This document shows, piece by piece, positions 1 through 64,000 of a stretch of DNA of 64,000 nt. The position numbers and the translations under genes are program-made. How positions within the stretch are numbered: position 1 is the first letter of the stretch; each line of letters begins with the position of its first letter. The notes under the pieces were generated by a model. The model had not been told where the DNA came from. It worked only from the letters and a program-made list of their open reading frames with translations, and made no database searches. This DNA comes from Biscogniauxia marginata (taxonomy: Eukaryota > Ascomycota > Sordariomycetes > Xylariales > Xylariaceae), in NCBI GenBank assembly GCA_022695795.1, contig MU404064.1, positions 124,001 to 188,000 on the forward strand, written 5' to 3'.

Positions 1-386
1 CCAACAATAGTCTACTACGTGTCGTTCTACTCATCCACCTGATTGCGAGTAACCGGATTGGTGAACATCGATACTGCTGCTTACAAGCAAAAATTAGCTT
101 ATTAACAAAATACTTTGAATAGTATCGTAGCTGTCTACCTACATCAACACTAAATTAGTATTATATGTTATACATTTGATATGTATAGTTCAAGATCTAT
201 ATATATGACTCTGTGAGTCTCTCGACACGTATTGATACTCGTAAACTCCCACTGGTTCCACATGCTTGTGAAGGGCCATATGTAATCCACCTTGTATGCC
301 TAAGGACTCTTGGAACCGTTGCACGTAAACCCGAAATGTGCCTAGGCATTTATCAATAGACAAAGTTTCAGCGAATATTATGTTTA
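1..386. other. intergenic, 3' flank of the carrier gene
   Basis: AT-rich spacer running to the left edge of the window. I see no coding potential, RNA gene or mobile element. It ends at the stop codon of the minus-strand mitochondrial carrier gene and probably holds its 3' UTR. Confidence 0.6.
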
Positions 387-1513
387 TTATGGGAAGCTAT
401 CGTATTTATCTACCTCTTTGCCTCTACCAAGCCACACCTTGGCAACTTCGTACATGCCTAGATACAGACCACTCCCAACAGCAGTCCACACTGACCGGAG
501 GACCGCACCTCGGAAGAGACCCGGGACGCCCCTTTCCGAGATGACCTCGCGCGCCACATGTAAGCTACTCCGGGCATTGTGGAGCTTGGCTACCGGCGGG
601 CCCTTGCCCGTCCGCTCGTGAGCGCCCTGCCTCGCATCCTGCTCGTCGCCACTGGGCATGAGCATCATCCGCGTCTTCACCACATCCATCGGCGTCGTTA
701 TGATTGCTGCGAAACTGCCGGCGAGCCCCGCGCTCGTGCCGGTCACGAGGCCCGTCTCGAGCAGAGTTCGTCTGTCTTGCACGGTACCGCGCCCCGCCGC
801 CCCTTTGTCGCCGTCTTTCCCCACAGGCCCCCCGGTCCGGCGCCCCCACATCCTCGCGCGCATGAACTCAAATATGGGGAACTGTATCGCCGTGAAGGGT
901 AGGTTGCGCGCGACTAGCGCCGTGTACCCCGAGAGCAGCCTGCGCCAGGTGCCCGCTCCGCTTAGTTGCTTGAGAGCTTCGAGGGAGGTGGACAGACGGG
1001 GCCCGCCAGAGCGCTGCTGGATCATCTGGGCGTTCTGCTTGATGACCTCGGCCGGGGTGAGCACCAGGCACGAGGCGCATTCGGCTATAGCTGAGGCGCC
1101 GGAATGGAGGAGAGGCTGCGGTAGCCCTAGTGGAGATCCATGCCGGCCCAGAAAAGACTTTGCCGCTTCGTAGGTACTGAAGAAGGTCCCGGCAGCGGGC
1201 AGCGTGGCGACAATGACGATGCCGATGCCCTGGTACAGACCGCGGAAGATCTGCCTCGAGGGGAGCTTCGTCTTGGTCGAGGGGTCGGCGAAAGTTTTGA
1301 CAAAGTCGCGGCTTTGCTGGCGGGTCTTGAGCGTGTCCAGCGGGTATATCATCAAGTCTACCGTGAAAGCCGCCGCCGCCCCAGCCTAGTAGTCAAGCAG
1401 GTCAACAACAAATGACAAGAAGACGGAGTTCGATACTGAGGACAGAAAAAAAAAAAGCAAAAAGAAAAAGTTCGACTCACTAGCATGACGTCCACATGTG
1501 AATTACCACTCAT
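387..1513 (-). CDS. mitochondrial carrier protein, S-adenosylmethionine-carrier-like (SLC25 family)
   Basis: Two exons, complement(387..1385, 1481..1513), 343 aa. The 95-nt intron has donor GTGAGT and acceptor CTACTAG. Exon 1 encodes MSGNSHVDVML and joins AGAAAAFTVDL, restoring the first carrier repeat. Three carrier signatures are seen: PLDTLKTRQ (from residue 26), TPAEVIKQNAQ (from about 121) and TPMDVVKTRM (from about 242). The Glu-x-x-Lys-Gln second signature and the short N-terminus resemble yeast Pet8/SLC25A26, which exchanges cytosolic SAM for S-adenosylhomocysteine across the inner mitochondrial membrane. Family membership is clear; the substrate is inferred and another SLC25 substrate is possible. 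A Gly/Lys-rich loop (about residues 196-212) separates repeats 2 and 3. Confidence 0.85.
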
Positions 1514-2649
1514 TGCGGCTACTAAATGGCCGCCTTCGCGAATTGGGTGTTCACTACATGTAGTTACTCGATTTAATGTAGGACTTTACATAAAGATCAA
1601 TCAGGGCGAAGACTGATTGATAAGATTATTTCGCATGAAAGACGGGGTCTGTTGATTGGATACATGACATCACACATGTTGAGTAGATCAAAGAGATCCA
1701 GCCAATGGGCTTGTGAGATTCTCTTCTATAACTTACACACGCTAACCTCGATTTATTGTACATTTTGATGTAATACACCAATGTATCTGGAAAACACCAT
1801 GTCCATACATTGATTGTATGTCTATATATAGGTAGTCTTCGTCTATATATAACCGGTTGCCGTCAAACTAGGTAATGTCTGTCTCTTGTTAATCGAAACT
1901 GGTAGAAAGGTTTCTGTTGACGAATTGCGATAGAGGAAAAATGACGAAATAAGGAAAGAGGGATATCTTGAGGGCAGCGGATACTGAAAAATAGGGCAAT
2001 AATCCATCAAATTACACAGATCGAAACTCGTAAACGACTTGTTGATGCAAAATGATTCATCCCTCCACGGGTCATCCCAAGTCAGGGTAATTGGTTGCCA
2101 CCTTTCCATGCCTTTGAGAACCCGGACATCCGTATGAACTAAAACAAGATTTCCCATCCGTCTAGGCTTGAGACATGATAGGAACGGTCTTGGCTATGCA
2201 ACCCTACGCATGATGTCTTAGACACTGCCGACGTTGTCGTTACTCATGACGTTTGCGAGAGCGATGATCCTAGCAGAAAAGCTGACTGGCTCAACACACA
2301 GATGTCGCCTATAACGCTCCGAAGATAACTTTGTATGGGAACGAGATTTGTCACGGCAATATACAACTAACTGGAGAGGGCTTGTGTATGAGTAATTGCT
2401 GCGGAGCGAAGATAGTCAAGGGTAACTTTGTAGATTACCTATTACAAAAGTATCACTTAGAACAGCGGTTTTTTATCTTTCGAGCGGCTTTGTTGTTTTG
2501 TGACCAGCCATAAGATCGTTTAACAATAAACCTGACTGTCCCTGCGGTGTTAGGAGGAGTATAATTCTATTTGCCCTCGCTGCCATCAGCCCAGAATACG
2601 GAGTAGGGATATATCCCAGCCATCTCTTCACTAGTGCTAGCCAAGCACT
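1514..2649. other. intergenic between carrier start and ChAPs stop
   Basis: The part next to 1513 is the upstream region of the carrier gene; the part next to 2650 is the 3' flank of the ChAPs gene. An open frame on the minus strand at 1843-2157 has no recognisable motif and is not called. Nothing else is visible. Confidence 0.55.
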
Positions 2650-5026
2650 CTAGCCATCGGTTCCACTGCTCCTAAAAGTCGCACATAACGCGGCATAATG
2701 ATGGGTCAAGTCAAGAACGTTTTGAGGTAGACTTGTCGCCTGGATGATTGACCGGACCTTGACGGCGCCCTCTTCCTCGATCAACACTCGTATGGTATGA
2801 AGCAGCTCGGGTGAAAACTCCGAGTACCAACGATATTGCCAGGTCACCAGGCGGATGACGGCAGCCACGGTATCTCGCGTATTCTTCTGCTTTTCGAAGA
2901 CTCGCAAGATGCCCGAGAGTGCCTTGGGGCTGAATCGTGCGGCTAGGCATGCCCGATATGCTTCGACGGCCTCATCATGGTGTTGCAAGCGCTCTGCTAG
3001 AGCGCCTAGGATTTCCCATTCTTCGGCTGATTTCTTATACTGCATCGATTGGGCTCGGTATTGAGCCATCTGGGTCCTCCATATCGTGTAGACACGGAGA
3101 TCCTCGTACAATACCATAAAGAGGCTATCAAGCCATCTCTCGCATAGACGCTTATTGTTCAGCCGAGAGAGATGTTCGTCCGTGGTAGCGGTCTTCGAAG
3201 ATTATTAGCTTAAGACATACAAAACCCTGAGGATATAGACTTACAGTATCACCATCGGCCTTGACTTCTCCCGGGTCGATGGTATGTGTTGGCTTTTCTA
3301 CCGTCTTTGACTCGCCATCACCATTGGTTAACGTCGGGGCAGTTGATTCGGTGTCGGCTGCTTCATTTTCTCTTCCTTCGCCCTCTTTCTCTTCGCCAGC
3401 CTGGTCACCGTTGGTCGAGGGCTCGGGGCTTCCTCGTAGACCGTCCGTGCTCGGGTTCCGATTTGCGCCGTGACTCTGGGTGACGCTATCTTGCCTTTCG
3501 CTACGATATTCATCCTCCATGACAAAGACGGTGCTGCGGATTTTGAGCAGCTGATCCCAGCCAATCTTGGCAGTCATCTCGGTAAGGATGTTGTATGCTA
3601 GCTTGAACGTCCCTCGGTAGGCCGCGGCGCGAAGGTTCAATAGGCTTGGATCTACCTGTTCCGCGTATCTAGACTCCGGTTCGCTGTCAATCTCCTCCAG
3701 TCGCGTCTCTGGTAAAGTAGGAAGAAGGACATCTTTCGGCTCTGGCATTATGGGTGCATCTTTGTCCTGATACGTGAACATTGGACACGAGTTTAGTATT
3801 GTGAGAGCGTTCTCCCAGTCCTCCTGGGCAACGTAGACCTGGGCTAATCTAGCCCATGTGCCGAACTCACTCGGAGCGGCGATTGTGCTACGATCGGCAC
3901 AACCTAGGGCCATCTTCAGTCTCTCCTCTTTCTGCGTGGCTGTCTCAGATGCCAGCCCCTTCTTCAGGAGAAACTCAGCCTGGGTGTCAAGCATGACATA
4001 GTCCATAGGCGAATCTTTCAAGGCTTGGTACAGAACTCGTACACCCTGCACCTCTTCATTTCCCATGAAGAGAACTTTAGCGAGTAGCGACGATACTTCA
4101 ACATTTTGTGTCCTCAGCTTCTCGAAGAGGTTGATGGCTGAGGCAAAACGTCCGGTAGTGTGGAAATATTTCAGGAGCCCAGCTGTCAAGTGGTTCGACA
4201 CATTATTCGGCACCTGAACAACCGAGTCGGAGCCCAGTTGCCAGCCTATTGTTTGTAGCTTCTTAGCATACTAAAACCATAGTTGATATCCACGGATTAC
4301 TTACCTCGGAAAAAGAGGGTCTCGGCAGCGGATAGGAACTTATGTTCGGTCTCGGTATTCGTAACAGGGTTGAAGCGTCTTACACCCATGATCTTTCGTA
4401 TAGTATCTCCGCTTCCATCGTCGGCATAGGAATAGGCGCGCAGCACGCTACACAGATAAGTCTCGAGCCATAGCTCGTCGGTTGCCTTGCGCTTTTCTCC
4501 CCTCTCGTCGACACAATATGCCTCGACAGTTCCGGGGATGGTGACATGCACACGCATGTCGAGTCTGGAAAAGGCATTGTAGCAGCAGTACAAGCCTTCT
4601 ACAATCTTGTGTGTGGCAGTCTGGCCGTGCTCCTTGTAGGTAAGTGTGTTGATATAGGCAGCGAGACTGGCGGAGGAAGAAGCGTCGACGCCGGTAACGT
4701 GGTGATATACGCCAGTCTAGAGAGAGGGGGGGAGAGAGAGAGACGGTGTTAGCAGCAGTAACGGGAACAGCAGTATTTGGCATGGGCGCTGGCGGGAGAG
4801 AGTCGTGTGCATACCTGCTTGCCGGTGTTTCGAAGGTTCTGCTTCAGAAGATGGACGAGGTCGGGAGGGCCAAGCTCGCGCAACGACACCAAGGTCTCAG
4901 TACGGGCATCAATTGATTCGTGCAACACCTCCTCAGAGATCCTAAGGCGTCGACGGTCAGCCGATAAAAAGACGAAGGCAGTTGACGATACGGCCAAACT
5001 TACTCTGGTACTGCCGGCGCAGGCAT
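2650..5026 (-). CDS. ChAPs family protein (Chs5-Arf1-binding; Bch1/Bud7-like exomer subunit)
   Basis: Five exons, complement(2650..3192, 3245..4245, 4305..4716, 4815..4941, 5004..5026), 701 aa. Introns are 52, 59, 98 and 62 nt, all GT-AG, and every join keeps frame. The protein starts MPAPAVPEISEEVL. Family landmarks are a stretch around TGVYHHVTGVDASSSASLAA, a central VPNNVSNHLTAGLL, and the C-terminal block RLNNKRLCERWLDSLF followed by MVLYEDLRVYT. ChAPs proteins are TPR-rich; in yeast they form exomer with Chs5 at the trans-Golgi network and sort chitin synthase Chs3 and other cargo to the cell surface in an Arf1-dependent way. A low-complexity Ser/Glu/Thr-rich insert (about residues 430-515) lies before the last intron. 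It is divergent with HIR3 over a 0.93-kb spacer. Family call is firm; which yeast paralogue it matches is not resolvable. Confidence 0.92.
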
Positions 5027-5957
5027 GGCGAGGGGAGGGCGAGAGAACTGCTCTCTACCGCAAGTCTTGAAATAGATCTACCTGTATCTAGGCCGTCGAA
5101 CGCACTGATGCCAATTGGCCCGCCAATGGATGATTAGTGGTTAGAAGGGCAAAGATCAGAAAAGAGTGATTGTCGCAAGAGGGGACTTGGGAAGATTTGC
5201 GTGTCGTGATGAACCGAGCGCTGCACAACGACGGGATGCTTCGCATTGGTTGAGATGAGGGCGCCTCGTGCAGAAGCCAACAGCTGAGAGTTGCGATTTG
5301 GCCCGAACTACAGGTAGAGGTACGCGTGCCGACATGCTTGGGAGCTAGGATGATACGGTACATGTAAACCTGCACAGGCCATCCGTGATGTGCAAGTACC
5401 TAGCCTTAGGTACCTGTTCCAACTGGACCGGAAGTTTAGGGGGTGGGGTTTAGCGTCCTTCGTGAAATACCTAGGTACCAGGTAGGGCATATTGCAGTGG
5501 TCAAGCCTTGCCAAGACTGTCTTTCCTAGTGGACAGGCTTTGCTGGAGATTAGGTAGACGCCACAGTGACCCAATAATTAGTGGAACCTAAGGTTGTGGC
5601 CTTAGGTACCTAGGTAGGTACATAGGTAAACTACCTCATAAAGTGTGGCTAACTGGCAATTAGGTAGGTACCCCTACGACGTCAACTACCAGAGGTACCC
5701 ACTTAGGTTATTAGGTAAGGTACCTAGATTCCAATTAATGAATGGCCATCGCGTCTTCATCCTACTTCAACGACCGCGAGGCACTTCGACACAACTTGTA
5801 TTTGCCCACAACACAAGCCCACCCAAGAATTGGCTTTATTCCTGACACCCCGCGGCAATCTTACGGCACGTGAATCTAAAAACTCGACCAAATTCATTAT
5901 GCGATAAGTCGATATCGCCTCTCTTTGTAGACCGTCCTGCGGCCGCAAACCGACAAA
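5027..5957. promoter_or_regulatory. divergent promoter region (ChAPs / HIR3), TAGGTA-rich
   Basis: Spacer between two divergently transcribed genes. The section at about 5385-5740 is packed with TAGGTA and its complement TACCTA, in places as directly joined TAGGTACCTAGGTAGGTA units. Such motifs recur in other spacers of the window but are densest here. No convincing TATA box is seen. Whether the motif is bound by a regulator or is a species-specific simple repeat cannot be told from sequence. Confidence 0.55.
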
Positions 5958-8900
5958 ATGGTCTGCCAACCAAAAACTTCCTGGCTATGCGTAGTTATAT
6001 CCTACTAACTCTAACCCTGGTACAGCCCGCTTTCTCTGCTATAAATGTCGAACCCGAAGAGAACATCGACGACGAGATTGATACGACTCGAGAACTAAAT
6101 GTACGCTTTGCTCCATATCAGTTTTCAAAGCCGCGAGCTGAAGCTAACTGCTCCTACCTCAGATCGATGAAGCTTTGAAGCGCTTCCAGGTAGCCCTTAA
6201 GCTCCATGCTCAGGGCCCCCAACACTACGAAGAAGCCTCCGCTGCATACGAGTTTCTCTTCCAGTCCGACATTTTCAAATACCCTGAAAGTACCTCCGAG
6301 TTCGAGCGTGCCGAACGACACTCAGATGCTCGCCAACTGCCCCTCGACATAACCCTAGCCCAAGATCTCGATGTTGCCCAGGCAGACCTAGACGGGAGTG
6401 GCAGCAGTCTGCCCCAGACTCTCTACCTCGCATTTAAGAACCACGGCCAGTTTGCCTTAGACGAGATCCGCCATCAAGCTAGGACTAGGGGAGGAGATGC
6501 TACTTCAATTCTCGAAGATAAGAAGGTGCTGGCCCAAGCCCAGAAGGCTCTCCACGAATTCAGTGCTGCCTTGGACCAAGATCCGTCGGACGCTGAACTA
6601 TGGAGAAGGGCTGCGCGCGTTGCCGCCTTCCTAAGCAGCGCTAGGATCAGTAGGTATTGCCTTGAAGCTGCTATTGAACTTGACGATGACCCGGCAATTG
6701 ATGAGGTTGAGCCCCCATCACTCGCCGAGGGATTCGCCGGTGAACAGCTGAAGTCACTACTGCGTGTCTTGTCCGATGAGCTTGCCTTGACTCATCCGAT
6801 ACTGGCTCCATATCTCAAGAAATCGATGCCTCAGCCCTTGAAGAAATATCTCGACCCGCTCCCGTTTCTCCCTAACCCTACAGATGCCCTTGTGCAGCCT
6901 AAGCCTTTACCGCATCACCAGGCTACAAAACGTCTTGCGATTCATGTACCGGTAGCTTCATGGGCCGATTTGGGTATGGCGCTAGTCCACTCCGTCGCAG
7001 CTAATGGTTTAGGCGGTGATGCTCTCACGCTTGAGCTACCTGAAATACCGGATATCCAAGATGATGTAGAAATGACGACCGAACATACGGAGCCACCTGA
7101 AGTGGAGGTAAGTCAACCTGCCGTCATAGTGGCTGAAGTTGAACCCTCTACACAATCCAAAGAAGACCAGCTCGAGTCTCCGGGGGACGGCCGCGCCGAG
7201 ATCGAAAATGCTTCTTCGGTTGAACGGAGTGCCTCCGTGCTTTCACGAAAGCGTTCGCAGTCCGCTGCGGGGCTCCCCGAAACGGCAGACGAAGAGGTCG
7301 CGGATCAGAAAAGGAGCAAAAGGACCCGTCGGCGAGAGACTGCTGGAGATGCTATGGACTCAAACACGCTTTTAGCAGCCCAACTGCAACCTTTCCAGGC
7401 TGCCGACCAAAATCTTTTCCAGATGACACGCAATATGGTTGAGAATATCGGGGTAACAGATCACGATACCCTTGATCGTTTAGCAGAGGTACTCGATTCC
7501 TGCGCTTCTGAGACACGGACATCGAAACTAAGCAGGATACCGATGGTTGATTTGCGGGATTCCTTGCTAAAGTTCGACGAAGAGAGTACGAAAGTAATTC
7601 TTCGGAAAACAGAACCTTCCTCGATCGGATTCTCATCCTTCCTCGAACACTCAAATTCCGGGTCTCAAAACAAGCCCCAGATACCCCTATTTCATGAAAC
7701 AAAAGGGTTGAAGAACTTTGTCCAAAAAGTCAACGAGGGCTGGATGGGTATTCAAGATATCGCGTTTGAATGGGTCAAACACGTCTGCGTCACATATCTA
7801 ACGAGCAAGTGGCCTGACTCGACGAAGATGGCCGTAGTCCAAGTTATTAGTCATCTTGATGAAGACATTTTCCGCCGTATGCAGTATGAGCTTTGGAATT
7901 ACGACATCGCTCAGGAGCCATCGCAGAGGCTAGATATTATCGACCAAACAGTCCAAATGCTGTTCGAACTACATCTAGATGTTTACGAACGGATCACCAA
8001 TCCTAATAGCGCGGTAGACTTTGCTATCCGGGTAGAAACTAAGGGCCGGCTAGCACGATGGTTTTCTTTCGCTGCACAACTAAGAAGGGAGCGGCCTGAG
8101 GGTTCGGATAACTCCCTATCGCTTCGGTTCCTGTGGTCAGCTGTCTTTGCCGTCACGCTTACGGAGGGTGTCTCGAGAGAACACATCCTCCAATGCTGGA
8201 AAAGCCTTCGCGATAGACTCAGCGAGGAGCCAAACGCCGTCGGCATCCAGGTCCCAAACAATGCGATAATGCCCGAAGTGTCTGCACATGCAGCGGACAG
8301 GGAGATATCTAAGCTGACCACTATGGACTTCTTCCTCGGGCTGTTCCAGAACGATATGAATGATCCTGTTGCTGTTATCGAGAGTTTAGAACCTGTCTTG
8401 AATCCTTCTACAGTTCACATCACAACGGGGGGTTCAAAACCGCATGAGATATTTACATCTGATGGAGATACGGCAATGCTACCCGCAGACCAGGACGACA
8501 TACCTATTTCCGAGAGTGCGAGCCAGGGTCTCCGAGACCTCTGGAAATTTTTGTTGGGTACAAGTACTGAATTGCGGTTGTTCCTTTGGACGCGTCTCGG
8601 CGACGCCTACAATGCGATCGACTACACTACTAAACAATTCTCATGCCTTCTGAAAAGTATGGAGATGATCGTGAATGATTTCGAGCGAGATTCGTATCTG
8701 AGCACTGCTATTGATACCCGTCGTCCTCTGTTCATGAAGATGCTTAGGTCTCTTGACGATCTGCTTGTTTCAGCTCTTTCAATGGCTCTCAATGATAGCA
8801 ACGCTTTTGATATCATCGACGAAGAACACCTAAAGTCGAGTATATCGGCTTTAGCAAAGCTAAGCAGCATTCTTCATGTTTCTTGCATGTATGAAGATGA

Positions 8901-11832
8901 AGTCCGTGTTGGCATGGCTCAGCATGCATCCGGCGGAGCGACCTTCCAAGGATATCTAACCAAGCTTCGCGAAATGCAAGTCCGGAATTGGTCTTTGCTC
9001 TATACGCTGCTCAAGGCTGGCGTAGCGCAAAACAAGTCAGGCTTTACCACGCCAGAAAATGATCTAGCAGACTATCTTGCAGCAGTCCATCAGGTCCTGG
9101 GACTGCGAAAGTTCTGCAAGTCATCCAACAAGATATTCCTCAAGATGATGCGGGTTGAGCTATTAAAACAGAACATGATTGATAACTGGGAGGACTACCT
9201 CGGGCAGGTGCTTTATGATCTGTACGGCCTGAAACTCGGAGTTGGTCTTTCTGAAGTGCAAGACCATGGATGCCCGACTGAAAAGCTCGAGCGGCGGAAC
9301 ACGACGGCGTTGGTAGAGAGAGTATCTATCCTTGCCAACCGCATACCTATGAAGGATCTACTCAAGTCGGACCTCAAAAATACTATCGAGCATATGCAAC
9401 AGGCCATTGGGCAAACTAAATCCAACCAACAGCTCATCCAAAATCTTCGCATTTTCACTCAAACGCTGCAGAAGCCGATTGACCCCCTTCGCTTATACAG
9501 GGCCTTTAAGGGTAATGTCACTAGCGATGCCGTGACTGTGCATACGACAGACAGCGCTTTGGCAAAACACAGGTGGTTCTTTCTACTGGGCATGATTGCA
9601 TTTACTAAGTTCAAGGGGGTTGATTTGAACAGGAGACAGACACCGGGCGCTACTGACGACCTTCGAATCGGTGCCACGTTCCTCCGCCAGCAGCTGCAGT
9701 TCACTCCAGACCAATGGGATGCTTGGTTCAGGCTTGCTGAATGTTTCGATTACGAGCTCGACGAGTCCGTACTTTGGACTGCAGATAAAATGAACAAGGA
9801 GAGGGCCGAGTTGGTTAAGTACCAACGCAACGCAATCCACTGCTACACTCTGGCGCTGTCCCATTCTAGGACTGCCTCGCTTGATATACACGGAGAAAGC
9901 GTTGATGCCATGCACGATCTATATCACAAATTCGGCATGCGCATGTACGCGTCAAGCCGGGAGCCCTTCGCGATGGAGCCTTTCCAGCATTCCGATTTTA
10001 AGCGGTTCTACATTCACGATGCTGGCGCAGATACCAAGGATGTTCACTCTCAGATGCAGGACTATAAGGTTTGGAAATATGCTTCCAGGCTGTTCAAAAA
10101 GGCCATGGAAATCAAGCCAAAACAATGGAAGTAAGTGACAATCAATCATTCACCCACGTGATTATATCAGTAGGTACTGACTGGTTGTAGTAATCCGTAT
10201 ATGTATGCCAAATGTCTCTGGAAGATGTATCAGAAGCCATCGGAATCCCTTGACCGGAGTGACGTACGACCCAGCACGCAGGAGGTCATTGATGCCCTTG
10301 AGCGGGCAGTTGAAGTAGTTTCCGCGCTGCCCAAACCACGCCATGGCCAGGACCCAATTCTCGAGCCGCACTACAAAATTGTATCAATCGTCCACAAGCT
10401 TGTCACACAAGGAGATCTGGCTCCCCAGGAAGCTGCCAATATCCTTCAACGCCAGCCGTATGCAATACAAAACTGCGAGCACATTGAGATTAGCGAACCA
10501 GAGGACTGGGAGCCGTACGTTATTAAAACCCTCACCCATTTGCGGGAAAAGGACAGGTCTAACTGGCAGCACCGCATTATTATGCGTCATGCCAGGATCC
10601 TGTTCGATGAGAACTCAGAAGAGCCAGGTTATGTTCAAGCGATGGCAGCATTCGGCGTGCTCAGAGAGTCCATGCTTACCAAGACCATGGTAATGAATGT
10701 CTGGAAATGCGATGCTGAGCGACCAGGCCGACACCACGTCTACACCGAACAGTACGTGAGGTTCGTTGTCAAGCTCCTGGTCATTTTAAATGATAGGGTA
10801 AATTTTGAGGCATTGCTCCGACGTTTGCGTAAGAAAGGCGCCGACTTTTACCACTTCAATGACCTATGGCAAAGTTGCTGCATAGCCTACCTGCGTCTCA
10901 TTCGGCATGCATACCAGATCTCCCCGGTTCTTGAAGATGACTTTAAGGTGACCACACCTGAGGAATTTGAGATCATCGCCGCTAGAATTAGTGATTGGTC
11001 TTCAGATCCAGTATCAACACACCCTGCACTCAGTGCACTGCAGGAGACCATCGAATTGAAGAAACTAAATGCTGGGCTTATGAAGGCTGGTGCCATTGAC
11101 GATCTGATCAGCGACTGTTATACGGCGATGTATTTCGAAATTGGAAAATCTCTGCCAGGCCCTGCAGTGGCCACGTTAATTGCAGAGCGAGAACAGGAAC
11201 GCCTACGCGAAGAAGCCCGCCAGGTTGAGCAGGCCCCAGATGTGAAACCAGCAAACCCCTTCAACAATATTCTGAACCCCCAGTCTCATGAGAATTCGGG
11301 GACGGAAGGTGGTGCTGGAGATTCTGTTCCAGCAAACACAGAAGGGGTTCAACGACCGCGAAAAGCCGGTATCAGGAGGGCAGATATTCTGCGCAAGGCG
11401 GAGCAGGCTGTTTTGCGTGCTCAAGAAGGTCCGAAACCAGCCGACTCCAAATCTCGCGGCTCTGTATCTAGCGGCAAAACCCCTGCCGCCGAAGAAGGCA
11501 ACGGAGGCGAAGACGCCGATGATGCGCAGAGTGATAAAGGAGAGCCGGAGGAAGATGTCGAGATGAAAGACGATGATGTCGAGGGTGAGTTGAGCTCGGC
11601 ACCTGGTAGCGTCCATGATTCGGCCGATGATGAGAGCGACCTTAGTGATGTGCCTCCGGAGGATTTGTTGGACGAAGACGAGGCTCAGCAGTTGATGTTT
11701 CCAAACTTGATACTCAGAAGTCAGGAGCAGGAGCAGGACCAAGATCTGGAAAGCCCTGTTAGCGATACCACGGAGGTGAACTCAGCTGCCGAGGAAGACG
11801 AGGAAGACGAGGAAGGTGAAGAGGAAGAATAG
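5958..11832 (+). CDS. HIR3: HIR histone chaperone complex subunit HIR3 (CABIN1-like)
   Basis: Preferred model join(5958..5960, 6026..6100, 6163..10130, 10191..11832), 1895 aa, beginning MPAFSAINVEPEENIDDEID. The alternative start at 5987 gives MRSYILLTLTLVQPAF..., whose hydrophobic stretch reads like a translated intron end (CTAAC branch point, TACAG acceptor) and would be odd for a nuclear protein. The 62-nt and 60-nt introns (donors GTACGC and GTAAGT) are better supported. The N-terminus IDEALKRFQVALKLHAQGP and the following TPR-like helices are typical of fungal Hir3. A Glu/Lys-rich, probably disordered insert lies around residues 310-400, and the C-terminus ends in a run of Asp/Glu. Hir3 is the scaffold of the HIR complex, which deposits H3-H4 independently of replication and represses histone genes. 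Length fits the family. The first exon is the uncertain part. Confidence 0.88.
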
Positions 11833-13349
11833 GATTACTTAAATGCAGGATACCAACAATCAATGTATACGTGCTCCTATGCAGGAAAGTACCCATAGGA
11901 TAATATGAGGACTAGAAAAGGGCGAACAGGGATTAGAACAGGGGCGCTCTCAATTTATAATGATACCCTCAACTAAATACGTGGCTAATCCACAAACGAC
12001 ATTTGAAGTCCCTCTATTCATATGATTGAGTCATCGAATCATGTATAATACAATTGCTTCTCATATACGTTAATAGGTCCCTTACTGACGACGGTGTTCG
12101 AGCAACTATTTTGGCAGGTTATGATGGTATCCATCGAGAGAAATAAATAAAGGAGCAGCCATAATCAAGCATCATATTTGTACTATATTTACTAATTAGG
12201 CTCTGGCGCTGGTGGATGGAGAGGTCTGCACCTAGGTAAAAACTTCACAATTGTCGAGCTTAGCTAGTTACAATTTTGATTTTGCAAGTGGTCTAAATAA
12301 TATCAGATCTTGTGTAGTAATCACAATCTGATTTCACATTTAAAGAACCTCAAGTAAGCTGAAACATGGCCTCCTATTCCATCTCGTGTGAATAGCCAGA
12401 GCTATAGAAGCAAATATCAGCATAGAAACACAAATACCGAGACACCCTAAGAATAATTCACGAGAGCCGAGACTCTAGAGTAACTGTCCATCCCTGTATA
12501 TCTCGCCTACGAATAAAAGCTTGTGATGTAAGACTACATCTTAATTCCTAGCACTGGCACAGCCACTCAGTCGAAGCTGAAGATTGAACAGCCGACCCCC
12601 CTCAGCCTTCTTGGCGACCTAGGCAATGCCTATGAGATAATTCTTGCTTTGCAACCTCTTCAAACCGGGGGTAGTTTGTAAGATTATGAAATCAGTCGTA
12701 TAGCTGCATAATAACCTCAACATGAGCGAGAAACCGTAGTGTATATTATCTTATTATCAGAGCTTAAACCACGCTTTTATTTATCATAATACTAGAAAGA
12801 GAGACATTTATCAAGTCATAGAATGAACTTAGTATGCGAATTCGATTATATTCATGTGTCAGGAGGATTTTGAACATAGTCAACTTTGAAGTAACATTGC
12901 CGCGTAAGCAAGCACTTATCTGTGTGCATGAGCTCCAAAGGCCAAGAAGACTGAGAACCTGCCCGTTTCAATCTCAACGACACTAATGCATCATTACCAG
13001 ATAGGATATATCACTTGTGGTAGTCAAATCTTGGCTACATACTGAGAATTACGAATACTTGCCTTGACGCTTTCAATATAAAGAGGTGTAAGGTAGCATT
13101 ACGGCCACTACGAGCAAGATTAATTATATAGAAAAAAATCGGAATACCTCTTTAATGTAGGCATTAACTACTTGAAGAACTGCTATACATTAGAGGCCCT
13201 AGTCATTCTTTTTTTTTTAAATCGACACTCTTATACTGGTTTTAGATTCTACATCCAAGATTGAATGACCAGAAATCACATCCTTCTGTTCACTCCTCGC
13301 CCATCTTATACAAGTGGCAAGTCTCTGGCTCGCCGCTCGTATATCCGCC
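11833..13349. other. intergenic, AT-rich
   Basis: About 1.5 kb without a supportable gene. Stops are frequent in all frames. The right end is the upstream region of the small membrane-protein gene. A poly-T run lies at about 13210-13218. No repeats or RNA genes recognised. Confidence 0.55.
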
Positions 13350-14036
13350 ATGCGATTTCAATCATTATTTATAGCTCTTGCATTATGCGCTATTTCAAAC
13401 GCTTCTTGGTTCCGTAGAGATATTGCACTGTATAGTGCCAAAACACCAAGGGCAATATTTCTAACACCGAGTTCATTAGACGCTGCTCGGGCCCTAAAAA
13501 TAACAAACAAAGACACGAGAACAACAACTTCAAAGCGCGACGATGATGACGACGATGATAGCGATGACGATGATGACAATGATGGCAATAACCAAAGGGG
13601 CCCTAACTCTGGGGCCATCGCCGGTGGTGTTATAGGCGGTCTGCTACTGCTCCTTTTACTCATACTGGGAACGTGGTACTGGTACCGAGTGGGACCGCGG
13701 CGACCAAACCGTCGTCGCTCACGTTTCCGTTTTCGTCGGACAGGATCGTCCAGAGGAAAAGACAAGGAAGACAATGATGCCGAGAGTCAATATCGATATA
13801 AATCCCACGAACCGCCACACAAAGCTCCGACCCTGCCGTCGCAACCGACCTCAGATTCAGCTTCGGCCCTAATCCTCCGGCCTGCCGGGCCACAACTACC
13901 ACCCCCGACGCCACCAGCTGCAGAGCTGGAAGCGTCGATTCACCACTCGATGTCACCGTCGCCCATTAGTGAGGATCACCACACTCCCCTGAGACCGGCA
14001 CCCGCGCTGGCTGCTCGCCCAGGTTGGTCGGTATAG
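13350..14036 (+). CDS. small type I membrane protein with Asp-rich stalk, unknown function
   Basis: Single exon, 228 aa, starting at the ATG at 13350 because that places a good signal peptide (MRFQSLFIALALCAISNASW) at the N-terminus; the frame is open further upstream but without an ATG. After a short ectodomain comes an almost pure Asp/Ser run (about residues 64-79). Then comes GPNSGAIAGGVIGG and a Leu-rich transmembrane segment ending in TWYWYR, followed by an Arg-rich stop-transfer region. The cytosolic tail is rich in Pro and Ser. This layout (signal peptide, polar stalk, GAIAGGVIGG-type helix, disordered tail) is common in fungal Wsc/Mid2-like and other plasma-membrane single-pass proteins, but no Cys-rich WSC domain is present. 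I do not recognise a family. Confidence 0.65.
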   Translation: MRFQSLFIALALCAISNASWFRRDIALYSAKTPRAIFLTPSSLDAARALKITNKDTRTTTSKRDDDDDDDSDDDDDNDGNNQRGPNSGAIAGGVIGGLLLLLLLILGTWYWYRVGPRRPNRRRSRFRFRRTGSSRGKDKEDNDAESQYRYKSHEPPHKAPTLPSQPTSDSASALILRPAGPQLPPPTPPAAELEASIHHSMSPSPISEDHHTPLRPAPALAARPGWSV

Positions 14037-14540
14037 TAGCACTCCTCGCTGAGCGAGTGACTACCTAACTTAGGCGGAGGACGGAATTAGCGAAGTAGAC
14101 AGGAGAATAAATTTGACTGGGCTCTTAGGATTGGATCATTTATCGCTGCCGAGGTATTTCGTTTTATCAGCTATTGTTCATATTTCTAGGCTACGATATG
14201 GTCAAATCAATCTGCTTTCTGTGCTGATAGTATAGCTACGAGAGCTCGCATAAACACTTTGTTCATAATGGGAGACCACGATGAAATCAAACTGTTGATT
14301 ACCTTTATGGCGTTTTTCGTTTTTCCCCCCCTACTTCTAGGCGGCCATGTCTTGTTAATTTGAGCGAATGGATGATTATCGACAGGAACAAAACCACGTT
14401 CCTATTAGAACACCTATCTCCGATCTCAATTTCCCTCCCGGAAACTATTGCGGTACTACTTCTAAATAACTTATTCTAAGTACTAGAATAAGTTTATAGA
14501 AACACTGGCAAGGTGGTGGTGGATGTAAATACCCCCTCTT

Positions 14541-14573
14541 CCCCCCCCCCCCCCCTTTTTTTTTTTTTTTTTT
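14541..14573. repeat. C15-T18 homopolymer tract
   Basis: Fifteen C directly followed by eighteen T. It is probably length-variable and prone to sequencing error. It lies about 0.5 kb upstream of the rvt start. Confidence 0.9.
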
Positions 14574-14927
14574 AAGTTCCTATATCTCTGGTATATTCAG
14601 TATCTTGATTTTTATTGTGATATTTCTCAGTTTGATAGCGCAAACTGGTATTGTGTTACACTAGTAGAATATGGGCAAACAAATTGCGCTTCATTGTATG
14701 TTTGTTTCGGTTTGTTTTACTTCAATTCTTTATTGGCCTAGATAGCATAATTTGTATGAATGTACGCGGCTTCTGGCCAATGAGGATTGTATTCGTGGAG
14801 GGCGGACGTAGATCTGCCGTTATGTGTAGCCTACCAGCGAAGTTCGCGCACCATTTGCACGATGGCGAGTCAGTAGAGGCTGTGCCACAAGCTAGGCAAC
14901 ACAGCAGATGCCTGCCTTGATTCTCCA

Positions 14928-14938
14928 TATATAAAAAG
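14928..14938 (+). promoter_or_regulatory. TATA-like box upstream of rvt
   Basis: TATATAAAAAG, 129-139 nt before the rvt ATG, followed by a CT-rich stretch and an A-rich leader. The spacing fits a fungal core promoter with a leader of about 70-100 nt. Assignment is by position and consensus only. Confidence 0.45.
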
Positions 14939-15066
14939 AGAACAATTCGCAATGGTTTTTTTTTTTCGGTCTCAGACCTTTTCTTTTCCCTCCCACTTCA
15001 ACCAACAGCACAAAATCATATAATTGTTCTTAAGCTGCATACACACATCCCTCTATACTAGCCACC

Positions 15067-18036
15067 ATGGCATCGCCCAGTGGTAGTGTCTTCTCTGAGA
15101 CACTGCAAGAGATCACCAACACAAAGCTTGAAGAGCTCTCTAAGCGACGGTCAGATTTCGAAACTGCTAAGACAAAGATCGTTGCTAGTTTAGAACATGA
15201 AAAACAACCCACCCAGCGACTTGTGCTACTGAGCCAAGGCGTAAAGGACTGCTATGCAATGAAGGTCACCAAATCAGGGGAAATTATTCCTGGGCAGTCA
15301 AAGAACACCAACCTGGAGCTCGAGCTGAAGAATCTCGACAAGTTCTTGGCTCAGTCCAAGTATGACCCTTCCGTATCGCCTAGGCTAATGCGCACTTGGG
15401 AAGAGTCGCTGCTCCATCACCTCAACACGCAGTCCCTCAAGTTCCAATACGCCTCGCTGTACGCCCAGCTTGTTACAGAATGGCTGTCAACCGAGAAGTC
15501 CAAGTCCAACGAAGAAGGGGACGTGGCGATGACGGAAGGATTCGAAGACATTGCAAAAGAATTGAAGCAGGACTCGAGGCGTGAATGGGAACGAGTCGTA
15601 TTTGAGCCTGCTAAGATTGACGAGGACGGCCTCGGTGCATATCTGAATCACTTGTTCGGTCTGAGAAACCCACAGAAGGCGGAAGCGGCAAAGGCTCTAC
15701 AACAGCTTCGAGAAAAGGTAACCAACTTTGAAATCGCTATGACCGCGCCCAAACAATTCAATCCGACAACCCTGTCGTGGGTTGCCGAAGGCCTCCTCTC
15801 TTCCGATCTCCTCACCGACGAGAAGCGTGAGGTACTGAGGGACTTCAAAAACAACCCCGTCATCTTGGCTGAGATAGCTGATGTCCTCAATATGAGGATC
15901 TCGGCTTTAGAGAATTGGTCTTGGGGCTCCAGCGTGTCCCTAGAACAGCGACGAAAGATCAGCGGCGTATACAACATCCTTATGCACGAAGATCTGCTTC
16001 AGGCGATATTCTTGCACTACATCGGTGTCAAGTGGTCAGTGTTCTTGAAAGACGTATTGCGGCAGTTCCGCAAGTTTAACGGGGCATGGAAATCTTCCTC
16101 TAAACAAATTCCCAAGGCCGACATAAAGCGTCGTGGCTATTACCTAGGATCCGAGAGTCGGAGCAGATCTGTACAATCTACCCGAGACAAAATCTACCGT
16201 ACTCACTATTTCATGGCCAATTTGATGGATTCTGATACTCAGCAACAAGAGTCCCTCGAGGGCGAAGAGGCAGCCGAATACCAGACTGCGCCAATACCAT
16301 CCAGTGCTAATCTTGGTGATTATCACATGCAGCTCCAGCTTCTGGAAGCGCAAAATAAGAAGCGCCTGCGTATGGCAAATATGCCGCAGCAACAACCAAG
16401 GGCTGCTATGGTTCCAATGGCGCAGATGTCACGGAAGAGCGTGCATACACAGGCTCGGTCCACTTATAATAAACATTCAGGTGAAGATACAGATGACGAG
16501 GAAGACTCTGCTTCAGCAATCAAACGCCCAATGGAGGACAAGCAGCGATTGATTCGCCTATTATCGACAGAGATAGCCATCAACACAAGGCTGTATGGAG
16601 AGGTTACCGCCTTCCACTCTATGTTCGAGAGCTGGAACTCCCTTCTCCCACATGAAACCATCCTAGCAGTCCTGTCATTTTTTGGGATCTCTCATACTTG
16701 GATCAATTTCTTCACCAAGTTCCTTAAGGCACCGCTCAAGTTCCTCGAGGACGATCCGTTGGCGCCTCCACGTACTCGACGGCGTGGCACGCCCGCGTCT
16801 CATGCTCTCAGCGAAACCTTTGGGGAACTCATCCTCTTCTGCCTGGACTTTGCCGTCAATCAATCGACCGATGGCAACACGCTCTTCCGTATGTACGATG
16901 ACTTCTGGTTTTGGTCACGGGACCATTCTGCAGCTGTGACTGCATGGAAGTCGGTGACGGATTTTGTCAATGCTACGGGCACGTACATTAGCCCATCTAA
17001 GACCGGCACCGTCCGTATCTCAAGTGACCCGTCAGTATCACTGGAAATTGATCGATCCCTCCCAGCAGGGGACATCCGCTGGGGCTTTCTGAAGCTCTCA
17101 AGAGAAACAGGAAGGTTCGAAATCGACGAGACCATGGTGGATAAGCATGTTGTCGACCTACGCAAGCAGCTCCAAGATAAGCGTAAGAGCATCATATCCT
17201 TCATACAGGCATGGAATACATATGCTGGAACATTCTTCACTTCGAACTTTGGAAAGCCGGCTAACTGCTTTGGCCGAGGCCATGTGGACCAAATGCTCGC
17301 AACACATCAGCGCATCCAGCATCAGATCTTCTCTCCATCCTCTTCAGCGTCCTTAGTCGGCGAAGGAAAAACTTTGACAAACATAACTAATGTCGCCGAC
17401 TACCTGAAGAATCTCATGTTGGAACGATTCGGCGTGTCCGACATCCCCGATGCCTATCTGTTCTTTCCGATGGAACTAGGCGGCCTCGATCTCAAAAGCC
17501 CTTTCATTTCCATAATGCAAGTCCGCAGCACCGTGCTGGACGATCCTACAAACGTCCTGGACAAATTCTTCGAGGCGGAGCGGGAGATCTACAACGCCAG
17601 AAAAGCCGCCTTCGACAAGGGATTAGTTGAGCGTCAAGGCGTAGGTGACCCCAGATGGGAACCGGAGAGCGAACGGGACAGAGAGAATTTCATGAGCTTC
17701 GAGGAATTCACGCGCTACCGCGAAGACCTGAATTACGACTTCGAGAATGACCTCGTGCACGTCTACAAGAAGCTGCTCGAGCTCCCCAAGGAAGAGGGCA
17801 TTTTGGACGGTAGCGCGAGGGTGATGAATGGGATTGAGGCCCTTGGCCAACAAGGGAATCTGAAAGGAATTCACGGGAACTGGAGCTTTATGGAGCCATA
17901 CTGGAGATGGGTTGCCCAGCTCTACGGTCCCGAAGCCATGGATCGCTTTGGAGGCTTGAACATCGTCGAGCCTGGGCTACTGCCCATGGGAATGGTGAGC
18001 ATTTTCAGAGACAAGAGGGTTAAATGGCAGGGATAG
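15067..18036 (+). CDS. rvt: RVT: domesticated reverse transcriptase-related cellular protein
   Basis: One uninterrupted exon, 989 aa. The N-terminal part is alpha-helical and charged, with a low-complexity Gln/Glu-rich section (about 395-490). The polymerase-like core follows: segment TAFHSMFESWN...LLPHETI (514-531) at the place of motif A; RRGTPASHALSETFGE (572-587), matching motif B; LFRMYDDFWFW with D611 and D612, matching motif C; GTYISPSKTG (to K645/T646), matching motif D; GDIRWGFL (668-675), matching motif E. This order, with the [LM]xDD[FL]WFW form of motif C, is that of the rvt genes described by Gladyshev and Arkhipova as single-copy, non-mobile RT-related genes in fungi and other taxa. 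The Neurospora protein polymerises nucleotides in vitro. There is no integrase, RNase H, LTR or poly-A signature nearby, so it is not a retrotransposon copy. A motif A aspartate is not evident (see findings). Cellular role unknown. Confidence 0.85.
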   Translation: MASPSGSVFSETLQEITNTKLEELSKRRSDFETAKTKIVASLEHEKQPTQRLVLLSQGVKDCYAMKVTKSGEIIPGQSKNTNLELELKNLDKFLAQSKYDPSVSPRLMRTWEESLLHHLNTQSLKFQYASLYAQLVTEWLSTEKSKSNEEGDVAMTEGFEDIAKELKQDSRREWERVVFEPAKIDEDGLGAYLNHLFGLRNPQKAEAAKALQQLREKVTNFEIAMTAPKQFNPTTLSWVAEGLLSSDLLTDEKREVLRDFKNNPVILAEIADVLNMRISALENWSWGSSVSLEQRRKISGVYNILMHEDLLQAIFLHYIGVKWSVFLKDVLRQFRKFNGAWKSSSKQIPKADIKRRGYYLGSESRSRSVQSTRDKIYRTHYFMANLMDSDTQQQESLEGEEAAEYQTAPIPSSANLGDYHMQLQLLEAQNKKRLRMANMPQQQPRAAMVPMAQMSRKSVHTQARSTYNKHSGEDTDDEEDSASAIKRPMEDKQRLIRLLSTEIAINTRLYGEVTAFHSMFESWNSLLPHETILAVLSFFGISHTWINFFTKFLKAPLKFLEDDPLAPPRTRRRGTPASHALSETFGELILFCLDFAVNQSTDGNTLFRMYDDFWFWSRDHSAAVTAWKSVTDFVNATGTYISPSKTGTVRISSDPSVSLEIDRSLPAGDIRWGFLKLSRETGRFEIDETMVDKHVVDLRKQLQDKRKSIISFIQAWNTYAGTFFTSNFGKPANCFGRGHVDQMLATHQRIQHQIFSPSSSASLVGEGKTLTNITNVADYLKNLMLERFGVSDIPDAYLFFPMELGGLDLKSPFISIMQVRSTVLDDPTNVLDKFFEAEREIYNARKAAFDKGLVERQGVGDPRWEPESERDRENFMSFEEFTRYREDLNYDFENDLVHVYKKLLELPKEEGILDGSARVMNGIEALGQQGNLKGIHGNWSFMEPYWRWVAQLYGPEAMDRFGGLNIVEPGLLPMGMVSIFRDKRVKWQG

Positions 18037-19670
18037 AGTCGATAGGATGGCGGCATGTATACTTGAGTTCGGTATAACATCAGTTACTACAGGGGAATTT
18101 GTTATTGTCATGAAAGTTAATGCACCGATCACTTCAACCTAGTTCGGCTAGGTTATGGAAAGGAGGCTCGCCTGTCTTCTATACATTGTATACCTAGGTA
18201 ATCCCGTAATAATTGTCAAAAATGGATTGCCTGTATAGTGGGTTCCCAATAGGATGAGAACCTGCGCATTCATCCGTTGACTGATATGTTATTGTAATTA
18301 AGTACCAGAGACAGTAAGTATCTCTTAGCTAAATTGTGTGCTGATAAGTGGTGCGTGATTCAAAATTTATACAAGAGACAATTATTACCTATTGATATCT
18401 AACTGGCAGATCACGGCCCGGGAGATAGACTATCTTGAGTTCGGCGACGCGAATAGGTAGAGAACTCGATGGGAATAAGCGGCTTCTACGAAGAACGATA
18501 TAATGGCTAACCTTTTACAGAGGCGAGGAATTCACATCAAAACGTGAAGTAATATAGATTACGTACCTATATATATATATATAATTATTCTTTCGAGTCA
18601 ACGACTATTTCGCATTGAAATGTAGAGCACCTCGAAGACTGATGGTCATGGTTCGGTGTGGAAGTTATGAAACAATCCTGGCGAGTGTAAATTAAACCTG
18701 CCCGTGAATACCTACCTACCTGTTCGTACTTAAAGCCGTAGTTAAGCACGTCTTACCAAAGCAATTCGTACATGGTTCTGACATTTCCTAGATATGTAAC
18801 ATTAGCTGAAGGTGGTCAAGTCGAAGATAAGCTAATCCGGAGGACTTTCAAGCTCATAGAAATGTACCTAAATAGGCAACTCCTTACCCTTGTCTTCTCA
18901 CAGGATGTCTAAAGCCTAAACGTCTATATTTTGACGTCCCCCGGGGACATTATAGGGCTATAACCATCATGCAACTCCACATTGTGGGACCAGATGACCC
19001 GTAGGTGTCGTCGTACTGGTTGACGAGATGACCTGGTTTTTCCACAACAGAGCCAAGACTTTTTATTACCTATCGCGAAAACTATACCTCGAGACGACAT
19101 CCTCCTTTTTCTTGAAAAAATGACTTATAACCCGATTATCGGATCAAGAAGACTCTGCTATTTTATAGTACTAATCGGCGACTAAAACCCTCTAATGTTT
19201 ATGTATCAAGTAATAACCTTCCTTCTATGGCCGTTACAAACGCTAAGTCGCCGATTTCTTGGCAGCTCAGCGATTCTATTTGCGCAGGGGATTGGTGGTT
19301 CATATGACTTTGCGGCTTTGATAATGTCTCACTGGGGGTATGAAGCTGACTATGCGTGAAGCCATCACAAGATTCGATCACCCAAGCTCATTCATCCAAA
19401 TCAGCAGATTAGTTAGACAAGTTTGCAGCGCATTTACAGATTACGGGGTTTTGGCATAATGCGTGACAGTTCTATATTCTATTTTGTATATTCTCAAGGT
19501 TGTCATCGCGTAATTATATAATGTGTGAACCATCTCTTGTATATTGCTGGATTGTGCTATGACATCTAGACGCATAGCTCGATATTACTATCTGATGTTT
19601 TCGGGTTCTTATACCATAGTCAAAAGATTAACCGTACACATCATTAATACTAGTACCAGTTGGAATAAAC
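18037..19670. other. intergenic, 1.6 kb
   Basis: Contains the rvt 3' flank, a short (TA)n run at about 18568-18583, some TACCTA motifs (about 18710-18720) and the upstream region of the metallopeptidase gene. No coding region or RNA gene is recognised. Confidence 0.55.
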
Positions 19671-21534
19671 ATGGCTCACCGTTGTATTGAAGGACAGTGT
19701 GCTGTTTCGCCTCACCCTGATCTCCTCGCACGCCAGCACGCCGCTCTTCGCAATGTTCAAGGGACCGCCGAAGAAGCGGCCGTAAGGGAACACATCAATT
19801 CTCTCATCCTCGGTGACCGAACCGGTCGAATTCCCGGTCTCAACGACGGCACTATTTTCCCCAAGTCTCACTTCGATGAGAATGCGTCCATCAGCTCCAT
19901 GAGCCGTGCTGCTCTCGAGCGCGCACCGCTTAGGGGGGCAGTCAAGTGAGCCACACACCCCCCCGGACAAGTTAGTATACACTATTGCAATTTGCTAACC
20001 ATTGCCCCCGTGCTTGTTGCCAGCGTGGTTCTGGTCCTCATGGATTTCCAGGACGTTAAGATGGCCTCCGGCGCTAAGGAGCGGTTCGAGGAGCTGTTCT
20101 TCTCGGAGGGGAAGGTCTCCACCGGCTCCGTAACCGAGTACTACCGGGAGGTCTCGAACGGGAAGATCTCGCTGGCGGGAGAGGTCCTCGGCCCGTTCAC
20201 GCTCAGCCACGACAAGGCGTACTACGCGAACGGCAACGCCGGACGCTCCTCTCCCGAGCCGAACTCGGTGACCATGGCCGAGGAGGCAGTGATCGCCGTC
20301 ACGGGGAAGGCCGACTTTAATAAGTACGACAACGACGGCAATGGAATGGTGAGCTCTTGATGGCCTTTATCTTTTGTAAACGTTTCCGTGACAAGGCGGC
20401 GGAAAGCTGACGAACAGAGGACTAGATCGATGCATTCATTGTCGTTCATGCTGGCACAGGGGCCGAACAGAGCGGCGATCTAAACGACATATGGAGCGTT
20501 AAGTGGACGCTCAATCAGCCGCGGCAGCTTAATGGTGAGCAAGACAGCTCCATGGATGGCAGATGAATTAAATCGAAGAACGGCTAACCAGATAATTTTA
20601 TGCGTAGATGTCAATGCATACGGCTTCCTGACCATTCCCGAAGATGCCAAGATTGGTGTTTGTTCACATGAGATCGGACACTTGCGTAAGTCAAAAGATC
20701 CCTTTGACTCTGCCTTCCGTCGACTCTATAGCATGTTAATAATTTGGCATTCAACCAGTCTTTGGATGGCCCGACCTGTACGACACAGACGGCAGCTCGA
20801 CTGGAGTCGGCAACTGGTGCCTCATGTCGTACGGTAGCTGGGGAGGCAACGGTGATCGGCCAGTGCACCCGTCAGCCTGTAAGTCTCTCCTCCAAAAAAT
20901 GGCAGCATCTCTCTCTCTCTCTTAAATACTGATTACTCTTATAGGGTGCAAGGCGACTCAAGGCTGGATCGACGTAGTCAACGAGACGGAGAACCACCAG
21001 GTCACCCTCGCGGACGTCAAGTCAGGCTTCAAGGCGCACCGCCTCTGGCGCGACGGCGACGCGCAGAGCACCGAGTACTTCCTGGTTGAGAACCGGGCGC
21101 GGGCGGGCTTCGACGAGTCGCTGCCGGGCGCCGGGCTCCTGGTCTGGCACATCGACGACGCCGTCGACTCCAACGCGGACGAGAACCACCCGAAGGTCGG
21201 GCTGGTGCAGGCCGACGGTCTCGACCAGCTGCGCGAGGGGGGTTATTACGGCGACGCCGGGGATCCGTTCCCGGGGACGGTTAATAATACCACGTTCAAC
21301 GGGACTTCGAACCCCAGCAGCAAGGCCTACTCGGGCGCCGACACGAACGTCTCCATCACGGGTATCCCCGCGGCGTCGGCGTCCATGGCGCTTGATGTCG
21401 CCGTGAAGGCGGCCGGGCTCCCATCTGACGACAACAAAAGCTGCTTCGATCTGCAGGCCTGGTACCAGTTGGGGAATATGCTTGTAGGGTCATGCGCTAG
21501 ACCACGACGAACGCTGGGACGCCGATTCGGCTAA
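19671..21534 (+). CDS. M6-family zinc metallopeptidase, no signal peptide
   Basis: Six exons, join(19671..19945, 20024..20348, 20426..20534, 20608..20685, 20759..20878, 20945..21534), 498 aa; five GT-AG introns of 66-78 nt, all frame-consistent. The spliced product has the zinc site HEIGHLLFGWPDLYD (H257, E258, H261, D268); the motif is split by intron 4 exactly after HEIGHL. Downstream LMSYGSWGG supplies the Met-turn-like segment. VLVLMDFQD near residue 100, and a Gly/Asp-rich DNDGNGMIDAFIVVHAGTG, match the M6 (immune inhibitor A-like) peptidase core, a family best known from Bacillus, Vibrio and Streptomyces. The N-terminus MAHRCIEGQCAVSPHPDLLA has no hydrophobic signal, so the protein may be cytosolic or exported unconventionally. 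Substrate unknown. Interrupted by fungal introns yet of a mainly bacterial family, it is a candidate for old lateral transfer. Confidence 0.85.
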
Positions 21535-22526
21535 TTACCGGGTCTGGATTTTGAAGCTCGTAGTAATTTTGAATATTAGTCTCAGACCGAGCTGTTGATG
21601 TTGCTTGGTATTTTCAATAGGAAAGAGGGTTCTTACAGTTCAGAGCGAGATGTTTAGATCGCGCCCAAATACTGGGATAATAATGAGCGACTATCATTAG
21701 AATGTTCTTTTTGTCAGTAGGCCATGCATGATGTTGACCAAAACAAAAGGGTTTAGATCAGCATGTCAGTTCCTTTAGGCAAGAATTCAGCAAGTAAAAG
21801 AGAGCTCGCAGCGTTGAACAATGACCATGGTAACCGAATTCCCTCACAAGGTAGAATAAAAAGCTGATCAAGAGTAGAAGAGGGCATCGGTAATAACCAT
21901 AATATCAACTGAATTCGTATCGAGCGTGGTATCTAGTTGACTATTCGTGGTCCGTATCATAAACAATCTGATCATTGACGTCCCCTCTCCGCTGCCACAT
22001 GGTACCGGGTTGAATAGCACATGACACTCGATCACTATAACTTGCTTCTTCATACAAGACCAAAAACTCCTGTAGCCGATGCTCTTTCACCGGAAAGGGA
22101 ATATATAGAAAATAGGGGTATTGTCCGGAAGTCCAATGCAAAAACGCATAGTTACGTAGAAATTCAAAGCAGGCCACCCGCCGAAGCGATCAACAATAGT
22201 GATTATGGATTAATGTCAAAGGGGGCTGAAAGACTGATCGAGGCTGGTGTATAGCCAGTGGTGCTGACAGATGCGTAGTTGGCTAACAAGCCAGCCTGAC
22301 GTGCTTTTGGGGAGAATAGGAGTTGTAGCTAAGCCACATTAAGCCCTGAACTCGGATGAGTCTAAAGAATCGAAAGAGTAGTGGCCTGGTGTAGAGGCAT
22401 TGGAACGCACGGTGGAGACGGACAGTCTTCGTTTGCACAAGTCGTAGAGTGGCAAGTAGGAAGGCTGCGAAGACACCGAGCCGAGCCTGGAGGGGGTAAA
22501 CGTGAGTCTGGTGCTGGCAACTGTTG
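21535..22526. other. intergenic between convergent genes
   Basis: About 1 kb between the 3' ends of the M6 peptidase (+) and the ubiquitin-domain gene (-). It should hold both 3' UTRs. A 77-codon frame on each strand shows no recognisable motif. Confidence 0.55.
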
Positions 22527-23664
22527 CTACCGGCTGAACACGAGAGCGTTCACCACATGGCCTTTTTTCCAACCCTGGCTCTTTAAGGATGTGTTCTCCT
22601 TAAGAATCTTGCCCATATAGGCCACACGGACGCGTTTGGTCGATGGCAGCTATAAAAAATCTAAGGTGAGCAAATAAGACCTGGAAGCGATCATAAGAAT
22701 GGTGAGCTTACCCCTGATTCTTCCTCGATCTTCCTCGTCAAGCTCCTCACAGTCTCGTCGGAGCCCACACTGACGATCACGTCTGGGTAATTCTCGCTCA
22801 GTCTAGCGCGTACTTTGACCAAGTTTTTAATATCCACAACGCCTTTTCCCTTCTCTTCCCTGCGTCGGAGCGCCTCGTCTTCGTCTACCTCCTCTGCATT
22901 ATCCTCTTCGCCCATCAGGCTGTCTTCGCCTTTGCGATCCGCGGCAGCGCTACCAGCTCGAGTACGGATATCTTCGGCAAGATTGGTCGGATCGCATACA
23001 ATCCATTCGGGAAGCGCGTAGTAATTGCCCAGCGCGTCGTAGACCCCATTAGATAGATTGCCAGTAGGCAGTGTTACTTCAGCAGCCTTCAAGATGCTCT
23101 GGGCGGTGGCTATTGCTTCTGCACCGTCATCATCAGGTGCTCCGTCGCCGGCTGCCCTTCTCAGGTCGGCTTCCCACAAGACCTCCAGTGCGGCTCGTAG
23201 AACCTGCCATACCTCAGGCCTCCCAGTTACCCTCGTATCGAAGAAGTCAGCTCGCTCTGTGTCTAGGTCGGTGCGTGTCCATGCACGGTCGCGTGAGGCC
23301 CATTCATGGCGTCGCAGCGGCCTATCTATGTGTTGAGAGAGAGGTGGTCGGTGGTGAGCTCGATATTGATGCGCATGGGATGGCGATTCTGGACGATGAG
23401 AGGTGGCTCTGGTAGCGGGCGTGCTGTCGTCAGTGACCGAGGGTCCTAACGGCGGCGGGTTGATGGCGCGCGCAGATGGCGATGAAGCGCCGTCCTGGTA
23501 GGGCGCATTAGGGCCCGAAGGACTAGAGAAGCAGCAGCCCTTGAATAAGCCTAGTAGTCAGTCGAGGAGGCCCAATAGAAGAAGAGGAAGAAAAGGGTAT
23601 AGATAGCACTAGCTAGACGATCGTGAAGATCTCAACAAGTGGATGCGGAGGGGCAGCCAACCAT
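22527..23664 (-). CDS. ubiquitin domain-containing protein (UBTD1/2, DC-UbP-like), probable N-myristoylation
   Basis: Model complement(22527..22649, 22712..23539, 23662..23664), 317 aa. The 62-nt 3' intron (GTAAGC...TATAG) is well supported because it completes the ubiquitin fold. The first exon is only the ATG: the coding frame begins GGC TGC TGC TTC with no in-frame ATG before the upstream stop, and the only ATG in the intervening sequence is directly followed by GT; the donor GTTGGC is weak. The resulting MGCCFSSP is a classic N-myristoylation/palmitoylation start. A Pro/Ser-rich linker precedes the DC-UbP N-terminal domain (DRPLRRHEW, ADFFDTRVTGRPEVWQ, about residues 95-190). The ubiquitin-like domain is C-terminal (DVIVSVGSDETVRSLTRKIE to VNALVFSR). 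Human UBTD proteins bind UBE2D ubiquitin-conjugating enzymes. Confidence is lower only for the start. Confidence 0.85.
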
Positions 23665-24549
23665 TGCTTTTGCGCGGCCCTCGACGAGTTTATGGAGTAT
23701 AGGATTGACGTGGCTATACCCGCGAGGCTCGGCGCATGTTCGGATCGTCTCGAGAGGAATCAGACATCCAAGTTGGCATCCAGGTTGGGCCAGATTCCCA
23801 TCTACTGGGCCTCTTCTCGCTTTGCAGATTCGGAATGTTGAAAGTTGAAGGTTGGGGAGCCTATCATTAGCGTCTTACGATAAACTGTAGAGAACTAGGA
23901 TCAAGAAATGCCAAGCTTTTAGTGCCTTTTAGTGCCCTTTCATGCAATTCTCAGCTTCTATTTCTAGCGCCAGTATAGTCCCTTTTGTCCCTCCCCCGCT
24001 ATAAAAATAGCGTGATTCCAAATCAGGGCCTGGTTTGGCCTGGTCTGGTCCTTTCTATCTATACCTACCTACCTACCCACATCAATACATCTTACCTACG
24101 AGATCGCTATTGTATGTACAACAAACACTAGAGAACATCTTGTACGTAGGGCTGGTGTAATGGCGCACTGCATGGCGTTGGCAAAGAGCCCCTTGCTTCA
24201 TTCTCTATTCAACCGAACTGAACTACCAAACTTCCGGGTTGCTCATGCTCGTGTAGGCCAAGCATGACCAAGTGTGACGGTGAAAAGCCACGAGCTGTAA
24301 GATCCTTAGCCTTAGGACGAGCAGGACGAGTTGCACCCTATCAAACCCCGGGGTTTCGTAACGCATGTTTGACTTTGCTCTATCGGCAATATCGGCAACA
24401 TCGGATGCCTGCGACACATGCGCCACGCCGAAATCCTTCTTCTTTAAGGCATGTGTGACGTTGTCCCTTATCTGCCACCATCTCATCTCTTGTACCCGAT
24501 TAGAGCGGACGTTGTACGTAAGCAGATAATATTTGGCACATAATAGAGA
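23665..24549. other. intergenic, 0.9 kb
   Basis: Lies upstream of the ubiquitin-domain gene and downstream of the DIM-5 stop. It contains a short imperfect direct repeat (TTTAGTGCC at about 23917-23934) and a run of CTACCTAC units (about 24064-24076). No gene is recognised. Confidence 0.55.
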
Positions 24550-25622
24550 TCACCACAGATATCCTCTGCAATCCTCACTCCCGCACAGGCAGCGCGTCAT
24601 GTCTTTCTGCTTCTCTGGATCAAGCGCGTCGTTCTCAGAGTCGTCAACCCCGTCAACATAGTCAAATGTGAGTTCTTCGCCCCTAGGTATATCCCTAATG
24701 GCAAACAGCGCTAGATCATGGATGTGCTTATCTGCGTGGTCGCCCACTCGAGCAAATATGCGCAAGTTCGGCTCGCAGGAGTGGTTGACAAATCGAGTCG
24801 GTCCTGACATGAACTCGCCGTCTACTTCCAACGGAGGTCCTCGTAGACGCTCGTCATACGAGTCTGGGTCTGAGAACTTGTCCAACGCGAATAGGTAGAC
24901 ATCTTTGCGTTGCGCGAAGTGAGATTTGGCGCGGCGGCGGTTAGCCTCCTGAGCTGTGATGATCTCCCCCATATACTTGTCGACAAACTGGCCTTTCTTG
25001 ATGTCTACCGTGCTTCTCACACCCCAGCCTCGATTGGCGGTCCGGAAGATCTGTAGAGGGACCTTACGACCTCTCTCCACTACCCGATTGGGGCAGTCTT
25101 GGCCGCATGCGCAGCTTTCATGGCACTCGTAGATTGGGTTTCGGGAGAGGAGGACCTTGGATCGGAGGTGGCCGGCCTTTGTACCATGCGAATGATAGGC
25201 ATAGACCCTCTTGCGGTACGGTGCGCCGCTGGTGCCATCGGCGCCGTCTTCGTCATCGGAGCTGTCGTCCTCGACATCCTGTAGACAATTACAAGTATTG
25301 TATTGACAATCCTCACCTTCGGTACATTCGCAGCCGGTCAGGAACTCCTTTCTAGTTGGTTCCACGTCCTTTGCGAGGATAGACTTATCCATGAAGCGGA
25401 AGCTGGGACGAAGCACAGCATCGTCTACCGTATTGATTATAGTGACGGGGTACTGAGAGTGGGTGGCGAAGGAACGGATTTGGCAGAAGTGGCAATCGCG
25501 CTTTTCAGCCTCATGACCCTACAAAATATCGAGTAAGATTCATTCAATTGTATGGGAGCGTATCGGCAGTAGCTCACATCTTCACTGTGGTGGAAGAAAT
25601 GCTGCCGTGTAGCTTCCTCCAT
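24550..25622 (-). CDS. dim-5: histone H3 lysine-9 methyltransferase (DIM-5/KMT1, Clr4-type)
   Basis: Two exons, complement(24550..25518, 25578..25622), 337 aa; 59-nt intron GTGAGC...TTGTAG, phase 0. Exon 1 encodes MEEATRQHFFHHSED. The N-terminal block CHFCQIRSFATHSQYP is followed by a complete pre-SET cluster of nine Cys (78, 80, 86, 91, 93, 147, 151, 153, 157). Then come the SET core NRGWGV, RFVNHSCEPN (N260, H261) and ELTFDYV (Y302), and a post-SET CLCGSEDCRGYLW with three Cys (325, 327, 332). No chromodomain is present, as in Neurospora DIM-5 and unlike yeast Clr4. All zinc ligands and catalytic residues known from DIM-5 are present, so the enzyme should be active. DIM-5 trimethylates H3K9; HP1 reads this mark and directs DNA methylation to RIP-mutated AT-rich DNA. 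Three AT-rich islands start 0.35 kb beyond its 5' end. Confidence 0.95.
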
Positions 25623-26547
25623 CGTGAATTTGCCTTGATATATTGAACGTCTATTTAGACTTGTCACCGGAGTTGGAGACTTGGCAGGCCTAGATCAGAA
25701 AATGCCATAGCTAGGCTCAGGTAGTGCTGTAGGCGACTTGCGATTTCCGACGCCCATTTACTGCAGACGTGTGGAATATGTTGAGGTAGGGATGTGAAAG
25801 ACGCAGGTGGTAGAGCAAGACGCGACGACGCGTGTTAAGCTTAATTGAAACGAGAGGGTTGCTTAATTGAATATTGGGTACGAAAGTATATGGGATTGCA
25901 GGTAAACGAGGCTGTCCCCATTATAAAAAAGACCCACATCGTACCTAGGTAACGAAACTTGCAAGTAGTTATCTATAATATATTATAAAAAATTTACTAT
26001 TTTAATTTTTTATAGAATAATTTATATTATAATTTAAGCCCATTTTAAATGTTTTATAAAAAGTAGATGTTTTAACTAAATACCTAATATAAGTAACACT
26101 TGAAAGTAGAGTAGGGGATTACTTCTTTAGGATGTCATGTAAAATTATTTTTATTGGATTGCCTTGATGACTATCATTCACGTCTTGATCGTTTTGCCAT
26201 TAGTGACCCTCTGTATTAAGTAAGACCTTACAAGTACCGAGATGTAGCATCACCCACCGTTGACGACTGCTACCATAATCTATAACTTCTTTATCCAACT
26301 ACTTGACCGGTGGGTTCTCCTGGTTGTTAAATCCAATGGTGGCGGTTCGACCGGCATGGCTATTTAGAATTGAAGAGAATAGGCTGTTCTGGTTGGAGAT
26401 GAGAACGGGGGTTTCGCCGAGACGTAGTCTTTTCATTTATATATTAACCACCACTGTTTTCCTTTAATGGAACGGGTCGCCTAGAGGTACGAAACTGCGG
26501 CAACTAATCATCATCTAAGTATTGTGTTCACGATACTCAACTAAAAC
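25623..26547. other. intergenic with AT-rich island
   Basis: Shared upstream region of DIM-5 (-) and the secreted DUF8021-type gene (+). Its middle is an AT-rich island listed separately. A TATA-like TTATATATT lies at about 26437-26445, about 100 nt before the DUF8021 start. Confidence 0.55.
25972..26100. repeat. AT-rich island 1 (RIP-like relic?)
   Basis: Sharp compositional break to nearly pure A+T with dense TA dinucleotides and no coding potential. It could be a RIP-mutated repeat fragment or an unrelated AT-rich spacer. No terminal repeats are visible. Confidence 0.5.
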
Positions 26548-27420
26548 ATGCGCGCTTCTGTTTTGTTAGAGTTACTGTCTTTTTCGGCAGCGGTGTCTGC
26601 GGAGTGCACGCGAGAGTTTCTTGTACAAGCGACTGACAAGTACCTCGCTGCACAGGTCGAAGGAGCAAGCGGCGACATCGCCACGCTCGCGGCCCCTGAC
26701 GTTACATACACCGAGAATGAGGTGCCCGTAGATATAACAGCGGGCGTCTTATCAGAGGCGATTATCATCGATCATAGCCGTAGCATACACGACACCGTCA
26801 ACTGCGCGACCTTCACGGAGATTATCGCCGCCAGCAACCCGCATCAGTATGTGATCGGGACGCGCATGATCTTTGACGAAGACAATAAGATCTCGTTGAT
26901 GGAGTCGATCGTGACGGACGAAGGCGACTGGGCCTTTAATGCTACAGGCTACTTATACTGGGACTCGCAAGAGACGTGGGACCCGATCCCTGAAGAGCTG
27001 CGCGACACGCGCGAGGTTATCCAGGCCGCCGGCGATGCGTACTTCGACCGCTTCAAGAACGAGAGCGTTGTCGTGCCATTCGGTATTCCGTGTGCTCGGC
27101 TCGAGGGAGGCGCCTCGACTGCCCCCCTTAACATGACCGGAGATTCTTGCACCGCAGCTGGGTTGCCCTCGACACTCGTAGTAACCAACCGCCGCTATGT
27201 TGTGGACGAAACCATGGGGGTTGTTGACATCTATATCGGCTTTCCAGGACTAGATCGTTCCCAGGGCCAGGATCCGATGCCTGATAGCCACATGTTTAGG
27301 GTTGAGTCTGGCAAGATCAGGTCGATCCACACGGTGTCTTCATGCGTGGAAGCTGGCTGTGGATTGAGTGGTGGTGGTGCCCCTCCTCGAAGAAGGACTC
27401 GTCGACAACGTCGCTCTTAG
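26548..27420 (+). CDS. secreted protein of the DUF8021 type, with Arg-rich C-terminal tail
   Basis: Single exon, 290 aa. A signal peptide (MRASVLLELLSFSAAVSA) precedes Glu-Cys at the likely cleavage site. The body is continuous with a fungal secreted domain I know as DUF8021: NEVPVDITAGVLS, IDHSRSIHDTVNCATFTEII, IESIVTDEGDW-like text, FNATGYLYW, IQAAGDAYFDRF, PCARLEGGA, VVTNRRYVVDETMGVVDI, GFPGLDRSQGQ, PDSHMFRVE and TVSSCVEAGCGL. Paired Cys (20, 90, 182, 196, 264, 269 approximately) suggest disulfides. The function of the family is unknown to me. After the domain ends, this copy carries about 20 extra residues, SGGGAPPRRRTRRQRRS, very basic and unlike the rest. It is flanked by AT-rich islands. 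Confidence 0.8.
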   Translation: MRASVLLELLSFSAAVSAECTREFLVQATDKYLAAQVEGASGDIATLAAPDVTYTENEVPVDITAGVLSEAIIIDHSRSIHDTVNCATFTEIIAASNPHQYVIGTRMIFDEDNKISLMESIVTDEGDWAFNATGYLYWDSQETWDPIPEELRDTREVIQAAGDAYFDRFKNESVVVPFGIPCARLEGGASTAPLNMTGDSCTAAGLPSTLVVTNRRYVVDETMGVVDIYIGFPGLDRSQGQDPMPDSHMFRVESGKIRSIHTVSSCVEAGCGLSGGGAPPRRRTRRQRRS

Positions 27421-28180
27421 AGTCTAATCTTTGGAATATCTATTCAAGGGAATTGGTGATATCGGATTTTATTGAAGTCCGCCGGTGTATCCGTATACAA
27501 GGCTCCAAAAATTAACAGAGCATTTAACAAGAGATCCTGAAGCAGTAGAAGCTAGCGAATCCTGAAAGGGAGCCTCTGTAATCTGTTGTAGCTATAATGT
27601 AGTAGATATCTAAGGTTGATGAACAACACATACTATTTGGGGTAATTCGTCTCAATGGTACAAATGTCAGGGGTTTTTATGATTAACATAGCGGCATTAT
27701 CATTTGTTAGATAATAAGAGACTCCAAAATATGTGAAGATTAATTTAAGGCTGCTTTATTTATATTATATTAATGTCTTATAATAATCTTATATTATATA
27801 GGTAAGTATTTATTTAAATATTTATATTTTAATATTAAAAAGATTATTTAATATATTAAATTATTAACGACTTTAATAAATTATATTTATAATATTAACT
27901 TTTAACTAATATATAATATAAAATTATTTATTATAAAAAAGTAATAATTATAAAGGTATTTTAATGTATTAATTAATTTAATAAAGTTATTTCACCTTTT
28001 TTTTGCTAATATGTCTGCTTATTAATTCAGGTAAGCGTTTAACATTACCGATGGCGTAGTTAGGTGGCTATATGACGAATTGATCAAAAACGAACATTTC
28101 CCCCAACTTGACGTCGTTAATTACCTCTAAACCCAAACTTTACATGGTTGTCTCTACTCATCGTGAGGATACTCTCTGCC
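27421..28180. other. intergenic with AT-rich island
   Basis: Separates the DUF8021-type gene from the methyltransferase gene. Most of it is AT-rich island 2. No coding potential. Confidence 0.55.
27738..28005. repeat. AT-rich island 2 (RIP-like relic?)
   Basis: About 270 bp of nearly pure A+T made of TTATATTA, TAATATTA and TATTTA units with sharp edges. TA dinucleotides dominate, as expected if CpA sites had been turned into TpA. No open frame or terminal repeat is seen. Confidence 0.55.
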
Positions 28181-29110
28181 ATGACCGACTTAAGAGATGC
28201 CGCGCCTTTGACCTATGTGTCACAGTTCCAAGAAACACTCACAACTGTGCCACGGGATATATCGGAAATTCTTAGCGCATATTCCAATATACCAAAAGAG
28301 GAGCAAGCCGCACACATCTTGAGACTGCGTGACAAGGCATTTACACGGTTTCCCTATCCATGTATTGGGAACCTCCGCTTTCTATACCTTCAACTCGCTT
28401 CACACCGCTCTTACCAAGACCATGTGTTATCTCCGCTGAAGGAGCCTAGTCTTAACGGTGAACCGGAGCCTCTATTCCTTGACCTGGGCAGTTGCTTTGG
28501 CCAGGACGTTCGAAAGCTCGCTTTTGATGGCGCGCTAGTCCATAGGTTATGGGCAAGCGATATCGAGCCCGAGCTGATCGATCTCGGGTTCCAGATGTTC
28601 AACGATGCGGATAAGCTGCCAAGAAGTCACTTTCTTTGTCCTGGTAACCTGCTAGCGGATTCGCCCGATGACCGATTAAAAGCCTTGGACGACAAGGTCA
28701 CGATATTGCACATGACCGCTGTGTTCCATCTATTCACTCTCGAGGAACAGAAGAGAGTAGCACATCGCTGCCTACAGCTTTTGAGGAAAAGCTTCGTGAA
28801 ACCGGTGCTAATATTGGGAGGTCAAGCCGGAAGCATCACCGCACGTGATGCTCAGCGCCAAAATGTCACGCAAGAGTACAGCCATAAGTACCGACATAAT
28901 GAACGAAGCTGGCAGGAATTGTGGAGTGATGTCTGCGGAAAGCCGGAATGGAAGGATAAGATTAAAAGTTTGAAAGTAGAGTCGAAACTGTTCAGGCGAA
29001 TCGTAGTTGATGAAGCTAAAGGTTCCATTATTTTCAAGGAACTTGACGATGATCATAATGATGGACAAATGTTATGGCACATGTTTGAGGTTTGGATAAC
29101 ATTTACTTGA
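28181..29110 (+). CDS. SAM-dependent methyltransferase, AusD/Trt5-like (fungal secondary-metabolism type)
   Basis: Single exon, 309 aa, taking the first ATG of the frame (MTDLRDAAPLTYVSQ). The SAM-binding motif I is PLFLDLGSCFGQDVRKLAFDG, followed by LWASDIEPELIDLG (motif II) and VTILHMTAVFHLFTLEEQKRVA. The C-terminal half has GGQAGSITARD, then RHNERSWQELWSDV, and ends with MLWHMFEVWITFT. This order matches a fungal family that includes the meroterpenoid C-methyl/O-methyltransferases AusD and Trt5. The neighbours are not biosynthetic: AT-rich DNA on both sides, then RRP1. It may be an orphan from a dispersed cluster or have another small-molecule substrate. Substrate unknown. Confidence 0.75.
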   Translation: MTDLRDAAPLTYVSQFQETLTTVPRDISEILSAYSNIPKEEQAAHILRLRDKAFTRFPYPCIGNLRFLYLQLASHRSYQDHVLSPLKEPSLNGEPEPLFLDLGSCFGQDVRKLAFDGALVHRLWASDIEPELIDLGFQMFNDADKLPRSHFLCPGNLLADSPDDRLKALDDKVTILHMTAVFHLFTLEEQKRVAHRCLQLLRKSFVKPVLILGGQAGSITARDAQRQNVTQEYSHKYRHNERSWQELWSDVCGKPEWKDKIKSLKVESKLFRRIVVDEAKGSIIFKELDDDHNDGQMLWHMFEVWITFT

Positions 29111-29515
29111 TAATTCCAATTATTATGGTATAGGTACCTGCTTAATCACTATTACATCGCACAGAGTATCCATAGCCGCGGGAACCAGGTTAATTCCCAA
29201 CATGTAAGTGGAAACCAAATTATAAGATGTTTCTTTATAAAAGGAAATAATAACTATTCTCTCTCCCTCACTATCGAGGATGTCACCTGAGTATTTTCTG
29301 CCTCCCTCTCTTGTTGCTTACCTTTGTTTCATATAGTCGACGTGCTCCTCATAATAAAACCCAACAGGTTGACTTATGCCACTATCAAGCTTTACACCTG
29401 GCATGATAACAGTTGCATGTACATATTAAACCGTCCATTGAGGCCTATGTAGGGGGATTTTTAGTTAATTGCCTAGTTTCCACCTAACATCGAAATAGCT
29501 ATTTCTTTGGTCAAG

Positions 29516-29541
29516 TAATCAAGATAATCAAGATAATCAAG
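29516..29541. repeat. tandem repeat, 9-bp unit, about 3 copies
   Basis: Unit TAATCAAGA repeated in tandem, the last copy incomplete. It lies in non-coding DNA after the methyltransferase gene. Confidence 0.7.
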
Positions 29542-30544
29542 CTTTCTTAACCCCCAGACGAGGCCAGCCGTGCAACATCAAATGCAACTATCTGGCTGAC
29601 GGATGAAGTGTCATGACCTTTTTTGTTTTTTATGAAGAGTTTAGATGATGGTAAGTATAGTTTTTCAATTATAGTTGGTCGTCTGGCCTCCCACAATGTA
29701 TTTAAGTCATCGTATCCCCTTTGCTGCTATTCTCATTACCATTTCACTTATATATTTGAAAATACACTATTAACTAAACATCGGGTCTCCAAAGCAAGCT
29801 GCTTGTCGATTTGCTGTGTCCAGAACACATCTTCCAGGGGCCACTGAGTATCGAAAGACAGAACCTCCAGCGTGGGTCACAGCGTAAGATGGACCGGCAT
29901 GCCATTTCCCACAATCGAAAACGAAACCATCGTTCTACAAGGTCCGAGAGCGGTGATAAAGGACGCCAGGCTAATACCGCTTTACCAAAAGTGAAAAGCA
30001 AAAGTAAAGACCATAACTATCACGTCCCCAAAAGTGACACCAGTACCACACAATCATACCGTGTTGGCTACTCGAAATACTACCATGATACACAAGGCTC
30101 GAAATTGCCGGCGATTCTCTAAGCCATAGAAACAGATGGAGACCTCGGCTCGACTTAATGCTGTTAAAAGTCGAGATTTTGTGTACGCCAGGGCGGGCAC
30201 CGATGGGACATCTACGAGGGTAGATGTCTCTGTCCAGGGAATCCATGACCGGAGACGGGTGGTTGTGGTGTTATGGGATGCCTCGTCCATCCCACTGCCG
30301 ATTCTGGGATAGCTTGAAGGATTCGTCCTCGATCATGAACAGAAAAGAGGATACTAGCAGAACACGAAAACCATGAAATCATAGAAGAGACAACAAGGAA
30401 TGGACGGGCGCGTCATAAACGGAAAAATAGAGCCAGATAACAACGTATATCATGTTGTAGCATGGGACTGAAGGCGCGGAAAGGAGAGACTAGGTATCTA
30501 GGTAGGTAGATAAAATTTCCTTATGAGACATATAATGTCGGAAA

Positions 30545-30885
30545 TGGTAGAAATATAAAATCCAAGCAGATATTTACACAGGTTATAATTATTATAATTT
30601 CTAATAATAAGTTAATTTTCCTCGATATATATATATATAATTTTCTTTTAATAATTTATAAAATATAATTAATATAATTAATATAATTAATATTTAATAT
30701 AAAAACCTTTTTAAAAATATTAAAATTTTATTTATTTATTAAATTAAATATTAATAATTATATTAAATATAATAAAATAAAAATAAAAATTTAATAATTA
30801 CTTATAAATTAAAAAGATAAAGTGAATATACTTATATGTATATATTAACTTTATCTTTTTAAATGAATAAATATAAACATTTACG
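30545..30885. repeat. AT-rich island 3 (RIP-like relic?)
   Basis: About 340 bp of nearly pure A+T with (TA)n at about 30626-30640 and three direct TTAATATAA units at about 30668-30695. Its right part contains a 22-bp inverted repeat. It is compositionally like islands 1 and 2. Confidence 0.55.
30809..30862. repeat. 22-bp inverted repeat in AT-rich island
   Basis: The arm at 30809-30830 and the reverse complement of 30841-30862 agree at 21 of 22 positions; the spacer is 10 nt. It can form a hairpin or cruciform, or be the end of a degraded element. Confidence 0.75.
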
Positions 30886-31175
30886 GGGCAGCCTACGGAA
30901 CAAATTCCGCTTCTCTCATCACTGCGGGGCCAACTTTTTTTTACTGGCTTTTTTTTTTTCCATTTGCGCGATCCGATAGAAGAAGCATTTTCCCAAGTGT
31001 ATAGAAAAGGTCAAACTACGTGACGCACAACAGAAACCCGACAGAGACATCCAATTGCCCAGTCTCACAATAATTACTATAAGAGGAAGCCCATAAACCC
31101 ATTCCGACAAGAAAACACCGAAGCGCTTCAAGCAGCACGCAAGTTGCCCCCATCCGAGGGCCCTCTTTCTTCACC

Positions 31176-32257
31176 ATGGCGGCCAACGACGACACCGCGA
31201 GTATGCCTTTCATAAAACATCTCGCATCCAGCGGTTAGTTCTCTGCCTTCCCCACCCCATTCTTCCACTGTTATCTATCCCCCTCGTCTCCTACATTCTC
31301 TTCACGCTTCACAAGCAAGCTGACACAGAAAAAAAAACCCCCCACAATACAGACCGCAGAGTCCGAGACGACGCCCTCTCGACGCTCCGCGCCTTCCTCT
31401 CCGGGACGCGGCGGCTCGGCCCCACCGATAACCTGAAGCTGTGGAAGGGCCTGTTCTACAGCCTGTGGATGTGCGACCGCCCGGTGCCGCAGCAGAAGCT
31501 GTGCGCGGAGCTGGCGGGGCTCGCGCGCGCGCTGCCCTCCGACGCCGCCGTGCGGCCCTGGCTCGAGGCCTTCTGGGCCACCGTGGCGCGCGAGTGGACC
31601 ACGGGCATCGACGTCCTGCGCATGGAGAAGTTCCTGCTGCTCGTGAGGCGCGTGTTCGGCGCTAGTCTGGAATGGGTCGTCGAGGGCTTGGGAAGGGAAA
31701 GGGGACGGCAGGGAAAGAAGAGGAAGAGGTCTAAGTCGAGTGATGGAAGGAGTAGAAAGAACGAGGACGAGGAAAATGACGATGCGCTAGATAGGATGGA
31801 GGAGATGCTGTCCGTTTTTAGCGCCTGGCCGTTCGAGAAGACGGGCGACTTGTCCAAGGTGCCCGTCGGCCTGCGGTTGCACGTCCTCGATATCTGGGTC
31901 GACGAAGCGGAAAAGTTGGATCTGTGGCCACGGGACGACGCAGAAGAAGAAGAGGAGGAGGAAGAGGAGGATGCAAAAGAGGGTAACAAAAGGAAGAACA
32001 AGAATAAAAACCGTAGAAAGAACGGCGAGGAAGGGCGCGAAGAGGAGAAGCTGCAGTTCCTAGATCGGATATGGGAGGTCGTCGAGGTGCAGACCAAGTC
32101 CGCATGCAAGCCCGTGCGTGCGAGGGCCAAGGAGTCCCTGGCCGACGAGAGGTTACCGTGGAATAAAGCCGAGGAGGAATCGGGAGACGACGAGGACCTC
32201 GAGATGGCCAAGGACGCGCCCGGCGACAAGGATAGCTGGGACGGCTTCGAGGACTGA
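31176..32257 (+). CDS. RRP1: ribosomal RNA-processing protein 1 (RRP1/Nop52 family)
   Basis: Two exons, join(31176..31233, 31353..32257), 320 aa; 119-nt intron GTTAGT...TACAG. Exon 1 encodes MAANDDTASMPFIKHLASS and the join continues DRRVRDDALSTLRAFLSG, then LKLWKGLFYSLWMCDRPVPQQ, the signature of Rrp1/Nop52. HEAT-like helices follow, interrupted by Lys/Arg/Ser-rich linkers that look like nucleolar localisation signals. Glu-rich and Lys/Asn-rich stretches lie around residues 224-250, and the protein ends acidic. Rrp1 acts in the nucleolus in pre-60S maturation, around ITS1/27S processing. It is convergent with the sphingoid-base kinase gene. Exon 2 is strongly GC-biased at third positions in its first 300 nt. 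Confidence 0.92.
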
Positions 32258-32690
32258 CTGATCGATCGGTCTTCATGGATAGGTAGAAAATCATCAAAGT
32301 TCTGGTTCACCGATAATCTAACGCGCCTAAACTAACCTCGACGGATCTTCTTGACGGTAAAACTGGAGTTTGGGGCGTTGGTAAAAAGGGAATTTATAAT
32401 ATATCCAAGACCGGCTTCAATGTTCTAATAAAATCAAAAACTTACTCCGATCAAGAGGGCCAACAACGCTATGACAGGTATATATGTATGGAACCAGAAA
32501 TATTATACAACGCAGTGATCACTCGCTCCGGGCAATTATAACTAAAGTGCTCGCTCTACTATGCCTGCTTTTAATATGGGGTATCTCGCAACTGATCGAC
32601 TCCGCGTCTGTCTCTTTTTACGCAGTTTTTGTTCCAAAAAGAACCCAAATTGTTACTATACGCTATGCTATGGTCTTGCCTCCTTCTCCC
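32258..32690. other. intergenic between convergent genes
   Basis: 433 bp between the RRP1 stop (+) and the kinase stop (-). It should carry both 3' UTRs. Nothing else is seen. Confidence 0.6.
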
Positions 32691-34339
32691 CTAGGAACTC
32701 TCCCAGCCCAACGGGCCAGCGGCCTCGTACCTCCCGGTCTTGGACAGTACGGTACCGAGGCCCTGGTGGATCTCGACCTGGAAGGGTTCGAAGGGGACGT
32801 GCTCGCCATCGATGCTGATATAGCCGTGCTCCTGGTTGCGCGGCGTGAAACGGTAAGCGACCACCTTCCGGTACGAGATGAGCGGGTTGTCGAAGAACTG
32901 GCCGTTCTCGACAGACGTCATCAGTTCTAGATACTTGAACGCCGAGATGTCGCCGTCGTTGACCACGACGTCCATCAGGCCATCATTCGCACACGCCGCC
33001 GTGAAGAAATTGGCGTCAGGGGCCATCCACGCCATCTGCAAAGTTCATTATCAGTAAGAAAAGAAACTGCTGATTTTTCTATGTCAAAATATTGACGTCC
33101 AAGATTACTTACATTTCCGCAGTAAAAGTTCCCCAGCTTATCGAACGACCCGGTCTCCCAGTCATCGGGTACCTTGTCGTTGACGGTTCCGAACCGCAAC
33201 GGTGGCAGCCCCTCTCCCGCACCAGATTCACTAGACATGGAATCACTCGCGATGCTGCCCTCCTTTCTCTCGTCGAAGTTATCTGCAGTCCGGTCACGCT
33301 TATAGTGAGCCTTGATGTCAGGTTTGTTCTGGATCTCAACCTTGACCGAGATGTCGCAGGGGTACACTTTCTTGCTAAAGATTCTCTTTATGATGCCGAC
33401 ATTGAACCGTGCAGGCCCGAGCCAGCGCAGGTTCTCTGTTCCCAAATCACACTCCGCGATGATGCCTACCGACTGGCTGAGGAAGCTGAGTGTCCGATTG
33501 GACCCTTGTGTGACGCTCATCAAGTCTAAAGGGGTCCTGACGCCCTTGATGATGGCTAGGGCAGCCAAGCTTGGTCGGTGTGTCCCGTTTAGGTTGCAGC
33601 TCATCGCATTCCCGCTGCCACATGGTATGTGGGCAACAGCCACCTGATGCAGCGCTTTGCGCGCGTCGTGGCGTTTACCCAGACCATTGAACACCTCGTA
33701 CGGCAAGCCGTCGCCCGAGCAGGGGATCACGACGTCGTAGGCGTCAATGTCGAGTTGTTCGCATATATCAATGGCTTCGCCCGAGTGCATCGTCTTCACG
33801 ATGTCGAGCGACATGCGCGCCGCCTCGAACAGCGGCTTCACCTCGTGCTCCCATACCTTGACGGCCCCGCCGGGCCCAGCGTGCGGGTTTACCAATACCT
33901 TGGCGCGCTTCTGGCGCTGGGCCGTCTTGTATGCTTTTGCGAGGAGAGCCTCGATCCAGAACTCGATGGCGTGGGCGGGCTGGTCGTCGAGCGCGTACTT
34001 CAGCTTTGCGACGCGCACGTGTTTCTTAGAGGCGGGAGGCGTGGCATAGTCGATGACGAGCGATTCTTCGGCGATCTCGGCCCAGAGGATATTGTATAGG
34101 GGGATGGTAAAGCCGGCGGGAGCACTGCCGAACGGGATGCCGCATATCTTGGTCCGGTGCTGTTTGGCTAGAGTTTTGTCTGGGGAGTATCGTGACCTTG
34201 AGTGTTAGCTACCGACTGCTCTACCATTGATCGACCGTAGGTGGTAGTCACCTTTGACAACGAGAGAATTGCCTGCCAGAGCAATGGAAACACCATTGCC
34301 GAACACCAATACATCGTCGCAACCAGGCTCGGAGGACAT
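32691..34339 (-). CDS. sphingoid long-chain base kinase (LCB4/LCB5, sphingosine kinase family)
   Basis: Three exons, complement(32691..33035, 33113..34167, 34252..34339), 495 aa; introns 84 and 77 nt. The acceptor of intron 1 (ACTCTAG at 34168) was chosen because the nearer CTCAAG would read into a stop. Diacylglycerol-kinase-type catalytic motifs are present: LVNPHAGPGG (122-130), VIPCSGDGLPYEVFNGL (SGDG at 180-183) and IPCGSGNAMSCNL (PCGSGNA at 211-217). The C-terminal lobe has YISIDGEHVPFEPFQVEIHQ and ends ETGRYE-like text. These are the signatures of enzymes that phosphorylate dihydrosphingosine/phytosphingosine at ER and Golgi membranes. No transmembrane segment is seen. The N-terminal region LYNILWAEIAEESLVIDYA is also typical of fungal members. 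A disordered Ser/Glu segment lies about residues 320-360. Confidence 0.92.
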
Positions 34340-35137
34340 GCTTGTGGCGATCGGAGATTACGAACTATAGGAGTGAGTGACTGGAAGGGAAGAAGGGAAA
34401 AAGAAGAAAAGAAAAAAAGAAAAAGGAAAGAAGACGCAATGGAATTAACGAGCGATGCAGACGTCGACGATGGGATACTGTTTTCTCATATCATGGCTTG
34501 TAATAATACGAGTAGGAAGGGAATATCGGACTACACGTGTGGGAACAGGTATTTCTGTCGTCGTATTTCGAGTTTGTGAGGTGTTGCATTTTATGTTAAC
34601 TACAGGTAGAATTGCTTTTTGGGGTCGGACCTAGCCTCGGTGTTTTCGGGGGTGGGGGGCAGATTTAGTTTACATAACAAGCTTTCCCCTTGCATATGCT
34701 GGCGTCATGAGCTTCTATAACCGGAGTAGTTCTAGGCACTCGGACCACATCTCTATAAAAGGAAACACCTTCACAAATACCTACATCTACCTAGACTTAT
34801 AACGTGCACTAATAACATGTAGGTAGGTATATGCATGTGAAAGGTACCTAAAGTACTAGGTATAGGTACATGTATCGTCTTAGCAACTTGTAATTCCAGA
34901 TCGACTTCGGACTATATACTGTAAATGGATATCTCAATTGTGACAGAAGCAATAGGAACTTACCCATGTAGAAACCAAGTCAATGAATATTCCTGCCCTT
35001 CCCATCTTCATCTTGAATAAACGATACCTGCACTTAGGTATAATTCTATTTAGAAGCATTTACTCAGCCATCCCATTATAACTCCAAATACGGGTCTAGT
35101 CTCTAGTCTGTACCTCTATCTTAGCCATGTACGTATA
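34340..35137. other. intergenic, 0.8 kb
   Basis: Upstream region of the kinase gene and 3' flank of the thioesterase gene. A cluster of TAGGTA/TACCTA motifs lies at about 34779-34870, as in other spacers. No gene. Confidence 0.55.
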
Positions 35138-36124
35138 TCATATTTTACTCTTCCCTGTCCTCCGTTTCGCCAAGTTCTTCTCGCCGCTCAGGACCATCGC
35201 AACGTGGTGACTCAGCGCCACAATCTCGCCCGTCTCATCCAGGATTACGATCTCGTAGTCCTGCCGCCCGTTCCTTACCTGCTTCGCTTCCAGGCGCACG
35301 AATAGCCACTCGACCCCCTCCGGCGGCAGCGCCTTCTTGACGTCGAGGTTTAGCACCAGCGTCGGATACCATTGCCAAGACTTCTGACCACCCTCCTCAT
35401 CCTTCTTCTTCTTCTTCTCCCCTTCAAATCCCTCCAGCAACTGCGGCCACGCGTCCGAGACGAACCCGATACTCTCGTTCGTGAAGCGCTCCCCGGACTC
35501 GAGGCGCACCCACTCCTCGACCAGGTTCGGCCTCGTTCTCCCGCCGCGTGGCAGGAACATGCGCACGTGGTTCATCGCCGCGCGGAACTTGGAGAACGGG
35601 CGGTTCTTCAGCTCCGCCCAGTGCTCGTTGCTACCCTCGGCTCCGAGCCGAGCAAAGTCCGCCGGCCTCGGCGGCGGCGGCGGCTGCAGCGACCAGCCGG
35701 TCTCCAGGGACACGCCGCTTTCGGTGTCGAGGTTCGCGTTCGTGATATACGCCACGACCTCCTCGCGGCCGTTCTGCGTTAACGTCACGTGGATGGTGGA
35801 GGTCTGGCGGCCGAGCTTGACGTCGCGCACTGCCACCGTTGCGGGGCCTGTCTGCGTCCGTCGCACGAACTCGACGTGTACCGTCATTGTGTGCGGCTGG
35901 TTCTGCGACGCCAGTGTAGTGCGGAAGTGCAGCGCGGCGACGCGCAGGAGAGCGGACGTCACTACGCCTCCATGGGGCACTGGGAGCGAGTATTGAGTAT
36001 TTTCTCATAAGTTTCGTGGAGCTAACTCACCAGAACCTATGCACCACTCTGGGTGGAAGTTGACATGATAGGTATGTGAGTCCTTAGCCTCTACTGCCGT
36101 GGCTTCAGCGAAGGTGGGCGCCAT
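35138..36124 (-). CDS. acyl-CoA thioesterase-like protein (TesB/4HBT double hot-dog family)
   Basis: Two exons, complement(35138..35979, 36031..36124), 311 aa; 51-nt intron GTGAGT...TCCCAG splitting a Val codon. The N-terminus HTYHVNFHPEWCIGSVPHGG is characteristic of the thioesterase-like family; it leads into VVTSALLRVAALHF and HVEFVRRTQTGPATV, the first hot-dog half. The second half ends with WLFVRLEAKQVRNGRQDYE, then ILDETGEIVALSHHVAMVL. Family members hydrolyse acyl-CoA thioesters, often medium- or long-chain; the substrate is not evident. No peroxisomal PTS1 is present (C-terminus GKSKI) and no clear mitochondrial presequence. A Lys-rich run (about residues 221-227) lies in a predicted loop. 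Confidence 0.82.
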
Positions 36125-36795
36125 ACCTAAACCGTAAAAAGATGGTTAGCTGTAAAGGAATTCCCAATGAAATCCCATAATACGGCTATCTATATTAAAA
36201 GGAGTTTGCAGATAACAAGGTGTCATTGATGGTATGCCACAATATCCTTGAATGTTGTAGGTAGTAGTGGTAGTAGTAGTGAGTGAGGTGTGAAAGGGTG
36301 ATGAATGACGAAATGAATATACCTCGGCAATTTGTTCCCATCTCTGACGATCTTCTTTGTTTAGTCATAACCCCGTAAATGTAATGTGCACAAAACCATA
36401 ACATATACTGTATTAATCTTTCTAGTTACCAAATTCAACCCCCTATTGAGATTACATAGGAATTTACCATGTAGTAGTTTATCAGTGGAAATTTTAACAT
36501 TGGTGGGTATGTACTAAAACATCTAGCATCGCTCATCCTCCCACTCTGTTTTGGCCAATGTTAACTAACTCCTAACCGCCCCTTGGGGGTGTTGTGTTTC
36601 TTCTCACAGCCAACTCTTCATCGACGACTTCGCACGATAGGGACTATCTCGGGCATATACACGTCGATCTCGGCAAAAAGAAAATGAGTACTTTTATTCT
36701 TCTTCCAGTATCTGCTAAATAACCTCCTTGACACGAAGATATATACATATGCCGAATATACACGACTGAGAATCCCTTCCCATAGCGCTCTAGAT
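36125..36795. other. intergenic, 0.67 kb
   Basis: Upstream of the thioesterase gene and downstream of the cellobiohydrolase stop. Contains a short run of TAGTAG-type units (about 36261-36280). No gene is recognised. Confidence 0.55.
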
Positions 36796-38433
36796 CTAGA
36801 CGGTGACAGTAGAGCCGACAGGGCCGAATCTGATGTTGGACCAGATAACCTGGCTGTGAAAAGGTTAGTCATGTTAATAACTATTGAAGGGGAGTTGCTT
36901 TCAACGTACGCGTTGGGGATGTTGGCCTCGACATCGGCGGGGACGCCGGAGTCCTGAGGGCAGTCACCACGGTCGCCGCCGGGCTGGCCAGCCTTCTCAG
37001 GCGGGTAGCTAGAGTCGAGCCAGAGCATGTTTGCGTAGTGCTAAGTTCTAGTTAGTAAAATGTCCTCATGTTTCAAGCTTGCGTAGACGTACGTCATCCC
37101 AGATGGACATGACAAGGACGAGGGGCTTCGAGACAGCATCGGTCAATTGGGTAAAGCCGCCAACCTCGTTGAAGCGGTCTCGGTCACCCAGGACCTTGAA
37201 TTGGGCCTCACAGTACTCCGGTGTTATGCTGCTCTCCGCGGGGATGCCGTCATACTTGGCGCCGGGGATTTCGATCTTCTTGCCATCCTGGACGAAGAAC
37301 TGCGTGAACTTGTTCTCCTCGAATTGGGTAACGACACTAGATTCCCTTGTGTTAGCGGATATTTGACCCATCACTTCTCTCAGACGGAACTTCATCCTTA
37401 CGTGAAAACCTTGCTAGTGTCAACGGTCTTGCCCTCGCCGTAGAAGTCCGTGTTGCCCATGCGGTACGGGTTGTAGTCGCATCCGTTGGCGTCACACTTG
37501 CCAGCAAATCGGTCATCGGAGTAGGTACCACCGCACTGATCGGTCTCACAGACGTGATATTCGTTGGTAGTGCAAGGGTGAGGGGTGAAAGCGAAAGAGT
37601 GCGAGTTGGACTCCCTGAGTGTCGTGTTAGTTGTTACACCGCGAGAATTATATATTCCAGCCTTACCAGACGTCTATCTCAGCACAGCAGGCTCCGTATG
37701 GGCCAACACCGGCATTGGCATCATTGGTTGAAGGCTCCCATCCTTCAACGTTGGCCTAAAGAGCATAATAGTTAGTGTTTCTGTGGCATCGATTTACTGT
37801 TTAAAAAGAGAGAGAGAAGCATATGCATACCTTGCCACCGACAAACTTCAAGTCCCGAGCACATTGAGCATCACAGTAGCCAGTTCCGTACTTGGCACCA
37901 GCTTTGTTGGTCGGGTAGCTTGAGGTACCACCGTCCTCTTCCATAGCGACGAAGTAGAGAGCAGCATTGAGTCCACAGTCCACAGTTGACAAGTCGACAT
38001 CGAAGGCAAATTCGTTACCGAGAAGAGTGAAGGTCTGGTACGACGATTCACCATTCATTAGGTAGAATCGGGAGCCGATGTTGGTGCCGTACTCGTGCTT
38101 GGTGACGAACTTAAGGGTCAGGGCATCACCGCTGGTAGATGCGCCGTAGGTTGTCTGATAGTCGGCCCCTTCGACGGCACACTTCTGGGCACATTCCTCA
38201 CCAGAGCTGCACTGCGAAGTCCACTCGTTGCCGTCATAACAGTTCTCGGTTCCCTCAGTTCCATGAAGCCAGCGCCAGTTGGCATCGATGGTCACTTCAC
38301 CGTTGACCGCAGTACAGCTACCGCCGCTAGTACATTTCTTCCAGGTCAGTTTGGGGTGGGTTTCCGTCTGCTGAGTACCGACCTGCTGGGCAGATGCAAA
38401 CCCAAGCAGGGCCGCTGCAACGAGGGGCAACAT
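36796..38433 (-). CDS. cbh1: GH7 cellobiohydrolase (CBH1-type), no cellulose-binding module
   Basis: Six exons, complement(36796..36853, 36910..37040, 37093..37336, 37402..37614, 37667..37755, 37831..38433), 445 aa; introns 56, 52, 65, 52 and 75 nt, all GT-AG. A signal peptide [15 protein letters not shown] precedes QQVGTQQTE. The catalytic motif [14 protein letters not shown] gives nucleophile E227, D229 and acid/base E232; with 15 residues removed these become E212, D214 and E217. The loop text [28 protein letters not shown] and [15 protein letters not shown] is that of processive cellobiohydrolases rather than GH7 endoglucanases. Many Cys indicate the usual disulfide set. The protein stops at [17 protein letters not shown], the end of the catalytic domain, so the Ser/Thr linker and CBM1 of two-domain CBH1 are absent. 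It is secreted and acts on crystalline cellulose, releasing cellobiose from reducing ends. Confidence 0.96.
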
Positions 38434-38514
38434 GGTGATATCTTTATTTCAGGAGTGTAGGGAAGGGTGATTTGCCTAAGCTTTTAGTGCGCGAATTCAA
38501 ACGGGACTCGACCC

Positions 38515-38522
38515 GTCTTATA
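38515..38522 (-). promoter_or_regulatory. TATA-like box of the cellobiohydrolase gene
   Basis: On the minus strand the sequence reads TATAAGAC, 82-89 nt before the ATG, followed by a leader with no ATG. The position is normal for a strongly expressed fungal secreted-enzyme gene. Confidence 0.5.
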
Positions 38523-41500
38523 CTTCTAGCCTTCCCCCTACTCAGATGATCGACGCCGGCCTCATACCGTCTAATTTGCTCGCCGCGGAACTGGCCTCGA
38601 TATGATCATTTTGGGCTACATCAAGAGCAGGTTGTCTTAATGTCAACGCCATGACTAAACTCGCAACTATATTGGATACCCACTATCCTTGCCAAGTCCC
38701 GACGGATATTAATTAGGTTCGAAGTTGAAACGGAGGGTGAACATGCCAGGGGATGTTGCACGAGTATCGTGTTCTAGAGGCCCAGGGAACATACGCTACG
38801 TCGGAAGCAGCAAAAGCAAACCCGAGAGCTTGTCATCTAAAGGGGGACGACCAGTTGGTGCAGCGAGCACCTCAGTCAGTCAGCCAAGGTCTCTGCGCCT
38901 AGGGATCTGGGGTACGTATGTTCCGGCGTAATATAATCTTGACATTATGCCTGAGAGTAAAGTCCGGAGCAGACCCAAGTTGGCAGCGGGGTAGAAACGA
39001 GGATCCTCGTTTGGCAGTGTTGGGGGCTACATAATTAGTTCGGAGTGTTGATGTGTGGCTTTACGGGCCGTTGAGTCTAAGCACGCGGAGATTGAACCGC
39101 CGAAAGGTAGCCGTCCGAGAGGCAGCAACTGAGAGATCTGCAGCGGATCGCCTAGCTTTACGACTCTTTTCGAGTAGCCTAGCGGCGCCAAGCGAGCCGT
39201 TGGATTAGGACGAAATGCCGTCTTTCGACCCACTCAGAATTCCGGTCCGGAACACGGAGGGCACCGGTCACGCAATAGTAGGTAGTTAAGGATGAGGATA
39301 TCGCTACAAAGTTCGAGTTTTAGAAGATCAATGCTGAATATTGGGGAAACTGTAATAGATGTGACTCGCCAATAGATCTTGTTTAGATCTGGTGTAACTG
39401 ATAAGGAGACGAGCTAATATAGACTTGCTACTACCTACTATCAATATCAAATAACAATTGGACATGCCGCCAAGGTTATGATGCCGAGCCGTGGGGTCGC
39501 GGCAAATATCAACTCTCTTTATCCAGAACCGTACAAGAACGGATGCCAAGTCTCTTCTCCTCCTCCGTAGTGATACCCTGTAATAGAAATTGAGGCAAAG
39601 TTGTGTATTTAGCCAATTATCGGGAGCGCGAGCCCTGTATAGTGTTTATTTATGGTTCCATGTCTTGGGCCGCTCGTCGAGACTATTAACTAAGCCCTTT
39701 ATATCAATCCCCTGCGAGAGGGAATGAAAGGTAACTCATATCAATAAGCGGGTCTGTTTACGTTAGCATCTTTTACCGGAGTTCGCCGGCTGATTATCAT
39801 GAGTTGCTTTGTAGAAATTTGGTGATGATTTATCAGAGTTGCTACAAAATTTCATCAAATTAGATTAGTTGGGTTTATGAGTTGGTATAGGAGGACAAAA
39901 AAAGATCTTTGGCCAACCTACAGCACGCATAGAAAGGTCCGCTTAGTCAAAGTGTGAGACATGAAGTTTTATCAGTTATCATCTCGATTCTGGCTGTTGA
40001 TAGCCAGGCCGTTGGATCATGGACAGGTGAACCTGGCAAGCGACCCGACCTGATTTTTCGTAATTCCGTTATTTTAAATGACGAAAATTAACTGCACAGC
40101 TTGTAAGTATTAAGGGGTCACTCACTACCTGCTGGAAATATTGCCTATTAATCTTCAATGTTTTTATATTCCTTGTTGCTGATACTAGCTATGGTAATAA
40201 AAGACTAGTGCTATGCCATGTGCAGATTTTAATATAATAACTTTCGCTTCGGTTGTTTATTAGCTGATGAAAAGACCACGAGGCTGCTCGTTCAAGATAA
40301 TTTAACCACATAAGTAATAAAAACTGGCTATCCCTCTTTCGTGGAAAGCTTGGCGCTATAGGTCTTCTCGTCTACAGGCACTAATGAGTAGAGGCTGGTC
40401 GTTATCAGTATTAAATATATGGTCCTTTCTACTATGATAAAGATTAATAGGCAGACACTTTATGTTAGTAAGGGCTGCTTTTTTAGACTCGAAGTCGTTC
40501 TTTTGGAGATGAAGTATGGTAGAAGGACCCGGTGATTCCACCTAAGATAACTATTCACAGAGGCCACTGTTTCTTTATTTTTAGCTCCCATTAAGGAGCT
40601 TGTATGTGTTGGTTTAGTTTCTGTTGATGTTGTTTTTAGAGAATTGAATCTAATGTTGATGACGAATCAACAATTTTGATTCTTAGCTCTTCACGCCGAG
40701 AGGCAAGGCGAAGGTAATACGCTAAACTCAGACTGAGCTCATAGAAAAGAACACAAAATAAAGATTGTAAAAAAATTTTTTACTATTTTGTTACTCCTAT
40801 AATGTGATTCATGTTGAGATGAGACGAAGATGTGAGGATGGGATCAGGTGTATTTGTTCAAGGTGAGTCTAGATAGGAGGGCGAAGCCCTGGTAAGGGTC
40901 ATATAGCCCCATATTTCAACAATTCATACTGGGGAAACAAAAAGGTAGGAATAATGAAACCAGGACTGCGGTGGCTCTTGTGCGTGCTCCGGTGATTTTC
41001 ATTCGTGCCGCGGGGGGTACGAGATATGCTCCCTGCTTCTGGCTCAAATCCTATTTCAAACGTTCTTGATTTTAAGGGAGATAGTCTTTAGTAAGAAGGT
41101 ATCGTTCGTAAGATGTTTCGCATTAAGTTATTATGTATTAATTGGTGCGACTGCCTGTCGTGAGGGAACGTCTCTTCAGTGCAATTCCATGTCGAACTGA
41201 CCGATGGATGCGCGTCTTCATAGCCGCAATCTGATTTGCCGGGAGTAACCCGGCTTATCGGCTCAATGCTCAGTAATCTCTCCTCGGCTTATACAGAGAA
41301 CTAAACGACCGGGCTACGGGGTAAGATTACCTTGTAGTTGTTTATCGCCAATATCGAATACCCCAGTATACTCGCTTCTTCCACGACAATACTACTCGAT
41401 ATTACATTAAACTCAGTATAAAAACTCGGGTTTTAAAACTGGAAATAAAGAGAAGAAAGTGCTGTCTCGGCCATGGCAAATGACAAGTCCACGTTACAAG

Positions 41501-43166
41501 GATGGTGTTAACTTTGGGGGCAGGTCCAAGTATACATAGATGATGATAATGATGATGTGAAGTGTTATAAGGGACCATATTGGCTTGATTCGATTTAGGT
41601 GTCAAGCTAAGATAATAAAGGTGATTCGACTATCTAGGTAAGTTGCTAACTTATATTCCTAAGCTGTCCAACTAACATAGAATCGTTACGATTACTGAAA
41701 TTAAACTATTAAAGATACCTGTTATAACTAATATATTTTCCACGGGGATATTTAAAACTCAGTTTATAATCACCCAGTACCTTATTAAAATAAAAATAAA
41801 ACCCACCACTATAAACTTAACAAGGCCTATCCGTGTTTTATATATAGTTTCAACTACTTATATACTAGGTTAGTTTTATACTTTTACGTAGTTTTCTTTC
41901 ATAATGAATCTATTTTGCACGATATATGCTCACTTCCTCACAGACTCGTATATATAGAAATAAAGCCCTATTTGACTATACTTGCCCCCTATCATATCAT
42001 ATCCAATAACCGAAGGTATCGCGTTGATTATATTTGAATTTCACTAGGATTTCTAAATGTGAGAGACTAGTTGGAACTCAGACCTTATTGTGGAACTCGG
42101 AGTGAGATTAGAAATATCTGGAGGATGAGCGTGGCACATTAAAATCATACATGACTATACTTTACTGAATAGTATGCTCAAGAATCCCTTGTACCTTTTT
42201 ACCCGGGGGGGGGGGCTGCATTTCATCCTAGACTCAGAGAACCCGCGCCCTATCGTGCATGGAAATATAGAAGTCTTACCAAGAAACAGCTTCTTCCCAG
42301 CTCGCATTACTGATGAAAATACTACAGGTATTGTGATTACTGCAATTCTAGTGATCTATCATCCTTGACACAAGCAATTCCCGAGGCTGTCCCTGTATCT
42401 TATTCTGGATCTTATGGTATACATCTCATACCAGAACTGCCAATCGTAATTTTCTGGTGAAATGTGCTTAGTCTTAAACAGACTTAGACTCCAATACTAA
42501 CATAGGAAGACGCCGAGGAGATCCCACTGGAAGTAACAAGATGATTGGTTTCATTTAGTTATTGAAGATGCGGAATGGCACTAGCTCGATTGTATTTTCG
42601 ACTACAAATAGCTAGTATTTATCTACCTAGCAAGTTTAATATGTAACAACCAGTACGACATAGCATATCATGAGGGACTAGCTAGCCTTGGAGTTGGATC
42701 ACGTATGAGGATGATCTTCGGGAATCTATAATACGATTTTCCAACGTGTATAGCAAGTTCAGTTGTGGACGGACGCACTAAGGAGTTTGGACATCTGGAT
42801 GTGACAACTTAGTAAAGGTTGGTAAGTCTAGATCAATTTCCGTAGGTAGTCTTCTACAATATTGCCGCTATCTATAAATGGTACCTATCGGCCGTCTTAG
42901 CGTGCCGTAAGAATATTGGGTCGCACTACAAGTCGAAGCTTGCATAAGATCCCGGGTCCTAGGTTATATGCTAACTTTGTTTCGTTCAATCATATAACAC
43001 GGCCTAAGCAAACGAACCCCACCTACCACATGTTGATGATTACTTATTACTTCCTCGGATGGGCGACTAGGGATATGGATTACTGAACAACGGCTGCCAC
43101 GGCCTTCTTATGTACCAAAAAGTCTTAGCTAGCTTCTATCTGTAAATAGTACTGACCGTACCTTCT

Positions 43167-43172
43167 TATAAA
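43167..43172 (+). promoter_or_regulatory. TATA-like box of the NRPS-like reductase gene
   Basis: TATAAA, about 117 nt before the chosen ATG at 43289. Called by consensus and position only. Confidence 0.4.
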
Positions 43173-43288
43173 CTTCGCTAATATTCCCATTCGCTTCTTT
43201 CAAAATTGAAATTCGAGTCGTTCGTCGTTCCTTAGTGAAATCAACATCTTATGTGCCGAGACAACTTTCACACACAGAGTCATTGACC

Positions 43289-46200
43289 ATGTTTAGAGCA
43301 ACCGAAGCACTTTATCCAAATGCGATAAGACGTCAACTGTCTCGAACTAGGCCGTTTGCCACCATCGTAAGCGTTGATGGGAAATGCCAGGACCTGAGCT
43401 TTGCCGAACTGGACAATGTAACGAATAGAGCCGCTTGGTTTCTCGACGAACATCTACAACAAGATGAAAAGGTTCTCTATATGGGGCCGAGCGATATCAG
43501 GTACCTCATATGGGTTCTCGCAGCTATGAAGACGGGCAAGTGCGTAAGTATACATCCCTTTCATTGGTTTCTCACCTTACTACGAATAATAAACTGGCAT
43601 TCTTCGAGAGGGAGGCGCTGGAATCTTACAATAGATGGCCTGGGAAACGGATTCTACTAAATATAAAACTAAGCTGAAGATTTCTTATGCAACCCACCGC
43701 TGTAGTGAAATCTAAGCTAATTGAAACCACCAAAAAAAACTGTAGGTCTTGTTTCCTTCTCCGAGCAATCCCATTCCCGCCAACAAACGATTATTTGAGA
43801 CGGTGGGAGCTTCGAAGCTCATGTATGCCCCAGAGGCTGCAGACCTGTTGTCACCTCTTATCCAGGTTACACGGAATATTGTCACAGCGTTTGTTACGCC
43901 GACTTACAAGGACGTGATGAGCCAAGACCTTGCGCAGGAATACCCCTTCGAGGGAACTTTCGATGAACTCAAAGACACCAAGTTTATGGGTCTTCACACC
44001 TCGGGTACTTCAGGTCATCCAAAGCCACTTTACTGGAATCACATGGCAGCATCTACTCTTGCGTCATGTCGTGATCCATCTATACCAGTGAATAACCGGG
44101 ACGGTCCGAACTTGACAGCTGAGCTTTTCGTCGGGCATAATGTCCTCAATCCATTCCCGATGTACCATGTAAGCACTACAACCTCCCGAATCCCAATATA
44201 ATATACTTACAACTAATTAAAATTTATCCAGCTCGGTGGTATGGCTCCAACCTTAGGGTCTATCCACTACGATAATACCATGATCCTACCAGCACCTGGG
44301 ACACGACTGACGCCCGAAAATATGACTGCACTTTTGATATATGGCAAATGTACAGCTGCATTCGTTCCCCCGTCAGTCCTAGAAGCAATGTCAAATTACC
44401 CTCCCGGAGTAGAGGCCCTAGCTGGGTTACAGAAAGTGGGTTATACTGGTGGACCCCTAAATCCAACACGAGGCAAAGAGCTAGCCAAACATGTCCGACA
44501 CTTGTTTCCTATACTAGCAAGTACCGAGGGCGGGCCATCTCATCTCGTTAGCTCTGGAGACAGTTCACACTGGAACGCCTTCAAGTTTATAGACGTCGGT
44601 CAACGAATGGAAGAAGTTATGCCTGGCTTCTACGAACTGGTGTTTCCGCGAACTGAACTAGTCAACTATACGCATGCTTTTTTCCAAACATATCCCGACG
44701 AAACGGAATACCGGACGTCGGATTTATTTGTTCCTGCTGAAGGTCAAGATGGCTGGTGGATCTATAGTGGCAGAGCAGACAACTGGGTTGTCATGTCGAA
44801 TGGGTTAAAAATGGATCCGACAGATATAGAAAACACGGTAGCCTCCCACCCAGATGTCACAGGGGTGCTGGTTGCAGGATCTCAGCGTTTACGGCTGTGC
44901 ATGATCCTCGAAATGAAGTCACCCCCGACCAGCCACGCAGAACGTGAGAAGATATTAGAAGGGTTATGGTTATCCATTAACGAGGCAAATAAGGCGTCAC
45001 CAAAATTCGGAAGGGTGCCTAGGGAGTTGATCATGTTTGCAACAAAGGAGAAGCCCTTTTTACGGGCTAGCAAGGGAACAATACAACGAAGGTTGACCAT
45101 CATGGCGTACGACCGAGAGATTAATGAGATGTACGCCCAAGCTCAGGAAGGACTTCTTACTCATGACCTGCCCCCTCTCAAATCCACAGAGTTGCAAGAT
45201 TTAATACCCTTCTTAACAAATCTCTATGCGCACACATTGGACAAAGAGGATATTGAAATAAGCACCGACGACGACCTATTTGCTCGCGGCCTGGATTCGT
45301 TGGCCAGTGTCATACTATCGGCACGCTTGAAAGCGGCTTTAAGGAATTACGGGGTCGAGAGTAAAAGGCTCGATCTCATCAACAATAAGTTGTTGTACTC
45401 AGCAACAACAATCAGACGCATGGCAGAAGCACTAGCAGCGTTGGTGGCTGAAAATGGCAGGTTTGATGAGATCGTGTCGTCTACAAGCCATGAGCAGCAA
45501 GTAGAGGAGCTAGTGGCTAAGTTCGAAAGCGAGCTTCCTCGCTCCAACAAGAATAAACACGTACCAGCAGGATGTACTAAGCAAACCATTATACTGACGG
45601 GTTCAACGGGGTCACTTGGGTCGTATATTCTATCATCGCTGCTTGCGAGGAAGGATGTAAAGAAAGTCTACTGTCTCAACCGCAGTGAAAATGCAAGGGA
45701 AAAACAGGAGAATTTACTCAAGAGCCGGAGCCTACCGGACTTATCGACCCAGGATGGCCGGGTGGTATTCATACAAGCCAGGCTGTCTGAGCCAAAACTT
45801 GGACTCTCGGAGGATCAGTACAGTATACTCGCCAAAGAGACAACATCCATCATTCATAACGCGTTCCCCGTCAATTTCTTGCTGAGCGTCCTGTCGTTTG
45901 AGCCACAGGTCCAAGCTTTGGTTAACCTTGTCAAACTTGCCGCCGAAGGAGACAAAACGCCGTCAGTGTTTTTCGTGTCAAGCATTGCTGCTGCCATCCC
46001 TGTTACGGGCAACCATGAAACGATTCCGGAAGCTGTTCTTAGTTCAGAGAATGCCAAGTATCTACTCCAGCAAGGCTATGCCCAAGCAAAGCATGTATGT
46101 GAGCGCTTACTAGAAAAATACGCAGTATTGTCCGAGGGCAGGAAGGCAGCAGTTCTTCGCGTCGGTCAGATCTGCGGGCCAATCTCAGGGAATGGCGTCT

Positions 46201-46682
46201 GGAATATGTGGGAATGGACACCTTCTCTGGTCGTGAGCTCCAAGTTTCTCGGCGTTGCCCCTGACTCCCTCGGCGGCATGGAGATCAACTGGATCCCCGT
46301 AGACAAGCTGGGCCGCATAGTCACAGAACTCGTTTATACAACTTCAGCGAGCAGCAGCAAAGGCCTCACGGTGTATAACGTGGTAAATCCGACGATCACC
46401 CCCTGGGAGGAACTCCTTCCGATAGTCAAGAAGGCTGCGCCTGCTACTGTGTCGCCCAAAGAATGGATAGACCGGTTGGAGGCGAGCGATAACGGTACTC
46501 ACATGATCAACGATAACCCTGCGCTCAAACTAGTCGATTTCTATAAGCAGACAATGCTTGGTGAGATGACACCAGTCAAGGTCGAGATGGAAAACCTCTT
46601 GAGTGGCAGCGAAACGGCAAAGTGGCTAACTCCTATAAAAGAAGAGCATATGGCTCGTTGGATAAAGTCATGGAGGTTATAA
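43289..46682 (+). CDS. NRPS-like carboxylic acid reductase (adenylation-thiolation-reductase)
   Basis: Three exons, join(43289..43543, 43746..44168, 44232..46682), 1042 aa; introns 202 and 63 nt, phase 0. The start is the first ATG in frame (MFRATEALYPNAIRR); the frame stays open 54 nt upstream, so a further 5' exon is possible. Adenylation domain: GLHTSGTSGHPKP (167-179), YRTSDLF, SGRADNWVVMSNGLKMDP (about 405-422) and the catalytic Lys in LRASKGTIQRR (K507). Thiolation domain: DDLFARGLDSLAS with phosphopantetheine Ser582. Reductase domain: TGSTGSLGSYIL (682-693, NADPH site) and YAQAK (Y842, K846). No condensation domain is present. Such enzymes activate an aryl or alkyl acid, load it on the carrier and release an aldehyde or alcohol using NADPH. 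The substrate cannot be read from sequence. No other biosynthetic gene adjoins it. Confidence 0.92.
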
Positions 46683-48676
46683 ATATTAACTGGGCTGATT
46701 GTTCACTACTGTAAAGGGTAATTGGTTGTTAGCATTAATACTCACGACTGAAAGGAAAAAAGTGTCATGGCAGTCAGTAGTACTACATGTAATAATAATA
46801 AGTAAGATCCAAGGCGCGAGAAGCGAGGCTCAAGTAATCTCTGTATTTATTATTACAACAGTGAAAAAAAAAATTGCATGAGAAAGAAAGGTTCTTCCAA
46901 CTGCTAGCGAGCTAAATATATTTCCTAAGCACCTACTTGATAATTAGATGCAAAAAAAAACCCTTCCCATATAGGCCAAGCCAAGACCAGATTACTGCAC
47001 CTGCATGTCTGAATACCCCCCGAAAGGTTGTGCATGCGAGACGGCTTACAACTTGAACAGGCGACCTCTGAATATGGGAAAAACCCTCTCCGTCCGAAGA
47101 CTCGAACCCAGTGGTCTGGGTCCCCATTGCTGGTCAGGTGGGTGGGATGTAACCACTATACCACGAGACCTAAGAGGGCGGGATGGCGTGTCGACAACGC
47201 GTTAGAAAACTGGCGTCTTAGCTGTACCTATGTACCACACACCTGTTGGATGGATGGATAGATTGATGCCTGGTCCAAGCTGCTATGGCTGGCTGAGGAA
47301 TCGACTTCTCCTCAGGCCTATTCATCACCCAGTCAACAAATACCTCGGTGGCACTTTGGACTTCCTCTATCACTAGCTTCGGGATGGATGGTGTATATAC
47401 TCTCATCTTCTTCGTTACGCCTCCCCTTCTCGCTGTATAAACGAGGGAGGAGGGACGTATATAACTACAAAAAGGTTACTAATGTGATGTCAAAACAAGT
47501 CCTATTAAGTAGGACGACTAACTTTAAGCAACAGCAACAATATGCCCCCGTTGCTTACGTGGTGATGATTTCACCTATTAACCCTTCCTGTGCCTCGATT
47601 AGCTAGCCAAGTTTCTCTCTTCTTGCCTCTTCTTCGAAAACATCAAAAGGGGTATCACACGCACTTTTCTCCATTCCACGCCACCCCTTTACGAGAACAT
47701 GGCTATCACATCAACTTTTGCCCAGGTACCTACCTAACCCCCCTGTCTACCACGTATCCATCTCGTTCTTTCTCCTCGTGAAGAGAGGAAGACATCAAAT
47801 GTCATACTTATACAATTAGCTGCCCCATTCGATCCACATCCGAGTTTACTGTTGTCGATTATGTTCTAAGCACCGAATCTACTGGCCCTTGGAATAACAA
47901 GCTCGCTGACAGGAACTAACGAGATCAGGCCAAACCTGAGCTATACGTCAACACCAAAATGTATTTCTCTTCACATTGCGATACTATATTACCTAGATAA
48001 TGAAGTAATCGGTAGAAGTACCTTATTCCAGTGTATGTAGCACCTACAGCCCACCAATATCGTGCCCCTGTAGCCCTACAGCTGTAGAGTCGTATCAGTG
48101 TCGAAGCATACAACGGACATAATGAGAAATTCGTTACTCAGGTAATCCTGATGAACATAGTACATTCTCGTTCTATTAAGATGGTATCTTCCCCTACGCC
48201 CCCAGCAAAGACCAGTCTAAGTAGACAGCTAGCCCGCCCGTCCCCCTCCCCATTCATTCATCCCCTTTCTTTTCCCGGGAACCTGACGAACCCCCCCTTG
48301 TACGGTCTGATGTGTATAGTCCTCGAAAAACAAAAGGAATAGACCAACCAAAGGATTCGTGTGTGACAGAAGAACTAATCATTACAAATAAGACAGACAT
48401 TATGATCCCAACATTTGTGTGCTAGGCATAGTAAGATAAATGGGGAGAAAGGTGAAAGTGAAATGCTAAAAGGACAAAAAAAACAACGGGGTATCGTATC
48501 AATTTGTAGTAGTGATCCAGCATGCTCCCAAAAACCAACAGAGACACATTCTTGACTGATGTCGTTTATCATGCGCCGGCCTGACCGGAAAACTGGCCTC
48601 GTTCCCATAGGTATAGCATATAGGAATACCAAGAGGCCGTTATCATATGGAAGGGTAGTAACCTTCACCTTTCGTC
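46683..48676. other. intergenic, 2 kb, with tRNA-like relic
   Basis: 3' flanks of the reductase (+) and kinesin (-) genes. A tRNA-like sequence on the minus strand near 47086-47170 is listed separately. Otherwise only short frames without motifs. Confidence 0.55.
47086..47170 (-). pseudogene. degenerate tRNA-like sequence
   Basis: Read on the minus strand it begins GGTCTCGTGGTATAGTGGTT, with an A-box-like TGGTATAGTGG. About 40 nt later comes a B-box-like GGTTCGAGTCT, and a TTTTT run follows just downstream. A D-arm and a 5-bp anticodon stem (TCCCA/TGGGG) can be drawn, but the anticodon loop is 16 nt with no clear anticodon, the T-stem is poor and the acceptor ends do not pair. I read it as a tRNA relic or a tRNA-derived (SINE-like) fragment rather than a working gene. 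Confidence 0.4.
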
Positions 48677-51290
48677 TCACATCAAGTCGTCATCAACCGC
48701 CATGGTCTCCCACTTCTTCGCCGGGAGCTTGCGCATCTTCTTCGTCGGACTGCTACTGCCACTGCCGCTGCCACTGCCGTTTCCGTTCCCGTTGCTCGTG
48801 ACTCTGAGTTTCTCCATCCGGTTCCCCAGGCCTACAATATCCGTAGCCTTCATGCTTGGCACGTCGCCCCTTTCCTGGAGCGGTGCGCGTCTAGTCGGCG
48901 TCCGGCCCGAAAGTTCGCGCTTGAGCACGGCGTTCTCGCGTCGTAAGCGCTCGTTCTCTTGCTCAAGGTTCTCGATGAGCACGTTCTCTTTGTCCTCATT
49001 CTCCTCGTCCTCGTCGCTAGGTGCTGTGACGACCACCCCGACGCCACGGGTCAACACTTCGACCTTGCGGTCCCAGTGCTCCTCGCCCCGCTCCTGCTCA
49101 ATGGAGAGCGAGGCCTTCCACCGGCCCATCTCCATAGCCAGCCGCTGTTCGAAATCGGCATGGCATTCCTCGCGGATTTCCTGCTCGAGCTCTATGGCGC
49201 GGTCCTCTAAGGACATCAGATGGGCCTCCGCGGTCATGCGAGCCTCGGTTTCGCGTGCTAGTTCGGTGTTTAGTTGTGCGATCATGTCTGCCATGCGCGC
49301 GATTTCCAGGGCTGCGTTCTCCATCGTACCACGATCCGTATCGGACAGTGGCGAAAAGGTTCGGCTGTGCATGGCTGACGGTTGGAAGAATGGTCTGCTA
49401 GTATCAGTCGGTGATATGGGACTGCTACGACCGGGATCAGATCCTGGTCTAGATTCTGGCCGGGCAAACTGGGCACCAGTATTGCCATTAGCCAGGATGG
49501 TGGAGGTAATGGAAGGGACACGAGGTACCGTAACCTCACGAGCTAGTGCACTATATCGTAGAATCTGAGATGTCGCGTTGAAGTCGCCTAGCGGATCAGC
49601 GGTCACGATCATGACGGCCTTTTGAGGCGCACGGCGGTGTGAAGTGGAGTTTGCAAGCGAGGCCGAAGGGAACGAATTCGAGAAGAGGAGCTCGGTCAAC
49701 TTGCACTGTCGGAAGGGCACCAGGTTTGGCTGTTGTTCGGTTAGTTGGTGCTATAAAATGCAGACCGAGTGCCACGTACCTTTGGGGTCGTATTCGCGTC
49801 GCTCTGCATCTGCAGGCACTGACCAAGATACATTAGACTCTCGTTGATCTTTCCCGCCTCGGCCAATGTTGCGCCTTGGGTCTTCGCATCTCGCGCACGT
49901 TCACTACCTGCAAGGTCAACAATGCTCAAGGTGCTCGTGCCCCAGGGCCCACTGGTCCGACCACGCCGCCGTTTCTTGACCTCCACGCAGAAGAAGCCAT
50001 GGCTTCGGGACGAAACACTATTGCTACCAGTTCCGGCCACTCGTCTCTCATGCAGGCCAGCATCAAGAACCATCAGCGCCTCCTTAAGATTGCCGCAGAT
50101 AACCTTTCGCAACCCAGCCACTACCTTCCGATCCGGTGACAGTTCAGTCGACTTGAATAGGAGAGGTCGGCGACGATATTCCTTCGTGTTGTTCGCTTTG
50201 ATCGGGGGTGTTAGTAGGTCGAAGATACGGTCGTTGTACACTTCGTACATCGAGATGACGATGGCATATTCGGCAGATGGATCGCAAGACGCTCGGATCG
50301 AACTAATATCGGGCACTTGAGGAAAGTTGGTCGGACGCTGCAAATGACGCCTCGAGGTCGACAGCGGAGCGCAATCCTTTAATGGAGACTTAGTTAAGTT
50401 CTTATTCCTCGCAGCCGAGGTCAGGGACATGTAGTGCTTTGATGGAGACGCGTTGGCCAACTTTGGCTTGCTCGACGCTACTGGCGTCTGGGGCGGCTTC
50501 CTTAGCTGGCTTGGGGGTGTGGAAAGTAATGTTACGTGCGACATGTCATCTTCATGACGAACAAGCCGTACGCCATTAGGGCTGACTGGAAAGTGGCCAG
50601 GAGGCTGGGGGTAACTGTCAAGTAGAGAGGGTCGTACAGTCATTGGTGTCGCTGCCCTTGATCCAGCTCGAGATGAAGCTGAGGCGGCAAAATCACTGTA
50701 TACTGTGTCGAGGAATGCCGATGCAGAGAAAATGGCTGCCTCGGATGCATCTGAGGTTCGTATGCTCGTCTCGAGCGCAGGATAAGTGTCACAGTCGACG
50801 ATGCTTTGGTCGATAGATCGAAATACGGCGTCGAGCGAAAGTTGAGTTAAGCCTCGTTGGCTTTTCGACCCAAGTATAGTATGTGACTACCACTCTTGTT
50901 AGCCAATGCCCTCTCTTGCTGCTGGATCGAAGCTGGTGGATGTCTGCAACATGCCTTGCCTGAGCCCGTGACTCCAAGAGTTGCCAATAGACCATCGGTT
51001 CCATCGCCACCATATGGTGCTAGAACGCCTTCGACTAAGGGTAGGACCCTGGTGCCCTGGAATAGGTCCAGCTGCGTGGAATTCTCTTCGAAAACGCGCG
51101 TGAATGCAAACTTCTCTATGGCTCGTCTTCGGTCATTCGGAGGATTCAAAGTGATGTGCGTTGGAGCGTCGTCCCCCTCGGGTTCTTCGACCAGCAGGAA
51201 TCGTTCGGCAGCAGAGTTCGCTGGCGGAGGAGGTCTCAAGCGCAGGTAGACCTGGAATAGGTTCGCGTGAGACTTCGGCGGAGGATTCAT
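48677..51290 (-). CDS. kinesin motor protein (kinesin-6/MKLP-like)
   Basis: Three exons, complement(48677..49729, 49780..50886, 50955..51290), 831 aa. Intron 1 (68 nt) is GC-AG: AAG|GCATGT ... GGCTAAC ... GGTAG|TCACAT. It lies inside the P-loop GVTGSGK|SHT (from residue 106). Intron 2 (50 nt) is GT-AG. The start MNPPPKSHANLFQVYLRLRPP is the first Met next to beta-1 of the motor. Motor motifs: P-loop, YEVYNDRIFDLLTPP, switch I NSVSSRSHGFF, switch II IVDLAGSERARDAKTQ, and NLVPFRQCKLTELL. A poorly conserved insert of about 120 residues (roughly 145-265, rich in Ser/Pro) sits before the YEVYNDR strand; large inserts here are seen in kinesin-6 (MKLP/KIF20), the spindle-midzone motors. Coiled coils follow the motor, then a Gly/Ser/Asn repeat and a basic tail. 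Class assignment is tentative; motor identity is firm. Confidence 0.9.
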
Positions 51291-53427
51291 CGTGTAACTA
51301 CAATTGTACTCGTAATCGTAACCGTAACCGCAACCGTGTAGGTACTTCGGACTATATGCACGCAACTTCACGGCTACAATATGCGGTGAGTTGGTTCGTG
51401 GAGTTGACGCAATGCAACTATTACGTGCAGCAGAAGTAGTTGAAAATTAGGGTGTACTTCAAAGTTCCACCACGGTGCGAAACATTCTGCACGAATTCGA
51501 CGTGAGGTGTTGAAGGACTTGGTTGTCATTGGATGAATTCAGAGCGTGTTTACTGTTGAATCGTGAATTCGATGTTGAGCCGGCAACCACTGCCTAGAAA
51601 CAGTGGGGACTGGACTCGGAGATGCACAAGCCACATCGATTTCAGTCCACAGCCCCACATCCCCAGCTAGCCCCGCGTTACCTTGCCTTTCCTGGCATCG
51701 CGCCCCAGGGCCATTCAATCATGAAGCTTTGCGCCCCGCGGCGCGGCGATCCATCCACCATAACTGCCCTGGCCGCCGGACGGGACGGGACTGATCCACT
51801 TCGAGATTTTGATCGGATCATATGGCGCGCATATAACGTCGCCGCTAGAACCAATAAAAAGTTGGTGGTATAAGCAAGGCCAGCACAGACCCCTATTTTC
51901 CAACCCTTGCTTAACTGCTTTACTACACACATCATAGTGTATACACAGTATCTATCTTTAGCGGCATACCTTAGGTATGTACACCAGTTTTCACATTATC
52001 AGCAGTGTTACCCAGGGTACTACCTACCTACCTATGTATTAGCAATTGTACGACATGAGTACAAAGCGAGCATCACCCGAAATTACGAGAAATGCAAGAT
52101 TAATTAATTAATTGGAGTCGTCATTGGCTCCGTGGTCAGTTGTCACATTGCCCACGTGCCTCAGTGCGACGGCGACAACCGTAAGGGTTGGTCTGGATCG
52201 AAGCCGAAATACAGTCAGATACCCCTTTAACTTGGAACGCCATATGCAACTGATAATGCACCCCTCGCAAGCACTTGTTCTCATTGCTTGCTTTTAGCGA
52301 ACATGATGCCGTCTGACACACAGAACATGCCTTCCGAGTTGTTGGAAAGAGGGGTATTACAGTTGATATGCGGGGCCTGAGAGATGTATGCGTATTGATA
52401 CAACATGTATCGATATATAAAGTGCGAAAAAAGGGGGGCGAGGGGTTAGAAAAACGATGGAAAGATGTTAATGAGTGCCACCTCCTTTCCCATTGGGAAG
52501 CTATGGAATATATAAATCCTATTACCTACCTATATACATACAGTATATAACGGAGATATCCTTCATGCATCCATTCCACTACCATCAAGTCTAAACGAAA
52601 TCGGAAGCAGCGGGGTTAACCACCGATTTCCGAAAGGGGAGCCCTTCACAAAATGTGGTGATCGTCGTTGCAGATTTTCAGCCTGAGGAAGTTGGCCACG
52701 GTGGAGACAGATGATGGACAAGTGCATTGGCGGGTTAGGCCGTGATGTAGGTATTTCGCACATACTACCCTGGTGAGCAGTGTATATCACGGCCCAACCT
52801 TAGGGTAGTCAGTACTATGTAAGTTAGTTCGTGTAAGTTAATTCGTGAAGGAGAGTAAGCGGGACGAGTTGGAGAGAAAATATTCTCGTTCCATCCAACC
52901 CCTCAGGCTGAGATCAGCATCAGCCCCGCCAACTTGGTGTTGGAGCATTTGCTGCAAGTACGTACGTACATACATGAATAAATATGGAACGAGGTGTATA
53001 CAATACAGGTTGCAGAGACTGTGCCAGGATTTATCACTACTTCATTGCCACCTAAAGGAACTATCCCATTCTAGTACTAAGCGCACTGGAACGGCACAGG
53101 GAGACAAAAGTTTGAACGGTTTTCGTGTCACAGTTCTAAGATGACTCCAATATGACTCCGAAGAGTACGTCACAGGGTGACCAGGGAGAAACTCAAGAGG
53201 AAAGGGGGAAATAGGGAATTCTCTACTTGGTGCTAGTTAACGTTAAGCTGAGAAATAGAAGCGAGGGTGTGTATATTCCAAACTTCATGTTATCAACTGT
53301 ATCAGTCTCCTCGACTAAAAATCTGCCAACATACAGAGGGGGGGTAGACGAGAGGTTCCGTCACGACTAAGTTGAAACCTGCACTACAGCGATGAGGGAT
53401 GAGGTGTTGCATCAGGTGTTTGTGGTG

Positions 53428-53470
53428 TTTGTTTGTTCGTTCGTTCGTTCGTTCGTTCTTTTTTTTTTCC
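53428..53470. repeat. (GTTC)n microsatellite followed by poly-T
   Basis: Five to six tandem TTCG/GTTC units, then a run of T and C. Simple repeat in non-coding DNA. Confidence 0.85.
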
Positions 53471-54003
53471 CCTCGAAGGGAGTTAAGATGCGGCTTCGAA
53501 CTAGCGCTGGCCACGATGAGCCAGCAGTAGCTAAAATAGCAGAAATAGCCAATCACAAGCACTACATCTGTACGTCTTAGCGGGTTCCAGTGGACCACGG
53601 TGGGTAATAGTGGACCGTGGTGGGCATTTAGCAGCACAAACGCAAAAGGCGGTGACACATCGCCTAAAAGGGTTTAAGGTTCGTCTCACCTACCACCCGA
53701 CGAATCAGGGACCCGCGGGCTTTCTAGGTCACCCCACCAATACCGAAGAGGGAGAAGAGAAAAAAAAAAAGTTAGGTCCCGTTTGGTGAGGTGCAGCAGG
53801 TGCTCCGGCTCTGGTATATCCACCATGAAATTTTCCCGGGTCTATCTTTTCCTTCCTCCTTCTCTTCCTCCCCAGGAAACCAACCCACCACCAAAACAAG
53901 ACAACGAAGTCGCACTATCACAATACCAAAAACAATACCCAGAATATACAATATCACTTCGTCGAGAATCATGCCTTCGGCCGTCGCTGAGCTGTAAACC
54001 CCC

Positions 54004-54039
54004 ACTGCGGGACGGTCCCTCCTGGACACGTCCCGCAGT
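54004..54039. repeat. strong GC-rich hairpin
   Basis: The arm ACTGCGGGACG (54004-54014) is perfectly complementary to CGTCCCGCAGT (54029-54039). Inside it GTCC (54015-54018) pairs with GGAC (54024-54027), leaving one bulged A and a 5-nt loop. That is 15 base pairs in all, about 0.5 kb before the acidic-protein gene. It is not followed by a T-run, so it does not look like a Pol III product. Confidence 0.75.
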
Positions 54040-54537
54040 CCGTCAGTTCACCGAGTAATTCAATTCCTAATTCGACCTCGACGAAGTTATACAGGCTTTC
54101 ATTGTCTTGTGCTCCTAGGCAAGGGGGTATTGAGAGTCTGAATACCTAACAGAATTACTGCGCAAATTGCCCGTTCGCAGAGGGGCTTGCTGCTTCGACA
54201 TCGTAACCACCATTCACCGCACAACCTCCATCCTCACTCTCTAGCACCCGCATACATCACCAATCACCCTCTCCCTTCACCTGTATTCACATAACCACGC
54301 CGACCAATTCTGTGAGGAGCAGTTGTAGAACGGTGGACATACAAACTATTCAAGTCGAGCACAAAAATCTTTTGCGGGTACTCGACAGAATTTGTTCTGC
54401 ATTATTTCGAGATATTCCCAGTCCGTGCAGTCTTGTCAAGTATCGATCGAGCTTCACCGCTGTTTGTACCAATCGCCGAGTCTGTTAGACCCTGGCCCAC
54501 CCCTGCAGATACACCATTCCCACAGACTACCTGGTAA

Positions 54538-56367
54538 ATGACCATGTCGAGAAACGTCCGGCAAGTAGCCCCGATTGCTCCCGTCAAGGTCAGCAAGCGG
54601 CGAGCCTCTGACGTCTCTTCGTCGCTTGACCTCTCCGACGAGGACGGCTATTCCGGAGTTGAAGATATTACCGATTCTGATGATGACGAGGAAGATGTGG
54701 ATGCGGCCGAGGAGGAGCACATTCTTTCCGCCGAATTGCACCAGATAATTCGGAGCTCCCCTCGGCCGCGTGACGAAGATGAACAACAAGGGGACGACGA
54801 GGATGATGACGACGGTGATGCCGAAGAGGACGATTACGAGGGAGACGAAGATGACGAAGATGATAACGACAGCTGGGCTGGTATCGTATCCGATACCGAT
54901 ACCACTGGCCACCATGAGCATGTCCCCGAGCAGGAGTATACGGCGGCGGTTCCACGTCGCGTTCGTTTTGATGTCCCCGACTCTTCGGATGACGACTCAA
55001 CTGAGACAGATGAGGATCTTGATAGTGGCTTCTTCCCTGATCTCTTCGTTGACAAGAGTACACTTGATCCCACTTTCCGTCGTGAGATTGAGAGCGACCC
55101 CTTCCCAGACGACTCATCTGCTTCAGACGGCGTTTGGGATCCTTACAGCCAACCCCCCATGTACCCTGATAAACGTATTCCGGGAGCAAGCTCGGATTTC
55201 GAAGCTCTCATTGCAGCCATGGAAGACGAAGACAGCAGTACACCTGTCGCCACGCCTCTAACGCATCACGACCTGTCGACTGCTGTCTCGACTCCTGCTG
55301 CATCACCCGAGAAGGATGACATATCTTTGGATGGGTACCAAAGTGAGTATTAATATGCGGGCCTTGGGGAAAGGGATTTTTGCTAATCGACCCACTCAGC
55401 CGATGGTGACACGACTGACGAAGAGGATCCCCCAGAGAGACTCCCTCGGCGTAAGACTCGACGGGAGACTGTGGAAGAGGACAACTCTTCGGACTCAGAT
55501 GTTGTCACGCTCATCAGGCCTCGTCGTGGGCAGCCCCGTGTTGGACGATTTGACCTTGATAAATCCAGCAAGAAGCCCATTGCGATCCTCAATCCAAGAA
55601 CGGGGAAGATGATGATCTTCACTCACCAGACCATGAGAGGGAAGGGATTCGATCTCTCTCCGGAGCAATTCAACTTCCAGTTCTTCGACCAGCCTCAGTC
55701 ATCCCCCATCCTCAGCAATCCGGGCAATATCATGATGAGCGGCATGATCTCCTCCAGTACATACGGCGACTTTATGAACACCCACGCCGTTGGTCCCGCG
55801 GAAGCATGGTATGCTCAGGGCCCGGACGGGAGTGCAGTGGCTGAAAGCTCTGATTCGGACGGTGCTATGGTCGATGATGAAGAGAAAAACCTCAAGCTCG
55901 AAGACTTTGTCACTCTTGGTGATGATTCTTCCGATGACGACGATGACGACAACGATGCTAAGCTGATCGAGGATGAGGCAGAGGACATATTTCGCACACC
56001 TGCACGTCCTACTACTGCATCCAGTGATGTGACATCTTTACTCGATCACTTCGAGCACAACGCCAATATTGTCGGCGCTTTCCGAAGAGACCAAGCGAAC
56101 CATCAGCTGATCAGCCGTAGTAAAGCTACTCGTGAGTCGCTAGCGTTCTCTGGTCCCTACTTTGAGGGTACACTCCGTGGCATTAAGGATGGGCGGATCG
56201 CAACCACCAATGTTCCCATTTCGCCTCTGCGCAGACAGAAGAAGATGCCCGAACTGGCTAGCAGCCTATTAGCACCCATGTCACAGAAGCGAAAGGCATC
56301 ATCTGAACATCATCCAGGCCACAAGCGACAAAGAAGCATCCCCGATGTAGAACCGCTCAGAATCTAA
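54538..56367 (+). CDS. very acidic nuclear-type protein, unknown; possible CRF1/IFH1-like factor
   Basis: Two exons, join(54538..55342, 55400..56367), 590 aa; 57-nt intron GTGAGT...CTCAG splitting a Thr codon. A second ATG two codons in is an equally good start. The N-terminal half is dominated by Asp/Glu/Ser runs (about residues 25-120) and many Ser-Asp clusters that resemble casein kinase 2 sites. The most structured part is around KKPIAILNPRTGKMMIFTHQ (about residues 347-366), followed by FDLSPEQFNFQFF. A third acidic run lies about residues 450-480, and the C-terminus is basic (SQKRKASSEHHPGHKRQRS), a probable nuclear localisation signal. The layout recalls fungal Ifh1/CRF1-type ribosomal-protein-gene regulators, but this is weak and I would not assign it without a profile search. 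Confidence 0.75.
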
Positions 56368-58386
56368 GCATCATACATACATGCCTTGCGTCGTTTACTC
56401 CCGGCATCCCTCGCATTTTATTCATTTGACCCAAAAGACGTCGTTGGACGGCATGACCTTACAGAGAAGGTCATCCCTGGCCACGCACACCACTCGCATA
56501 CGCGTTTATTCACTTTTCTTAGTAAAAATATGTATTTCAATTGATTTTCCGGCTTCCTCGTCGAGGTGCCTATTCCTAGTTGTGTTTCACCATTGATTTG
56601 GACGGGGAATTTAGCCACCGTCAAGGTACAATCGCCTACAAGAATGGCGTGAGCAAGTACCTATTTGTATCCTTTGCTCCTAGACGGCTTGTTATGTTTG
56701 CAAGCTATATCTGATGGATGGATCACAGCAAGGCGGAATGGGTCATCCCTCTCGGACACCAAAAGTTCAGACTCACATTGTTTCTTCTTCAAGTTTTCTC
56801 TTTACTAAAATAAAAGTGTACGATAACCGGCTAGAGCGATAATACCCAAGGGCCTGGATTCCTCACTTCGTCGAAGAGACATGGATGGAACATGGCAAAA
56901 AGGGGGTTTATTTGTATAGATACTCGTGGGAGAGACGAAGCAATGAACACACTGAAAGGTGTATATCATGAGCTGGTCAGCCTCCTGCTACGGTGTCTAA
57001 TTACTTTGCAACTTGCAGACTATCGCGAAAGTGATATCTGCATCATCCACTAGCTAACAAGGAAAAATAAATAAAAATGCAATATCAGTGTTAAAGACGT
57101 GCTTTGTTTTCAGAATTATGTTCCTCTCCTTAGCATGTGATGCTTTATCGCTATTCACGAATGCATCTAAACCTCTGTTATACTCTGAGCTGCCTTAAGC
57201 TCCAATCACCGGTATGGTATTAGGTCCATCGTAAAAGATGACCTATGTTAAGGCACTAAAAGACCCGGAATGTGCATAGGAGACATATATGATGATGGTG
57301 TGGGCGACTGTCAAAATGCTGGCTTACCACAAGTTACCACTGGCAAAACCTCCCTATCCAAGTGGCGAGGTGGTAAGACCTACACGAGTACATTCCCGTC
57401 CGCCCCGTCCGCCCCGTCCGCCCCCTCCCCCCGGAAGCTCGTTATTCCAGGCCCCCCATAGATGAGGTCATATTCATTGCTGTTGGTATTGTAGATGCTC
57501 AATTTTAGAGCTGGAGAGAAGGCGAGAAAATATCTCGTTTACGGCCCCCAAACCGAGCATATTGCGAATATGCCCTCGTCGATTATAGGTCGAAAGAGGG
57601 TTACATCGCTGAATCGTTAACGAAACCCTGTTTAGGTTATGACCCAGACGGTCCGGGAATAGTGCAAGATCTTACTACTTAGTAATGTATTGTCAGACTA
57701 CCCCTGGAAGTTGTCTTAACTAAATCTAGGCGATTACAATGGAACGGCTGACATATTTCCTTAGCCGAGTTTAGAACGCTACCTACATGTACTTGATTAA
57801 TTATAACCTAGAACGGTTGGGCAAATAAGTTCGACGTTAAGCTTTTGTGTCACTGGTATACAATGTCAGGGGGGCTATTTGATAGGTAGGTAGGTAGTTG
57901 CATACATATGCGATACTGGTGTTGCATGAGAAGAGGCATCAGCCAGATCGAACCATTACAGTAGTCGAATCTATACACATAAACTTACCTACCTGGTATC
58001 CCGGGTCGACCCAGATCCTGGGGGGATCTCATTTCATACCCACCGCCCTAAACCAATCTGAATAGAATGTCTATCTCAAGGTAACATCGACAAGCCCAGG
58101 GAGGAAGTGATGAATCTGCCCCCTCGCAATCACCAATGCAGGCGACTTTCATGGTGCATGGGTAAGTAAGTAAAGCATTTTGTAATACAAAATCCATCTC
58201 ACCCTTATCACCCTTCTTCTCCCTCCCGCGCTTGACTCTCCCACCTCACCGTTCCATATCCTCGTATATCAGCTCTCAGCTCTATACCCTAGGAGAATTA
58301 CCTTAGGTGTTTAGTCAGAGCAAGGAAAAAAAAGAAAAAAAACCTTGCTGCGCGGATGTGCGAAGAGTGTTGGACTCATTGATTGG
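56368..58386. other. intergenic, 2 kb
   Basis: 3' flank of the acidic-protein gene and upstream region of the permease gene. Contains a tandem GC-rich repeat near 57398 and TAGGTAGGTAGGTAG near 57883. Just before the permease start are poly-A (58326-58341) and CT-rich stretches. No gene is recognised. Confidence 0.55.
57398..57424. repeat. tandem repeat, 9-bp unit, 3 copies
   Basis: Unit GTCCGCCCC repeated three times, then C-rich sequence. Very GC-rich against an AT-richer background. Confidence 0.75.
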
Positions 58387-60261
58387 ATGACCAAAGCGAT
58401 ACCTCTAGCGATGCCGTCGACGACGGAGGCTGTCGACTCGGAGTTGGCGAGAGAGATCGAGGGATGGCAACACGACACGGCGGGCGCGCGTCAGGCCTGG
58501 GTGGCCGAGAGGGAGGTCGGATTCTGGGAGGCCATCAAGGCAAATAGGCGCGCCGTATTCTGGTCGGCCATGATATCAATGTCTATTGTCATGGAAGTGC
58601 GTTCTTCTACTTCTAGAACTTCTTAGTTTCTCTCTCCCCCTCTCTCTCTCCCCGTTCCCCTCCTCATAGGGTTTTTTTCTCTTCATCCACCCTCTCTCTA
58701 CTGACTAAGCTGACGAGTAAGGAGCGGTGAACGCAATAGGGTTACGACACCGCCCTGCTGCCGTCCTTCTTCGCCTACCCGACGTTCCAGCGGAAGTACG
58801 GGCAGTACTTCCCCTCGATCCGGCAGTACCAGCTCACGGGGGCGTGGCAGGCGGGCCTCTCGGGCGCCGAGGTGGTCGGGCTCATCGCCGGCGCGCTCCT
58901 CAACGGCTGGGCGTCGAGCCGCTTCGGGTACAAGCGGACGATGCTGGCGGCGCTGCTCGCCATGAACGCGACGCTCTTCGCGACCTTCTTCGCGCCCTCG
59001 GCCGGCGTGCTGCTCGCCGGCCAGCTCCTCAACGGCGTCCCCTGGGGCGTCTTCGCCACCGTGGGCCCGGCCTACGCCTCCGAGGTCTGCCCGCTCGCGC
59101 TCCGCGGCTACCTCACCGTCTACTGCAACCTGTGCTGGGCGGCGGGCCAGCTCGTCGCCAACGGCGTGCTCCAGGGCCTCGTCGGCGACCCCACCGAGTG
59201 GTCCTACCGCATCCCCTTCGGCCTGCAGTGGGTCTGGCCGCTGCCGCTGTTCGCGGTCCTGCTCTTCGCGCCCGAGTCGCCCTGGTTCCTGGTGCGGCGC
59301 GGGCGCTACGCCGAGGCGCGCCGGGCCGTCCGCCGCCTCGCCGACAAGTCGGACGGCGAGGCCCGCGCCGCGCTCGCGCAGATGCGCTACACCATGGCGC
59401 TCGAGGACGAGGTGCGGGCCGGCTCCTCGTACCTCGACTGCCTGCGCGGCGCCGACCGCCGCCGCACCGAGATCTGCTGCGTCGCGTGGTCCGGGCAGAT
59501 GCTCTCGGGCGCCATCTTCGCCTACGGCGCGACCTACTTCTTCACGCAGGCGGGGCTCTCGGTCGGCGACGCGTACAAGATCGGCGTGGGCACCAACGCG
59601 CTGTCCCTCGTCGGCACGGTGCTCTCGTGGTTCCTCATGGCGCGGCTCGGCCGCCGCGTCATCTACGTCGCGGGCGCGGCGTCCCTCGCCGCGGTCCTGC
59701 TCGTCGTCGGCGTCGTGTCGGCGACCGCGGCGCCGACCACGAACGCGGCCGCCGCTTGGGCGCAGGCCTCGCTGCTGCTCGTCTGGCACCTGGCCTACTC
59801 GCTCTCGCTCGGCCCCGTCACCTACGCCGTCGTCGCCGAGACGTCGGCCGTGCGCCTGCGCGCCCGGACGGTCGTCCTCGCACGCTGCGCCTACAACGTC
59901 ACCCTCATCGTCGCCGCCGTGCTCAACCCGTACATGATCAACCCGGCCGAGTGGAACTGGCAGGGCCGCGCCGCCTTCTTCTGGTGCGGCGGCGCGGCGC
60001 TGACCGCCGTGTGGGCGTACTTCCGGCTGCCGGAGGCTAAGGTCTGTTTTTCCTTTACATGCCTGCCTAGGTATATATGTATATCCCTTGTTCTTCCGTG
60101 ACGATAAGAAACTGACTATTAATTATTTTTTTTCGAACCAGGGGCGTTCGTATGAGGAGCTTGATATGCTGTTCCGTAGGAAAGTGCCAGCTAGGAAGTT
60201 CAGTTCGACCAAGATTAACGTCTACGAAGAAGACTCGGCTAGCAGTAGCAAACCTTCTTGA
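58387..60261 (+). CDS. alpha-glucoside (maltose) permease, MFS sugar porter
   Basis: Three exons, join(58387..58596, 58740..60041, 60142..60261), 543 aa; introns 143 and 100 nt. Start MTKAIPLAMPSTTEAVDSE; a Met seven codons later is the alternative. Sugar-porter signatures: GYDTALLPSFFAYPTFQRKYG after helix 1, ASSRFGYKRT (loop 2-3), YASEVCPLALRGYL (end of helix 4), PESPWFLVRRGR (after helix 6), and the C-terminal PEAKGRSYEELDMLF followed by VPARKF. The PESPWFL form and the VPARKF tail are those of fungal maltose/alpha-glucoside proton symporters. Twelve hydrophobic segments are apparent. Exon 2 is extremely GC-rich with almost only C or G at third positions, unlike flanking genes. Exons 1 and 3 are less biased. 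Confidence 0.9.
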
Positions 60262-60930
60262 TTTCGCTTGCCGTGGCGCTATCGTGCGTGGACTGTGTAG
60301 TAGTGATGCTTGAAGGTAGTCTTGATTCAGCGGTATAATATCTATCGTCAATTAACCCCTTTAGAAGATAATGTCACCATATCGTTCGAAGGATTGATCT
60401 TGATGATAGGACCTTCGTTCATATTCACCTGAAGTAGATTACGGTGTCATACGTACCTCCCTATTTACTTGGCGACCAATAGTCATGTTGTCCGCTAATA
60501 GCTAGGCCTCCGACCAAAATAAATTAGAGGCCAAGGTTAGACTAATACTCGAAGTTGAGTCACCAAGTGAAATTCTTACCTAGGGGCTACGACACAACAC
60601 GTTAAAACACATGGGTAACTGAGTCTAAGCCCTAGAAGAGTGAGCATCAAATCAAATTATGCAGCCAAACAATACAGAGTTGTTTCTGACCGAGAGTCAG
60701 ACCTTGCTATCAAGACAAACTACCAAAGAGGTATTGTGAAAACCACTCGCATACCAGTACCGTGCATGTCCTTTTCCGATCCACACATAAAGAGCCTAGC
60801 CTTACACTTCTTGCGAGCCTCAGGACAACGAAGCAACTTTTTCCCCCTTCAATGCCAAGGACACAATCCATAATACGAGTCGCCAAAGTGCGACACATAT
60901 TTCTATCATTTCGTAGGGGACGATGATGCT
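60262..60930. other. intergenic between convergent genes
   Basis: 0.67 kb between the permease stop (+) and the Ish1/Msc1 stop (-). Holds both 3' flanks; no other feature is visible. Confidence 0.6.
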
Positions 60931-62854
60931 TTACAACTCATCCTTGATTTCCTCTGCTTTCTCCTTGGCAGCCTCAGACCCAGCGCCAAACTGGTCCACA
61001 ACCCAGTGGTAAGCGCCCTTAACGCTCTCGCTGATCTTCGCAAAGGCAGTGTCGGCAGGGTTAGTGGTGCCATACTTAAAGTAAGTGGATTGCTTGCGAG
61101 CTTCGGCCTTCAGTTCATTGAGGGTTGAACCCTGGGGTACAGGCTAAATGGATGAATCAGCAACCATCTTGACACACAGATAACGTATTCCACTTACAAC
61201 ACCATAACTGTCCAGGTAGGACTTGAGATCACTCTCACTCCACGTGTCAAAGATGTTCTCCTTGACAGCCGCAGTAGCTTCAGATAGGTAACTCGTAGCT
61301 GACGCATATGAGTCACCACCAGCGGTCGATGCAGAGGAATAAGCAGACTGGGCAGCTTGGACTAACTCCTCGCGGGTTGCGCTAGTGCTCTCGCCAACCT
61401 TCTTTGCTGCGTCATTTCCACTGTTGACGAGATAACTCCTAAGGTTATCAAATGAGAGATCATCCCAGCTCCAGGAGTTGTGTGGCGCAGCTGCCTTGTG
61501 TGAGTTACGGCGGACCAAAGCACGCAATTCATCCGTCTTGGAGCCCTGGGGGACGGGCACACCACGAGCGTCAAGATAGGCCTTCAATCGAGTCTGGGAC
61601 CACGCCCCGATGGCCTTGTCGAATGCTTCCTGGGCAACGAGGCTTGCGTCATCGGTAGCCTTGGCATACTGATTGCCGGCTTTGCTCGTAGCAGCGCCAA
61701 AAGCATTGGAAGCAGAGGCAGTCAGAGTGTCATCGAGGAGTTCAGCACGGTGCTTGCGGATAAGTGCGCGAAGCTCATTAACCTTGGTACCTTGGGGAAC
61801 TAGATAGCGTATCAGCTACACACATCAATTGAAAATTTAAGGGGTGTGACATACCACTGATTCCATTCTTGTCGGCAAACTCCTTTAGTTGAGACTCGCC
61901 CCAGGCGTCGATGATCTTGTCGGTGAGGGTGTCGTATGCAGCGCTGGCACTGTCCGACGCAGAAGCAAGTTGGTCTTGCAGTCTCAGATAGGCAAGGCGC
62001 GAGTTACGACGAACCGAGGCAATCAGCTTGTCACGCTGCAGAAGCTGTCAGCAACTAAATACTGGATGATATGCTTTTAAGAGGACTCTTTACGTTAGAG
62101 GGCTGAGGAGCAGGGAATCCATGGGTGTCCAGCCACTCCTTCAGATCAGACTCGGTCCAAGTCTCGTACAGCCAGTTACCAGGATACGAAGCAGCATCAC
62201 CGGCTTTCTTAGCAACTGCCTCGTAGTTGGAGCGAGCCTGTTGAATGATGGTGTCACGTTTGCGAGGTTGAGGGACTACATAGGCACGGGTCAGCGAATA
62301 TATGGCAAGGCCAAGACACAGCGATCTTGGGACATACCTGGGATGTCATGCTTGTCGGCAAAGGCCTTGAGGGCGCTGTCGGACCAAGTGTCAAAGATCC
62401 AATCCTTGGCGCTGGACCAGGCTGCTTCGGTCTTGTCCTCAGTCTCGTACCAGGTAGAGGCGACCTGGGAGACGAGGGAATCCTTGCTCGACCCGGCGGC
62501 GTCTTTGGTGTCAATGCCCTTGGACTTGAGATAAGCGGTGAGCTTCTCGGTGTCCCAATCCTTGTATGGAGATACGACATAATTGTCCCAGTTCTGCTGG
62601 ACAAGGTTCTCGAGGTCCTTGCGGTCGGCGGGGGTTGGGTATGGAATGTCGTGATCAGAGAGCCAACGCTCGAGCTCGGTCTCGTGCCACTTGTTGTAGG
62701 CTACAGTGTCGCGAGGTCAGTGGATTGCATTATAGCGGAAGGATGGCATCGCGGGCGAGACGGGAGATTTACCTGCTTTGCTGAACCAATTGCTGCCGAC
62801 GACCACGTCGGTCGCCAGAGCAAGGGACAGGACGGTGGATAGCAACCACCTCAT
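60931..62854 (-). CDS. Ish1/Msc1-family stress and nuclear-envelope protein with repeated Ish1 modules
   Basis: Six exons, complement(60931..61143, 61198..61799, 61855..62035, 62094..62275, 62338..62700, 62773..62854), 540 aa; introns 54, 55, 58, 62 and 72 nt. An N-terminal signal sequence MRWLLSTVLSLALATDVVVG is followed by a series of HeH/LEM-like Ish1 modules, each with a W-x-x-x-x-L-x-x-[WYF]-L core. Examples: WHETELERWLSDHDIPYP, WDTEKLTAYLKSKGI, TWSDSALKAFADKHDIPVP, TWTESDLKEWLDTHGFPAP, AWGESQLKEFADKNGISVP, AWSQTRLKAYLDARGVPVP and TWSESDLKSYLDSYGVPVP. Several introns fall at the same place, within or next to the Pro-Val-Pro end of a module, suggesting growth by exon duplication. Yeast Msc1 and fission-yeast Ish1 lie in the ER/perinuclear space and respond to stress. 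The C-terminus is Lys/Glu-rich helical. Confidence 0.92.
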
Positions 62855-64000
62855 GTTGATGATGATGGATGCCTCGATGGAAGAGTGTGGAGAGGCTGCT
62901 TCTGCTATGTAACTGGTTATCCGTGATGTCCAGGGCAGAAGGGGGGGTAGCAGAGAGGACCAAAGGATAAAAAGTAGGTAGGGAGAAGGATGTGAAGGTG
63001 TAGAGAGGGGGACGATGATATGTTAGGTAGTTAGTAGAGGGGGTGGTTTTGTCTTAGAGCATAAAATGGCTATACTTACTTACTGCTCACGTACGTATGT
63101 GATCTAGTTTGCCAACAACAGATAGCAGCACAATGATCGCGTTGGTAGCTGTGATGAGGTGCTGCAGAAACGTAGGAAACCCCCCAAGGCAATAAAGTGG
63201 TGATGATGGCTTTACCGGGTTGTTGGGTGGTTGTGAGTTGGACTTGGGGATTTTGGTTGATATGTGGTTGGTAGGATGTATGTAGGTATGTAGCCGTGGT
63301 AGGTTGCCTGGGCAAGTTGCCTGGGCAAGTTAGGTACATGGAGGTACCTAATTAAATGTCTGTTAGGAGTGGATGACGATGGTGATGATGATGATTGTGC
63401 AAGAATGTATCACGTCACTCAGCAGTCTACTTCTTCCTTGTTCACCTGTCACGATCACGAATCGGCCACGTACCTACCCAAGTTAATCCACACAAGCAAC
63501 GGGCCTCTACCTACCTTTCATGTACCTTTTTTGTTCTGAGTTGTTCTTTTCTTGCAAGAACTAAGGGTCGCTACTTGTCCAAGACGATGCATAAGACAAC
63601 CTAGGCCATTGGATCGTGCACTTAAATACTTCGAAGTAGGTACCTTAGGTACTTGGCCAACCCTGCCATTTTGCTTTTTGGTAAATGACGTACATTGACC
63701 GCGGAGAGGTACAAGTAGGAAAGTACCTAAGACTATACATCCATATATGTACTACTTAAGGTACTTGTCGAAATCTTTGGACAATCAAAACAGAAAGAGC
63801 CTTTGACATGTGTAGTACAAAAAATCTCGATCGTGAGAGCTCTTGAGCTACACCTAGGTAGGAGTAAACGCTCCGGTGATGTCATAAAGTTATTACCTAA
63901 GTCTAACCTGTCCATTTCGTTGGGACTGCATACTGGAAGTACTTTGTACCCATCAGATAGGTGGATGCTACCTAATTGATGAGCCCTATAAAGTGTGGAG
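62855..64000. promoter_or_regulatory. upstream region of the Ish1/Msc1 gene; right edge of window
   Basis: Contains a 13-bp direct repeat (TTGCCTGGGCAAG, twice, 63303-63328) and ATG/GAT-rich simple sequence at about 63373-63393. TAGGTA/TACCTA motifs cluster at 63636-63770 and 63850-63960. No gene is recognised up to the window end. Confidence 0.5.

Follow-up and report, generated by a model that had tools for sequence, protein, structure and literature searches.

An intact RVT gene of Biscogniauxia marginata from a branch without the motif A aspartate

The stretch of DNA analysed here, called the window, is 64,000 nucleotides long (contig MU404064.1 of the Biscogniauxia marginata assembly GCA_022695795.1, positions 124,001 to 188,000). 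An intact gene of the reverse transcriptase-related (RVT) class is encoded at 15067..18036 of the forward strand, the stop included, and is identified by sequence, profile and alignment as a 989-residue RVT with a degenerate motif A. The 989 codons contain no internal stop and no intron, and in 200 mononucleotide shuffles of the frame the longest stop-free run is 233 codons. An earlier note on this DNA gave the coordinates, the length and the reverse transcriptase (RT) motifs B, C, D and E, all of which proved exact. It also took the gene for an intact member of the RVT class, rightly so, because the frame is full-length, encodes a stand-alone protein and has motifs B, C, D and E in order. The "clean promoter" of the same note is weakly backed by a TATA-like element, TATAAAA, at 14930-14936 (+) upstream of the frame and by the start context GCCACCATGG, both read by eye. 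Induction under amino-acid starvation, another of its suggestions, is unsupported, since a search for exact matches to TGA(C/G)TCA, which we take to be the CPC1/GCN4-type site, found none in 12034-35207, the region upstream of the gene included. Three other genes of the window were noted. A SET/Pre-SET gene of the H3K9-methyltransferase type is located at 24550-25518 (-), at a distance of some 6.5 kb, possibly by coincidence, from the RVT gene. An NRPS-like gene of the adenylating, carrier and reductase (NAD_binding_4) type occupies 43172-46682 (+), with its domains in the frame 44217-46682. A sugar transporter (MFS) gene at 58740-60101 (+) surrounds a 1 kb block whose GC content is 74%, compared with about 49% for the window, and this block has long open frames in several reading frames.

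A search of the 45.3 Mb assembly revealed no second intact copy of the window gene. Apart from that gene it found a single relative, a disrupted copy of the aspartate-bearing D type described below, at contig C3:617522-620233, which is 33% identical. This copy has two in-frame TGA codons, both in its first part, and in tblastn alignments with P0001 and P0204 one frame gives way to another between locus bases 3620 and 3622, which lie too close together for an intron. Its damage is not RIP-like (index -0.65). The RIP composite index of the window frame is -0.75, as opposed to +0.46 to +0.86 at the eight RT-element loci fetched from the genome, and the frame still contains 66 CAA, CAG or TGG codons that a RIP-type change would convert to stops. 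Direct or inverted repeats of at least 25 bp are absent from 12500-20500. The single intact copy, the negative index and the lack of repeats confirm the earlier description of a gene without RIP-like damage or transposon context; with one intact and one distant, disrupted copy, it is not mobile. Elsewhere in the genome there are 351 candidate RVT_1 stretches, and 149 of the 150 that were scored have at least one stop, mainly TAA or TAG. The sole stop-free stretch among these 150, at C81:88953-89273, is part of a 298-residue open frame and could be another host RT gene, telomerase for example.

The window protein consists of a helical N-terminal region, residues 1-165 (15067..15561, +) of the AlphaFold2 model, and of the RT motifs that follow. 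The N-terminal region is scarcely reached by matches to solved structures, of which the VIA-align rows extend from 161 to 973. Between motifs 2 and 3 (A), model and alignment place the loop 2a insertion, residues about 400-486 (16264..16524, +), which is largely disordered, with pLDDT below 50 at 409-480. The motif A beta-strand, assigned by DSSP of the model, comprises residues 512-520 (16600..16626, +). Motif B, RGTPASHALS, is retained at residues 573-582 (16783..16812, +), followed by the YDD of motif C at 610-612 (16894..16902, +) with its aspartate pair D611 D612, the KTG of motif D at 645-647 (16999..17007, +) and the motif E region, GDIRWGFL, at 668-675 (17068..17091, +). The model has a mean pLDDT of 80.5, rising to 90-97 in blocks round M519. 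Both ends of the protein co-align with full-length homologues (alignment A1, 22 relatives), to which it is 50 to 72% identical.

In motif A the window protein has M519 (ATG codon, 16621..16623, +) where the catalytic aspartate would stand, as indicated by the alignments and by structural position. The aspartate is absent not only here but also from the best 120 of at least 870 homologues. The homologue alignment is gap-free beside the site, and a profile-profile comparison of the groups with and without the aspartate pairs HSMFESWNSLLPH with RSDFKWFGPSVPH. M519 is the penultimate residue of strand 512-520 in the window model, where a helix follows from residue 523. In the model of the D-type relative P0223 (mean pLDDT 85.2), D425 is the penultimate residue of strand 419-426, with a helix from 429; the two residues occupy equal strand positions, and the motif C aspartates are kept in both proteins. 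A candidate motif A at E502 (LSTEI) was rejected, as E502 is inside helix 488-510 of the window model and residue 502 is glutamate or aspartate in most proteins of every class, those that keep D519 included. Because the motif A aspartate is absent, the window protein is not a canonical RVT polymerase. The ordinary RVT envisaged in the earlier note therefore stands as to family, intactness, single copy, immobility and protein conservation, and is weakened by M519 as to polymerisation of the canonical kind.

Known RT systems resemble the window protein to different degrees. The only Pfam match is RVT_1, at a sub-threshold E of 0.014, and the Pfam search of the protein found no endonuclease and no RNase H-like domain. 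Prp8 has endonuclease-like and RNase H-like domains besides its RT-like domain; the window protein differs in having neither by Pfam and has no sequence match to the RT-like domain of Prp8, which viral RNA polymerases equal as matches. R2 and LINE-1 ORF2p are mobile and carry an endonuclease, unlike the window gene with its lack of a Pfam endonuclease and of flanking repeats. The strongest profile is PADLOC RT_UG37, which covers residues 12-815, including the N-terminal region (E=5.4e-51, 171.5 bits); the D-type P0223 scores higher, at 229.9 bits. The window gene differs from bacterial UG37 in being fungal and in its degenerate motif A. Scans of bacterial genome contigs gave 63 (A1) and 12 (A4) pattern stretches and a scan of viral contigs 29 (A4), none of them confirmed by tblastn, and tblastn against plasmids gave nothing at E<=0.01, so that the bacterial likeness is that of the PADLOC profile alone. 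According to the retrieved part of PMC5718144, RVTs form a long branch with a loop 2a and are the sole RT group common to bacteria and eukaryotes, and the retrieved part of PMC3520738 describes the Neurospora crassa RVT as non-essential, as having terminal transferase activity and as strongly induced upon inhibition of protein synthesis. The window gene agrees with these excerpts in motif order, in loop 2a, in being a stand-alone gene of a filamentous fungus and in matching a bacterial RT-group profile. It departs from the RVTs in having no motif A aspartate, in the relaxed active site of its branch and in a loop peptide common to another protein of its own genome. According to the retrieved part of PMC12483538, the antiviral RT DRT9 (PDB 9ioa, 9nlv, 9vma) has an ncRNA and the active-site sequence YADD; the window protein differs in the loss of the motif A acid. 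As far as the retrieved parts go, this paper and PMC12632851, both on DRT systems, name RVT in reference entries, PMC10799480 and PMC11051394 concern Pfam RVT domains only, and RT-like genes are carried by supernumerary segments of Fusarium virguliforme (PMC4920403).

Of 7996 candidates scored in the protein search, at least 870 qualified as homologues (E<=1e-3). The best 120 of the 870 were used, most of which match over the full length. The top match among those listed is from the xylarialean Camillea tinctor (70% identity). The nearest named homologues among the matches listed are from Xylariales fungi. A Neurospora-named protein is absent from the matches listed in the three homologue searches. 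The two added searches used short pieces favouring other lengths (A3, best 120 of 402) and D-type queries (A4, best 120 of 686). The full set consists of 343 distinct proteins, the window protein and 342 homologues. Residue 519 is aspartate in 123 of them (D class) and is another residue in 220, namely glutamate in 51, glutamine in 11, lysine in two and a small or hydrophobic residue in 156, which make up the V class.

For the main tree, of 343 proteins over 539 columns, we excluded sites 519, 611 and 612 and dropped the contig C3 copy as too short. It separates the 123 D proteins and one with alanine (P0256) from 219 D-less proteins with a support of 1.0, and the D/non-D character requires two parsimony steps. 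An earlier tree of the RT block (320 columns, 229 tips, sites unmasked) gave a split of 22 and 207, also with a support of 1.0. Among the D-less proteins, a branch of 48 with glutamate splits off first (0.96), three further E proteins next (0.987), and then the Q/K and V proteins; this stepwise order assumes a root on the D side, the position suggested by other RTs, which possess the aspartate. The V class as a single group has a poor support of 0.17, as printed after re-rooting, where supports sit on shifted branches. By the usual assignment of species to fungal classes, the named D-less members among the matches listed belong to the Sordariomycetes, Dothideomycetes, Leotiomycetes and Eurotiomycetes and include one lichen fungus; the named D-type members listed are mainly Leotiomycetes and Eurotiomycetes, with a few Sordariomycetes. 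The D-type P0292 and the E-type P0195 both appear under Lachnellula willkommii, and the two branches may therefore coexist in one species.

Other catalytic positions vary too, in the V class and in the branch of the window gene. The aspartate pair of motif C is present in 121/123 D-class, 50/51 E-class, 12/13 Q/K-class and 116/156 V-class proteins (D versus V class, Fisher p=1.7e-9 with kinship ignored). Rates of change were counted in the branch of 133 proteins that includes the window gene, with 48 sites that change at most once in the D group as control. Site 519, with 34 steps, changes faster than any other of them. The nine sites of motifs A, C and D have a median of 9 changes and the other 39 a median of 1 (Mann-Whitney p=1.8e-4), the nine having been picked by motif, though after the per-site listing had been viewed. 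When site 519, changed by definition, is removed, p is 5.5e-4, and D611, D612 and K645 alone give p=0.007. Two of the nine sites, 523 and 647, are not fast, and 706 and 617 are fast though outside the motifs. Many sites do not change at all in this branch, among them G574 of motif B, W616, W627 and L675, and at sites 523 and 678 the D and the D-less group each have a fixed residue of their own. As judged from sequences, the rate pattern is that expected of a fold retained without its catalysis.

The D-less proteins also differ from the D class in loop 2a. Its median length (columns 395 to 492) is 21 residues in the D class, compared with 89 in the E, 83 in the Q/K and 90 in the V class. A stretch resembling the N-terminal tail of histone H3 is found in the loop of 61 of the 220 D-less proteins, and in none of the 123 of the D class, at a score of at least 60. 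This threshold was reached by 1 of 17000 loop shuffles for H3 and by 0 of 17000 for H4, and was chosen because shuffles reached an H3 score of 45 for 14 of 340 loops. Stretches like the H4 tail occur in 20/220 D-less loops (P0066 and P0075, for example) versus 0/123. At score 60, no H3- or H4-like stretch was found outside loop 2a, and no H2A or H2B tail in the loops; one loop reaches 45 for H2B. The H3-like stretches have a median identity of 0.76 over a median span of 31 residues. In P0135, P0195 and P0053 the identical residues number 32 of 34, 28 of 31 and 35 of 37 aligned, with an insertion in P0053, and near-verbatim H3 N-terminal tails were also seen in the loops of P0077, P0096 and P0099. 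Three of the RVT proteins, P0193, P0195 and P0203, are named "histone H3" by NCBI. Over the stretches of the 61 relatives, 213 of 233 arginines and 1227 of 1511 other residues are kept, compared with 209 of 370 lysines (the cells are not independent); the lysines are mostly replaced by R, M or Q. Parsimony accounts for the presence of the stretch in 26 steps, where shuffling gives a mean of 57, which means that it tracks kinship, yet has repeatedly been gained or lost. To our knowledge, known histone mimics are much shorter than 30 residues. The retrieved parts of a literature search whose scope left out the primary 2011 PNAS paper mention neither D-less RVTs nor histone tails in loop 2a.

The loop of the window protein itself has no histone tail, its H3 and H4 scores being 28 and 18. 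That it is an eroded H3 tail finds no support, for 200 shuffles reach up to 36. The loop contains the peptide DYHMQLQLLEAQNKKRLRMANMPQ, residues 418-441 (16318..16389, +). A Q-rich open frame elsewhere in the B. marginata genome, on contig C159, encodes a peptide identical to it at 17 of 24 residues; none of 5000 shuffles of the window loop reaches the score of this match. Shortly upstream on C159, on the same strand, a frame has a LisH match of 20.4 bits (the Pfam cut-off is 21.6). The two frames probably form one gene, which presumably resembles the Som1/Flo8-type coactivators. A C159-like peptide is present in the loop of 12 of the 343 proteins, none of the D class; five of the 12, the window protein counted, are among P0001-P0050, and P0229 has the peptide outside the loop region. 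A literature search for the string LLEQQNKKR gave no match. Loop 2a thus appears, on sequence grounds, to be a site at which linear motifs of the host are taken up.

Our preferred reading, with a probability of roughly 0.6, is that the window gene is an intact RVT of a D-less paralogous branch and encodes a non-catalytic scaffold of RT fold with a motif-displaying loop. The branch, present in several classes of Pezizomycotina, would have lost the first catalytic aspartate, that of motif A. The window protein retains motif B, the thumb and, as predicted, the fold of an RT, but two-metal polymerisation is most likely gone, and its role would most likely be that of a non-catalytic scaffold, by analogy with the RT-like domain of Prp8. 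Its cleft might bind nucleic acid or protein, and loop 2a would be a flexible arm showing peptides common to chromatin and transcription proteins, H3 and H4 tails in many relatives and a probable LisH coactivator peptide in the window protein, with which it might recruit partners or act as a decoy. More tentatively, and in our estimate with a chance of about one in three, the branch has exchanged polymerisation for a chromatin-facing role as decoy or scaffold, with long copies of host motifs, almost complete H3 tails among them, taken up by the enlarged loop. On such a decoy view the lysines of the H3-like stretches would be replaced as if to keep shape while escaping modification, and the window gene would have a coactivator-like peptide where its relatives have a histone tail. 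If the branch has long kept the RT fold without the aspartate, part of the role of the RVT family cannot be ordinary polymerisation, and the window RVT would be, beside Prp8, another RT turned scaffold. Histone-tail copies that run to 30 residues or more within a relative of the RTs would be mimics of unusual length, and they would link the RVT family with chromatin.

A protein that still catalyses is the main rival to the scaffold reading. The catalytic acid may have shifted, with E/D521 replacing D519 in an unusual nucleotidyl transferase, and the excess of acid at 521 in the V class (142/156, versus 22/123 in the D class) keeps this rival in play; the window protein retains motif B, the YDD of motif C and the lysine of motif D, and the E class keeps an acid at 519 together with the DD of motif C in 50/51. 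Within the V class, however, an intact motif C accompanies the 521 acid no more often (105/142) than its absence (11/14; Fisher p=1.0), 40/156 proteins of the class are without DD, and the predicted strand ends at 520, so we regard the shift as unlikely. The ordinary, active and stress-induced polymerase of the N. crassa type proposed in the earlier note is correct in family, intactness and non-mobile context, but the motif A aspartate is missing from the window protein and its best 120 of at least 870 homologues and no exact CPC1-type site lies upstream, which makes it very improbable.

The N. crassa RVT forms multimers, and the window protein might be a dead regulatory subunit, functional only when joined to an active D-type RVT in a hetero-oligomer. 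DRT9 likewise forms a hexamer (retrieved part of PMC12483538), and a D-type protein, P0292, is listed for L. willkommii beside the E-type P0195. No active partner is evident in the B. marginata genome, though, because the assembly shows its D-type copy in disrupted form and the search turned up no further relative, and this arrangement is distinctly improbable. A recently dead gene or retroelement remnant, to which the relaxed active-site residues of the branch might point, is least probable of all in view of the full-length frame, the 50 to 72% identity with its 22 A1 relatives, the 66 intact RIP-convertible codons, the absence of flanking repeats and the single intact copy.

The homologue set includes two fungal-type RVTs, P0218 and P0256, that appear under the liverwort Calypogeia fissa and have contigs of equal length. 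One of them is the only member of the D group with alanine at 519. Their listing under the liverwort may be due to contamination or transfer.
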